IMG/VR virus record: IMGVR_UViG_3300047470_000340
Location: 1 to 31,520 of that record
DNA length: 31,520 nt
Reading direction: 5' to 3' (one strand)
Source: a virus
In this document: piece after piece, positions 1 through 31,520 of the stretch
Layout: every line of letters starts with the position of its first letter
Numbering within the stretch: the first letter of the stretch is position 1
Made by a program: the position numbers and the translations under genes
The notes under the pieces: model-generated
The model's database searches: none
What the model was told of the DNA's origin: nothing
What the model saw: only the letters and a program-made list of their open reading frames with translations

Positions 1-66
1 AGGCAACGGTCTTGAAAACCGTCGACTGTAACAGGTCCATGAGTTCGAATCCCATCGCCTCCGCCA
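1..66 (+). tRNA. tRNA-Ser(UGA), 3' part (5' part lies before the window)
   Basis: The stretch contains an anticodon stem (6-10 with 18-22), a loop at 11-17 with anticodon TGA at 13-15, a long variable arm typical of serine tRNAs, a T-arm with TTCGAAT, and an acceptor strand CGCCTCC followed by G and CCA at 64-66. The D-arm and 5' acceptor strand lie before position 1, so completeness cannot be checked. The gene is followed by a strong terminator. Its 3' part is duplicated exactly at 4841-4900, which marks it as an integration target. Confidence 0.93.
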
Positions 67-90
67 TCTTTATACGACAAAGCCCTGATT
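7..90 (+). repeat. 84-bp direct repeat, copy 1 (attachment site in tRNA-Ser 3' end)
   Basis: Bases 7-90 are identical to 4841-4924. The repeat starts in the tRNA anticodon stem and ends in the left arm of the downstream terminator. Exact duplication of a tRNA 3' end is the hallmark of tyrosine-recombinase insertion. The two copies delimit the DNA between them as one inserted unit. Similarity continues beyond 90 at a lower level through the following small gene. Confidence 0.88.
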
Positions 91-109
91 ATTCAGGGCT
101 TTGTCGTTT
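75..109 (+). terminator. intrinsic terminator of tRNA-Ser
   Basis: A 14-bp perfect stem (75-88 with 93-106) around a TTAT loop is followed by a short T-run. It lies 9 bases after the CCA end. The equivalent hairpin after the second tRNA copy has mismatches in the stem. Confidence 0.85.
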
Positions 110-280
110 CCGGGGTTTGAGTTTTCGTTCGTGCTTCCAAGGATCGTTTCCGCATCTTTTCGGCCATTTCCGCAACTCGCCCGCAGAAACGACTTGAAAC
201 AGCTGCCATTCACTCCCCTTCCCCGCGTCCTGCCGACCTGCACTCCCGCGCTACGCTGACCTCAAAAAAGAGGATTCGCG

Positions 281-470
281 ATGCCACATTCAGACCTACT
301 CCCTCCCTTCTCCAGAAGCTCAACGAAAACCAACTCGCCCTCGAAGCAGCCATTCTGGAGCTTTCGAATTGGGTCGAGCAGCGAGGCGTGTTCGCAGCGC
401 CTTGGAAGCAATCGACCGAAATGAGGAATTCATCAAGATGACGCTTGCGGTGATGATGACGCCGGAGTGA
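281..470 (+). pseudogene. decayed copy of the 69-aa tRNA-adjacent gene
   Basis: This stretch aligns base by base with the intact gene at 5105-5314. It has the same ATG context (GAGGATTCGCGATGCCA) and the same CCGGAGTGA end. It carries a 1-nt deletion near codon 10 and a deletion of about 19 nt in the middle, giving 190 nt instead of 210, so the frame is lost. It lies at nearly the same distance from the tRNA 3' end as the intact copy. This shows that the duplicated block is larger than the att core. Confidence 0.85.
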
Positions 471-650
471 CTCTATCGGCCAGAAGCAGCCGTTCGATGT
501 GCCTAGAAGCCCCGGGGCGATTCACCTTGCTTAAATAATTCCTCCTAAATCTGGCAGTATTTCTCCCCATTCGGCTGCGCTCCCCCGTTCTGGCCCATAG
601 GGGCGGCAACTTGCACCTCGTGCGTCAGACTCCTCACTCAAGGAACAACC

Positions 651-2366
651 ATGCTTCAGGCTGCCACCGGAAAGCTCTTTACTGAGCCGCATAATCCCCA
701 AGTCAACACGCTCCGAGGAGTGGTTTACACCAACCTCGACCTGGGCAGTGTCGACACATTCAGCAGCGCAGTCGGAACGCTCAGCGCTTTTGACACAGTG
801 ACCACGCCTCACGCCCTGTGCTATGAGCTAAACGAACACATCGAGGGTACGCCTGCGGTAGGCCTCATAGCTTCACGCATGATGGGGGCGTACATCGATG
901 ATTTTGCGGACGTAGCCTCATTCGGATTACGAGCAATTTTCAGTCCTGACGTCCGAATCGCCGAGCGATTGCTGCACCTGCGGGCTCGCGTGGGTGAGCC
1001 GCACCCGAGTGAACGACTGACCCGATTCTACGAGCCATCGTTACGGGTGAACACCAAGGAGTTGGACGCATTCGCGGCGTTTACGGAACAGCTTATTGGC
1101 CTGAAACGCAGCAGCTACCAAAGCGTAATTAAGGCAATCAGATCCTACGTCGCCGCTGTTCACAGGATGAGCGATGACCTCGATCTGGCCTACACGCTGC
1201 TGGTCATGAGCATCGAATCGTTAGCTCAGGATTTCGATGGCTATCAGGTTGTTTGGGAGGACATGCCAACCGAAAAACGTGGACCTATCGACAAGGTTCT
1301 GGAGAGTCTCGAGGACGCAGACGCGCAGGCAGTCCGTAATGCCATCCTTGAAACAGAGCACTTGCGGCTGGGCCACCGCTTTTCCAAATTCATTCAGGAA
1401 TATCTGCCGGCGGACTATTTCTCCGCTCATGCGAGCAACGAAAAGCATCCGATCGGTAAGCGAGAGTTGCTGGCTGCGCTCAAGAACTTATATGGCACGC
1501 GTTCCGATTATGTACATACGCTCAAGCCGTTGACCAAAGAGTTTCTCCATTTCTCGGGCCACGGGGAAACGTATGCCGATCATGACAAGCTTATGTTCAC
1601 GTTCCAGGGCCTGTTCCGCTTGGTGCGCGCCGTAATTATGGAGTTCGTCGGCCGCGCCGACAAAATTGCTCATGAGCCCTGTTCATATGAGTATGACAAT
1701 CCAAGCGTGCTGAGGATCTCATTGGATCCCTCTATGTGGATCTATGCCCCCACAGGCCTGACTGCGGAAACCTGCGCACGATTCTTCGAAGGGTTGGTGG
1801 CACTCCTAAGCCAAGCCTTGGCGGATTTCCCCCATCGGCCATTGAAGAATTTGCGCCCGGTAGTAGAAGCAGGCTTTAAAATCAAGGATGGATTGAAGAA
1901 ATCTCCGAAAAATGCTCTCGTGGCATTCATCTACCTGAAGCATTACTACCTCGGCGGCGAACAAGGTGAGTCGTCACTGAAGAATGGCGATGTCTCGCTT
2001 CTCAACCAGCCCAGCCTGGAATCGCTCATTGCTCAGGCCATAGCGGGATCCGATACAGAGTGGCCGCCTTCTGAACATCTAAGGCACCTGAACATCTACT
2101 ACGGTCAATGCTTCAAACCTACAGGTATCAAGGTGCCGCTGGAGGTCGAAGCCTGCATGGCCCTCGCGCTGGTAGAGCGGTACCGAGTAGCAGGCCAATT
2201 CCAAGATGCAAAGGAAGCTTTGGCCGCCGCAGCAGAAGATTTCCCGAGGCTGCCTTGCATGAGGGAGGTTCAGCTTGACCCAGGCACCCCTATTCGCTGG
2301 CTTGAAATCATCTATCCGAAACGTGCGCCAGGAAAAATCTCGACACTGGAATGTCACGGTTTGTAG
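651..2366 (+). CDS. HEPN-domain protein (ApeA/Apea-like), candidate antiviral RNase or toxin
   Basis: This is a 571-aa soluble protein with no signal peptide or membrane segment. The ATG at 651 is preceded by AAGGAA seven bases upstream. The central part has the layout of a HEPN domain: a helix around residues 178-195 (LLVMSIESLAQ), then R284-S-D-Y-V-H289, an exact Rx4H motif that in HEPN RNases supplies the catalytic Arg and His. The N-terminal 170 and C-terminal 250 residues are not recognised; the C-terminus is helical and could be a sensor or partner-binding part. HEPN proteins of this general shape (known family members: ApeA, RloC-C, Abi proteins) cleave RNA on phage infection. It is the first gene of the att-bounded island and is followed 245 bp later by a nuclease-like gene. 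The HEPN assignment is fairly firm; the antiviral role is inferred. Confidence 0.72.
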   Translation: MLQAATGKLFTEPHNPQVNTLRGVVYTNLDLGSVDTFSSAVGTLSAFDTVTTPHALCYELNEHIEGTPAVGLIASRMMGAYIDDFADVASFGLRAIFSPDVRIAERLLHLRARVGEPHPSERLTRFYEPSLRVNTKELDAFAAFTEQLIGLKRSSYQSVIKAIRSYVAAVHRMSDDLDLAYTLLVMSIESLAQDFDGYQVVWEDMPTEKRGPIDKVLESLEDADAQAVRNAILETEHLRLGHRFSKFIQEYLPADYFSAHASNEKHPIGKRELLAALKNLYGTRSDYVHTLKPLTKEFLHFSGHGETYADHDKLMFTFQGLFRLVRAVIMEFVGRADKIAHEPCSYEYDNPSVLRISLDPSMWIYAPTGLTAETCARFFEGLVALLSQALADFPHRPLKNLRPVVEAGFKIKDGLKKSPKNALVAFIYLKHYYLGGEQGESSLKNGDVSLLNQPSLESLIAQAIAGSDTEWPPSEHLRHLNIYYGQCFKPTGIKVPLEVEACMALALVERYRVAGQFQDAKEALAAAAEDFPRLPCMREVQLDPGTPIRWLEIIYPKRAPGKISTLECHGL

Positions 2367-2460
2367 AAGGGCGATGGGTTTGGCCAGGTGGTAGGTGTGA
2401 TCGAATTGCCATTCGCAAAGGATGTCAGCTATTGACCCGATTACTGCCCTCTTCGAAGGG

Positions 2461-2511
2461 CAGTGGATCGAATGCAGTCCCTAGTGATAGGCAGAAATCG
2501 GCCAAAAGTGG
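2461..2511 (+). repeat. degenerate Pseudomonas-type intergenic repeat, copy A
   Basis: The block TGGATCGAATGCAG...GATAGGCAGAAATCGGCC resembles the block at 4209-4247 (TGGGTCGATTGCAG...GACAGGCAGAA). I recall similar 'gggtcgattgcag / gacaggcagaaatcggcc' blocks between genes in many Pseudomonas chromosomes. It sits in the 245-bp gap between the HEPN and nuclease-like genes. No hairpin terminator with a T-run is visible in this gap. Confidence 0.5.
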
Positions 2512-2611
2512 TAGTTACTAAGCAACCTGGTGAAAATTTTGAACGCCACCGCCTTATTTTGCCGACAATTGCACTGAACGCACTGTGCGCTCGCTAACAT
2601 GAAGGGAATAT

Positions 2612-4072
2612 ATGGGTGAGGCAAAACGCAGGGGCACGAAAGCACAACGAATAGCCGCCTTGCTAGATGAAAGCGGCGTTGTTCATATGACCGCTGAGCG
2701 ATACAACGCATTCATCGCTTGGACGCGCTCGCCGATTGCCAACGCCGTAGGTAATGAGCTGGAGTTTTTCTCCGACAAAGCGGAGACGCTGATCGGCGTT
2801 CTGATCGAGGACCGATTTGATCGGGACTTTGGCTTTGTAATTCTTGGGCGAGACCTCAAAGGTCGCTTTCGTTGCATCGACGTAAACTGCAGCATGACCA
2901 GAACAAACGCGCGCTACGCGCTATTCGCTTCGTTAAGAAAGCGCATCGCGAGTGGCGAAACGGTCTTCTCTCAAGGTGACGAGAGGTCCGACAAAGCAGG
3001 TGTTGCCCTTTTTCAAACGAAACTGCCCGAGGAGCAACAGCACCCTGCTTTCCACATGTTGTGCACTCGCCCCCATTGGGTGCCCGCACGGGCGATCATG
3101 TCCGAAATGATGCGGCACTTTGTTGACGTTGATGGCAACTTCGTAGAGCAATTTCAAACCACCGCATTCGATGCACGAATTTGGGAGCTGTATCTCTATG
3201 CAGCGCTTTTGGAGCTTGGCCTTTTCGTGAACAAAGAGCACGAGGCGCCTGATTTCGAAGTGAGCGATGGGCAAAACAAAGTGTTCATTGAAGCCGTCAT
3301 CGTTGGACCATCGCCGAATGATCCCCCGCTCGAACCGCCAAAGAACTGGATGCCCGTTATGCGGACTCCAGAAGAGGTCAAAGAGCTATTGAGGACCCGC
3401 GTACCTATTCGATTCGGTAGTGCGCTTTACTCAAAGCTCAACCGGAAGACTAAATATTGGGATTTGGAGCACGTTAAGGGAAATCCACTCGTCTTTGCAG
3501 TCGCTGATTTTCACGAGGACCAGTCCATGATTTGGACTTCGCCGGCGCTTCTTGAATATCTCTACGCTGTTACTCATGAGTTTTTCCATGACGATGCGGG
3601 TCAGTTAGTAATCACACCATTGAAGATCGAAACACATGAGTACCAAGGAAAGGTAATTCCTTCAGGCTACTTCTTTCAGCCCGGAGCGGAAAACGTGAGC
3701 GCAGTGTTGTTCTCGTCGTCCGGGACAATCTCGAAGTTCAATCGCATGGGACGGCTTGCAGGCTTTGGTCTCGCGAACCAGCGAATTTTCCGAACAGGCC
3801 TAAAGCATCGCCACGATCCAAACGCCGCAATGCCTGACTCATTCTTCCATGAAGTGAAGCAAGGCACCGTGACTGAGACTTGGGCCGAAGGGCTTTCTAT
3901 GTTCCACAACCCCAATGCGAAGCACCCAATTGATCCAAATATGTTTCCCGGCATTGCTCATTATTGGTTTGTTCACGGGAAAGTCAAAGCCTGGCTGCCT
4001 GAATTTCATGTGTACCACTCTTTTACTTGGAACATGATCACTACCGAGGAAGATGACGCAGGTGAGCAGTGA
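2612..4072 (+). CDS. hypothetical protein with PD-(D/E)xK-like nuclease core
   Basis: A 486-aa protein. The ATG at 2612 follows AAGGGA with six bases of spacing. The N-terminus is basic (MGEAKRR). The middle shows a restriction-endonuclease-like signature: W191-E192 in a helix (WELYLYAALLELG), then P-D214-F, then a strand ending E227-A-V. This matches helix-E, PD and ExK motifs, except that the usual Lys after the second acidic residue is Val. The C-terminal half has several His-rich segments (for example THEFFHDD) and is not recognised. It follows the HEPN gene in the same direction inside the island, with its own gap, so it may be separately transcribed. It could be an active variant nuclease or an inactive binding fold. 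The function is not established; a defence role is suggested only by context. Confidence 0.68.
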   Translation: MGEAKRRGTKAQRIAALLDESGVVHMTAERYNAFIAWTRSPIANAVGNELEFFSDKAETLIGVLIEDRFDRDFGFVILGRDLKGRFRCIDVNCSMTRTNARYALFASLRKRIASGETVFSQGDERSDKAGVALFQTKLPEEQQHPAFHMLCTRPHWVPARAIMSEMMRHFVDVDGNFVEQFQTTAFDARIWELYLYAALLELGLFVNKEHEAPDFEVSDGQNKVFIEAVIVGPSPNDPPLEPPKNWMPVMRTPEEVKELLRTRVPIRFGSALYSKLNRKTKYWDLEHVKGNPLVFAVADFHEDQSMIWTSPALLEYLYAVTHEFFHDDAGQLVITPLKIETHEYQGKVIPSGYFFQPGAENVSAVLFSSSGTISKFNRMGRLAGFGLANQRIFRTGLKHRHDPNAAMPDSFFHEVKQGTVTETWAEGLSMFHNPNAKHPIDPNMFPGIAHYWFVHGKVKAWLPEFHVYHSFTWNMITTEEDDAGEQ

Positions 4073-4208
4073 GGGCTGCGCATACTTGCTGGAACGTCGC
4101 TAAACGCCTTCGGTCTAATCTCATTTCGAATATCAATGGCTGATTTCCACTTGTGAGTTCAGTGCGCTGAAGCCGGCTGAAGATTGGTATCTACAGAAAG
4201 ACGACCGG

Positions 4209-4247
4209 CAATGGGTCGATTGCAGCCCTCAAGACAGGCAGAATTTT
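4209..4247 (+). repeat. degenerate Pseudomonas-type intergenic repeat, copy B
   Basis: CAATGGGTCGATTGCAGCC followed by GACAGGCAGAA matches copy A at 2461-2511 in order and orientation. It lies in the 363-bp gene-free stretch 4073-4435. That stretch otherwise holds only the TTGGTAC direct repeat and the leader of the next gene. Confidence 0.48.
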
Positions 4248-4373
4248 TAGTCTGGTTGCGCTAAGGTAGAATTACACCGCGATTCTAAAGGGGTAAGGCA
4301 AAGTAACAATAGTCAATGAATCCGGGCACTTGCCTACTCAGGCGTACCCGGCTTTCACCTGCTTTACACGGTC

Positions 4374-4395
4374 ATTGGTACAAAAATTGGTACAA
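4374..4395 (+). repeat. tandem 10-bp direct repeat ATTGGTACAA (12-bp period)
   Basis: Two exact copies (4374-4383 and 4386-4395) are separated by two A residues. They sit 41 bp before the start of the 106-aa gene and about 450 bp before the second att copy. Short direct repeats of this type are known as arm-type sites for tyrosine integrases and as operators. Which applies here cannot be told from the sequence. Confidence 0.45.
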
Positions 4396-4435
4396 GCTTT
4401 ACTCCCCTCCTACCGCTCAAAGGAATGACAAAGGC

Positions 4436-4756
4436 ATGACTAAGCGCTTCGATCTCACCACTCGGGATGGCTTAAAAGAGGCCATAGATGGTATTCAGGA
4501 CAAGCTTGGGTTCATGCCGATCTTATGGGTTGCGGGTAAGATCATAGACAGCACCTCGCCGGCTAGCGCTGTTTCAAAGCAAGCCGAAGCTGCCAGTGAA
4601 ATCATTCGCGAGGGGCAGCGAAGTGGTGTTGATAGCATGACGATCGTTATGGACGAGAAAGCGGGCGCTCACTTTAGCGTGCCAATCGAAGGTGTTGAGA
4701 TATCTGCATCGCTTGGAAGCAAAGGCAAAGTAACTATTGATGTGAAGTACAAATAG
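4436..4756 (+). CDS. 106-aa hypothetical protein
   Basis: I chose the ATG at 4436 because AAAGGAA lies just upstream. The longer reading from 4316 would add 40 residues of unlikely composition (WYKNWYK) over the TTGGTAC repeats. The protein begins MTKRFDLTTRDGLKEAI, has an Ala-rich helical middle, and ends in alternating hydrophobic residues (VEISASLGSKGKVTIDVKY) that look like a small beta sheet. It has no signal peptide and only one moderately hydrophobic segment (LGFMPILWVAGKII). It is the last gene of the island before the second att repeat. I do not recognise the family. It might be a small partner or immunity protein of the two larger genes, but nothing in the sequence proves this. Confidence 0.6.
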   Translation: MTKRFDLTTRDGLKEAIDGIQDKLGFMPILWVAGKIIDSTSPASAVSKQAEAASEIIREGQRSGVDSMTIVMDEKAGAHFSVPIEGVEISASLGSKGKVTIDVKYK

Positions 4757-4840
4757 CGCTAGTGCCTGGCTCAAAAAACGCCTCGACCTATGATGCCATC
4801 TTGAACAGGAATATTTCTGACCTATAACAATTATGTTTGT

Positions 4841-4900
4841 CGGTCTTGAAAACCGTCGACTGTAACAGGTCCATGAGTTCGAATCCCATCGCCTCCGCCA
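4841..4900 (+). repeat. tRNA-Ser(UGA) 3' fragment = direct repeat copy 2 (att)
   Basis: Bases 4841-4924 are identical to 7-90. The preceding sequence (ATGTTTGT) does not continue the tRNA, so this is a truncated tRNA copy left by integration, not a functional gene. It marks the junction between the island and the prophage. Confidence 0.88.
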
Positions 4901-4908
4901 TCTTTATA

Positions 4909-4943
4909 CGACAAAGCCCTGATTTTTCAAGGCTTTGTCGTTT
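4909..4943 (+). terminator. imperfect copy of the tRNA-Ser terminator
   Basis: A stem CGACAAAGCC / GGCTTTGTCG with a T-run matches the hairpin at 75-109 but has lost perfect pairing near the loop. It is part of the duplicated att block. Confidence 0.7.
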
Positions 4944-5104
4944 CTGGGGTTTGGCAAAAAATTCGTCAGCTGACATGTGTTCCAAAACTATTTTGGAAGC
5001 GTTCCATAACTCAGCTCCAAATCCCCTCTTCCGGCGTCCTGCCGATAGTTAAGAAACCTTCATGTAACACGGTGCTACGCTGACCTCATAACCGAGGATT
5101 CGCG

Positions 5105-5314
5105 ATGCCAAACTCAGACCTGCTCCCCTCCCTACTGTTCAAGATCAACGAAAACCAGCTCGCCCTGGAAGCCGCCATCATGGAACTTTCGAACTGGGTC
5201 GAGCAGCGCGGCGCGGCCGACGTCGCTGATAATGTTCGCGGTGCGTTGGACACCATCGATAAAAATGAAGAGTTCATCAAGCTGACGCTCGCGGTGCTGA
5301 TGACGCCGGAGTGA
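5105..5314 (+). CDS. 69-aa hypothetical protein next to the att site
   Basis: The ATG at 5105 is preceded by CCGAGGATTCGCG. The product is a small acidic helical protein (NQLALEAAIMELSNWVEQ) ending LMTPE. It has no signal peptide or membrane segment. It lies about 200 bp after the tRNA fragment, just as its decayed sister (281-470) does after the tRNA. The pair therefore behaves as a conserved passenger of elements using this tRNA, or as a host gene duplicated with the att. I recall similar short proteins in Pseudomonas but know no function for them. The region 4944-5104 holds no other gene. Confidence 0.7.
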   Translation: MPNSDLLPSLLFKINENQLALEAAIMELSNWVEQRGAADVADNVRGALDTIDKNEEFIKLTLAVLMTPE

Positions 5315-5421
5315 CTGCGCTCTGCGGTCATCACTCTGGCCCCTAACGCCCCTTATAGCAAAACAATCGCTTATTTGTGGTTAAGCAAACGGAAGACCGG
5401 GGCGTTTCAGTGCGGCTCTTT

Positions 5422-5482
5422 ACGGCATTGAACGATAGGATTCGAACCCGACAGTCCAACGCAACAGCCCGCTATATGCCGT
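5422..5482 (-). other. tRNA-like relic (7-bp closed stem with T-loop-like sequence)
   Basis: On the minus strand a 61-nt segment is closed by ACGGCAT / ATGCCGT and contains GGGTTCGAATCC, the conserved tRNA T-loop. It is too short for D, anticodon and T arms together. The T-loop stem pairs poorly and no CCA follows, so it is not a working tRNA. It may be a decayed tRNA or an att-like scar. The surrounding gap 5315-5661 holds nothing else that I can identify. Confidence 0.3.
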
Positions 5483-5661
5483 AACTACTGAGTTTTATTT
5501 CCCGATTGCACGACCGGAAACGGCACATAAAACCACGCCCCAGGCCTACCGCCCCCTCCGCAAGCAAATTCCCAAAATTACCTTTTTCCGAGCTAGAACT
5601 GAAATCCGCCTACGCTGTCCTTTTCAATAAGGCCAATAACTGACCGTGAAGGACAAAACGT

Positions 5662-6078
5662 GTGATCGTGAATTGGGAAGGAATGCTGCCGATTGAAGGT
5701 ACGGTGATCGTTGTTGAGGATGACCTGACCCTTCGAGCACTGATGACGGACATCCTGTTTGAGATTGGCGCCCAGTCTCTGGCTTTTGAGACGGCTGACG
5801 ACGCGCTGACGTACATGTTGCAAACCCCTTTCCACTGTCCGCTTGTGATCGTGGATCAGGCGCTACCAGGTCAGATCCAAGGGATGGAATTTATTGAGAT
5901 AATCCAGAGTCGTCGGCCTTGGATTGGCTCCATTCTCACGTCAGGTTATCTGATCGATCCAAGTGACTTACCAGTCCATACGATCTATCTGCACAAGCCT
6001 TGGTCCTTGGATGACCTGGTGATTTCGGTGACCACTGCGCTGCAGCCCGGTGTCCCCATCATTAAGAAATCACCCTGA
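5662..6078 (+). CDS. stand-alone response-regulator receiver (CheY-like) protein
   Basis: A 138-aa protein made almost only of a REC domain. The acidic pocket is E19-D20-D21 after a hydrophobic strand (TVIVVEDD), the phospho-acceptor is D65 (VIVDQALPG), the switch residue is T93 or S94 (ILTSGY), and the invariant lysine is K112 (LHKPW). No output domain follows. The GTG start at 5662 is supported by AAGGA eight bases upstream; the later ATG at 5683 has its purine run too close. Such single-domain receivers act by protein-protein contact or in phosphorelays after phosphorylation by a histidine kinase. No kinase is nearby, so it would have to use a host kinase. Its place at a prophage end suggests lysogenic conversion of host signalling, which is inference. 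Confidence 0.88.
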   Translation: MIVNWEGMLPIEGTVIVVEDDLTLRALMTDILFEIGAQSLAFETADDALTYMLQTPFHCPLVIVDQALPGQIQGMEFIEIIQSRRPWIGSILTSGYLIDPSDLPVHTIYLHKPWSLDDLVISVTTALQPGVPIIKKSP

Positions 6079-6090
6079 GTCGTTGGAGGT

Positions 6091-6180
6091 TTAACCGAAC
6101 ACCAACAAGCTCGCGAGCGCGGCGGCAGCACACCACGCGGAGATCGTTACCAGCAGGCGTAGGACGTCGTTCATCTCCAT
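6091..6180 (-). CDS. 29-aa membrane peptide (small ORF A)
   Basis: The ATG at 6180 (minus) has GAGGACAAG about seven bases upstream. The product MEMNDVLRLLVTISAWCAAA... is a single hydrophobic helix ending LLVFG. It follows a second tiny hydrophobic ORF (6195-6296) by 14 bp in the same direction. A longer reading up to 6393 has an implausible N-terminus and overlaps that second ORF out of frame. The peptide is small and unrecognised; it could be a toxin-like, holin-like or regulatory membrane peptide. Confidence 0.45.
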   Translation of the reverse strand: MEMNDVLRLLVTISAWCAAAALASLLVFG

Positions 6181-6194
6181 GTCTTGTCCTCGGA

Positions 6195-6296
6195 CTATCT
6201 CAACTCCAGTAGCAGTAGGGTCACGATTACTGCGAAACCAATCGCGAGGATCCCGATTCCAAACGTAACTCCTAGAAGAAGAGGATGTTTCCACAA
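6195..6296 (-). CDS. 33-aa membrane peptide (small ORF B, TTG start)
   Basis: On the minus strand TTG at 6296 is preceded by AGGAG with about nine bases of spacing; an in-frame TAG just upstream rules out a longer form. The product starts (M)WKHPLLLGVTFGIGI and continues as one long hydrophobic helix, ending ELR. A charged start, a hydrophobic run and a basic end are typical of a small inner-membrane protein. It probably forms an operon with the 29-aa ORF downstream. No family is recognised. Confidence 0.45.
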   Translation of the reverse strand: MWKHPLLLGVTFGIGILAIGFAVIVTLLLLELR

Positions 6297-6442
6297 GGCT
6301 CTGATCTCCTATTACCTCATTCGATGGACATGCACCGGAGCAATATCCAAGCCAGTTACATGGACCAAGTCTCATTCCAGGCCACTGCGACATGCGACTT
6401 CATTTGAGGCTTAACGTTACCTCATAGTAGCCCCCCAACAAT

Positions 6443-6509
6443 GGTGGGTATTCCCTACATGAGGCGCGGATCTCCCGAAAATGGGTTATCCCATGTACTC
6501 CCACCCACC
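6443..6509. repeat. interrupted inverted repeat GGTGGGT..TACATG / CATGTA..ACCCACC
   Basis: The arms 6443-6461 and 6492-6509 pair over 7 + 6 bp with a short internal mismatch, around a 30-nt centre. It lies between the divergent small membrane ORFs and the LexA-controlled operon. It could be an operator or a structured leader. No coding region overlaps it. Confidence 0.4.
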
Positions 6510-6546
6510 TCGTCGCCTCACGCTCGCAGAAAAATCGCGCCTCCAT

Positions 6547-6566
6547 TACTGTATATCCAAACAGTA
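6547..6566 (+). promoter_or_regulatory. LexA SOS box
   Basis: TACTGTATATCCAAACAGTA has the CTG-N10-CAG core (6549-6551 and 6562-6564) with matching TA/TA flanks of the gamma-proteobacterial LexA consensus. It ends 16 bases before the GTG of the next gene, a typical position for LexA repression. It implies DNA-damage control of the coiled-coil-SRAP operon. Confidence 0.88.
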
Positions 6567-6582
6567 TCAATAAGGCGCGATC

Positions 6583-6903
6583 GTGGACCCCTACGAAATT
6601 GAAGACACCAGCGATTGGCTAGGCTGTCCGAGCAGGCTGGAAACCATCAAGCATTACGCTCATATGCTCGAGGAAGACATCGAAGAGCTGAGGCGCCAGC
6701 TTCACACGGCGAAGGAAAACATTTCCACCCTAGTCGAAATGAACGACCAGCTTTCGGCCGAACTCCAAAAGAAGCGGGTATGGATGGCGAACCTGGAGGC
6801 GGAAACCACCGACCAGCTTGGTCAGATCCGGAGCCTGACAATGGTCCTCGATCAAAAGGAGCGGATCATTCGCGAGTTGCAAGCGGGCAATCAGAGAGGT
6901 TGA
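6583..6903 (+). CDS. 106-aa coiled-coil protein under LexA control
   Basis: A GTG start at 6583 lies after AAGGCGCG. After about 20 N-terminal residues (DPYEIEDTSDWLGC) the rest is a long charged heptad-rich helix from residue 21 to about 100 (LETIKHYAHMLEEDIEELRR and onward), with no membrane segment. Its TGA ends two bases before the ATG of the SRAP gene, so the two are very likely cotranscribed and coupled. The perfect SOS box just upstream indicates induction by DNA damage, as for the SRAP partner. The product may tether or regulate the SRAP protein or interact with a DNA-repair or polymerase component. I do not recognise the family. Confidence 0.8.
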   Translation: MDPYEIEDTSDWLGCPSRLETIKHYAHMLEEDIEELRRQLHTAKENISTLVEMNDQLSAELQKKRVWMANLEAETTDQLGQIRSLTMVLDQKERIIRELQAGNQRG

Positions 6904-6905
6904 AC

Positions 6906-7484
6906 ATGTGCGGACGACTTTCCCAATACGATGGCATCCACGACTTCGTCGCGGCACTCAGCATGCCCAACCCTCTGGTCAACAGCACCGGTGAGCGACC
7001 TTTCGAGCGGTATAACGCCGCCCCGACGACCCAGGTCGCCATCTTTCACCAGGAAGGTGAATACTTGCACGCCGACATGGTGCGCTGGGGATGGCGCCCG
7101 CACTGGGCCAAGGACCGCGCAGCACCGATCAATGCCAGGGTGGAGAAAGTCGCGCACGGGCCTTTCTTCCGTGCCATCTGGCCGCACCGGGCAATCATTG
7201 CGATTAACAACTGGTTTGAATGGGTAGATGAAGGCGGACCAAAGAAGCAGCCCTACCTGATCCGCCGTCGGGACCGGTCGCCGATATTATGCGCGGCGAT
7301 CGGCCAATACCCGAACCCCGAGCATGAGCCCAGTGAACACGACGGCTTCGTGATAATCACCGCGGACAGCGTTGGCGGCATGGTGGACATCCACGACCGC
7401 CGGCCGGTGACGCTATCCCCCGAACTGGCACGGGAATGGCTTGACCCGGCCACGCCAAAGGAGCGCGCCGAACAGATGGTGTGA
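6906..7484 (+). CDS. SRAP (YedK/HMCES-like) abasic-site protein, C-terminus frameshifted
   Basis: The protein starts MCGRLSQY: Cys2 after the removed Met is the residue that forms a covalent link to abasic sites in single-stranded DNA. The family's other key residues are present: N76 (INARVE), E105 in WFEW, and H163 (DIHDRRPV). At 7482 a TGA ends the frame after 192 aa. The expected C-terminal tail (starting HQGEP) continues in another frame from 7484 to 7603. Removing one TG from GGTGTGATG restores a full protein of about 230 aa, so a 2-nt duplication is the likely cause. The active-site part is complete, but the lost tail belongs to the fold, so activity is uncertain. The gene sits two bases after the coiled-coil gene behind a LexA box. 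Confidence 0.9.
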   Translation: MCGRLSQYDGIHDFVAALSMPNPLVNSTGERPFERYNAAPTTQVAIFHQEGEYLHADMVRWGWRPHWAKDRAAPINARVEKVAHGPFFRAIWPHRAIIAINNWFEWVDEGGPKKQPYLIRRRDRSPILCAAIGQYPNPEHEPSEHDGFVIITADSVGGMVDIHDRRPVTLSPELAREWLDPATPKERAEQMV

Positions 7485-7603
7485 TGCACCAGGGCGAGCC
7501 CACCGAGGCATACGAGTGGTTCAAGGTGGACCGCGCGATTGGTAACGTGCGCAATCAGGGGCCCGATCTGATAAAGCCAGCCGAGGAAAACGGCTTGTTC
7601 TAA
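7484..7603 (+). pseudogene. out-of-frame C-terminal tail of the SRAP gene
   Basis: Read from ATG at 7484 this gives MHQGEPTEAYEWFKVDRAI and continues through NVRNQGPDLI to a TAA at 7601. This is the usual SRAP C-terminal segment (HQGEP...EW..V...V.NQG). It is displaced by 2 nt from the main frame. It has no ribosome site of its own. Confidence 0.82.
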
Positions 7604-7830
7604 GTTGCAGCCAGCGACCTCAACCGCTTTTCAGTCGCGGAATCGAAGATGACATACAGCCGATCAATGGTTGCTTCACTCAAAGCTCGGGCCGATTCCA
7701 AGCCAAGAACAAATCCCTCAGCGCGAGCTCCCGCTTTCGCCGCAACAATCATCGAATCTGCCTGGGCGATCTGAGCAAGAAGCTTGTCGGCTTCACGCTC
7801 GATTTTTGGGCTCAGCTCTACACCTTCCAT
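7600..7830 (-). CDS. 76-aa hypothetical protein
   Basis: The minus-strand ATG at 7830 is followed by MEGVELSPKIEREADKLLAQ, an Ala/Glu/Arg-rich, soluble helical protein ending KRLRSLAAT. Its TAG stop (7600-7602) overlaps the TAA of the convergent SRAP tail. The ribosome site is weak (GGCGGTGG). It has no recognised domain. Its single-helix-rich composition resembles small phage accessory proteins. It is probably transcribed from the 7831-8224 gap on the minus strand. Confidence 0.55.
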   Translation of the reverse strand: MEGVELSPKIEREADKLLAQIAQADSMIVAAKAGARAEGFVLGLESARALSEATIDRLYVIFDSATEKRLRSLAAT

Positions 7831-7882
7831 ACCACCGCCATTTCATTTGAGTGATCGGCTACAGAATAGCGGCATACGTCCA

Positions 7883-8082
7883 TCATGGAACATCCTTGAA
7901 GTTGACGTGGGGGAGTCGAGCGTCAGGTTCCGTTTCGCTCCTATAGTCCAGGCTGATGCTTTCGGCATGGTGGTCGCGTAGTAATGCGTGGAGCCGCGGG
8001 TGAGGTCGACGCCTTTCCATTGATCACCTGACCAGCAGCGATTCGTGCCTGGGCAAGTAGCCATACTTCGGATCGTTTTTTG
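7883..8082 (-). pseudogene. relic of a SleB-type endolysin (3' part)
   Basis: On the minus strand this stretch aligns with the 3' third of the intact endolysin at 9120-9545. AACGATCCGAA and GGCTACTTG match, then after a deletion GCCCAGGCACGAATCGCTGC, ACGCATTACTACGCGACCA, and finally CTTCAAGGATGTTCCATGA, which matches the intact gene's end. Frame changes split it, with AQARIAAGQVI in one frame and STHYYATTMPKASAW in another. No 5' part is left. It is the only content of the gene-free stretch 7831-8224. It indicates an earlier lysis module at this prophage end, displaced by the MltR-like gene. Confidence 0.82.
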
Positions 8083-8224
8083 TCTTGAGTTTTAAAGGTT
8101 TGCTGAGGGCTGCCCCCCCCTATTTCTTCCCTCAAAAACGCAAAAAGGATACAAAAAGTCGTACCAGTTAGCGCTACCGAATTCCTTCAGATATGCTCTC
8201 CCAGAAAATTTCAAGGAGCCATCT

Positions 8225-8788
8225 ATGTTCGAAGGAAAAAGCGACTCAGAAGTACAAACCATGTGCTTCGAATTGATCCAGAAGGAAAATGACAGGGGCT
8301 CCGCATTGCTGGCTGCGGTGCTTGCCGAGAACATATTGCAACAACTGCTTTCTGCACGACTTCTTCTTCCTTGCGGCCAGGAAAAACTTTTAGATGGGTT
8401 CAACTCTCCGATAGGCACGTTTTCTTCAAAAATTGAACTGACTTACCGGCTAGGAATTATCCCGAAAGGTTTAGCTGACTTGCTAAACGGCCTGCGGAAG
8501 ATAAGAAACATTTTTGCTCATGAAACTATCGCTGACTTCGAGACGCCATCGGTCGCAAGTAAAACAGAGTCCGCGTTTCAGACTAACCCTATTCACTACG
8601 AAGACTTCATTAATAACTGGTCTGCGGATATCAATAAGGTTTTTGTAGAGCATGGCGTTGAACACGTTGTGAATGCGAAAACCATCAAGCTTCGTGTTAG
8701 ATTCAACAACTACTTCGCGCACGCCATCATGACTTTGAATGCCATCCAGAGGATAAATACCAGAATTACACCGATTTTCCAGATTTAA
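8225..8788 (+). CDS. MltR-like HEPN protein, likely prophage moron
   Basis: A 187-aa protein; the ATG at 8225 follows AAGGAG by eight bases. The N-terminal half matches the MltR (mannitol operon repressor) type: DRGSALLAAVLAENILQQLL, then FNSPIGTFSSKIELTYRLGI, then R94-N-I-F-A-H99, an Rx4H motif as in HEPN folds. The C-terminal 80 residues are not recognised. Base composition is clearly AT-richer than the surrounding phage genes, and the direction is opposite to the late operon, both typical of a recently gained moron. Its TAA overlaps the spanin's TAA on the other strand (TTAA, 8785-8788). No mannitol genes are nearby, so a role as metabolic repressor is unlikely; phage-encoded defence or a toxin is possible but inferred. 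Confidence 0.78.
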   Translation: MFEGKSDSEVQTMCFELIQKENDRGSALLAAVLAENILQQLLSARLLLPCGQEKLLDGFNSPIGTFSSKIELTYRLGIIPKGLADLLNGLRKIRNIFAHETIADFETPSVASKTESAFQTNPIHYEDFINNWSADINKVFVEHGVEHVVNAKTIKLRVRFNNYFAHAIMTLNAIQRINTRITPIFQI

Positions 8789-9123
8789 CGAGCCAGGGTT
8801 TGCACATAGGCTTGGCACTCCTTCAACGCTATCAGTCCCCGGACGCCTTCATCGGTGATGGCGACAATTCGTTGAGAATGCGTTGGGTCAAGTCGGGCGC
8901 GCGTTCCTCCATGAACCACGCCGCTGGCGGCGGTACCGGCCGGCACTGGGCAGCTACTGGCCGCCGCGTTACTGATGGCGGCCAAGTCGTCCTGATGCAA
9001 TTCAGCCTGATCGGCCAACTGCTTGCCGTAGCGCCAGTCCTGTACCTTCCACACGCCGATGACGGTGATCAGCAGCAATGCAAACACGCCGACCACCGCC
9101 AACTTCAGCGAGGCCAGGCTCAT
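8785..9123 (-). CDS. Rz-like i-spanin (lysis protein)
   Basis: A 112-aa protein with an N-terminal membrane anchor (residues about 8-26, AVVGVFALLLITVIGVW) and a periplasmic helical part rich in Ala and Asp, ending in a Cys-containing helix (ALKECQAYVQTLA). This is the build of an Rz-type inner-membrane spanin, which joins the inner and outer membranes at the last step of phage lysis. Its ATG overlaps the endolysin stop (ATGA). No o-spanin (Rz1) with a lipobox is visible inside or after it. It is shorter than lambda Rz (153 aa). Confidence 0.72.
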   Translation of the reverse strand: MSLASLKLAVVGVFALLLITVIGVWKVQDWRYGKQLADQAELHQDDLAAISNAAASSCPVPAGTAASGVVHGGTRARLDPTHSQRIVAITDEGVRGLIALKECQAYVQTLAR

Positions 9124-9545
9124 GGCACATCCTTGAAGAAGATGTGCTGACCAAGTTTCAGCGTTTGCTTCGCTCCTTGAGCCCAGGCCGGTGCAGCTTT
9201 CATGCTGGTCGCGTAGTAGTGCGTGGCGCCGCCGGTGGGGTCCGGGACTTTGCCGGCGATGACCTGGTCGGCAGCGATCTGGGCTTGGGCAAACTCCCGA
9301 AACGGAATCGACTTAGCGCCACTCAAGTAGGCGAAGTTCGGATCGTTCTTGTTCCAACAGCTGAACTGATAGGGCTTCTGGCACACACCGGTGTAACCCT
9401 CCCCCCACCAGGACTTTGCCTTGCCATCGTTCACGCGGTTGCGAATGGTCCAGGCCACGGCGATCTGGCCAACGAGGCTTTCGCCGCGAGCCTCACCCCA
9501 GAGTGTGCGAGCGAGGACGTCGCGATCTTTCTCAGTTGCGGTCAT
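9120..9545 (-). CDS. endolysin, SleB/CwlJ-type cell wall hydrolase
   Basis: A 141-aa protein of the Hydrolase_2 (SleB) type. The signature LARTLWGEARGES with E17 or E21 as probable catalytic acid is followed by AVAWTIRNRVND, the conserved W-GEGYTGVCQKPYQFSCWN segment, and GATHYYATSM. It has no signal peptide, so release needs a holin. The ATG at 9545 has GGAG six bases upstream. It lies between a terminator (9561-9584) and the spanin in a lysis cassette. A decayed second copy lies at 7883-8082. The protein cuts peptidoglycan at the end of the lytic cycle. Confidence 0.9.
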   Translation of the reverse strand: MTATEKDRDVLARTLWGEARGESLVGQIAVAWTIRNRVNDGKAKSWWGEGYTGVCQKPYQFSCWNKNDPNFAYLSGAKSIPFREFAQAQIAADQVIAGKVPDPTGGATHYYATSMKAAPAWAQGAKQTLKLGQHIFFKDVP

Positions 9546-9560
9546 GGTTTTCTCCAGGCG

Positions 9561-9584
9561 AAAAAAAGCCCGCGCTTGGCGGGC
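9561..9584 (-). terminator. intrinsic terminator before the endolysin gene
   Basis: On the minus strand a GCCCGC / GCGGGC stem with a 5-nt loop (9568-9584) is followed by seven T residues. It lies between the small 71-aa gene and the endolysin and would reduce late readthrough or define transcript ends. Confidence 0.75.
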
Positions 9585-9602
9585 GTAAGGAAGTGTGTGC
9601 AG

Positions 9603-9818
9603 TCAGCTGGCAGGATCGGTGACCACTTCCGGCAACGGCTCTGCCGTGACGATCACCTGGGCGCTGTAGGCATTGATCAGCTGCGCCGTGCGTACCACGG
9701 CCTGCGGTTGCGCGGTGACAATGGCGCGCGCCTGGGCGTCCGCCTCTTCGGCCGTGGCGAAGACTTCGTGATTGATCGGGTCGAAGTTGTTGCTGGTGTT
9801 GATGACGATGAAGGACAT
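9603..9818 (-). CDS. 71-aa hypothetical phage protein
   Basis: I chose the ATG at 9818 because GGAG lies about eight bases upstream; the longer reading to 9848 overlaps the terminator-like hairpin. The protein MSFIVINTSNNFDPINHEVF, with an Ala-rich helix after it (TAEEADAQARAIVTAQ), is soluble and acidic. It sits between two terminators in the lysis/fibre region. No function is known to me. Confidence 0.65.
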   Translation of the reverse strand: MSFIVINTSNNFDPINHEVFATAEEADAQARAIVTAQPQAVVRTAQLINAYSAQVIVTAEPLPEVVTDPAS

Positions 9819-9844
9819 TGTGAATCTCCGGTTGCAGATTTTGG

Positions 9845-9872
9845 GCAAAAATAAACCCGCTCGAGGGCGGGT
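9845..9872 (-). terminator. intrinsic-terminator-like hairpin
   Basis: On the minus strand ACCCGC / GCGGGT with a 6-nt loop is followed by TTTATTTTT. It separates the DUF1353 gene from the 71-aa gene. Confidence 0.65.
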
Positions 9873-9898
9873 GACTGTGTTCTGTGTAGATCAGACCA

Positions 9899-10300
9899 TC
9901 ACGGCTGCTGCGGGGAGTTGGCGGGTCTGGGCGCCTTGCTGTATCGCCCAGCGCCACCTATTCGAACGCCGACCCAAAACAGCCAGGCTCGCCAGCGCGC
10001 CACCCCTTCAGCGCGCAGGGCACGGTAGAAAATGGCGTCAGCTTGCTTGCGGCTGACGGCGCCGGTCGTGTACAGCCAGTCATGCACTGTTGCTGCATAG
10101 TTGCCGTAGCCTGACACCAGCGCGAAGAGCGCGAACAGGAAGGCATTGTGCAGCACCTTGATACTGGCGAAGTCCGTAGCGAAACCGGCCGGCACTGTGA
10201 TGACGCGCTGGCTCTCATCGGCCAGCACCAACTCATCAAGGAGAATGTGCGTCCACTTGCCGAGCTGCTCAGTTTTCAGGGTGGTGGTGAAACGACTCAT
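9899..10300 (-). CDS. DUF1353 phage protein
   Basis: A 133-aa protein. The ATG at 10300 overlaps the stop of the upstream gene as ATGA; a GTG at 10309 is the alternative. It has the DUF1353 pattern: a beta-rich N-terminus (RFTTTLKTEQLGKWTHIL), then VPAGFATDFASIK and YAATVHDWLYTTGAVSR, then ADAIFYRALRAEGV. DUF1353 proteins are common in tailed phages between tail-fibre and lysis genes; their role is not known. A hydrophobic stretch (NAFLFALFALVSGY) could give weak membrane contact. A holin role cannot be supported. Confidence 0.85.
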   Translation of the reverse strand: MSRFTTTLKTEQLGKWTHILLDELVLADESQRVITVPAGFATDFASIKVLHNAFLFALFALVSGYGNYAATVHDWLYTTGAVSRKQADAIFYRALRAEGVARWRAWLFWVGVRIGGAGRYSKAPRPANSPQQP

Positions 10301-10815
10301 ACGGGCCACCCCTCATTCAACATGGCGGCAGTGAAGCTGCCATCGCCCACCGCTGCCAGCAGGTCAGCTTCACGATCAAAGCAGCCCTGGACAAAGTCCG
10401 CGACCGCCTCTGCCATCACCAATACCTGGGCAGACGGCAGGTCAACGAACCCTTCCGGGGTTTTCCAGCGCAAGGTGTAAGCCGGGTTGCGCATGGCCTT
10501 AATCGCGGAACCATTGATCAAGGTCTTGGCGCGGTCATCCGTATTGATGGCCATGCCGTCAACAGTGATGCCCGACGTTTCAACTTCGTAACGCCGTTCC
10601 GCAATACGCGCTACTTGCTGTTCCGGCGTCAATGGCGCTTCCACGTAAAAGCCAATAGCGCCGTGCGCACCCGAGATGAGAGAGGCATACAGCTCACGAC
10701 CGAACTCATTGTCATCGTCTGACGAGGCGGTAAAAGGAATCCAACCCAGGACCTCGTGCTCGACTTCGCAATCGATGGTCCCGCGCTGGTTGTAACGAGG
10801 ATTTTTAATATTCAT
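10297..10815 (-). CDS. DUF4376-type tail fibre assembly protein
   Basis: The ATG at 10815 overlaps the TAA of the tail-fibre gene by one base (TAATG), giving 172 aa. The longer reading to 10896 runs into the fibre gene. The N-terminus (NIKNPRYNQRGTIDCEVEH) is typical of fibre-associated proteins. The C-terminal half has the DUF4376 features: RYEVETSGITVDG, INTDDRAKTLINGSA, and YTLRWKTPEGFVDL. Such proteins lie next to tail-fibre genes and are thought to assist fibre assembly or attach to fibres. Confidence 0.8.
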   Translation of the reverse strand: MNIKNPRYNQRGTIDCEVEHEVLGWIPFTASSDDDNEFGRELYASLISGAHGAIGFYVEAPLTPEQQVARIAERRYEVETSGITVDGMAINTDDRAKTLINGSAIKAMRNPAYTLRWKTPEGFVDLPSAQVLVMAEAVADFVQGCFDREADLLAAVGDGSFTAAMLNEGWPV

Positions 10816-11747
10816 TAAGAAACCCTCATAAACAACGTTGCTTGGTTGTTTGCGGCGGCGCTCATGGCCCTCCAAGCACCTGTAGGCGCACCCCAAGCAG
10901 AGTTAGCGGTATCACTAAAACTCAGGTTTGAGCCAGCCACTACTGCTCCACTGGCCACGACCGCGCCCGTTAAGTTTTTAAGGAAGGAATAACTACCCAC
11001 TTGATTGAAGGCAACGGATGAAGCCAAGTTATTGGTGGTGATAATTTCATCCCAGACACTCCACGCATTCGTAACGTAGATTCGTTCGAACTTCCGCCGC
11101 GACCCCCAATATGTCAGTGTTTGGTAAATCACTACTGTCGATAGGTTCTTTACCTCCAACAGTGCATCACCAACAATTGGCATGTTTCCTGAGCCACTCA
11201 GTATGTAGTACAAGCCAGAAGGTCTTACACCATTTGCATCGGAAATGGTTTGTAATGTAGTGCCCGTCATTCCCCAGCCAAATGCTCCGGGCATCAACAG
11301 AGCCCCTGCTGTAGCGTCATGCGTCGATGTTTGCACTGCGCGAGTGGAGCCATTGCCTAGGCCGAGCCCCGCTCTCGCGCTCGCCGCATCGGTGCCACCC
11401 GTCCCGCCCTTGGTAAGGGGCAAGATGTCGTAGTTGCCGGTGGTCCCCAGGGCGGCCATCTTGCTGCCGAACTGGTTCACCAATGCCCGCAGAGTATCGG
11501 CCGAGTCTTTGACGTAGCCCTGCATCGGTGCCAGTGCATAGACGCCCGCTGCTATGGTCGTCCCCTGATAGTTCGGCGAGATCGACAAGGCCGTGTCGCT
11601 GGCAATGTTGGTGATTTCATACCAGCCGCCGTCTGGGCCGCGGAAAGCATCACCGACCCGAGCATTGGCAATAAACGCTGTGCCCGCGCCAATGACGGAG
11701 TTGGAATTTTGGGTGACAGAGACCGTTCCTGATTTGTACCAGGGCAT
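10815..11747 (-). CDS. side tail fibre protein with pyocin-knob-like C-terminus
   Basis: A 310-aa protein starting MPWYKSGTVSVTQNSNSVIG, the usual start of Pseudomonas phage and pyocin fibre attachment domains. A segment LPLTKGGTGGTDAASARAGL (fibre 'GGTGG...AR..LGLG' repeat) is followed by a C-terminal region (residues about 140-250) with YYILSGSG and AWSVWDEIITTNN, as in knob domains that bind sugars. It probably recognises the cell surface together with J. The chaperone gene follows it directly. Confidence 0.82.
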   Translation of the reverse strand: MPWYKSGTVSVTQNSNSVIGAGTAFIANARVGDAFRGPDGGWYEITNIASDTALSISPNYQGTTIAAGVYALAPMQGYVKDSADTLRALVNQFGSKMAALGTTGNYDILPLTKGGTGGTDAASARAGLGLGNGSTRAVQTSTHDATAGALLMPGAFGWGMTGTTLQTISDANGVRPSGLYYILSGSGNMPIVGDALLEVKNLSTVVIYQTLTYWGSRRKFERIYVTNAWSVWDEIITTNNLASSVAFNQVGSYSFLKNLTGAVVASGAVVAGSNLSFSDTANSAWGAPTGAWRAMSAAANNQATLFMRVS

Positions 11748-11771
11748 TGAATATCTCCAGAAATAAAGTGT

Positions 11772-12431
11772 TCAGGCCAGCAATTTGGCGCAGAGAAAGG
11801 GGCGGTGGCCTTGGTCGGTCCAGGCATTAGTTGCGAGGCTGTACATGAGGATGCGGCTGTTGGCGTAATCGATACCCAGCGCGCAGCCTCCACCGGTTGC
11901 TGCGTTGTGGCAGTTCATGGCGAAAGGATTAAGGGAGATGTATTCGCCTGGGCCAAGCAACTTACCGATGCCCCAGATGTAACGGCGCCCCACGGTCAGC
12001 ACCTCATCGCCGAGATAGGTCCAGTTGCCGGCGGCAAATGTCACCACAACCGCCGGCGCACCGCTGTCATAGACCAGCGTGGCGTTCTGATCCCACAGCC
12101 GCAGTCCATACGCCGCAGTGCCCATCGAAGCCCAGGCAGCCACAAAGTATTGACCACTCAGCGTGGCAGTAACGTTGGATGCCTTCATGGTGAACCCAGT
12201 CCAGTTTCCCGGGCCACCGGTGAACCACACCGATATCGGCACCTGGATCACCCCCTGATCCGGGCGAACGAACACCAGCGGCGGGTCTTGGCTGGTGATT
12301 GCTCTGGCAAACAGTCCCGACGCATTGGTTGTCCCTGAATACGATCCTTTGGTCAGCATGCACAGCCTGGGAGCCTCGGAATCGATCTGAACAAACGCGT
12401 TGTCGTTGATGCTCTGGAAGCCATAACTCAT
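11772..12431 (-). CDS. phage tail-tip associated hypothetical protein
   Basis: A 219-aa, beta-rich protein (MSYGFQSINDNAFVQIDSE) with many Gly/Trp residues and no membrane segment. Its ATG overlaps the stop of the preceding 118-aa gene (ATGA, 12428-12431), so the two are coupled. The start resembles that of the 118-aa protein (xSYGx). The position right after J and before the fibre suggests a tail-tip decoration or adhesin subunit. I cannot name a family. Confidence 0.75.
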   Translation of the reverse strand: MSYGFQSINDNAFVQIDSEAPRLCMLTKGSYSGTTNASGLFARAITSQDPPLVFVRPDQGVIQVPISVWFTGGPGNWTGFTMKASNVTATLSGQYFVAAWASMGTAAYGLRLWDQNATLVYDSGAPAVVVTFAAGNWTYLGDEVLTVGRRYIWGIGKLLGPGEYISLNPFAMNCHNAATGGGCALGIDYANSRILMYSLATNAWTDQGHRPFLCAKLLA

Positions 12432-12784
12432 GTTGCAAACCTTATCGCGTAGGCCTTGGCGACAACCACGGAGCCGATTGTGGAAGCACTTGCCGAAGGA
12501 TTTTTTCTCAAGACAACGACCTGCCCCATCGAAGTCGAGACATAGGGATAAGACCTGGCGTTCCCCAATCCGTCGTTCTCTGCCGTCTGCACATCCTGTG
12601 CCCTCGTCGGAATGATCATGAACACACAGTTGGCCGGATTGAACCCCGGAATACTCAGTGTGTAGCTGGGCGTGACCCCGCCGAAGTCGATCACGCCCTG
12701 CCAGATCACCTGATAGGTAAAGGTGTTGGTGTCCATGGATAGGGCACCGTTTTCATCAAACACGCGCAGACCATATGAAGCCAT
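12428..12784 (-). CDS. phage tail-tip associated hypothetical protein
   Basis: A 118-aa protein starting MASYGLRVFDENGALSMDT, beta-rich, lying three bases after the J stop and overlapping the next gene by ATGA. This pair (118 aa + 219 aa) between J and the tail fibre occurs in lambda-like Pseudomonas prophages as I remember them; no function is known to me. It probably belongs to the tail tip. Confidence 0.75.
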   Translation of the reverse strand: MASYGLRVFDENGALSMDTNTFTYQVIWQGVIDFGGVTPSYTLSIPGFNPANCVFMIIPTRAQDVQTAENDGLGNARSYPYVSTSMGQVVVLRKNPSASASTIGSVVVAKAYAIRFAT

Positions 12785-12787
12785 TGT

Positions 12788-15700
12788 TCACCCCAGGTAG
12801 CCGAGTCGGACACGCAACACGTTGTTGGCGTCGTAGACCGAGACGTTCTGCGAGTTGATCACCAGCCGCCCCTGTCCCGGGATAATGCCGTTGATCTCTA
12901 GCGTTCCGTCTTTATAGAGAACCCAACCTTGCTGGCCGGCGATGTAGTTGGTGGAGCTGATGTAGCTGCCGATCTTGGCATTGGTGATGGTGCCGTCCTG
13001 AATCAACGCAGAGTTCATGAAGACCTGGCCGCCCTGCACTGCAAACGGAACCGAAAGGGCACCGCCAGCCATGCTGTTGACGACGGCAAACCGATCTGCG
13101 GCGACCAGAAACTGGCTTTGCAGTCCAGCACCGGTGTTCTCGATGCCCAACCCGGCGCCCGCGGCAACATACTTGCCGTCGGCAGTGACCTGCATCTTCA
13201 CCGACCACATCACGTTGAGCTTTCCGGCGGTGTCGGCATAGGCCGTTGACGTCTGCTGGATGGCAGCCGTGTTTTGCCCTGCCGCTACAAACAGCTGGTC
13301 AATCTTCGTCGCCGTCGCAGACTGATTGGTCGCAACCACCTGTTCCAGCTCGGTGATATTGGCCGCGTTCGCTCCTATTTGGGCATCAAAACCGGTGAGC
13401 CGCTGCGCAAAGGCTTCAGTTTCAGAGGTACGAACCTTGGATTCCGAAGCGATTGCTGCGGTACTCGTCCAGCCTTTCAGCGCGTCCGCCAGATCGCCTT
13501 CCCCGTTGTCGTCTCGCGACGATGCTTGAAGCGCCTGAAACGCTGTGGCCTGGGCGGTGACCTTCCCTTCCGTGGAAGTGACCCGCGTATCCAGCGAATT
13601 GAGCGCCGTCGCCTGACCGCTGTTGACACCCTCGACATCGCCCACCCGGTTGGTCAGTTGTGTGAGGCTGTTGCCTTGACTGGTGAGCGTGGTGCCTTGT
13701 GAGGTGACGGTGCTGCTCAGCGAGCTGATGGCCGCGCTCAAGGCTTCCGCGTTGCGCTCGTTCGAAGGCGCGTAGGCCGTGGCGACAGAACCTTCCTGGA
13801 ACTGGACGTTGTCCACTTCCATCCACATGTCCATGGTCCCGCCGCTGCGGTTGAACATCCGGCCAGCGTAGATGCCGCCGAATGCTGCACCTGCCGGAGC
13901 CACCCCAGTGAGGACGTAGCGGGTGAACGTCGTGGTCAGTGCGACCTCAGCAAGCGTCATCGTGCTGAGCACGGTGCTGCCCGCAGCGTCGAGGAACTGC
14001 ACGTAGGTCGCCAAGCGTACCGTGGCAGCCGACCCTCTGGCCCACACGCTCAAGGTGTACGGCTGACCCGGCGTGACCTTCGGCCGGGCGGCCTCCAACG
14101 AGTTGAAGAGTACGTCGGAATACTGCCCGTTGGTGGCGGCCAGGCGAGTGATCCTTAGCGCCTTAGTGCTGGATGGCAGGACCGAATCCACAATGGATGG
14201 CGTTGGCACGGCGGTACCTCCGACGCTCCAGTTCAGGGGGCGAGCGGCACTGCCCGCTGCCAGCGTCTCGAACGAGGAGTTCGGCAGCAGGTTGTCGCCG
14301 CCGATGGCGTTCAAGCTGTTGGTCAGCGAGGTAATCGAAGCGCCCTGATTGCTAATCGTCCCTTCCGCCGCCGTCACTCGAGTGGTCAGACTACTGACCG
14401 CCGAGGCATCGGCCTTGGTATTGGCCACCGACAAGGCGTTGGCTGCCGCCGCCGCCGCATCGGTGGCCACCTTGTCCGTCACTGCCACCCATGCCGAGCC
14501 GGTCCAGCGCTTCGGCGTGTTCGCCCCGCCGGTGATATCAATCCACAGGTTTTGCGCCAACTGATCGGCCGCCGCCGGGGCGCCGGTTTGCACGATCACC
14601 TTGCCCTTACCGCCGGCCAAAGTGTTCGCCGCGTTCGCTGCCGTCTGCGCAGCAGTCACGTTGGTGTTGGTGGTGGTCAGGCTGTTGTTCAACGAAGTGA
14701 GCGAGGCGCCCTGACTGGTCAGGGTTGTGTCCTGCTGAGTTACTGTGCTGGTCAGGGCGCTGAGCGCATCAGAGGTGGCTGCTTGGTCGGCGGCCAAGGT
14801 CTTAGCGCTGTCCTTCCAGCCAGTCACTACCGGGGAAAGCTCGAGTTGTGCCCGGTCCCACTCCACGAAACCTGCCGTCAGGGATGCAGTGCCGACAACT
14901 CGGAACAGCAGGTGGACCGCGACCGTGTTCGCCGGTGCTGGCGAAGAAGTGGTTTTAGTGATCCGCTGCACGTTACCGTCAGTGGTAAACGAGGAAGGCC
15001 CATCCGTGGAGATGGTGGCCCCTGCCGCATCCTTGAACTGGAAGTACAGGCGCGCCGACAGCCCGGCCGTCGCGCGGACAGACGCCGACATCGTCAGTAC
15101 CTGGCCGGTACTGGCACTTGGCCGGTTGGCGACAATAGGCCCCAGGTCAGCGTAGTTGCTAGCGTTCAGCCCGGTCACATCCAGACGCTGCGCCTTGCCT
15201 GCCGGGTCAATAGCCGAGGCTACCAGCGAAGGGGTTGATACCACCCCTGGCCCTTGACCCAGCACCCAACCTTCCGCAACACCTGCAGTGGTACCAGCCT
15301 TGTCAAACGACGGGTTGTACAGCAGGTTCTCGCCGCCGACCGAGCTTAGGTTGTTGGTCAGCGAGGTGATCGAGTTGCCTTGGCTGGTAATCGAACCCTC
15401 GGCGGCAGTCACCCGGGTACCCAGGCTATTGACCGCCGAAGCGTCGGCCTTGGTCGCGACCTGCGACAGCGCGGAGGCCGCTGCAGCCGCTGCATCGGTG
15501 GCCACCTTATCGGTTACCGCCGCCCACGCCGAGCCAGTCCAGCGCTTCGGCGTGTTCGCCCCGCCGGTGATGTCGATCCACAGGTTTTGCGCCAGTTGAT
15601 CAGCCGCCGCCGGTGCGCCGGTTTGCACGATCACCTTGCCCTTGCCGCCGGCCAAGGTGTTCGCCGCGTTCGCCGCGTTTTGCGCAGCGGTCACGTTACC

Positions 15701-18700
15701 GTTGGTGGTGGTCAGGCTGTTGTTCAGCGAAGTGAGCGAGGCGCCCTGAGTGGTCAGGGTTGTGCCCTGTTGAGTCACGGTGCTGGTCAGCGAGCTCAAG
15801 GCATCCGACGTGGCCGCCTGATCGGATGCCAGCGCCAGCGTGCTATCTCTCCAGCCCGACACGGCCGACCCGAGTTCCAGCTGGGCGCGGGTGAATTCCA
15901 CGAAGCCAGCTGTGACGCCGCCACCGAAGATGCGGAAGAACGACGTGACCTTTGCGGTGTTGGCTGGCAGGTTCGCAAACAGCAGCGTGGCGCGCTGGGT
16001 AGAGCCGGTGGCCACGATCAGCGACGTGGACGGAACCGACAGCACGTTGCCTGCCGCGTTGTTGGCTTCCAGATAAATCCGGACCTGCAGGCCTGCAGTC
16101 GCGCGGAAGTAAACGGACAGCGCGACAGAGGTACCCGCCTGCACAGCCGGTCTTACCGCAGCGACCGGGATGATCGAGCGGTACAGGCTGGTGTCGTTCA
16201 GCCCGGTTACGTCGATGCGCTGGGCGTTCTCGCTGGCGTTGATCCACGACGGCACCAACGTGTAGACGCCGGTGGAAGCACCAGGCGTGATCGGTGTGTT
16301 GACAGCCCATCCATCCGCCACGCCGTTAACGCTGCCCAACTTGACGAACGCTGGGTTGTAGAACAGGTTCTCGCTACCTACATCGCCGATGCTGTTGGTC
16401 AGGCTGACGATCGAGCTGCCTTGCGAAGTAATCAGTCCCTCTGCTGCGGCGACCCGTGTACCCAGGCTGGTGACCGCCGAGGCATCTGCTTTGGTCGCGA
16501 CCTGCGACAGTGCCGAAGCGGCCGCAGCGGCAGCGTCGGTGGCGATCTTGTCCGTTACGGCGGCCCAGGCACTGCCGGTCCAACGCTTCGGCGTGTTTGC
16601 GCCGCCGGTGGTATCGATCCACAGGTTCTGTGCCAACTGATCGGCTGCCGCCGGCGCCGCCGCCTGCACCAGCACCTTGCCCTTGCCGCCGGCCAAGGTG
16701 TTCGCCGCGTTCGCCGCGTTTTGCGCAGCGGTCACGTTGGTGTTGGTGGTGGTCAGGCCGTTGGTCAGCCCGGTGATCGAGCTGCCCTGGCTGCTGATCG
16801 TGCCTTCGGCCGCGTCCACGCGAGTGGTCAGGCTGTTGACTGCCGAGGCATCGGCCTTGGTGTTGGCCACCGACAAGGCGTTGGCTGCCGCTGCCGCCGC
16901 ATCGGTGGCCACCTTGTCCGTCACCGCCGCCCAAGCCGAGCCAGTCCAGCGCTTCGGCGTGTTCGCCCCGCCGGTGATATCAATCCACAGGTTTTGCGCC
17001 AGTTGATCAGCCGCCGCCGGTGCGCCGGTTTGCACGATCACCTTGCCCTTGCCGCCGGCCAAGGTGTTCGCCGCGTTCGCCGCGTTTTGCGCAGCGGTCA
17101 CGTTACCGTTGGTGGTGGTCAGGCTGTTGGTCAGCCCGGTGATCGCCGTGCCTTGGCTGCTGATCGTGCCTTCTGCCGACTCCACGCGAGTGGTCAGGCT
17201 GTTGACCGCCGAGGCATCGGCCTTGGTGTTGGCCACTGACAAGGCATTGGCTGCCGCCGCTGCCGCATCGGTGGCCACCTTGTCGGTCACCGCCGCCCAG
17301 GTCGAGCCGGTCCAGCGCTTCGGCGTGTTTGCCCCGCCGGTGATGTCGATCCACAGGTTTTGCGCCAGTTGATCAGCCGCCGCCGGTGCGCCGGTTTGCA
17401 CGATCACCTTGCCCTTGCCGCCGGCCAAGGTGTTCGCCGCGTTCGCCGCGTTTTGCGCAGCGGTCACGTTACCGTTGGTGGTGGTCAGGCTGTTGGTCAG
17501 CCCGGTGATCGCCGTGCCTTGGCTGCTGATCGTGCCTTCTGCCGACTCCACGCGAGTGGTCAGGTTGTTGACCGCCGAGGCATCGGCCTTGGTGTTGGCC
17601 ACTGACAAGGCATTGGCTGCCGCCGCTGCCGCATCAGTTGCCACCTTGTCGGTCACCGCCGCCCAGGTCGAGCCGGTCCAGCGCTTCGGCGTGTTCGCCC
17701 CGCCGGTGATGTCGATCCACAGGTTTTGCGCCAGTTGATCAGCCGCCGCCGGTGCGCCGGTTTGCACGATCACCTTGCCCTTGCCGCCGGCTAAGGTGTT
17801 CGCCGCGTTCGCCGCGTTTTGCGCAGCGGTCACGTTGCCATTGGTGGTGGTCAGGCTGTTGGTCAGACCGGTGATGGTCGTGCCTTGGCTGGTATTAACC
17901 CCCTCGATGCTGGTGATTTTGGTTTCAGTGATATTGACCCGTGCGGCCAAACCGTTCGAATCGGACACCACTTGGCCAACGTCTACCCAATAGGTCGCAT
18001 TCGGCGGCGACTTCGCGCCGCTGGCATCCGCCGGCACCGCGATTTTGGCTTGGTACAGACGATCATTCAGGCGGGTCGAGGCGCCGACGGCGTAGGCTTT
18101 GTCCTTCTGGTATTCGCCCGATTTGGCGAGGGTGCTGACCTGATCAATTTGCTGTTGCAGCTCGGCTTGAGCTTCGCTGAACGCTTGCTGAGCTTCGCTG
18201 AACGCCTGCTGCGTCTCGGCCAGCGCGTTTTGCCCTTCGTTCACCAGCTCCTGCAGGTGATCCGTGACTTCGCCGATTTGCTCGCCCAGCTCATTCACTC
18301 GATTGTTGACTGATCCCGGCAGAGTTGACGGGCCGTCAATCAGCTCGATCCGCCCCAGCAGATGCTGGCCGAGGTGAGAATCCGTTATTTCCCCCTCCAG
18401 CGCGTCGAGGTAAGCGCCGACATCATTCGACGTTGATGCGGGCACGTACAGAAATGCGCTTTTGCCATAAGCATTTGACGACCGAACGAAGTAGTAATAG
18501 TTGGTGTAGAAGCCGAGTCCGGTATGAGTAAAGGAAAGACCCTGCCCCAGATAAACCGCATCATCCGGGTCAGATGCTGGAACCGTGCTGAAGAAGTACT
18601 CATAAGTCCCGCCATTCAGCCCGCGCAAGGTGTTGGACGGAATCAAGGTGATCGAATCAATCGATGACTGCACCACACAGGCTTCAGGAATGGGCGGACC

Positions 18701-20353
18701 ATTCACGCTGACGGAAATAGTCGCCTCGCCCGACCGAGCCATCGGCCCCACTGCCGCCACACTCATTGTGTAGCTACCCGAAGGCAAGCCATTGATAGCC
18801 CGCTCGGTGGACGTCGCCGGAACATTGTGCGATTGGATCACGGTCGCGCCCTGGCGAACGATGACGATGTATTCCTTCACAATGCCGGACGGAGGCACCC
18901 AGGAGAGGATGCCCTGTGTCACCTCGGCCGATGCATCTTGCGTCCACTTGAGGTTTGTGGGTGACCCTAGGCCACCGGTCGGCAGTTTGATAAAGCCGAG
19001 TGGGTAGTATGGCTGACCCACGGCATCATCGAATATCGGCGCCTCGTATTGCTTCACCTGAACGGTACAGCCTTCGTTGTCACCCATCGACCAGTCAGAA
19101 ACAATGAATTCCCCGAGGATATTCAGAGACGGCAGGTTCACCCGTACCACGCGGCCCGGCCGACAGTTGTAGCCGGCGAAATTCATTGGGATGCTGATTG
19201 CACCACCGGCGCGACGACGGCGCAGCTCCATATTTGCCAGGCGCTGGGCCTGGTACGGATCCGTGACGTAGGAATAGGTGAGCGTCTCCGCTGCCTCCCC
19301 ACCGTCTTCTACAACCCACTGATCCACTTGCACTTCGGGATAGTCGGTTTCGGTCCAGGACTGCGAAGGGTCAATGAAGGTGCCGCGCACGGTGTTGATG
19401 GCAGAATCGTTGCTTGGCTCGGTGCTGCCAGTGATGGTGCCCACCACCATGTCTTCAGTGATCTCGAAATCATACGGCCCGTAATACGCGCCCGCCTGAA
19501 GCATCCAGCGGCCACCTACACGAATCAACTTGCCTGCGCACGCCGCCTCAAGCTTTTGCAGCACACCTGTGCGTTGCTCATCGGCACCGATCACGCAGGC
19601 AGTTCGATAGCGTTGACTGGTCGATCCGTCGGCATTAGTCAGGGCTTCGTCGCAGACGTTGGCTGCACTGGCAAAGGTTTCGAAAACAATCTCATCGTCC
19701 GGCACGCCGCAGCGGGCACGCAGAAACCAGAGCAAATGCAGCGCGGTGTTTGCGCTGTAAACGGCGGTGCCAGTGCGAGGGTCGTAGAGGTCATTTCGAC
19801 CGCGAACGACAAACCGCGTGTCCGGAATACCCGAGGGGAATTTCTCGGCGCTGTACTGCAGCGACACGCGAACAAAGGAAAGTCCCCGTCCGATCTGACT
19901 GTCCTTCCAATCCGGACAGTTGGCCTTCAGGAAGGCATTGACCTGGGTCGGGTTGACGATCAGCTCGTAGCTCGCCAGCGGTCCAAACGAACCGATTTCC
20001 TCTTCGCCCAAGTAGATGTTTTCCAGCGCATCAATGGCGCCTTCACACAGGACGTAGACCAAGTGCAGCCATTCGCCCTCGCCCTGCTCACCCGCTTGCT
20101 CCTGCGCCCAGACCAGCACGCCGCCGGTGGAAACCCGGCCAAGGATGAAGCGCACCGGCGCCTTGGAGGACCGTACGGTCTGCGCTGACGGCTCGTTGTC
20201 GCGCAAAGGTGACTTGGTGTTGAGCTTTTCCTGCTGTTCGGCTGCATAGAACGCCAAGGCGGCACCGGCAACCGCACCCCATGGGCCACCCTGAAAGCCG
20301 CCGATGACCGCGCCAACGACTACCTGCGCGAGTTTTTTAACGCCGCCGCTCAT
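12788..20353 (-). CDS. tail tip / host specificity protein J, giant repeat-rich form (2521 aa)
   Basis: The N-terminal part (1 to about 450) is lambda gpJ-like: a hydrophobic Gly-rich start (AQVVVGAVIGGFQGG), then VRFILGRVSTGGVLVW and later tail-tip motifs. A fibronectin-III-like domain spans about 465-555. A coiled coil follows at about 690-760. Then a 122-aa unit (TTNGNVTAAQNAANAANTLA...) occurs four times in tandem (about 820-1320) and twice more. Three carbohydrate-binding-like modules start near 1325, 1670 and 2017 (ENLFYNPAF, ENLLYNPSF, DNLLPNSSF). The C-terminus (about 2380-2521) matches the DUF1983 J-tail (WSVKMQVTADGKYVAAG). Lambda J is 1132 aa, so this is more than twice the usual length. 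It binds the receptor and probably surface sugars. The stop lies next to the 118-aa gene; the start overlaps the K-like gene. Confidence 0.92.
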   Translation of the reverse strand: MSGGVKKLAQVVVGAVIGGFQGGPWGAVAGAALAFYAAEQQEKLNTKSPLRDNEPSAQTVRSSKAPVRFILGRVSTGGVLVWAQEQAGEQGEGEWLHLVYVLCEGAIDALENIYLGEEEIGSFGPLASYELIVNPTQVNAFLKANCPDWKDSQIGRGLSFVRVSLQYSAEKFPSGIPDTRFVVRGRNDLYDPRTGTAVYSANTALHLLWFLRARCGVPDDEIVFETFASAANVCDEALTNADGSTSQRYRTACVIGADEQRTGVLQKLEAACAGKLIRVGGRWMLQAGAYYGPYDFEITEDMVVGTITGSTEPSNDSAINTVRGTFIDPSQSWTETDYPEVQVDQWVVEDGGEAAETLTYSYVTDPYQAQRLANMELRRRRAGGAISIPMNFAGYNCRPGRVVRVNLPSLNILGEFIVSDWSMGDNEGCTVQVKQYEAPIFDDAVGQPYYPLGFIKLPTGGLGSPTNLKWTQDASAEVTQGILSWVPPSGIVKEYIVIVRQGATVIQSHNVPATSTERAINGLPSGSYTMSVAAVGPMARSGEATISVSVNGPPIPEACVVQSSIDSITLIPSNTLRGLNGGTYEYFFSTVPASDPDDAVYLGQGLSFTHTGLGFYTNYYYFVRSSNAYGKSAFLYVPASTSNDVGAYLDALEGEITDSHLGQHLLGRIELIDGPSTLPGSVNNRVNELGEQIGEVTDHLQELVNEGQNALAETQQAFSEAQQAFSEAQAELQQQIDQVSTLAKSGEYQKDKAYAVGASTRLNDRLYQAKIAVPADASGAKSPPNATYWVDVGQVVSDSNGLAARVNITETKITSIEGVNTSQGTTITGLTNSLTTTNGNVTAAQNAANAANTLAGGKGKVIVQTGAPAAADQLAQNLWIDITGGANTPKRWTGSTWAAVTDKVATDAAAAAANALSVANTKADASAVNNLTTRVESAEGTISSQGTAITGLTNSLTTTNGNVTAAQNAANAANTLAGGKGKVIVQTGAPAAADQLAQNLWIDITGGANTPKRWTGSTWAAVTDKVATDAAAAAANALSVANTKADASAVNSLTTRVESAEGTISSQGTAITGLTNSLTTTNGNVTAAQNAANAANTLAGGKGKVIVQTGAPAAADQLAQNLWIDITGGANTPKRWTGSAWAAVTDKVATDAAAAAANALSVANTKADASAVNSLTTRVDAAEGTISSQGSSITGLTNGLTTTNTNVTAAQNAANAANTLAGGKGKVLVQAAAPAAADQLAQNLWIDTTGGANTPKRWTGSAWAAVTDKIATDAAAAAASALSQVATKADASAVTSLGTRVAAAEGLITSQGSSIVSLTNSIGDVGSENLFYNPAFVKLGSVNGVADGWAVNTPITPGASTGVYTLVPSWINASENAQRIDVTGLNDTSLYRSIIPVAAVRPAVQAGTSVALSVYFRATAGLQVRIYLEANNAAGNVLSVPSTSLIVATGSTQRATLLFANLPANTAKVTSFFRIFGGGVTAGFVEFTRAQLELGSAVSGWRDSTLALASDQAATSDALSSLTSTVTQQGTTLTTQGASLTSLNNSLTTTNGNVTAAQNAANAANTLAGGKGKVIVQTGAPAAADQLAQNLWIDITGGANTPKRWTGSAWAAVTDKVATDAAAAAASALSQVATKADASAVNSLGTRVTAAEGSITSQGNSITSLTNNLSSVGGENLLYNPSFDKAGTTAGVAEGWVLGQGPGVVSTPSLVASAIDPAGKAQRLDVTGLNASNYADLGPIVANRPSASTGQVLTMSASVRATAGLSARLYFQFKDAAGATISTDGPSSFTTDGNVQRITKTTSSPAPANTVAVHLLFRVVGTASLTAGFVEWDRAQLELSPVVTGWKDSAKTLAADQAATSDALSALTSTVTQQDTTLTSQGASLTSLNNSLTTTNTNVTAAQTAANAANTLAGGKGKVIVQTGAPAAADQLAQNLWIDITGGANTPKRWTGSAWVAVTDKVATDAAAAAANALSVANTKADASAVSSLTTRVTAAEGTISNQGASITSLTNSLNAIGGDNLLPNSSFETLAAGSAARPLNWSVGGTAVPTPSIVDSVLPSSTKALRITRLAATNGQYSDVLFNSLEAARPKVTPGQPYTLSVWARGSAATVRLATYVQFLDAAGSTVLSTMTLAEVALTTTFTRYVLTGVAPAGAAFGGIYAGRMFNRSGGTMDMWMEVDNVQFQEGSVATAYAPSNERNAEALSAAISSLSSTVTSQGTTLTSQGNSLTQLTNRVGDVEGVNSGQATALNSLDTRVTSTEGKVTAQATAFQALQASSRDDNGEGDLADALKGWTSTAAIASESKVRTSETEAFAQRLTGFDAQIGANAANITELEQVVATNQSATATKIDQLFVAAGQNTAAIQQTSTAYADTAGKLNVMWSVKMQVTADGKYVAAGAGLGIENTGAGLQSQFLVAADRFAVVNSMAGGALSVPFAVQGGQVFMNSALIQDGTITNAKIGSYISSTNYIAGQQGWVLYKDGTLEINGIIPGQGRLVINSQNVSVYDANNVLRVRLGYLG
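16400..17890 (-). repeat. four tandem 366-bp repeats inside gene J
   Basis: The same base string recurs at exact 366-bp steps (the same TTGCCC triplet frame at 16677, 17043, 17409 and 17775), equal to 122 codons. Copies starting at 17043 and 17409 differ by only a handful of bases over the unit. Two further single copies (marker positions 15636 and 14601, spaced 1041 and 1035 bp) lie between the carbohydrate-binding-like modules. Because spacing is a multiple of three, recombination between copies keeps the frame and changes fibre length. The outer limits given are approximate. Confidence 0.92.
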
Positions 20354-20748
20354 TCAACCCTCCACGCGGCCAGTGGCTCGCATTCGACTCGGGCTGCGCC
20401 GTCGTCAGTTGTTGCCCAGAAATCACCGGCCCAGAACACGGCCATGCTTCGCCCGCCAGGCGCGTCGTACAGCACTACGTCTCCGCGCTGAATGAAGGTC
20501 AGCGGCACCCTTGCGAAACGGGCATCCCATGCCGCTTCCAGGCTGCCGTGCTGCTTCTTCAGTTGCCGCTTGGCACCGGTCTCGGTCGTGTACTTGCCGC
20601 GGTAGTTCTCGGCCGGATCCACGCCACAAATGGCCAAAGTGCAGTCAGCCGCGAACAGGCAGCAGTCAAATTCACCCCATGAAAAAGGCCGCTCTTGGGC
20701 GGCCTTGATCACGTCGTTCAGACGGATTGTCCAGTCTCGGTAGCGCAT
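20350..20748 (-). CDS. DUF6950/NlpC-P60-like tail assembly protein (gpK-like)
   Basis: A 132-aa protein. I chose ATG 20748 (MRYRDWTIRLNDVI); the longer reading to 20808 overlaps the preceding gene. The motif FSWGEFDCCLFAADC (C29/C30) looks like the catalytic Cys segment of NlpC/P60 peptidases, and RGDVVLYDAPGG resembles the later part. It lies between the L-like and J genes, as gpK does in lambda. It may act as tail-tip peptidoglycan hydrolase or in tail-tip assembly. Its stop overlaps the J start (ATGA). A terminator-like hairpin lies inside its coding sequence (20682-20706). Confidence 0.75.
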   Translation of the reverse strand: MRYRDWTIRLNDVIKAAQERPFSWGEFDCCLFAADCTLAICGVDPAENYRGKYTTETGAKRQLKKQHGSLEAAWDARFARVPLTFIQRGDVVLYDAPGGRSMAVFWAGDFWATTDDGAARVECEPLAAWRVE

Positions 20749-20750
20749 GG

Positions 20751-21353
20751 CTAACTTCCATAAGTGAATGTCGGGGCGTCCTTCTTCGAGCCCCAGTAAA
20801 TGGGCCACTCGGACATCTGGGCGATGGCGTAAAAGAAGCGGTCGCCGTCATGACGCGCACGGTGGTTTTCGTCGGTGAAGCGCTCGGTACCGGTGCGGCT
20901 CCACTCGGCCATACGGTCGATCACCGGAACGGCGATGCTGTTGCCTTCCTGACCATTACCAGCAAAGGAAAACTTGGCGGCATCCATGCGCCCCGAGAAA
21001 AGGATGTCCGCGGCATACGTGCCGTCCTCGTCGAACACCACGAACATCACCTTGGCCAGACGTCCGCGACAACCACGCACATTGGTTTCGGACAGGATGT
21101 AGGCATCGAGGCCGCTCAACGTCAGCTCAACCGACATCGGCGAGCTCGAGTTGTCGCTTTCCTGGGACTGACTCACCTCGCCGAAATTGCCGACTCCCAG
21201 ATAGGTAATGCCGCCGATTACGAGATCGCCGGTGCCGGTGTGCGCGAAGACCATACCGTCGACAAAATCCAACTGCACGGCGTAGACGGGCATGAACTTA
21301 CCGGTGGCGATGATGTTCACCACACTCTGACTGAATGGGAATGCTGATGGCAT
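20751..21353 (-). CDS. phage minor tail protein (gpL-like position)
   Basis: A 200-aa beta-rich protein (MPSAFPFSQSVVNIIATGKF). Segments VYAVQLDFVDGMVFAHTGTG and LVIGGITYLGVG are typical of tail-tip hub proteins that follow the tape measure gene. Its ATG overlaps the stop of the preceding gene by one base. By order (tape measure, Dit-like, this, K-like, J) it corresponds to lambda gpL, though sequence similarity to L itself cannot be claimed. Confidence 0.72.
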   Translation of the reverse strand: MPSAFPFSQSVVNIIATGKFMPVYAVQLDFVDGMVFAHTGTGDLVIGGITYLGVGNFGEVSQSQESDNSSSPMSVELTLSGLDAYILSETNVRGCRGRLAKVMFVVFDEDGTYAADILFSGRMDAAKFSFAGNGQEGNSIAVPVIDRMAEWSRTGTERFTDENHRARHDGDRFFYAIAQMSEWPIYWGSKKDAPTFTYGS

Positions 21354-21937
21354 CAGAAAGCCTCTCGAAACTGGAAGCTGCCGTTGGCCACGACGGGCTG
21401 AACAGTCAGCTGATTGGTGTCATCCACTCGGCGCATCTCGGAATAGGGGTTGCGATACTCAACGGCAGCCCCGGGCGTGATCGCCCGGCGAATCCGTTTG
21501 TTGAGAAACACCTGAACCCGTCCCTGAACGTTCGATGCGGCGTCGTCCACCACCTCAAACATCTCACCCGCGATGGAGATGTAGTCGCCAAAAGAAAAAA
21601 CCTTCTGGTTCGGCGTTACCCCACCCAAGATCATGTTGGTGGCCTGGGCATTGGCTGTGACAACCACCGGTGCGCCAATGTTGTCGGACCTGGTGCGCGT
21701 GAAGGCAGGAATGTTCACCGTCCCAAACATGCCCTGAAGGCGGCCAAGCAGCGCCGTTACTTCGCGCTCGTCCTCATCAAACAGGCCATCAAAGCTGAGC
21801 GTGCATAACCAATAGGCCCCCGGATAGCCCATGATCTGCTGGGCGTTGGACAGCGTCGACGTGAAGGCCCGGTTGTTGTAGACCATGCCCCAGGTCATTT
21901 GCGACGGCCACAACGCAGCCGGCCAAGCGATAGCCAT
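21353..21937 (-). CDS. phage distal tail (Dit-like / gpM-position) protein
   Basis: A 194-aa protein starting MAIAWPAALWPSQMTWGMVYN. The segment LSFDGLFDEDEREVTALLGR and the beta-rich remainder suit a distal-tail or baseplate-hub protein that joins the tail tube to the tip. A good ribosome site (AGGAG) lies eight bases upstream. It follows the tape measure gene. Confidence 0.72.
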   Translation of the reverse strand: MAIAWPAALWPSQMTWGMVYNNRAFTSTLSNAQQIMGYPGAYWLCTLSFDGLFDEDEREVTALLGRLQGMFGTVNIPAFTRTRSDNIGAPVVVTANAQATNMILGGVTPNQKVFSFGDYISIAGEMFEVVDDAASNVQGRVQVFLNKRIRRAITPGAAVEYRNPYSEMRRVDDTNQLTVQPVVANGSFQFREAF

Positions 21938-21956
21938 GAAGTACTCCTACAGCCGA

Positions 21957-24900
21957 TTACCGGCGATTGATTAGCTGACGGGCGGGGCCGTTTTGTTTGA
22001 GGTCCTTGAGCATCATCTGGTAGCCGCCTTCGGCACCACGTCGCGCCGCCTCCTGGATACGGGCGAGCGTGGCTTCGTCAGCATTGCCCTGTACGGTGAT
22101 GTGCTGCGTGATTCCGCCAACGGACACTGTTGCAGTGGATTCAGCTGCTGACGCCCCTGATCCACCAATGGCCCGAACGCCGAGCGACCCATCAGCCGCC
22201 CGAGTCAGCGGCATGATTGCCTCGGGGCCGGCTTCCGCGAAGATGCCGGCGCCCTTGGCGAAGGCGAAGGTCTGCGGCGTGTCGTAGACACCGCCAGAAT
22301 ACGATGACAGGCTGGCAGAGCTGTAGACACCACCTTTGGCGTTGGCCACCATCGCACCTTCGCTGAAGCCGGTCATGGCTCCGCTGCCAGCCCCCCAACC
22401 CGTGAATGCGCTGAATGCACTGCTGAGGAAGCCCGCAGCGGCTTGTCTGACCTGAATGCGGATCAAATCCTCAATAATCGAGTCAGCCATATCCTTGAAG
22501 GACAGCTTCCCCGTTTTAACGAAGTCGACGATGCCATCCTCCAGCCCACTAAAGGCACTGGTGAAAAGCTGCTTGGTTTGGCCGGCAACATCGGCAGCCT
22601 GGTCAACGTAGTCCTGCAGTGCATCCGCCGCACCGTTTGACCAGTTGGACTGGGCGGTATCCACTTGGCTGAAGTAGGTCTGTTGGGCAGCCAGCCGCTT
22701 GCCGAGCTCATCCTGCAGAACTTTCGTCTCGCTGGCATAGAGCTCTGGCGAAATCTGTCCGGTGTTGCGTTGTTCGTTCAAGCTGGCCAAGTCAGCCGCG
22801 TACTTTTGCCGAAGCGCCAGATCTGCACGCATCCGGTCCCGGGCCTTGTCGCCCATGCCGATGCCGGCCAGTTCCTGATCGAAACCGTCCTGCGTGGTCT
22901 GGGTGCCAGTGGCCTGCGCCGCCTTGAAGGCCGTTAGCTTCAGATCGTCTTCATTGGCCTTCTTGATCCTGTTCAGCGCGTCGAGCTCGGCGGCCATGCC
23001 CAGCAACCGTTTTTTCTGCGCCTCGGTCAGCTTGCCGAGCTTGCCCTCCTGCAGCTCGAAGGAAAGCTTCGCAACCTCGGTGGCATCCTTCTGCTTTTCA
23101 CCGGTAGTGTTTATCAGCTCGATCTGACGTTTGTAGCCTTCCTCGGTCGACTCAAATGACTTGAGCTGCTGCTTGGCGGCTGACTCACCTTCGCTGGCGT
23201 TCTTCTTTGAGGCCTTGGTTGCGGCATCATCCGCCGCTTTCTGGGCGTCTTTGGCAGCAGCAGCCGAACGGATGGCGACAATCATGCCTTCCGTGAGGTC
23301 AGTGTTTTCCTCAATGAATCGGTTTGCAGCGGCGAGACTGGTTTTGTCCTGAGCGGCGCCAAGTTGCTTCTGCAGTTGATCGAGGTATGCCTGGCCGACA
23401 CCAGCCGCTTTCGCTTTGGCGGCTGCGTTTCCGCGCTCTGCACGCGTATTTTCGTCAGTCTCGCCGGTCAGGGCCGCAAAGGTCGCTCGTTGTTTATCAA
23501 GTTGCGCAGATAGTTCGGTGACGGGGCCTTGGCTTTCCTCAATGGCCTGTGCCATCGACTCAGTGACGCCAGGCATAACACGGAGCTGGTCAGCGACGGC
23601 CTTCCAGTCGACGGTCATACCGGCCGCCTGATCTTTGGAGGCTTTGCGCACCAGGTCCAGAGCGCTCTGCGCCTCCGCGGGCAGCGACGCCAGCCCTGTC
23701 ATTAGACCATCGGCACCGGCCGCACCCATGTTCCGGAGATCACTCTCGAACTGGTCAGCGATAGCCCCGGATTTCTGTCCGAGGCGAGATTGCATGTCGT
23801 CGATTTCCGACTTCAACTGGCGAAGCGTGACCGATTGGGTGGCCCGATTCAGCGCACCGAAGCGCTCGATCAGCTTATCGATGGGGTCGGCGAGATCACC
23901 GAGCTTATCCTCCAGCACGCTGGTGTTATCCCGCAACATCAGAAATGCCGTGGCCGCACCTATGGCGAGCGCTGCAATTCCTAACGGCCCGCCGAGGACG
24001 CCCATAATCACGCCGCTGGTGCGACTCAACCCGGCCTGGGCGACAGCCACAGCACTCGTCGCACGCGCCTCCACCATCCTGGCCTCGGCCAGCTGGATCG
24101 ACATTTGAGTCTGTACCGCGGTGCCGCGCGCAGCTAAGGCCTCTCTCTCGGCGAGAACCACCGAGGTTCGGGCCTTCTGCTGCTCGGCCTCAGCAGCGAG
24201 CAGAACAGCCGCGGCTTGCGCCTTTCGTGCGGCAGCATCTTTAAATGCGGCATATGTCGCCACGGCAGCGGAATTTGCGGCGCTCACCCCGTACCGGGTC
24301 AGGGCAGCGATAGCCGAAACAATGGCAATATCTGCCAAGGTTTCGAAGTTGTTGCCTAGGGCACTAATCCCCCCGCCTAAGACGCCGGTGAAATCAGCTG
24401 TCTCGTTCAGCCTGCCCATGTAGACGGTGAATGCGTTCGAGAGGTTTTGCACCGCATCGCGAACCGCGATGCTCATGCTGTCCGCCAGCATTCCGTTTGC
24501 CTCCGCAGACTTCTGCAGGCCTTCGGTTAGAACATCCAGGCCGAGCTGGCCCTGTGCACCGAGACTTCGGATTTCCTCGGCTGTTTTTCCGGTGGATTTT
24601 CTGAGGGTTTCTACGATCGTCGGCATCGCTGCCAGAATCGACTGCCAACCATCAGCTTCGACTTTTCCGGTTTGCAGCGCCTTGGAGTAGGCATCGATCG
24701 CTGAGCTGGCCTTATCGGCTGAAGCGGAGTTAGTCACCAGCAAAAAGCTGAAGCTGTCCATCACATCCAGAGCCTGGCCGGTGTCGTAGCCCATCGACTT
24801 CAAGCTGTCAGCGGTCCGGATGTATAGCTCTTGCGCTTCACTCAACGGGCGATAGGTGCGCTTGGCGGTCTCCAATAGACGCTGTTGCACCAGGTCATAT

Positions 24901-25205
24901 TCGCCGACACTGCTGGTGGCCATGCCGATTCGATCGGACATTTGACCGTAGGAGTCTGCCGCCTCGATGATTTTGCTGATAGATGCGGCCCCAATGGCCG
25001 CTGCCAGGGTGCTCTTGATCAATCCAGCGGCGCTTTCGGCGCTTTCACCCGCACGATCAAAGGCTTCGTCTATTTGCCCCAGGCTCTTATCGATTTTGCC
25101 GGACGCCTGGGCCACGCTGGAGTCCGCACGGGCCATTTCCTGACGGAGTTGCGCCGTGGTCGCTTCGATGCGAACCAGCATACCCTGGACATCAGTATCG
25201 GCCAT
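21957..25205 (-). CDS. tail tape measure protein (lambda gpH-like)
   Basis: 1082 aa from the ATG at 25205 (GGAG eight bases upstream); an upstream ATG at 25223 overlaps the terminator hairpin and is unlikely. It has the N-terminal tape-measure domain (about 70-260), long Ala-rich helices, a hydrophobic segment (GVIMGVLGGPLGIAALAIG...) and, near the end, the lambda-type C-terminal domain (FSGLEDGIVDFVKTGKLSFK, then MADSIIEDLIRIQVRQAAAG). The length suggests a tail of roughly 160 nm, using about 1.5 angstrom per residue. The protein fixes tail length and enters the cell during injection. Confidence 0.95.
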   Translation of the reverse strand: MADTDVQGMLVRIEATTAQLRQEMARADSSVAQASGKIDKSLGQIDEAFDRAGESAESAAGLIKSTLAAAIGAASISKIIEAADSYGQMSDRIGMATSSVGEYDLVQQRLLETAKRTYRPLSEAQELYIRTADSLKSMGYDTGQALDVMDSFSFLLVTNSASADKASSAIDAYSKALQTGKVEADGWQSILAAMPTIVETLRKSTGKTAEEIRSLGAQGQLGLDVLTEGLQKSAEANGMLADSMSIAVRDAVQNLSNAFTVYMGRLNETADFTGVLGGGISALGNNFETLADIAIVSAIAALTRYGVSAANSAAVATYAAFKDAAARKAQAAAVLLAAEAEQQKARTSVVLAEREALAARGTAVQTQMSIQLAEARMVEARATSAVAVAQAGLSRTSGVIMGVLGGPLGIAALAIGAATAFLMLRDNTSVLEDKLGDLADPIDKLIERFGALNRATQSVTLRQLKSEIDDMQSRLGQKSGAIADQFESDLRNMGAAGADGLMTGLASLPAEAQSALDLVRKASKDQAAGMTVDWKAVADQLRVMPGVTESMAQAIEESQGPVTELSAQLDKQRATFAALTGETDENTRAERGNAAAKAKAAGVGQAYLDQLQKQLGAAQDKTSLAAANRFIEENTDLTEGMIVAIRSAAAAKDAQKAADDAATKASKKNASEGESAAKQQLKSFESTEEGYKRQIELINTTGEKQKDATEVAKLSFELQEGKLGKLTEAQKKRLLGMAAELDALNRIKKANEDDLKLTAFKAAQATGTQTTQDGFDQELAGIGMGDKARDRMRADLALRQKYAADLASLNEQRNTGQISPELYASETKVLQDELGKRLAAQQTYFSQVDTAQSNWSNGAADALQDYVDQAADVAGQTKQLFTSAFSGLEDGIVDFVKTGKLSFKDMADSIIEDLIRIQVRQAAAGFLSSAFSAFTGWGAGSGAMTGFSEGAMVANAKGGVYSSASLSSYSGGVYDTPQTFAFAKGAGIFAEAGPEAIMPLTRAADGSLGVRAIGGSGASAAESTATVSVGGITQHITVQGNADEATLARIQEAARRGAEGGYQMMLKDLKQNGPARQLINRR

Positions 25206-25221
25206 GCCAATCTCCAAATAC

Positions 25222-25243
25222 AAAAAACCCGCCGAAGCGGGTT
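25222..25243 (-). terminator. intrinsic terminator between the membrane moron and the tape measure gene
   Basis: On the minus strand AACCCGC / GCGGGTT with a TTCG loop is followed by six T residues. It ends a transcript just before the tape measure start, so the membrane gene can be expressed without the tail genes or limit readthrough. Confidence 0.8.
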
Positions 25244-25260
25244 ATCAGAAAATAAAATAC

Positions 25261-25725
25261 TCACTCAATCCTGAGCTGAGTTGCTCGCCACATTTTGGTG
25301 GCTCTGTCGTATGACATTTTTGCAGTGTATCGATTGCGTATTGGGGCTCCGAATCCATTTTGAGCATCCACGTATGCCGACACATCAAAGGAGCAGCCAG
25401 GAAGCTCACCGACCTGCACTCCACGGTCATTTATATATGGGAATTCTGCGGTGCTTGGAGCCTTCAGTCGTTGCTTAACGAAGTTTTGGGACATGACAAA
25501 GGCCATTGTTGTGTTGCTGCAGTCCTTGATGGCTTGTTCTTCATCTCGCTTAGGGCTGGAGCTCCAACTGAAATACCAGACCCACACCACAACAACAGCG
25601 ATCGCGGCGACCGACAGAGCTATCCTGATGTTTGTTTCAGACCCTCTTTCACTTGCCATGACCTTACAAACAACACAGACAACAAAAATTATGGCGCCGG
25701 TCAGAAGTAACATGAGAAAGGCCAT
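25261..25725 (-). CDS. membrane protein of unknown function (moron in the tail operon)
   Basis: 154 aa from ATG 25725 (AGGG about nine bases upstream); the longer reading to 25869 begins with Arg-rich sequence and overlaps the chaperone frame. Two membrane helices occur, near 2-21 (MLLLTGAIIFVVCVVC) and 33-52 (IRIALSVAAIAVVVVWVWYF), followed by a soluble domain: VKQRLKAPSTAEFP, and SAYVDAQNGFGAPIRNRYTA ahead of a last strand (WRATQLRIE). That C-terminal domain is found in many bacterial and phage membrane proteins; its role is unclear to me. AT-richer DNA, a possible -10 element (TACAAT) upstream and a terminator downstream mark it as a moron inserted between chaperone and tape measure. It may act in superinfection exclusion. 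Confidence 0.75.
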   Translation of the reverse strand: MAFLMLLLTGAIIFVVCVVCKVMASERGSETNIRIALSVAAIAVVVVWVWYFSWSSSPKRDEEQAIKDCSNTTMAFVMSQNFVKQRLKAPSTAEFPYINDRGVQVGELPGCSFDVSAYVDAQNGFGAPIRNRYTAKMSYDRATKMWRATQLRIE

Positions 25726-25774
25726 TATCAATATCCCTATTGTGAATTGAGCGGCGATTGTACACGTCGCCCTA

Positions 25775-26352
25775 TTATGTCGCCTGCCTCCCAGTAAGCG
25801 CCTGGCGCAGCTTGGCAGCGACAGTCGATGGCTTCGGCTTTTCCTTCGGCCCGGACGGCTTGCCGCCAAAGGGGTTTGTCATCTGCGACCACTCGATCCG
25901 CGCGTCCATCGCTAGAAATAACTCCGGGAGTGGCGTGCGCCACGCAGTTTCGGGCGACCACCCCAGCCAGCCCGTGGCCACCGCATACATCCGGTCAACG
26001 TAGCTGCCGTCCTCAACAGCGCTTACTCCTTCGCCGCCTTCTCCTTTCCCGGCACTGTACCCCGTGGGTTGTACAGCGCCGCTAGGTAACTGTTCAGCTG
26101 AACAGAGACTTCAACCACACCGGCCTGCCACACTTGTTCCTCGACCGCTTCAGCGTGCTTTCCAGCGAGGCCAGCACCAGCAGCAATAATTGCAGCGCAG
26201 CCCTCAACGCTAAGTGACGTGATGGCCTGGGCTGCGCCCCGCAATCCGCCAAAGCGCGCTTCGATCGAGCGAACAGCGGCCAAGGTTGGCAGCAGTTCAT
26301 AGCTCTCATCGCCCAGGGTGATGATGGTCGTACCGTGCAGGGTCTTGCTCAT
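25775..26352 (-). CDS. tail assembly chaperone GT fusion, made by -1 frameshift
   Basis: Ribosomes reading the G frame can slip back one base at GGGAAAG (26044-26050) and go on in the T frame to a stop at 25775, giving about 192 aa (103 from G, 89 from T). The T part contains GWLGWSPETAWRTPLPELFL, a pattern of tail-chaperone proteins. It has no good start of its own that would explain the open frame up to the slip site. In lambda, G and GT are both needed and bind the tape measure protein during tail assembly; the tape measure gene lies downstream here too, one gene further on. The frameshift itself is predicted, not shown. Confidence 0.82.
26023..26352 (-). CDS. tail assembly chaperone G
   Basis: 109 aa from ATG 26352 with AAGGA eight bases upstream. 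MSKTLHGTTIITLGDESYEL is followed by LPTLAAVRSIEARFGG, the pattern of GTA/TAC-type chaperones, then helices and a C-terminus GKEKAAKE. It lies between the tail tube and tape measure genes, as lambda G does. The C-terminal codons contain the slippery heptamer. The short form alone is expected to be the main product. Confidence 0.85.
   Translation of the reverse strand: MSKTLHGTTIITLGDESYELLPTLAAVRSIEARFGGLRGAAQAITSLSVEGCAAIIAAGAGLAGKHAEAVEEQVWQAGVVEVSVQLNSYLAALYNPRGTVPGKEKAAKE
26044..26050 (-). promoter_or_regulatory. -1 ribosomal frameshift slippery site GGGAAAG
   Basis: On the minus strand the heptamer is read as G GGA AAG in the G frame and slips to GGG AAA. It fits the X XXY YYZ rule and is the same heptamer used at the lambda G-T junction. 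It lies nine codons (including stop) before the end of G, and the -1 frame is open from here to 25775. Confidence 0.85.
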
Positions 26353-26392
26353 GGATCAATTCCTTGGAAGGTTGGGGCCGGAGCCCCACCGG

Positions 26393-26881
26393 TCACGTCG
26401 GGAGGATTTCAAGGATGTCGGAGTTGATGCCGATGGTGACATTGCGGCGCACCACGTTGTCAGCGGCACCGGCCGCGACGGTGTTGTTCATGACCTTGCC
26501 GCGCATGTAGAACGTGGTCGGGAGAATGGCCGGGGTTGCATCAGGATCGCCATCATTCAGGGTGACCTTGATGTTGTAGTCACCTTTGCTGCGATCCTTG
26601 TGGGCAACTTTAAGCTTGGCCTGTCCCAGGTCGCCGTTGTCCAGGCCCACGGTCAGCGTCAGGTCGCCCGCATCGGCGGTACCCTTGTATTTGCGAACAC
26701 GACCATCCCGCAGGGACGTGAAGTTCACGGAGCTGAAAGTGTCGCCGAATTCGCCGAGGTCTTCGATCTCGCCGACTTCGACATAGGTGTCGGCCTTGTA
26801 GAGCGCTTCGGTATCGGCGCCGTTCTTGCTGCCGATCGAGAATCGGCAGCCGGCGGCGGTATTGAGGTTGTCATCGGCCAT
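26393..26881 (-). CDS. major tail tube protein
   Basis: A 162-aa protein with a strong ribosome site (GGAGGAA). It has the tail-tube pattern: an N-terminal GCRFSIGSKNGADTEALY, then VEVGEIEDLGEFGDTFSSVN and LRDGRVRKYKGTADAGDLTL, later beta strands. It polymerises into the tail tube. Its place between the tail terminator and the chaperone genes matches lambda gpV. Confidence 0.9.
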   Translation of the reverse strand: MADDNLNTAAGCRFSIGSKNGADTEALYKADTYVEVGEIEDLGEFGDTFSSVNFTSLRDGRVRKYKGTADAGDLTLTVGLDNGDLGQAKLKVAHKDRSKGDYNIKVTLNDGDPDATPAILPTTFYMRGKVMNNTVAAGAADNVVRRNVTIGINSDILEILPT

Positions 26882-26934
26882 GGGGGTTCCTCCAAAGGCA
26901 CATTGGATAAAGCCGCGAGGCGGCCGGATTTAAA

Positions 26935-27321
26935 TTAATGAGTGGTGATAACGCGAACAGCGATCGAACCTTGATAGGTGACACCATCCGCATCGCGCTG
27001 AGCATCGGCCTGCTCAACTCTTACGGAGACAACCCGGCCAACTGTCAACGGTAACCGGCGCTCGTCCAAGGCTGCGACGATCTCGCCGTTGATCCGCTTC
27101 ACTTCCGCCTGGCCGTGTGCATCAGACCAAACCGACAGATAAATCATCCGGGTTTCGCGTTTACGGCCGGAGATGGGCCGAGTATTCACCGAGACTTCGC
27201 GATCAAACGAAATGTAAGGCATCGGCGTATCCATCGGAGCACCGTCGTACAAAGGACACGAAACCTCAGCTTCCAGTCGAGCAACCAGCGCAACCTGCAG
27301 TGCAGCAGAGGGGTCAGCCAT
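26935..27321 (-). CDS. tail terminator / DUF3168-like tail completion protein
   Basis: 128 aa from ATG 27321 (GAGGG ten bases upstream); this start overlaps the preceding gene by 8 bp. MADPSAALQVALVARLEAEV, VSCPLYDGAPMDTPMPYISF and a final beta strand (GSIAVRVITT) fit the DUF3168 / gpU-like tail completion proteins that cap the tail tube at the head-proximal end. It lies between HK97-gp10-like and tube genes. Confidence 0.82.
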   Translation of the reverse strand: MADPSAALQVALVARLEAEVSCPLYDGAPMDTPMPYISFDREVSVNTRPISGRKRETRMIYLSVWSDAHGQAEVKRINGEIVAALDERRLPLTVGRVVSVRVEQADAQRDADGVTYQGSIAVRVITTH

Positions 27322-27892
27322 TAGTAATGCCCTCACTCGCTTTGCTCAATGTCCTGGCCACGGCGGCACGGATATTGGCCAGGACAAATTCCCGATTCAC
27401 GGCCATTGCAGGTCGAAGCCATGGATGTGCGGGCCGAGCCGGAATATCCGGGTAGTTGCCGTAAAAGTGACCACCATCACTTTTGTTCTTGGTAGGTCGC
27501 TGGTTCAGGGCATTGCGGCGCCCCTTGAGTTGCGACTTATCCCGGTTGTTGATGTGCTCACCGCCGACGGCATTGGCATCAGCCCGTCGATAAAGCGCGC
27601 CGCTGTAACCCTTGGTGCCGTATTCAAGAAAGCGCAAATAGAAAAAACGTCGCATGTCCTTTTTACCCCGGATGCCGATCTGCGCATCCAGGCCGCTTTT
27701 GGAAACGAAGGTTCTCAAAGCAGACGCAGCGGCGCCGGTATCTTTCGGTACCGACTGCCGCATGGTGGTGAGTATCTGGTCCGCTGATTCCTGCATCGCC
27801 GGGACCAATTCGTTATCCATCTTTAAGTGAATGTTGCGCAATGTGCGCCGCAACTTGAAGTCACCGGACATGCGCGAGCGGCGAGCAACCAT
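27314..27892 (-). CDS. HK97-gp10-like tail completion protein
   Basis: 192 aa, start ATG 27892 with AAGGAG nine bases upstream. It has the HK97-gp10 pattern: ADQILTTMRQSVPKDTGAAA followed by the core strands, FFYLRFLEYGTKGYSG, and RPAHPWLRPAMAVNREFVL. Proteins of this family complete the head-tail joint. It carries a long insertion rich in Asn/Lys/Gly (INNRDKSQLKGRRN). Confidence 0.9.
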   Translation of the reverse strand: MVARRSRMSGDFKLRRTLRNIHLKMDNELVPAMQESADQILTTMRQSVPKDTGAAASALRTFVSKSGLDAQIGIRGKKDMRRFFYLRFLEYGTKGYSGALYRRADANAVGGEHINNRDKSQLKGRRNALNQRPTKNKSDGGHFYGNYPDIPARPAHPWLRPAMAVNREFVLANIRAAVARTLSKASEGITNG

Positions 27893-27897
27893 GACTA

Positions 27898-28065
27898 TTA
27901 CTCCTTGGCTGCTTCGGTCTTTTTGGCCACCGGCGACTCGACTACTTCGCGAACAAGCCCGCGATTGACCAGTTCGGCACCTGTCTTGGCATCGACAGTG
28001 AACTCCTCGCCTTTAGATTTTTCACCAGTGGCGCCGGACAGGTTGCCCAATGCAATTACTTTCAT
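27898..28065 (-). CDS. 55-aa phage protein, DUF7210-like
   Basis: A short gene from ATG 28065 to TAA 27898. The protein starts MKVIALGNLSGATGEKSKGE and continues EFTVDAKTGAELVNRGLVREV. The layout resembles small structural-cluster proteins of the DUF7210 type (a beta segment followed by a helix with an 'A..L...G' turn). It sits between the head closure and HK97-gp10 genes. Its last bases contain the ribosome site of the next gene. Function unknown. Confidence 0.75.
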   Translation of the reverse strand: MKVIALGNLSGATGEKSKGEEFTVDAKTGAELVNRGLVREVVESPVAKKTEAAKE

Positions 28066-28074
28066 GGTTCACCT

Positions 28075-28407
28075 CTAAGAATGGGGGACGTTTGAACAGA
28101 GGAGTCGAAGCATCGAGCGGGCGTTATCCGGCAATACCGCCTCGATGAGGTAGGTCATGGCGATACCGCCAACCACATGCACCAGGCGATTGCCTGCGAC
28201 TGCATCCGCGCGGGGTCGGATGCGAATTTCAGCTGACACAATCGCCTTCAATTGCTCAGCTACGGGTGCAATACGTCCGGTGGGCAGCGCGATATCAGCC
28301 CAAAGTTTGCCAATTTCTGCCCAGGTGACATCAAAGCCGGCAGATGAGTTTTTAACGCGCACCGGCTTTTGCATGGCACAACGGTGACGCAAGGATCCAG
28401 CTCTCAC
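28075..28407 (-). CDS. head closure protein, SPP1-gp16-like
   Basis: 110 aa from GTG 28407 (M)RAGSLRHRCAMQKPVRVKN; this start overlaps the TAG of the connector gene (TAGTG). The longer reading to 28533 lies inside the connector gene. The start RAGSLRHR, the W-x-D segment (GKLWADIALPTGR) and the following strands fit the head-tail joining (head closure) family. It seals the portal and is the tail docking point. Confidence 0.82.
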   Translation of the reverse strand: MRAGSLRHRCAMQKPVRVKNSSAGFDVTWAEIGKLWADIALPTGRIAPVAEQLKAIVSAEIRIRPRADAVAGNRLVHVVGGIAMTYLIEAVLPDNARSMLRLLCSNVPHS

Positions 28408-28748
28408 TACACCCCCCAGCCAATGCGATATGGCGTTAACAAAGATCGTGAACCCATGGGCAGCTCGGAAGAAATCGTACCCACGACGACATCTTCCCGG
28501 TTCGCGTAGAGACTGCCGGCGATCAGCAGGCATGCCGCGCGAATGGATGGATTGATAACAATTGGCTTGCTGCCAGCAGAGCCATCCGACATGGCTGCAG
28601 CAAGCGACAATTCATCCGCATAAAAGCGTCGGTTCAGAAACTGCGCCGCGCTGTCTTCAGCTGCGGTCAAGAGCAACTCAACATGCGCACGATCATCGTC
28701 TTCAGCGCGCAGGTGCTGCATCGCCTCTTCAGTTGGAATCGCGTTCAT
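28407..28748 (-). CDS. head-tail connector (gp6-like)
   Basis: 113 aa, helical: MNAIPTEEAMQHLRAEDDDR is followed by LLLTAAEDSAAQFLNRRFYA and INPSIRAACLLIAGSLYANR, the helix pattern of HK97 gp6-type connectors, which form a ring under the portal. It lies between the 108-aa gene and the head closure gene. Confidence 0.85.
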   Translation of the reverse strand: MNAIPTEEAMQHLRAEDDDRAHVELLLTAAEDSAAQFLNRRFYADELSLAAAMSDGSAGSKPIVINPSIRAACLLIAGSLYANREDVVVGTISSELPMGSRSLLTPYRIGWGV

Positions 28749-28749
28749 A

Positions 28750-29076
28750 TCAGGCCTTGGGATCGGTATCAGTCGCCAAGCCCTTTGCGATCAACAAAAG
28801 CGCTTCGTGTTTAGGTGAGGCATACCCCGCGCCGCCGGCCTGGCGGATTTCCTTTCCGTCCAGGTAACTGCGGACTGGATAGATCACCACCTGAGTGCCA
28901 GCGGTAGTATCAGCATCAAATGCTTGGGGGGTGAGTGGCGGTGAATTGACGACCGTTGAAGCAACCGTCGAAGCCTGATCGTCCGCAGGAGCAGAATTGA
29001 GGATGGTTTCCGCAACGGTATCAACCGCACCAGCGGCGTCGGTATCGGCGGGTTTTGCCTGGGGTCCGCGGGCCAT
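28750..29076 (-). CDS. 108-aa phage protein of unknown function
   Basis: The N-terminal 60 residues are low-complexity (Ala, Asp, Thr, Val) and probably disordered. The C-terminal part YPVRSYLDGKEIRQAGGAGY with a final helix (EALLLIAKGLATD) looks like a small folded unit. GGAG lies nine bases before ATG 29076. It follows the major capsid gene and is one base from the connector. It may be a head decoration or packaging accessory protein; this is only positional. Confidence 0.7.
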   Translation of the reverse strand: MARGPQAKPADTDAAGAVDTVAETILNSAPADDQASTVASTVVNSPPLTPQAFDADTTAGTQVVIYPVRSYLDGKEIRQAGGAGYASPKHEALLLIAKGLATDTDPKA

Positions 29077-29097
29077 TATCGTGTCTCCAAAAGAGTT

Positions 29098-29119
29098 AGA
29101 GCCGCCTTTTGGCGGCTCT
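29098..29119 (-). terminator. hairpin after the major capsid gene
   Basis: An 8-9-bp perfect stem (GAGCCGCC / GGCGGCTC) with a TTTT/AAAA loop is followed on the minus strand by TAACTCTTTT. The T-run is weak, so it may be a partial terminator or an mRNA-stabilising hairpin. Confidence 0.55.
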
Positions 29120-29137
29120 CCTTGATGTGGTCAAATT

Positions 29138-30331
29138 TTAAGGCGCGGCGACCAAGGACCCGGTCACAAACGCTTCAGGTCGATACACCGCAAACGCCAG
29201 TCGCTCCTCAGCACGGATGGTGACCATGTTGTTTTCGAAGTCCTTGTCGTTCTCTGTCGACACCAGCACTTCGATGCCCATGCGATCGAAGATCTGTGCA
29301 GCCAGGCTAAAAGCCCCCGTCAGGAACTGGTTCTGGACAATGGCCTGCGTTTCAACGACAGGCAGATTCCACAGCCGCGGAGAAGTGCCTTCTTGCGGCT
29401 TGCCGATGATGTAGCGGTTCTCGCCATCCTTGAGCAGTTCGATGGCGGCCCAGTCAATCGGGTTGAGCACGATGCCAGTGGACGGGAATTCGGCCAGCGT
29501 GGCCTGGAGCAGCGCCAGGCGAATGCGGTCAATGCGCTGTTCAGCTGCAACAGCGATGCCGGCGGGCGCCAGGTAGGCTTGAGCCTGCGGAATGATGCCG
29601 TGCAAATTGTTCCCGGTACCATTGCCGTAAAGCAGCTGAGCCTCCTCAGCCAGCAGCAAACCGTAACGGGCCCGGGCATCGATGTAGCTTTGCAAAGCGG
29701 CAGCGTCATCGAGGATTTGGCGGCTACCTTTGAACAGGTGCGCAATCGTACGCACGTTCGCGTTTTCCAAGCCGAAGGTCAGTTCGCTGTAAGGCTTGGC
29801 CAACCCCTCACCGACGATCGCGGCATTATTGGTGAAGCCGGTCTCGCGCACGTACTCGACCGCGTTGGAACCGGTGGTACCAGGGGCGACCAGATCACGG
29901 ATGGTCAGTCGACGCTGAGGTGCGAGAATGACACCGACGCGCTCCGCCGGTACCAGTGCGCCACCCGATGCAGGCGCCGAGGTTAGCGCAGCCCGCGGGA
30001 CCTCAACCCGGCGAGAGCCACGGAACGAGCTGCCCACACCCTCCTCCTGCATCTTGGCCGCCACCAACTGACCGGCAGATTGCTGAACTTCAGGATCGTG
30101 CTGCTTCCCGGCATTGACCAGTTTCTGCTCTGCCTCTTGCATGCGGGCTTGCAGTTCACCTTGCTTCAGGAGGAGTTCGTCCACCTTGCCGCGGGTTTCC
30201 GCCTGCATCTCACCGGAGGCTTTGATTTCCTTTTCGGTGCGCTCGGCATAGGTCTTGATCTGATCACCGACGGCTTTCAGGTCGGCCTGGGTTTGTTTCT
30301 GCGATGCTTCGATTTGGGAAAGATCTGGCAT
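29138..30331 (-). CDS. major capsid protein, HK97 gp5-like
   Basis: 397 aa from ATG 30331 (AAGGAA eight bases upstream); the upstream start at 30364 overlaps the terminator stem. Residues about 1-100 form a coiled-coil delta (scaffold) domain (QIEASQKQTQADLKAVGDQ and onward), followed by the HK97 fold: IRDLVAPGTTGSNAVEYVRE, and IVGEGLAKPYSELTF, and LLYGNGTGNNLHGI, and IVLNPIDWAAIELLKDGENR. The delta domain is normally cut off by the prohead protease encoded just upstream. The protein forms the head shell. Confidence 0.95.
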   Translation of the reverse strand: MPDLSQIEASQKQTQADLKAVGDQIKTYAERTEKEIKASGEMQAETRGKVDELLLKQGELQARMQEAEQKLVNAGKQHDPEVQQSAGQLVAAKMQEEGVGSSFRGSRRVEVPRAALTSAPASGGALVPAERVGVILAPQRRLTIRDLVAPGTTGSNAVEYVRETGFTNNAAIVGEGLAKPYSELTFGLENANVRTIAHLFKGSRQILDDAAALQSYIDARARYGLLLAEEAQLLYGNGTGNNLHGIIPQAQAYLAPAGIAVAAEQRIDRIRLALLQATLAEFPSTGIVLNPIDWAAIELLKDGENRYIIGKPQEGTSPRLWNLPVVETQAIVQNQFLTGAFSLAAQIFDRMGIEVLVSTENDKDFENNMVTIRAEERLAFAVYRPEAFVTGSLVAAP

Positions 30332-30350
30332 TGGGTATTCCTTCAGAAAT

Positions 30351-30374
30351 GAAAAAACCGCCACGCGGGCGGTT
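30351..30374 (-). terminator. intrinsic terminator between prohead protease and capsid genes
   Basis: On the minus strand AACCGCC / GGCGGTT with a 5-nt loop is followed by six T residues. It lies just before the capsid ribosome site. Confidence 0.75.
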
Positions 30375-30400
30375 AGTAATTGGTCTGCTGAGACAGTCGT

Positions 30401-31264
30401 TTAGCGGACGGGGATGAGGCCCCGTAGTGCCGACGCCTGGGTTGCGGTTTCTTCAAACGCGGATATATCAAGGGCAGCGCGAAGCGTACCCGGCACGACA
30501 GCGCGAGGCTTGTCGCCACCGGCAGCGCTAGGCGTACCGGTCTTGATTTCGGAAAGCAGTTTGCGTCTTTCGGTGCGGGGCATTCCGGACTTGGCGAGGG
30601 CGGCGTCCAAACGGCGCGCGGCGTGCGCCTGACTCTGCTCCTGGTCGGTGGCTTCCTTCACTTCATCGGCGGAAATGAGCCCGGTGGCGAAGCCCTTCTC
30701 CATGGCAGTAGCCCCACCCATGTAGGTCTCCGCATCCAGCATCGATTCGACGGTCTTCTCATCTTGACCACTGGTGTCGGCATACAGGCCAATCATGGCG
30801 CGGTCGAACTCCTCCATGGTATCGGCTAGCTCACGGATCGCGTGTCGATTCCCGGCAAAGTAGGTCCAGCAATTGTGGATCATCAAAAAGGCGGTTTTGG
30901 CCACCTCGCGCGTTTCACCGGCCATGGCGATGACGGATGCCGCTGAGGCTGCCAGGCCCAGTACCTTGGTGGTGACCTGCTGGGAGTGCTCGCGCAGCCG
31001 GTTATAAATGGCGATGCCTTCAAACATGTCGCCGCCTGGCGAGTTGATGTACACGGTGACGGGCTTGTCGCCGATAGTGCGCAACGCGGCATCCACACGC
31101 TTCACTGTGACGCCCTCTCCCCACCAATCCTCGCCAATGATCCCGTACATGGTGATGGTGTCAGTTCCGGTTTCCGTGGCAGCACGGATATCCGGATTCC
31201 ACATTTCGAGCGCACGGGGGCTCAGCTCGCAGCGAAAGCCGCTGGCTTTGATATTCAGCGCCAT
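30401..31264 (-). CDS. ClpP-like prohead protease
   Basis: 287 aa, start ATG 31264 with AGGAG six bases upstream. It has the ClpP/S14 pattern: VTVYINSPGGDMFEGIAIYN, then LGLAASAASVIAM with probable nucleophile S107, then FLMIHNCW with H130, and a later Asp. A C-terminal region (about 205-287, charged and helical) follows. It cuts the capsid delta domain during head maturation. It lies between portal and capsid genes, as in HK97-like phages. Confidence 0.93.
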   Translation of the reverse strand: MALNIKASGFRCELSPRALEMWNPDIRAATETGTDTITMYGIIGEDWWGEGVTVKRVDAALRTIGDKPVTVYINSPGGDMFEGIAIYNRLREHSQQVTTKVLGLAASAASVIAMAGETREVAKTAFLMIHNCWTYFAGNRHAIRELADTMEEFDRAMIGLYADTSGQDEKTVESMLDAETYMGGATAMEKGFATGLISADEVKEATDQEQSQAHAARRLDAALAKSGMPRTERRKLLSEIKTGTPSAAGGDKPRAVVPGTLRAALDISAFEETATQASALRGLIPVR

Positions 31265-31266
31265 GG

Positions 31267-31520
31267 TTACTCCTGGTCCTGGCCAAGCCAGTTTTTCAAA
31301 GCAGCCTGTGCGGCTTGCCCGTCGGTTGTTTTCCCCAACTGATCAATCGGGGTGAGGTTGGTCTGTACGGTGAGCACCGCGGCGTTCCCGCCCATTCGGG
31401 GCAGGTTCTCTTTAACCCGGCAGTCGTCCCGGGTGTAGATGCCGTTCTGCACCATCGTGCTGTAAAGCGCAGCCCGTGCGGCGCTGTCGGCTTTGAGGAA
31501 GGCTTCAAGAGCGAACTCGG
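31267..31520 (-). CDS. portal protein, C-terminal part (continues past the window)
   Basis: The open minus-strand frame enters from the right end (31518) and stops at 31267. It reads EFALEAFLKADSAARAALYS then MVQNGIYTRDDCRVKENLPR and GGNAAVLTVQTNLTPIDQL, the usual C-terminus of HK97-type portal proteins. The stop is two bases from the protease start. The internal ATG at 31455 is not the true start. It forms the DNA entry ring of the head. Confidence 0.88.
   Translation of the reverse strand, partial: EFALEAFLKADSAARAALYSTMVQNGIYTRDDCRVKENLPRMGGNAAVLTVQTNLTPIDQLGKTTDGQAAQAALKNWLGQDQE

Follow-up and report, generated by a model that had tools for sequence, protein, structure and literature searches.

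In a Pseudomonas-type host, a serine tRNA gene and a prophage are separated by a 4.8-kb interval. It is probably (at roughly 70%) a composite of leftover prophage ends at a tRNA-Ser(TGA) attachment site (att), carrying two independent, single-gene defence systems. It opens the window (the whole stretch of DNA analysed, 31,520 nucleotides of the viral record IMGVR_UViG_3300047470_000340) and contains three genes on the same strand. By sequence, the order is att, a type II arm, a decayed copy of the prophage-end gene P69, ORF1, the PD-T7-1 gene (ORF2) and a folE-type att end with ORF3, followed by a second tRNA-Ser att, a type I arm, an intact P69 and the prophage (Table 1). Judged from sequence, defence is the likely role of both ORF1 and PD-T7-1.

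Table 1. Features of the interval and of the adjoining prophage end (window positions)
Feature	Position	Strand	Basis
3' part of tRNA-Ser(TGA); the 5' part precedes the window	1..66	+	Same sequence in related loci
att copy 1, exact 84-bp repeat (97% to 119)	7..90	+	Repeat comparison
Two TTTCCGCA arm-like sites, named type II left arm	147..174	+	Scripted motif count
Decayed P69 copy (frameshift and deletion)	281..475	+	tblastn, DNA alignment
ORF1, 571 aa, candidate defence RNase	651..2366	+	ORF call, alignments, predicted structure
ORF2, 486 aa, PD-T7-1 family anti-phage protein, PD-(D/E)xK-like core	2612..4072	+	PADLOC, PHROG, alignment
folE-type att core and arm; TTGGTACAA repeats at 4375-4395	about 4268..4395	+	L031, L038, L073
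ORF3, 106 aa, rare small prophage gene	4436..4756	+	Homologues L223, L224, L225
att copy 2, partial tRNA, left end of neighbouring prophage	4841..4924	+	Repeat comparison
Two GTTCCA[AT]AAC arm-like sites, named type I left arm	4979..5010	+	Scripted motif count
P69, 69-aa gene at att end of prophage family	5105..5314	+	PHROG 12397, E 4.1e-38

The att repeat and the prophage-end pieces

The initial annotation had pointed to an exact 84-bp tRNA repeat around three genes without a recombinase, in a mobile setting, and all of this holds. The two copies (7-90 and 4841-4924) are identical, far above chance expectation, and the similarity extends to 113 bases at 97% identity (7-119 and 4841-4953). The repeat runs from the anticodon stem through the CCA (64-66), that is, the 3' part of the tRNA, and includes a hairpin. 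ARAGORN finds no whole tRNA in the window, and calls the same sequence tRNA-Ser(tga) in seven related loci (L028, L034, L041, L050, L062, L085 and L007) and likewise in genome loci. No Pfam family, hence no Phage_integrase, was above threshold in the products of ORF1, ORF2 and ORF3, the three proteins searched. Since the record ends at head genes, the integrase and right att of the prophage lie outside its view. A promoter and terminator scan gave signal near the shuffled background. (An intergenic motif follows ORF1 at 2486 and ORF2 at 4233, its copies weakly alike.)

Two features that had escaped the initial annotation, the decayed P69 copy and the internal folE-type att, suggest how the interval is built. 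P69 has 499 relatives in viral contigs, of which the best 79 loci were kept; at least two separate P69 matches, some partial, occur in 14 of these 79. The decayed copy was found as tblastn pieces in different frames (301-387 and 381-467); it is 76.8% identical to 5074-5318 at the DNA level (246 aligned columns) and has no full open frame. The folE-type att, whose core is formed by the 5' end of folE, is 93.9-97.7% identical over 132 bases to the sequence in L031, L038 and L073; in L036, L081 and, as a 67-base match, L071, an att of this type is likewise found past a P69 copy.

The two tRNA-Ser att copies also carry different arm motifs downstream, type II after the outer copy and type I after the inner one. 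The type I motif is present at 14 of 14 P69-side ends counted in viral loci, and two TTTCCGCA sites likewise follow the att in L191, L192, L193, L194 and L196; these classes are short motif counts, and in half of the 30 genome loci counted (15 of L159-L188) the att is followed by no motif of either type. The right arm of the island (4757-4840) fits neither class, which counts against the composite reading. A deleted type I prophage with both ends kept was rejected, as the integrase-side arm that should precede the right att is absent at 4757-4840; by eye, it is present in L145, L135, L036, L190 and L196. L190 itself fits a deleted prophage of one class that kept both ends.

Might the island instead be the ordinary left-end cargo of a single prophage, with the outer att copy (7-90) as the true left att and the inner copy a vestige? 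Related prophages do hold cargo between P69 copies within one att pair, as in L041 (genome G416), where an att at 225 is followed by P69 at 489 and 2111, an integrase match at 39959 and an att at 43089. The motif common to the P69-side viral ends, however, follows the inner copy, and the outer copy has the other one, leaving this alternative doubtful.

ORF2 belongs to the PD-T7-1 family

ORF2 is, by sequence comparison, a full-length homologue of the known anti-phage family PD-T7-1: residues 26-477 match positions 4-449 of the 452 in the PADLOC profile (E 2.9e-175), with further matches to PD-T7-5 (E 1.5e-52) and PHROG 8571 (E 1.5e-106). The second gene can therefore be given the named system that the initial annotation was unable to find. 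PD-T7-1 is a one-gene system, a single protein without a fixed partner, and has a separate PADLOC model of its own. The nuclease-like core described earlier as a helix-borne E, a PD and an E-x-V was confirmed, since E192, P213-D214-F215 and E227-A228 are invariant in seven PD-T7-1 homologues; the usual lysine of PD-(D/E)xK is replaced, giving E-A-V. Profile matches to PDB were to unrelated chains at E >= 0.33 and were taken as chance. A viral-contig protein scan with ORF2 alone gave no relatives. Anti-phage protection by PD-T7-1 is described in PMC9519451 and PMC12409345.

ORF1 is a candidate HEPN protein

Motif and predicted fold together give good support for a HEPN domain in ORF1. The predicted layout is a beta-rich N-terminus, a HEPN-like domain (about residues 128-340) and a TPR/ARM-like C-terminus. 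The Rx4H motif, R284-S-x-Y-x-H289, is of the Rx4-6H type that defines the HEPN superfamily and is invariant in two overlapping sets of seven homologues each, with R284 and H289 kept down to 25% identity. It sits at the end of a predicted helix (270-290, or 143-163 of the domain-only model), in keeping with a HEPN fold in which the motif ends helix 3. The Ex3[KR] of many HEPN families, with its conserved acid in helix 2, is absent from ORF1 as such: E189 is invariant and lies in the helix preceding the insert, with no K or R at +4 in ORF1 (E189-SLA-Q193).

Because alignments of the full model (50 matches listed) were mainly to TPR/ARM-like chains over residues 358-546, the HEPN domain was modelled alone. 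Nine of its best 14 VIA-align rows (Z 9.0 to 5.4) are HEPN chains, identified as such by structure titles or by the literature consulted: 4nqf (9.0), AbiV 9bj7 (8.7), Csm6 5fsh (6.8), 2hsb (6.7), sacsin 3o10 (6.7), 1wol (6.6), 6m6u (6.4), 5yep (6.3) and 7bxo (5.5), all ahead of ZapD at 4.8; for helical bundles, a Z below about 13 may reflect a common arrangement alone. Foldseek against PDB gave nothing significant (best E 0.16 at full length, 0.63 for the domain), and a profile search against PDB sequences returned none up to E 1; NF1-type chains seen for the HEPN part in the PDB profile search (E >= 0.13) were taken as chance.

Searches of PADLOC 2.0.0, Pfam, NCBIfam and PHROGs found no model that matches ORF1. 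Pfam gave nothing above threshold, the weak hits being TPR_14 (E 0.17) and TetR_C_24 (E 0.23), and no HEPN model reached its cut-off, HEPN_Apea appearing weakly (E 0.18) in the homologue L210 only. The HEPN assignment first made from the motif thus stands on an invariant motif and on predicted-domain alignments led by HEPN chains; a match to a HEPN family profile does not accompany it.

ORF1 relatives range in host from Pseudomonas to Bradyrhizobium, there on plasmids; in viral contigs, a protein scan with ORF1 alone gave none and a scan with the alignment gave five. Defence genes lie near ORF1 relatives in 9 of 17 loci with neighbours inspected, counts that stand without a background rate, the PADLOC neighbour set having been hand-picked from eight loci. 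PADLOC identified RmrA (L005), GajA and GajB of Gabija (L099), PRTase_III-A (L200), Dsr1 (L202), a TIR-like protein with a methyltransferase (L201), a caspase (L006) and PDC-S31 (L209), and no defence gene among the neighbours in L207; by annotation, CBASS and AbiV (L217) and AbiE (L218) were added. Could ORF1 be an RNA-binding or regulatory HEPN-like protein with no part in defence? HEPN domains can be non-catalytic, according to a passage in PMC3710099, and the hand-picking of the neighbours would also favour this. Set against it, the catalytic-type R and H persist in distant homologues and defence genes recur nearby, which makes a non-defence role rather improbable.

One system or separate genes?

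The initial annotation had suggested that the three genes form one compact defence cassette; in such a system, a sensor, a nuclease and a small regulator would act together in a self-contained, att-bounded unit. They do share a strand and an att pair, and HEPN and PD-(D/E)xK-like proteins are both known in defence (PMC9519451). Their gaps, on the other hand, are 245 bases (ORF1-ORF2) and 363 bases (ORF2-ORF3), the folE-type att separates ORF2 from ORF3, and PD-T7-1 is modelled by PADLOC without the others. Among 398 genomes from a single genus, that of G001 (the record titled Pseudomonas sp. BBP2017, which contains L005), ORF1 relatives occur in 8, the chosen centre G001 included, PD-T7-1 in 36 and ORF3 in 1. 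No genome has both ORF1 and PD-T7-1 relatives; as 0.7 would be expected by chance, this count withholds support from a joint system while leaving one possible. The neighbours tell the same story: the nearest PD-T7-1 relative among the 398 genomes (77% identity, L197) and an ORF1 relative at 83% identity (L005) both have neighbours unlike those of the island, and neighbours differ around all six PD-T7-1 relatives viewed (L197, L100, L216, L220, L221 and L222). A three-gene system was therefore set aside as highly improbable. The initial annotation had named two kinds of finding that would speak against its proposal. Homologues do lie scattered singly, as in the first, though their surroundings are often mobile or defence-related; as for the second, a lack of HEPN or nuclease folds, features of both types were found.

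How might the two genes work? In the composite reading, PD-T7-1 and ORF1 would act as two independent single-gene systems. PD-T7-1 may attack the phage through its PD-(D/E)xK-like nuclease. ORF1 may be a normally silent HEPN RNase that responds when its beta-rich or TPR-like part detects a product of infection; once activated, it would cleave RNA, halting phage and cell alike.

Mobility and origin of the interval

An autonomous integrative element has flanking att repeats, which are present here (84 bp, exact), and an integrase of its own, which comparison of the three products with Pfam did not reveal. The earlier view that a minimal element had inserted in one piece is at odds with the decayed prophage-end gene and the additional att type inside the interval. 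Could it still be a living, non-autonomous element, a satellite-like combination of att and cargo that a prophage integrase excises and integrates at tRNA-Ser in trans? The 84-bp cores still match exactly, even though the tRNA gene is incomplete at the second copy; att-bounded intervals that lack PF00589 are found repeatedly at tRNA-Ser(TGA) (six of seven short intervals), and L191, L193 and L194 have one right-arm type in common. Against this, the right end has arms of neither class, the P69 at the left end is decayed, a folE-type att lies inside, and no second copy of the island was found in viral contigs or phage records. The exact 26-base right junction is absent from the viral contigs, phage records hold no near match to the first 25 kb of the window, and among the matches listed, similarity starts at about the att core. 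A living element of this kind thus seems unlikely.

The composite remnant would have formed in a zone where prophages of a P69-carrying family bear cargo. Repeated rounds of integration and deletion, joined at att cores, would have left end cargo genes behind and removed the rest, the integrase included. Because either att copy could be the left end of the prophage, the island may, if it moves at all, do so with the adjacent prophage or via an integrase in trans.

Comparison with known systems

ORF2 resembles the PD-T7-1 of Vassallo et al. 2022 (PMC9519451) in its full-length profile match and conserved core, and the homologues there are placed in a prophage or defence island (Fig. 4e legend), much as ORF2 lies at a prophage end; ORF2 differs in being predicted from sequence and in sitting in a phage-end remnant. 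ORF1 resembles the defence protein Tha of S. aureus (PMC11087260) as a prophage-borne protein with Rx4H and a HEPN domain, predicted in the case of ORF1; by description, Tha-1 has 301 aa and a C-terminal HEPN, whereas in ORF1 (571 aa) the HEPN-like domain is central and the C-terminus TPR/ARM-like. In ApeA and Apea-like proteins, a beta-rich N-terminus (ApeA-NTD1, in a section of PMC3710099) precedes HEPN as in ORF1, which has a shorter beta-rich part and an extra C-terminal helical part; neither Pfam nor PADLOC gave an ApeA match to ORF1 up to E 1. The modelled domain aligns with AbiV and, at Z 5.5-6.4, with the HEPN-MNT toxin chains 6m6u, 5yep and 7bxo, but at 8-12% identity, and ORF1 has large flanking parts beyond these HepT-type toxins. 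In AbiV, according to PMC3710099, the H of the HEPN motif is usually missing.

Variable defence cargo at a fixed place is also a feature of P2 hotspots (PMC9519451) and Pseudomonas islands (PMC12629846); here, the place is a tRNA-Ser att end, recognisable by its P69 copies and its stacked att sites. Neither "PD-T7-1" nor "tRNA-Ser" appears in the main text of PMC12629846, and no literature on the ORF1 family or on such a tRNA-Ser cargo zone was among the matches listed, in which subscription literature is sparsely covered.

ORF1 is a candidate for a new HEPN defence family. A bolder, tentative proposition, which we regard as possible but doubtful, is that ORF1 founds an undescribed, widespread family of single-protein phage sensors, built of a beta-rich N-terminus, a HEPN RNase and a TPR-like C-terminus, and that, together with this, the tRNA-Ser/P69 end is a cargo-exchange zone with stacked att sites (tRNA-Ser type I, type II and folE). 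If so, whole defence cassettes could be gained or dropped by site-specific recombination at stacked att sites of different integrases. The stacking itself suggests a way in which prophages might pick up and lose defence genes at their ends with no integrase of the ends' own. The ORF1 family, matched by no model yet found near Gabija, Dsr1, CBASS, AbiE or RmrA, is a ready candidate for a new single-gene defence system.

ORF3

ORF3 is presumably a prophage accessory gene. It had no match up to E 1 in Pfam, PADLOC or NCBIfam and none in phage and plasmid records or in a first viral scan; a profile scan of the viral contigs found three loci. An upstream start at 4316 would make the protein 146 aa.

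A composite locus of stacked prophage ends

The locus is real and defence-related, yet composite, consisting of stacked prophage ends that carry a member of a known defence family (PD-T7-1, gene 2), one unknown prophage gene (gene 3) and a gene that is a good candidate to represent a new family of HEPN defence proteins (gene 1). The initial annotation had suggested a compact defence cassette, of which the link to defence stands, but a joint system does not find support.

Features of the window
Feature	Position	Description
Outer att	7-90	tRNA-Ser(TGA) 3' part + hairpin
P69 remnant	281-475	broken in all frames
Gene 1	651-2366	571 aa, candidate HEPN family
Gene 2	2612-4072	486 aa, PD-T7-1
Prophage-end match	4268-4399	matches L031, L038, L073
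Gene 3	4436-4756	106 aa
Inner att	4841-4924	exact 84-bp repeat of outer att
P69	5105-5314	69 aa, PHROG 12397, function unknown
Receiver domain	5662-6078	prophage accessory end
SRAP	6906-7484	SOS-response-associated peptidase
187-aa gene	8225-8788	prophage gene

Identity between the two att-end regions alternates: the first 113 bases are 97.3% identical, the stretch after them 43.5%, P69 (the prophage-end gene) together with its upstream sequence 76.8%, and what lies beyond 42.8%. The att repeat is therefore not one long recent duplication. G+C content is 52.1% at 480-4755 vs 59.7% at 8800-31520. The outer att is followed by two TTTCCGCA sites (the first kind of arm) and the inner att by two GTTCCA[AT]AAC sites (the second kind). 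Each of the 14 P69-side ends counted in viral loci has the second kind (two sites, or one in L067), and the first kind follows a tRNA or partial tRNA copy in L191 to L194 and L196. Thirty other genome loci (L159-L188) had the first kind in 8 cases, the second in 7 and neither in 15. These short motifs suggest that the outer and inner att copies begin two different element classes.

Between them, the prophage-end match is 93.9-97.7% identical to ends in three loci (L038 and L213 being the same contig). In L213, a Smr-domain gene (Pfam E 3e-25) precedes the folE-type site. When the folE-type core was used as a pattern to fetch six genome loci, it continued into GTP cyclohydrolase I in five, by eye (in L231, Pfam PF01227 E 1.1e-75), and into a prophage-type arm instead in L228. 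L036 and L081 likewise have a folE-type site on the far side of a P69 copy, as does L071 with a partial match. With a tRNA-Ser end at the left of the island, a folE-type site inside and another tRNA-Ser end, the ends are thus stacked. Known integrase-side arms of either kind were absent from the right junction of the island.

The P69 prophage family

From 5 kb onward the 31.5-kb record is a tailed prophage, with Pfam matches to tape measure, capsid and Clp protease, and its left end reads att, P69, accessory genes. The record stops short of the integrase side of this prophage; the full order of att, P69, prophage, integrase and att is visible in two family records (G416/L041 and G407/L025). 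Judging from prophage relatives, the host is probably Pseudomonas. P69 relatives occur in 499 stretches of viral contigs, and among the best 79 of these (L012-L090), 16 have a tRNA-Ser att and 7 a whole or partial folE-type att (20 bases only in L075, 67 in L071). In 14 of the 79, P69 is matched at two or more distinct places (some of the matches being partial or diverged), with other genes between. This cargo includes a TIR protein (L032); 8 further cargo proteins had no PADLOC match up to E 0.001. P69 is a marker for the att end in this prophage family.

Similar intervals at the same tRNA

The 398 genomes compared belong to the genus of G001 (Pseudomonas sp. BBP2017, the genome of L005) and were sampled from a larger group. 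The inner att region (query 4760-4925) was found in 305, with at most two candidates scored per genome. Among the matches listed there are at least 19 att pairs on the same contig and strand, spaced less than 20 kb apart in 7 (G367, G106, G209, G037, G375, G184, G238), 40-57 kb in 11 and 125 kb in one. PF00589 was searched for in the seven short-interval genomes and G276, and none lay between the att copies in six of the seven; in G184 two matches and an additional, third att copy lie within the interval, and G276 has one match in its 40-kb interval. Interval cargo differs, including DUF2252 (L189), an OLD-like ATPase (L192) and, in L193, a KAP NTPase alongside an integrase-family protein of 206 aa. 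The L189 interval (1305-3275) spans 1.8 kb from tRNA-Ser(TGA) to a partial copy, with no PF00589 match. L191, L192, L193 and L194 are same-tRNA islands that carry TTTCCGCA-type arms left and right (the right end of L192 by eye only), three of the four with no PF00589 found inside.

Gene 2 and gene 3

Gene 2, part of the cassette that the initial annotation could not match to a named system, is a PD-T7-1 homologue (PADLOC E 2.9e-175; PD-T7-5 ranks next). The nuclease-like core noticed earlier is borne out, since E192, P213-D214-F215 and E227-A228 are invariant in 7 of 7 aligned PD-T7-1 sequences. PD-T7-1 is a one-gene system. The protein is reported to have come from functional selection in E. 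coli, where T-even phages were held back more strongly than T7 (PMC9519451); it is also reported to have protected against a Teseptimavirus and to have made T7 plaques smaller (PMC12409345). It appears in a PD(D/E)XK nuclease list (PMC10952713), and a low-scoring RmuC-like prediction is mentioned in PMC10270631. The relatives inspected lie in phages (L216, L222), an ICE-like region (L100) and plasmids, the L221 copy being adjoined by AbiE and TIR genes. In L222 (Morganella phage IME1369_01, 1-4378) the relative is less than 3 kb from the integrase and a predicted attP side, and it too sits at an att end.

Gene 3 is prophage cargo of unknown role. A profile search found one relative in the 398 genomes, and three viral-contig relatives (L223, L224, L225) each adjoin an endolysin-like gene by eye; these neighbours lie on the opposite strand, in prophages.

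Do these genes form one system? Recurrent co-occurrence had been proposed as support for a cassette, yet gene 1 (8 genomes) and PD-T7-1 relatives of any identity (36) share none of the 398. Because only about 0.7 shared genomes are expected by chance, this is no sign of avoidance; the count lends no support to a joint system.

Gene 1, a candidate HEPN family

Searches of Pfam, PADLOC, NCBIfam and PHROGs brought up no convincing family for gene 1, the only hits being TPR_14 (E 0.17) and TetR_C_24 (E 0.23). Homologues are present in Pseudomonas sp. BBP2017 (83%) and MT835554 (58%). Others occur in 10 plasmid records (three spanning just 19% of the query), 5 viral contigs and 8 of the 398 genomes (G001, G268, G284, G341 and, only partially, G089, G251, G294, G370), G001 being counted although it was the chosen centre of the set. 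R284, S285, Y287 and H289 are invariant in two overlapping seven-sequence sets, which upholds the Rx4H HEPN motif first reported. The motif sits at the end of helix 3, in agreement with PMC3710099.

In the full model (pLDDT 80), an N-terminus rich in beta structure leads into helices and then a C-terminal part that aligns with TPR and ARM repeats. For the domain model (residues 128-340, pLDDT 82.7) the best alignments are to HEPN chains, 4nqf at Z 9.0 (rmsd 4.0, 124 aligned) and AbiV 9bj7 at Z 8.7 (rmsd 4.1, 134 aligned). By the aligner's own caution, Z below about 13 for helical bundles may reflect a common arrangement; Foldseek gave no significant E-values. Nine of rows 1-14 are HEPN by title or cited papers, and the other five lack a HEPN title (1ufb, 3mfn, 2jpu, 3c18, 2q00), although some are presumably HEPN; ZapD comes next, at Z 4.8.

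By description rather than sequence, the closest working analogue encountered would be Tha, a HEPN RNase encoded in S. aureus prophages and triggered by tail proteins (PMC11087260). PMC13092281 mentions four HEPN systems, and gene 1 may turn out to belong to a system described recently.

Neighbours of gene 1 relatives were inspected in 17 loci, 9 of which have defence genes nearby, a raw count with no background rate; the weakest are L006, L201 and L209 (partial matches). PADLOC, run on 20 hand-picked neighbours from 8 loci, found defence families in 7: RmrA; GajA with GajB; PRTase_III-A; Dsr1 with an AriA/Old-like protein; TIR-like with methyltransferase; caspase; and PDC-S31. The neighbours picked in L207 gave none. 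Annotation brings in the remaining two of the 9, with a CBASS cyclase, SAVED and AbiV in L217 and AbiEi/AbiEii in L218.

Similar 229-aa proteins (by eye) with an RNxxxH-like motif adjoin gene 1 relatives in L005 (9775-10464) and L199 (6969-7658); the L005 copy has no PADLOC or Pfam match. In the window, the product of the 187-aa gene carries a motif resembling R-N-x-x-x-H and matches DUF4145 below threshold (E 0.00093); it is possibly a second HEPN-type gene of the same prophage. The receiver domain is a stand-alone response-regulator type (Pfam E 6.1e-08), and the SRAP gene (E 1.8e-43) has relatives in L067 and L123.

Follow-up and report, generated by a model that had tools for sequence, protein, structure and literature searches.

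A putative LexA-controlled accessory unit of Pseudomonas prophages with a constant coiled-coil gene and an exchangeable SRAP gene

The window, i.e. the whole stretch of DNA analysed here, is an IMG/VR virus record of 31,520 bp and carries a LexA (SOS) box followed by the gene for a 106-aa coiled-coil protein (CC) and a gene for an SRAP protein. Comparison with related loci makes it reasonably probable that these elements form a LexA-repressed SOS accessory unit of Pseudomonas prophages, located between the attachment site and the lysis genes, with CC as the constant part and SRAP as a swappable part for abasic-site protection. A sequence-only reading had proposed a 20-bp palindromic SOS box with a CTG-N10-CAG core 16 bases before a GTG, a 106-aa coiled coil as first gene, a 2-bp coupling to a YedK/HMCES-type gene, LexA control and a prophage location; our analysis confirms the sequence features and supports the last two points, but its end point for the unit and its implied fixed operon had to be revised. 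LexA-controlled prophage units and phage SRAP are already known (PMC3121763; PMC3765255). We found neither the CC family nor its near-invariant link to LexA in Pseudomonas prophages described in the searchable literature, a scope outside which most subscription papers lie, and the paper on the CC-carrying phage PseuP_222 mentions neither SRAP nor LexA.

The prophage location is supported by the tail, head and lysis genes of the window and by a duplicated tRNA-Ser(TGA) 3' end forming att-like repeats, the second copy being 1.7 kb from the CC unit (Table 1); an intact tRNA-Ser match is present in three Pseudomonas genomes. CC of the isolated phages VW-6S and PseuP_222 has the integrase on one side and the lysis/tail genes on the other, and is transcribed toward the latter. 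The direct repeat at 1-472 and 4841-5316 comprises the tRNA-Ser(TGA) 3' end, a terminator-like hairpin and a phrog_12397 gene, the first copy of which is broken, suggesting that two elements may have integrated in tandem at one tRNA. Between the two tRNA-Ser 3' ends a 486-aa protein (2612-4072) matches the anti-phage defence model PD-T7-1 (E 2.9e-175) and phrog_8571, and its 571-aa neighbour (651-2366) has no family match; together they possibly represent a 4.8-kb defence island at the att site. The same prophage end encodes a response-regulator receiver protein (PF00072, 5662-6078) just upstream of the CC unit.

Table 1. Features of the CC unit and the adjacent prophage end, in window coordinates
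Feature	Position	Strand	Remark
Second copy of tRNA-Ser(TGA) 3' end, probable att core	4841-4902	+	Bounds the prophage beside the CC unit
phrog_12397 gene, 69 aa	5105-5314	+	Recurs just 5' of LexA units in other Pseudomonas prophages
LexA (SOS) box TACTGTATATCCAAACAGTA	6547-6566	.	Core CTG-N10-CAG at 6549-6564; CC start codon 34 bp downstream
CC gene, 106-aa coiled-coil protein	6583-6903	+	GTG start; N-terminal motif, then one long helix
SRAP gene as read in the window, 192 aa + stop	6906-7484	+	ATG 6906, 2 bp after the CC stop
Two-base difference shifting the SRAP frame	7479-7480	+	Short TG repeat; placed by alignment with five relatives
Former SRAP C-terminus, 39 codons, out of frame	7484-7600	+	Its ATG overlaps the SRAP stop (TGATG)

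The LexA box has the arms TACTGT/ACAGTA, and within the 31,520-bp window TACTGTATATCCAAACAGTA is the sole match to the box at up to 3 mismatches (0 of 100 shuffles); for comparison, the LexA consensus in P. aeruginosa is CTG-TATAA-ATATA-CAG (PMC13114513). The promoter region of the CC unit thus contains CTG-N10-CAG, the operator by which members of the SOS regulon are recognized. When distinct-locus CC relatives with 60 bp of upstream sequence were tallied (n = 109), 108 carried this core 33-37 bp before the CC start, a count that describes conservation among related loci collected via CC and not independent repeats. As background, the core occupies the -33 to -37 slot at 7/1494 other ORF starts of the same loci, three of these seven having the stricter form CTGT-N8-ACAG. 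Across 104 distinct upstream sequences the LexA core is invariant and the flanking bases are more variable; nearly perfect palindromes such as CTGTATGCGCATACAG precede divergent CC members, and the boxes of PseuP_222 and VW-6S are perfectly or nearly palindromic. Chance retention of the box is unlikely because CC itself diverges down to about 30% identity, and control of the CC gene by LexA is strongly supported by these sequence comparisons. A promoter scan gave no sigma-70-like promoter, and a further LexA-like site at 3188 was taken as chance, being inside the PD-T7-1 gene. VW-6S has a second LexA-type box, CTGTATATCCATACAG, at 11031, about 22 bp 5' of VW6S_20 and near the integrase.

The hydrophobicity of CC shows a periodicity that peaks at 3.5, as in a heptad repeat, with none of 1000 shuffles being as strong, and the AlphaFold model consists of a single helix spanning residues 18-105 (pLDDT about 98), the N-terminal segment before it being less certain; CC thus combines a heptad repeat with a long helix, as expected of a coiled coil. 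Conservation is concentrated in residues 1-24, where the top-residue frequency is 0.74-0.83 vs 0.30-0.46 in the C-terminal half, and includes the motif YEIEDTSDWLGxPxxLE (residues 4-20); W12, P16, L19 and E30 are invariant in 40 sequences. Several pairs of relatives share 82-98% identity over the N-terminal 55 residues and only 9-24% over the remainder, suggesting that C-terminal halves may have been exchanged between lineages. The median dN/dS of CC vs relatives is 0.14 (24 comparisons), as expected of a coding sequence under purifying selection.

Protein searches found CC relatives on 46 viral contigs and a subsequent profile search on 104 (80 kept), as well as in the isolated phages PseuP_222, PseuP_224, VW-6S and SC_8_H2H8 and in three Pseudomonas genomes of a one-genome-per-species collection. 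Among 249 Pseudomonas species genomes, 73 have a CC match at E <= 1e-3 and 61 (84 places) at E <= 2.8e-9, several with 2-3 copies. From 369 genomes drawn across the class the Pseudomonas centre alone matched, with no match in the 368 other gammaproteobacterial genomes. In these searches the CC family did not appear outside Pseudomonas and Pseudomonas phages. CC is not covered above noise by any family in Pfam, PHROG, NCBIfam or PADLOC, DinI is absent from its Pfam and NCBIfam matches, and a PDB sequence search with the CC profile returned coiled-coil noise only. An identity with YabA was rejected as coiled-coil background (NF009644, 21.6 bits vs a cut-off of 130; PF06156, 17.5 vs 30), and matches to SMC, CENP-F, LmuB, GajA and the like are generic coiled-coil noise, below the cut-offs where a library sets them. 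Public records mislabel CC as 'minor tail protein' or 'defense against restriction protein A'.

What CC does was approached by weighing several explanations. CC could act without a partner as an SOS-induced inhibitor of cell division or replication, holding the cell during phage replication like other prophage host-arrest proteins. LexA control, restriction to one host genus and the combination of a short putative docking motif with a coiled coil all agree with such a role, but our searches tied CC by sequence neither to proteins of replication, division or the SOS response nor to any known inhibitor, and we regard this role as possible rather than probable.

CC might instead act under LexA control as an antirepressor, as do Tum of phage 186 and GfoA/GftA of the Gifsy phages, being made upon SOS induction to disable the repressor of its own or a co-resident phage. 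This explanation has the best precedent, as Gifsy-1/2/3, 186 and N15 also have, away from the immunity region, a small gene with a LexA box (PMC3121763), and CC is small, probably oligomeric and variable outside one motif. The Gifsy dinI-antirepressor operons and 186 tum resemble the CC unit in being lambdoid prophage transcription units that lie outside the immunity region with a LexA box immediately in front, and, like the CC-SRAP unit, they pair a DNA-damage-related gene with a second small gene (PMC3121763). Unlike them, the CC unit starts with an unrelated coiled-coil gene and has neither DinI nor a known antirepressor. The CI-like repressors of two CC carriers, VW-6S and PseuP_222, contain S24 domains (PF00717, E 1.8e-18 and 2.1e-15), that of PseuP_222 showing an Ala-Gly site and Ser and Lys candidates when read by eye. 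Because of their S24 peptidase domains these two repressors should self-cleave without an antirepressor; the non-cleavable type of repressor was thus not found in either carrier, and the repressor of the window's own phage lies outside the record. The most conserved part of CC, moreover, is nearly identical across phages of diverse genomes. Taken together, an antirepressor function appears unlikely.

The second gene clearly belongs to the SRAP family (PF02586, E 1.8e-43, 149 bits vs a cut-off of 27.1; YedK structures, E 2.5e-42). The window protein shares its fold family with E. coli YedK and human HMCES, and it keeps the catalytic residues Cys2, Asn76, Glu105 and His163, which align with C2, N75, E105 and H160 of YedK (chemistry and residue roles: PMC9436759). 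Unlike YedK and HMCES, it is a phage copy whose last 39 residues are out of frame. In relatives SRAP is one continuous ORF of about 230 aa with 39 more residues in frame, and among about 20 close relatives with matching full-length coordinates all but one (L016, 134 aa) read through. DNA alignment revealed two extra bases around 7479-7480 in the window, which put the last 39 codons in another frame, so that SRAP is truncated and no single frame runs to the C-terminus of the domain. The sequence-only reading, which let the unit end at 7603, had missed this frameshift; the SRAP frame stops at 7484. Every catalytic residue precedes the shift, which may be real, and possibly recent, or an error of the contig or assembly; as read, it probably impairs SRAP. 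The median dN/dS of SRAP vs relatives is 0.04 (21 comparisons).

In 110 distinct CC loci, a set gathered by way of CC and lacking phylogenetic independence, SRAP is intact in 35, broken in 11 (window included) and missing from 64. The pair thus does recur elsewhere, but 75/110 loci have CC without an intact SRAP, several of them keeping SRAP remnants, and this tally rules out a fixed CC+SRAP pair of the kind the sequence-only reading had implied. In the Pseudomonas genomes a phage-type SRAP lies directly downstream at at least 15 of the 84 CC places, a lower bound obtained with part of the SRAP list. Viewed from the side of SRAP, the 30 closest phage-type loci comprise 10 in which SRAP follows CC, 7 in which it follows an unrelated phrog_19595-type leader with a LexA-like box, 7 with a box but neither leader (77-84 bp before SRAP in 6 of these) and 6 in which no box was found. 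With a LexA box upstream in 24/30 of these loci, phage-borne SRAP in Pseudomonas would seem to be usually under such a box. As prophage SRAP follows CC, another leader or the box alone, LexA control appears common to Pseudomonas prophage SRAP and CC is one of several leaders; CC is the constant and SRAP the exchangeable module.

Further observations concern the genes around these modules. The phrog_19595/8717 leaders (171-246 aa) constitute a second unnamed LexA-boxed family 5' of prophage SRAP (L207, L209, L212, L214, L215, L220, L224, and L056 of F116). Three loci (L041-L043) have 3' of CC a 149-aa SRAP-like protein (PF02586, E 0.007, below the cut-off) that keeps Cys2 and an IHDR motif; by eye, Asp takes the place of Glu105, and the usual INAR motif is lost. 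Other cargo downstream of CC (L019, L033, L011) includes membrane acyltransferase, hexapeptide transferase and fatty-acid-hydroxylase-like genes. SRAP genes occur in all 119 sampled Pseudomonas genomes, and many of these genomes contain at least two; a phage SRAP is therefore usually an extra copy.

The same loci bear on a role of CC as dedicated SRAP partner, e.g. recruiting SRAP to single-stranded DNA or regulating its crosslink. The 2-bp gap, the shared LexA box and the retention of the pair in the loci with intact SRAP would fit, but CC stays intact in the loci that lack SRAP and beside the broken copies, and phage-type SRAP also occurs with the unrelated leader or directly behind a LexA box, making such a partnership very doubtful. 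A role as SRAP-specific chaperone is weak given loci without SRAP and SRAP without CC. That the region is merely decaying cargo, the frameshifted SRAP marking an operon no longer useful to this phage, is suggested by the truncation in the window and the broken copies in 10 other loci, but since CC and the LexA box are intact, the dN/dS of CC is low across relatives and the frameshift could have arisen recently or in the assembly, we consider decay very improbable.

The link between phage SRAP and the SOS response has been described by Aravind and colleagues (2013, PMC3765255) for SRAP-SOS operons and lysogenic phages, where, as here, the SRAP domain of temperate phages is tied to the SOS response. 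The SRAP neighbourhoods given there comprise UmuCD, ImuAB-DnaE2 and DinB, and a text search of that paper found neither 'coiled' nor 'LexA-binding'. The P. aeruginosa phages F116 and Presto have, as in the CC unit, a LexA-type box, a leader gene and then SRAP near the integrase; their leader is phrog_8717, related to phrog_19595 and with no detectable similarity to CC.

In our preferred reading, a LexA-repressed accessory unit, DNA damage would trigger LexA cleavage via RecA and release transcription of CC and, where present, SRAP; judging from the box, this derepression would be independent of the phage's own repressor. The heptads and the predicted single helix suggest that CC assembles into a coiled coil of two or three parallel chains. 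Its hyperconserved N-terminal motif, which is non-helical, may dock on one conserved Pseudomonas or phage protein, while the rod and the C-terminal half vary and look as if swapped between lineages. With low confidence we prefer CC to be a modulator of a host protein at the time of the SOS response, and our best guess is that it would act on a component of host DNA damage, replication or division so as to favour phage production. An intact SRAP would crosslink abasic sites in single-stranded DNA like YedK, sparing replicating phage or host DNA from breakage. A further reading, possible rather than probable, is that CC represents a previously unnamed family of SOS effectors carried by prophages of about one Pseudomonas species in four; its N-terminal docking motif would be fixed, the coiled-coil rods behind it exchangeable, and the motif would capture a core DNA-damage or cell-cycle protein of the host.

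To our knowledge, most known cases of LexA control over prophage genes beyond the immunity region come from enterobacterial phages, in which such genes time prophage awakening. The CC unit would be a Pseudomonas-wide counterpart of these genes with an unstudied protein, and it would give prophages of roughly every fourth Pseudomonas species a link to the DNA damage that antibiotics induce. If the effector-family reading is true, CC, a small protein with a clear docking motif, would be a phage handle on the host of a new, LexA-controlled type.
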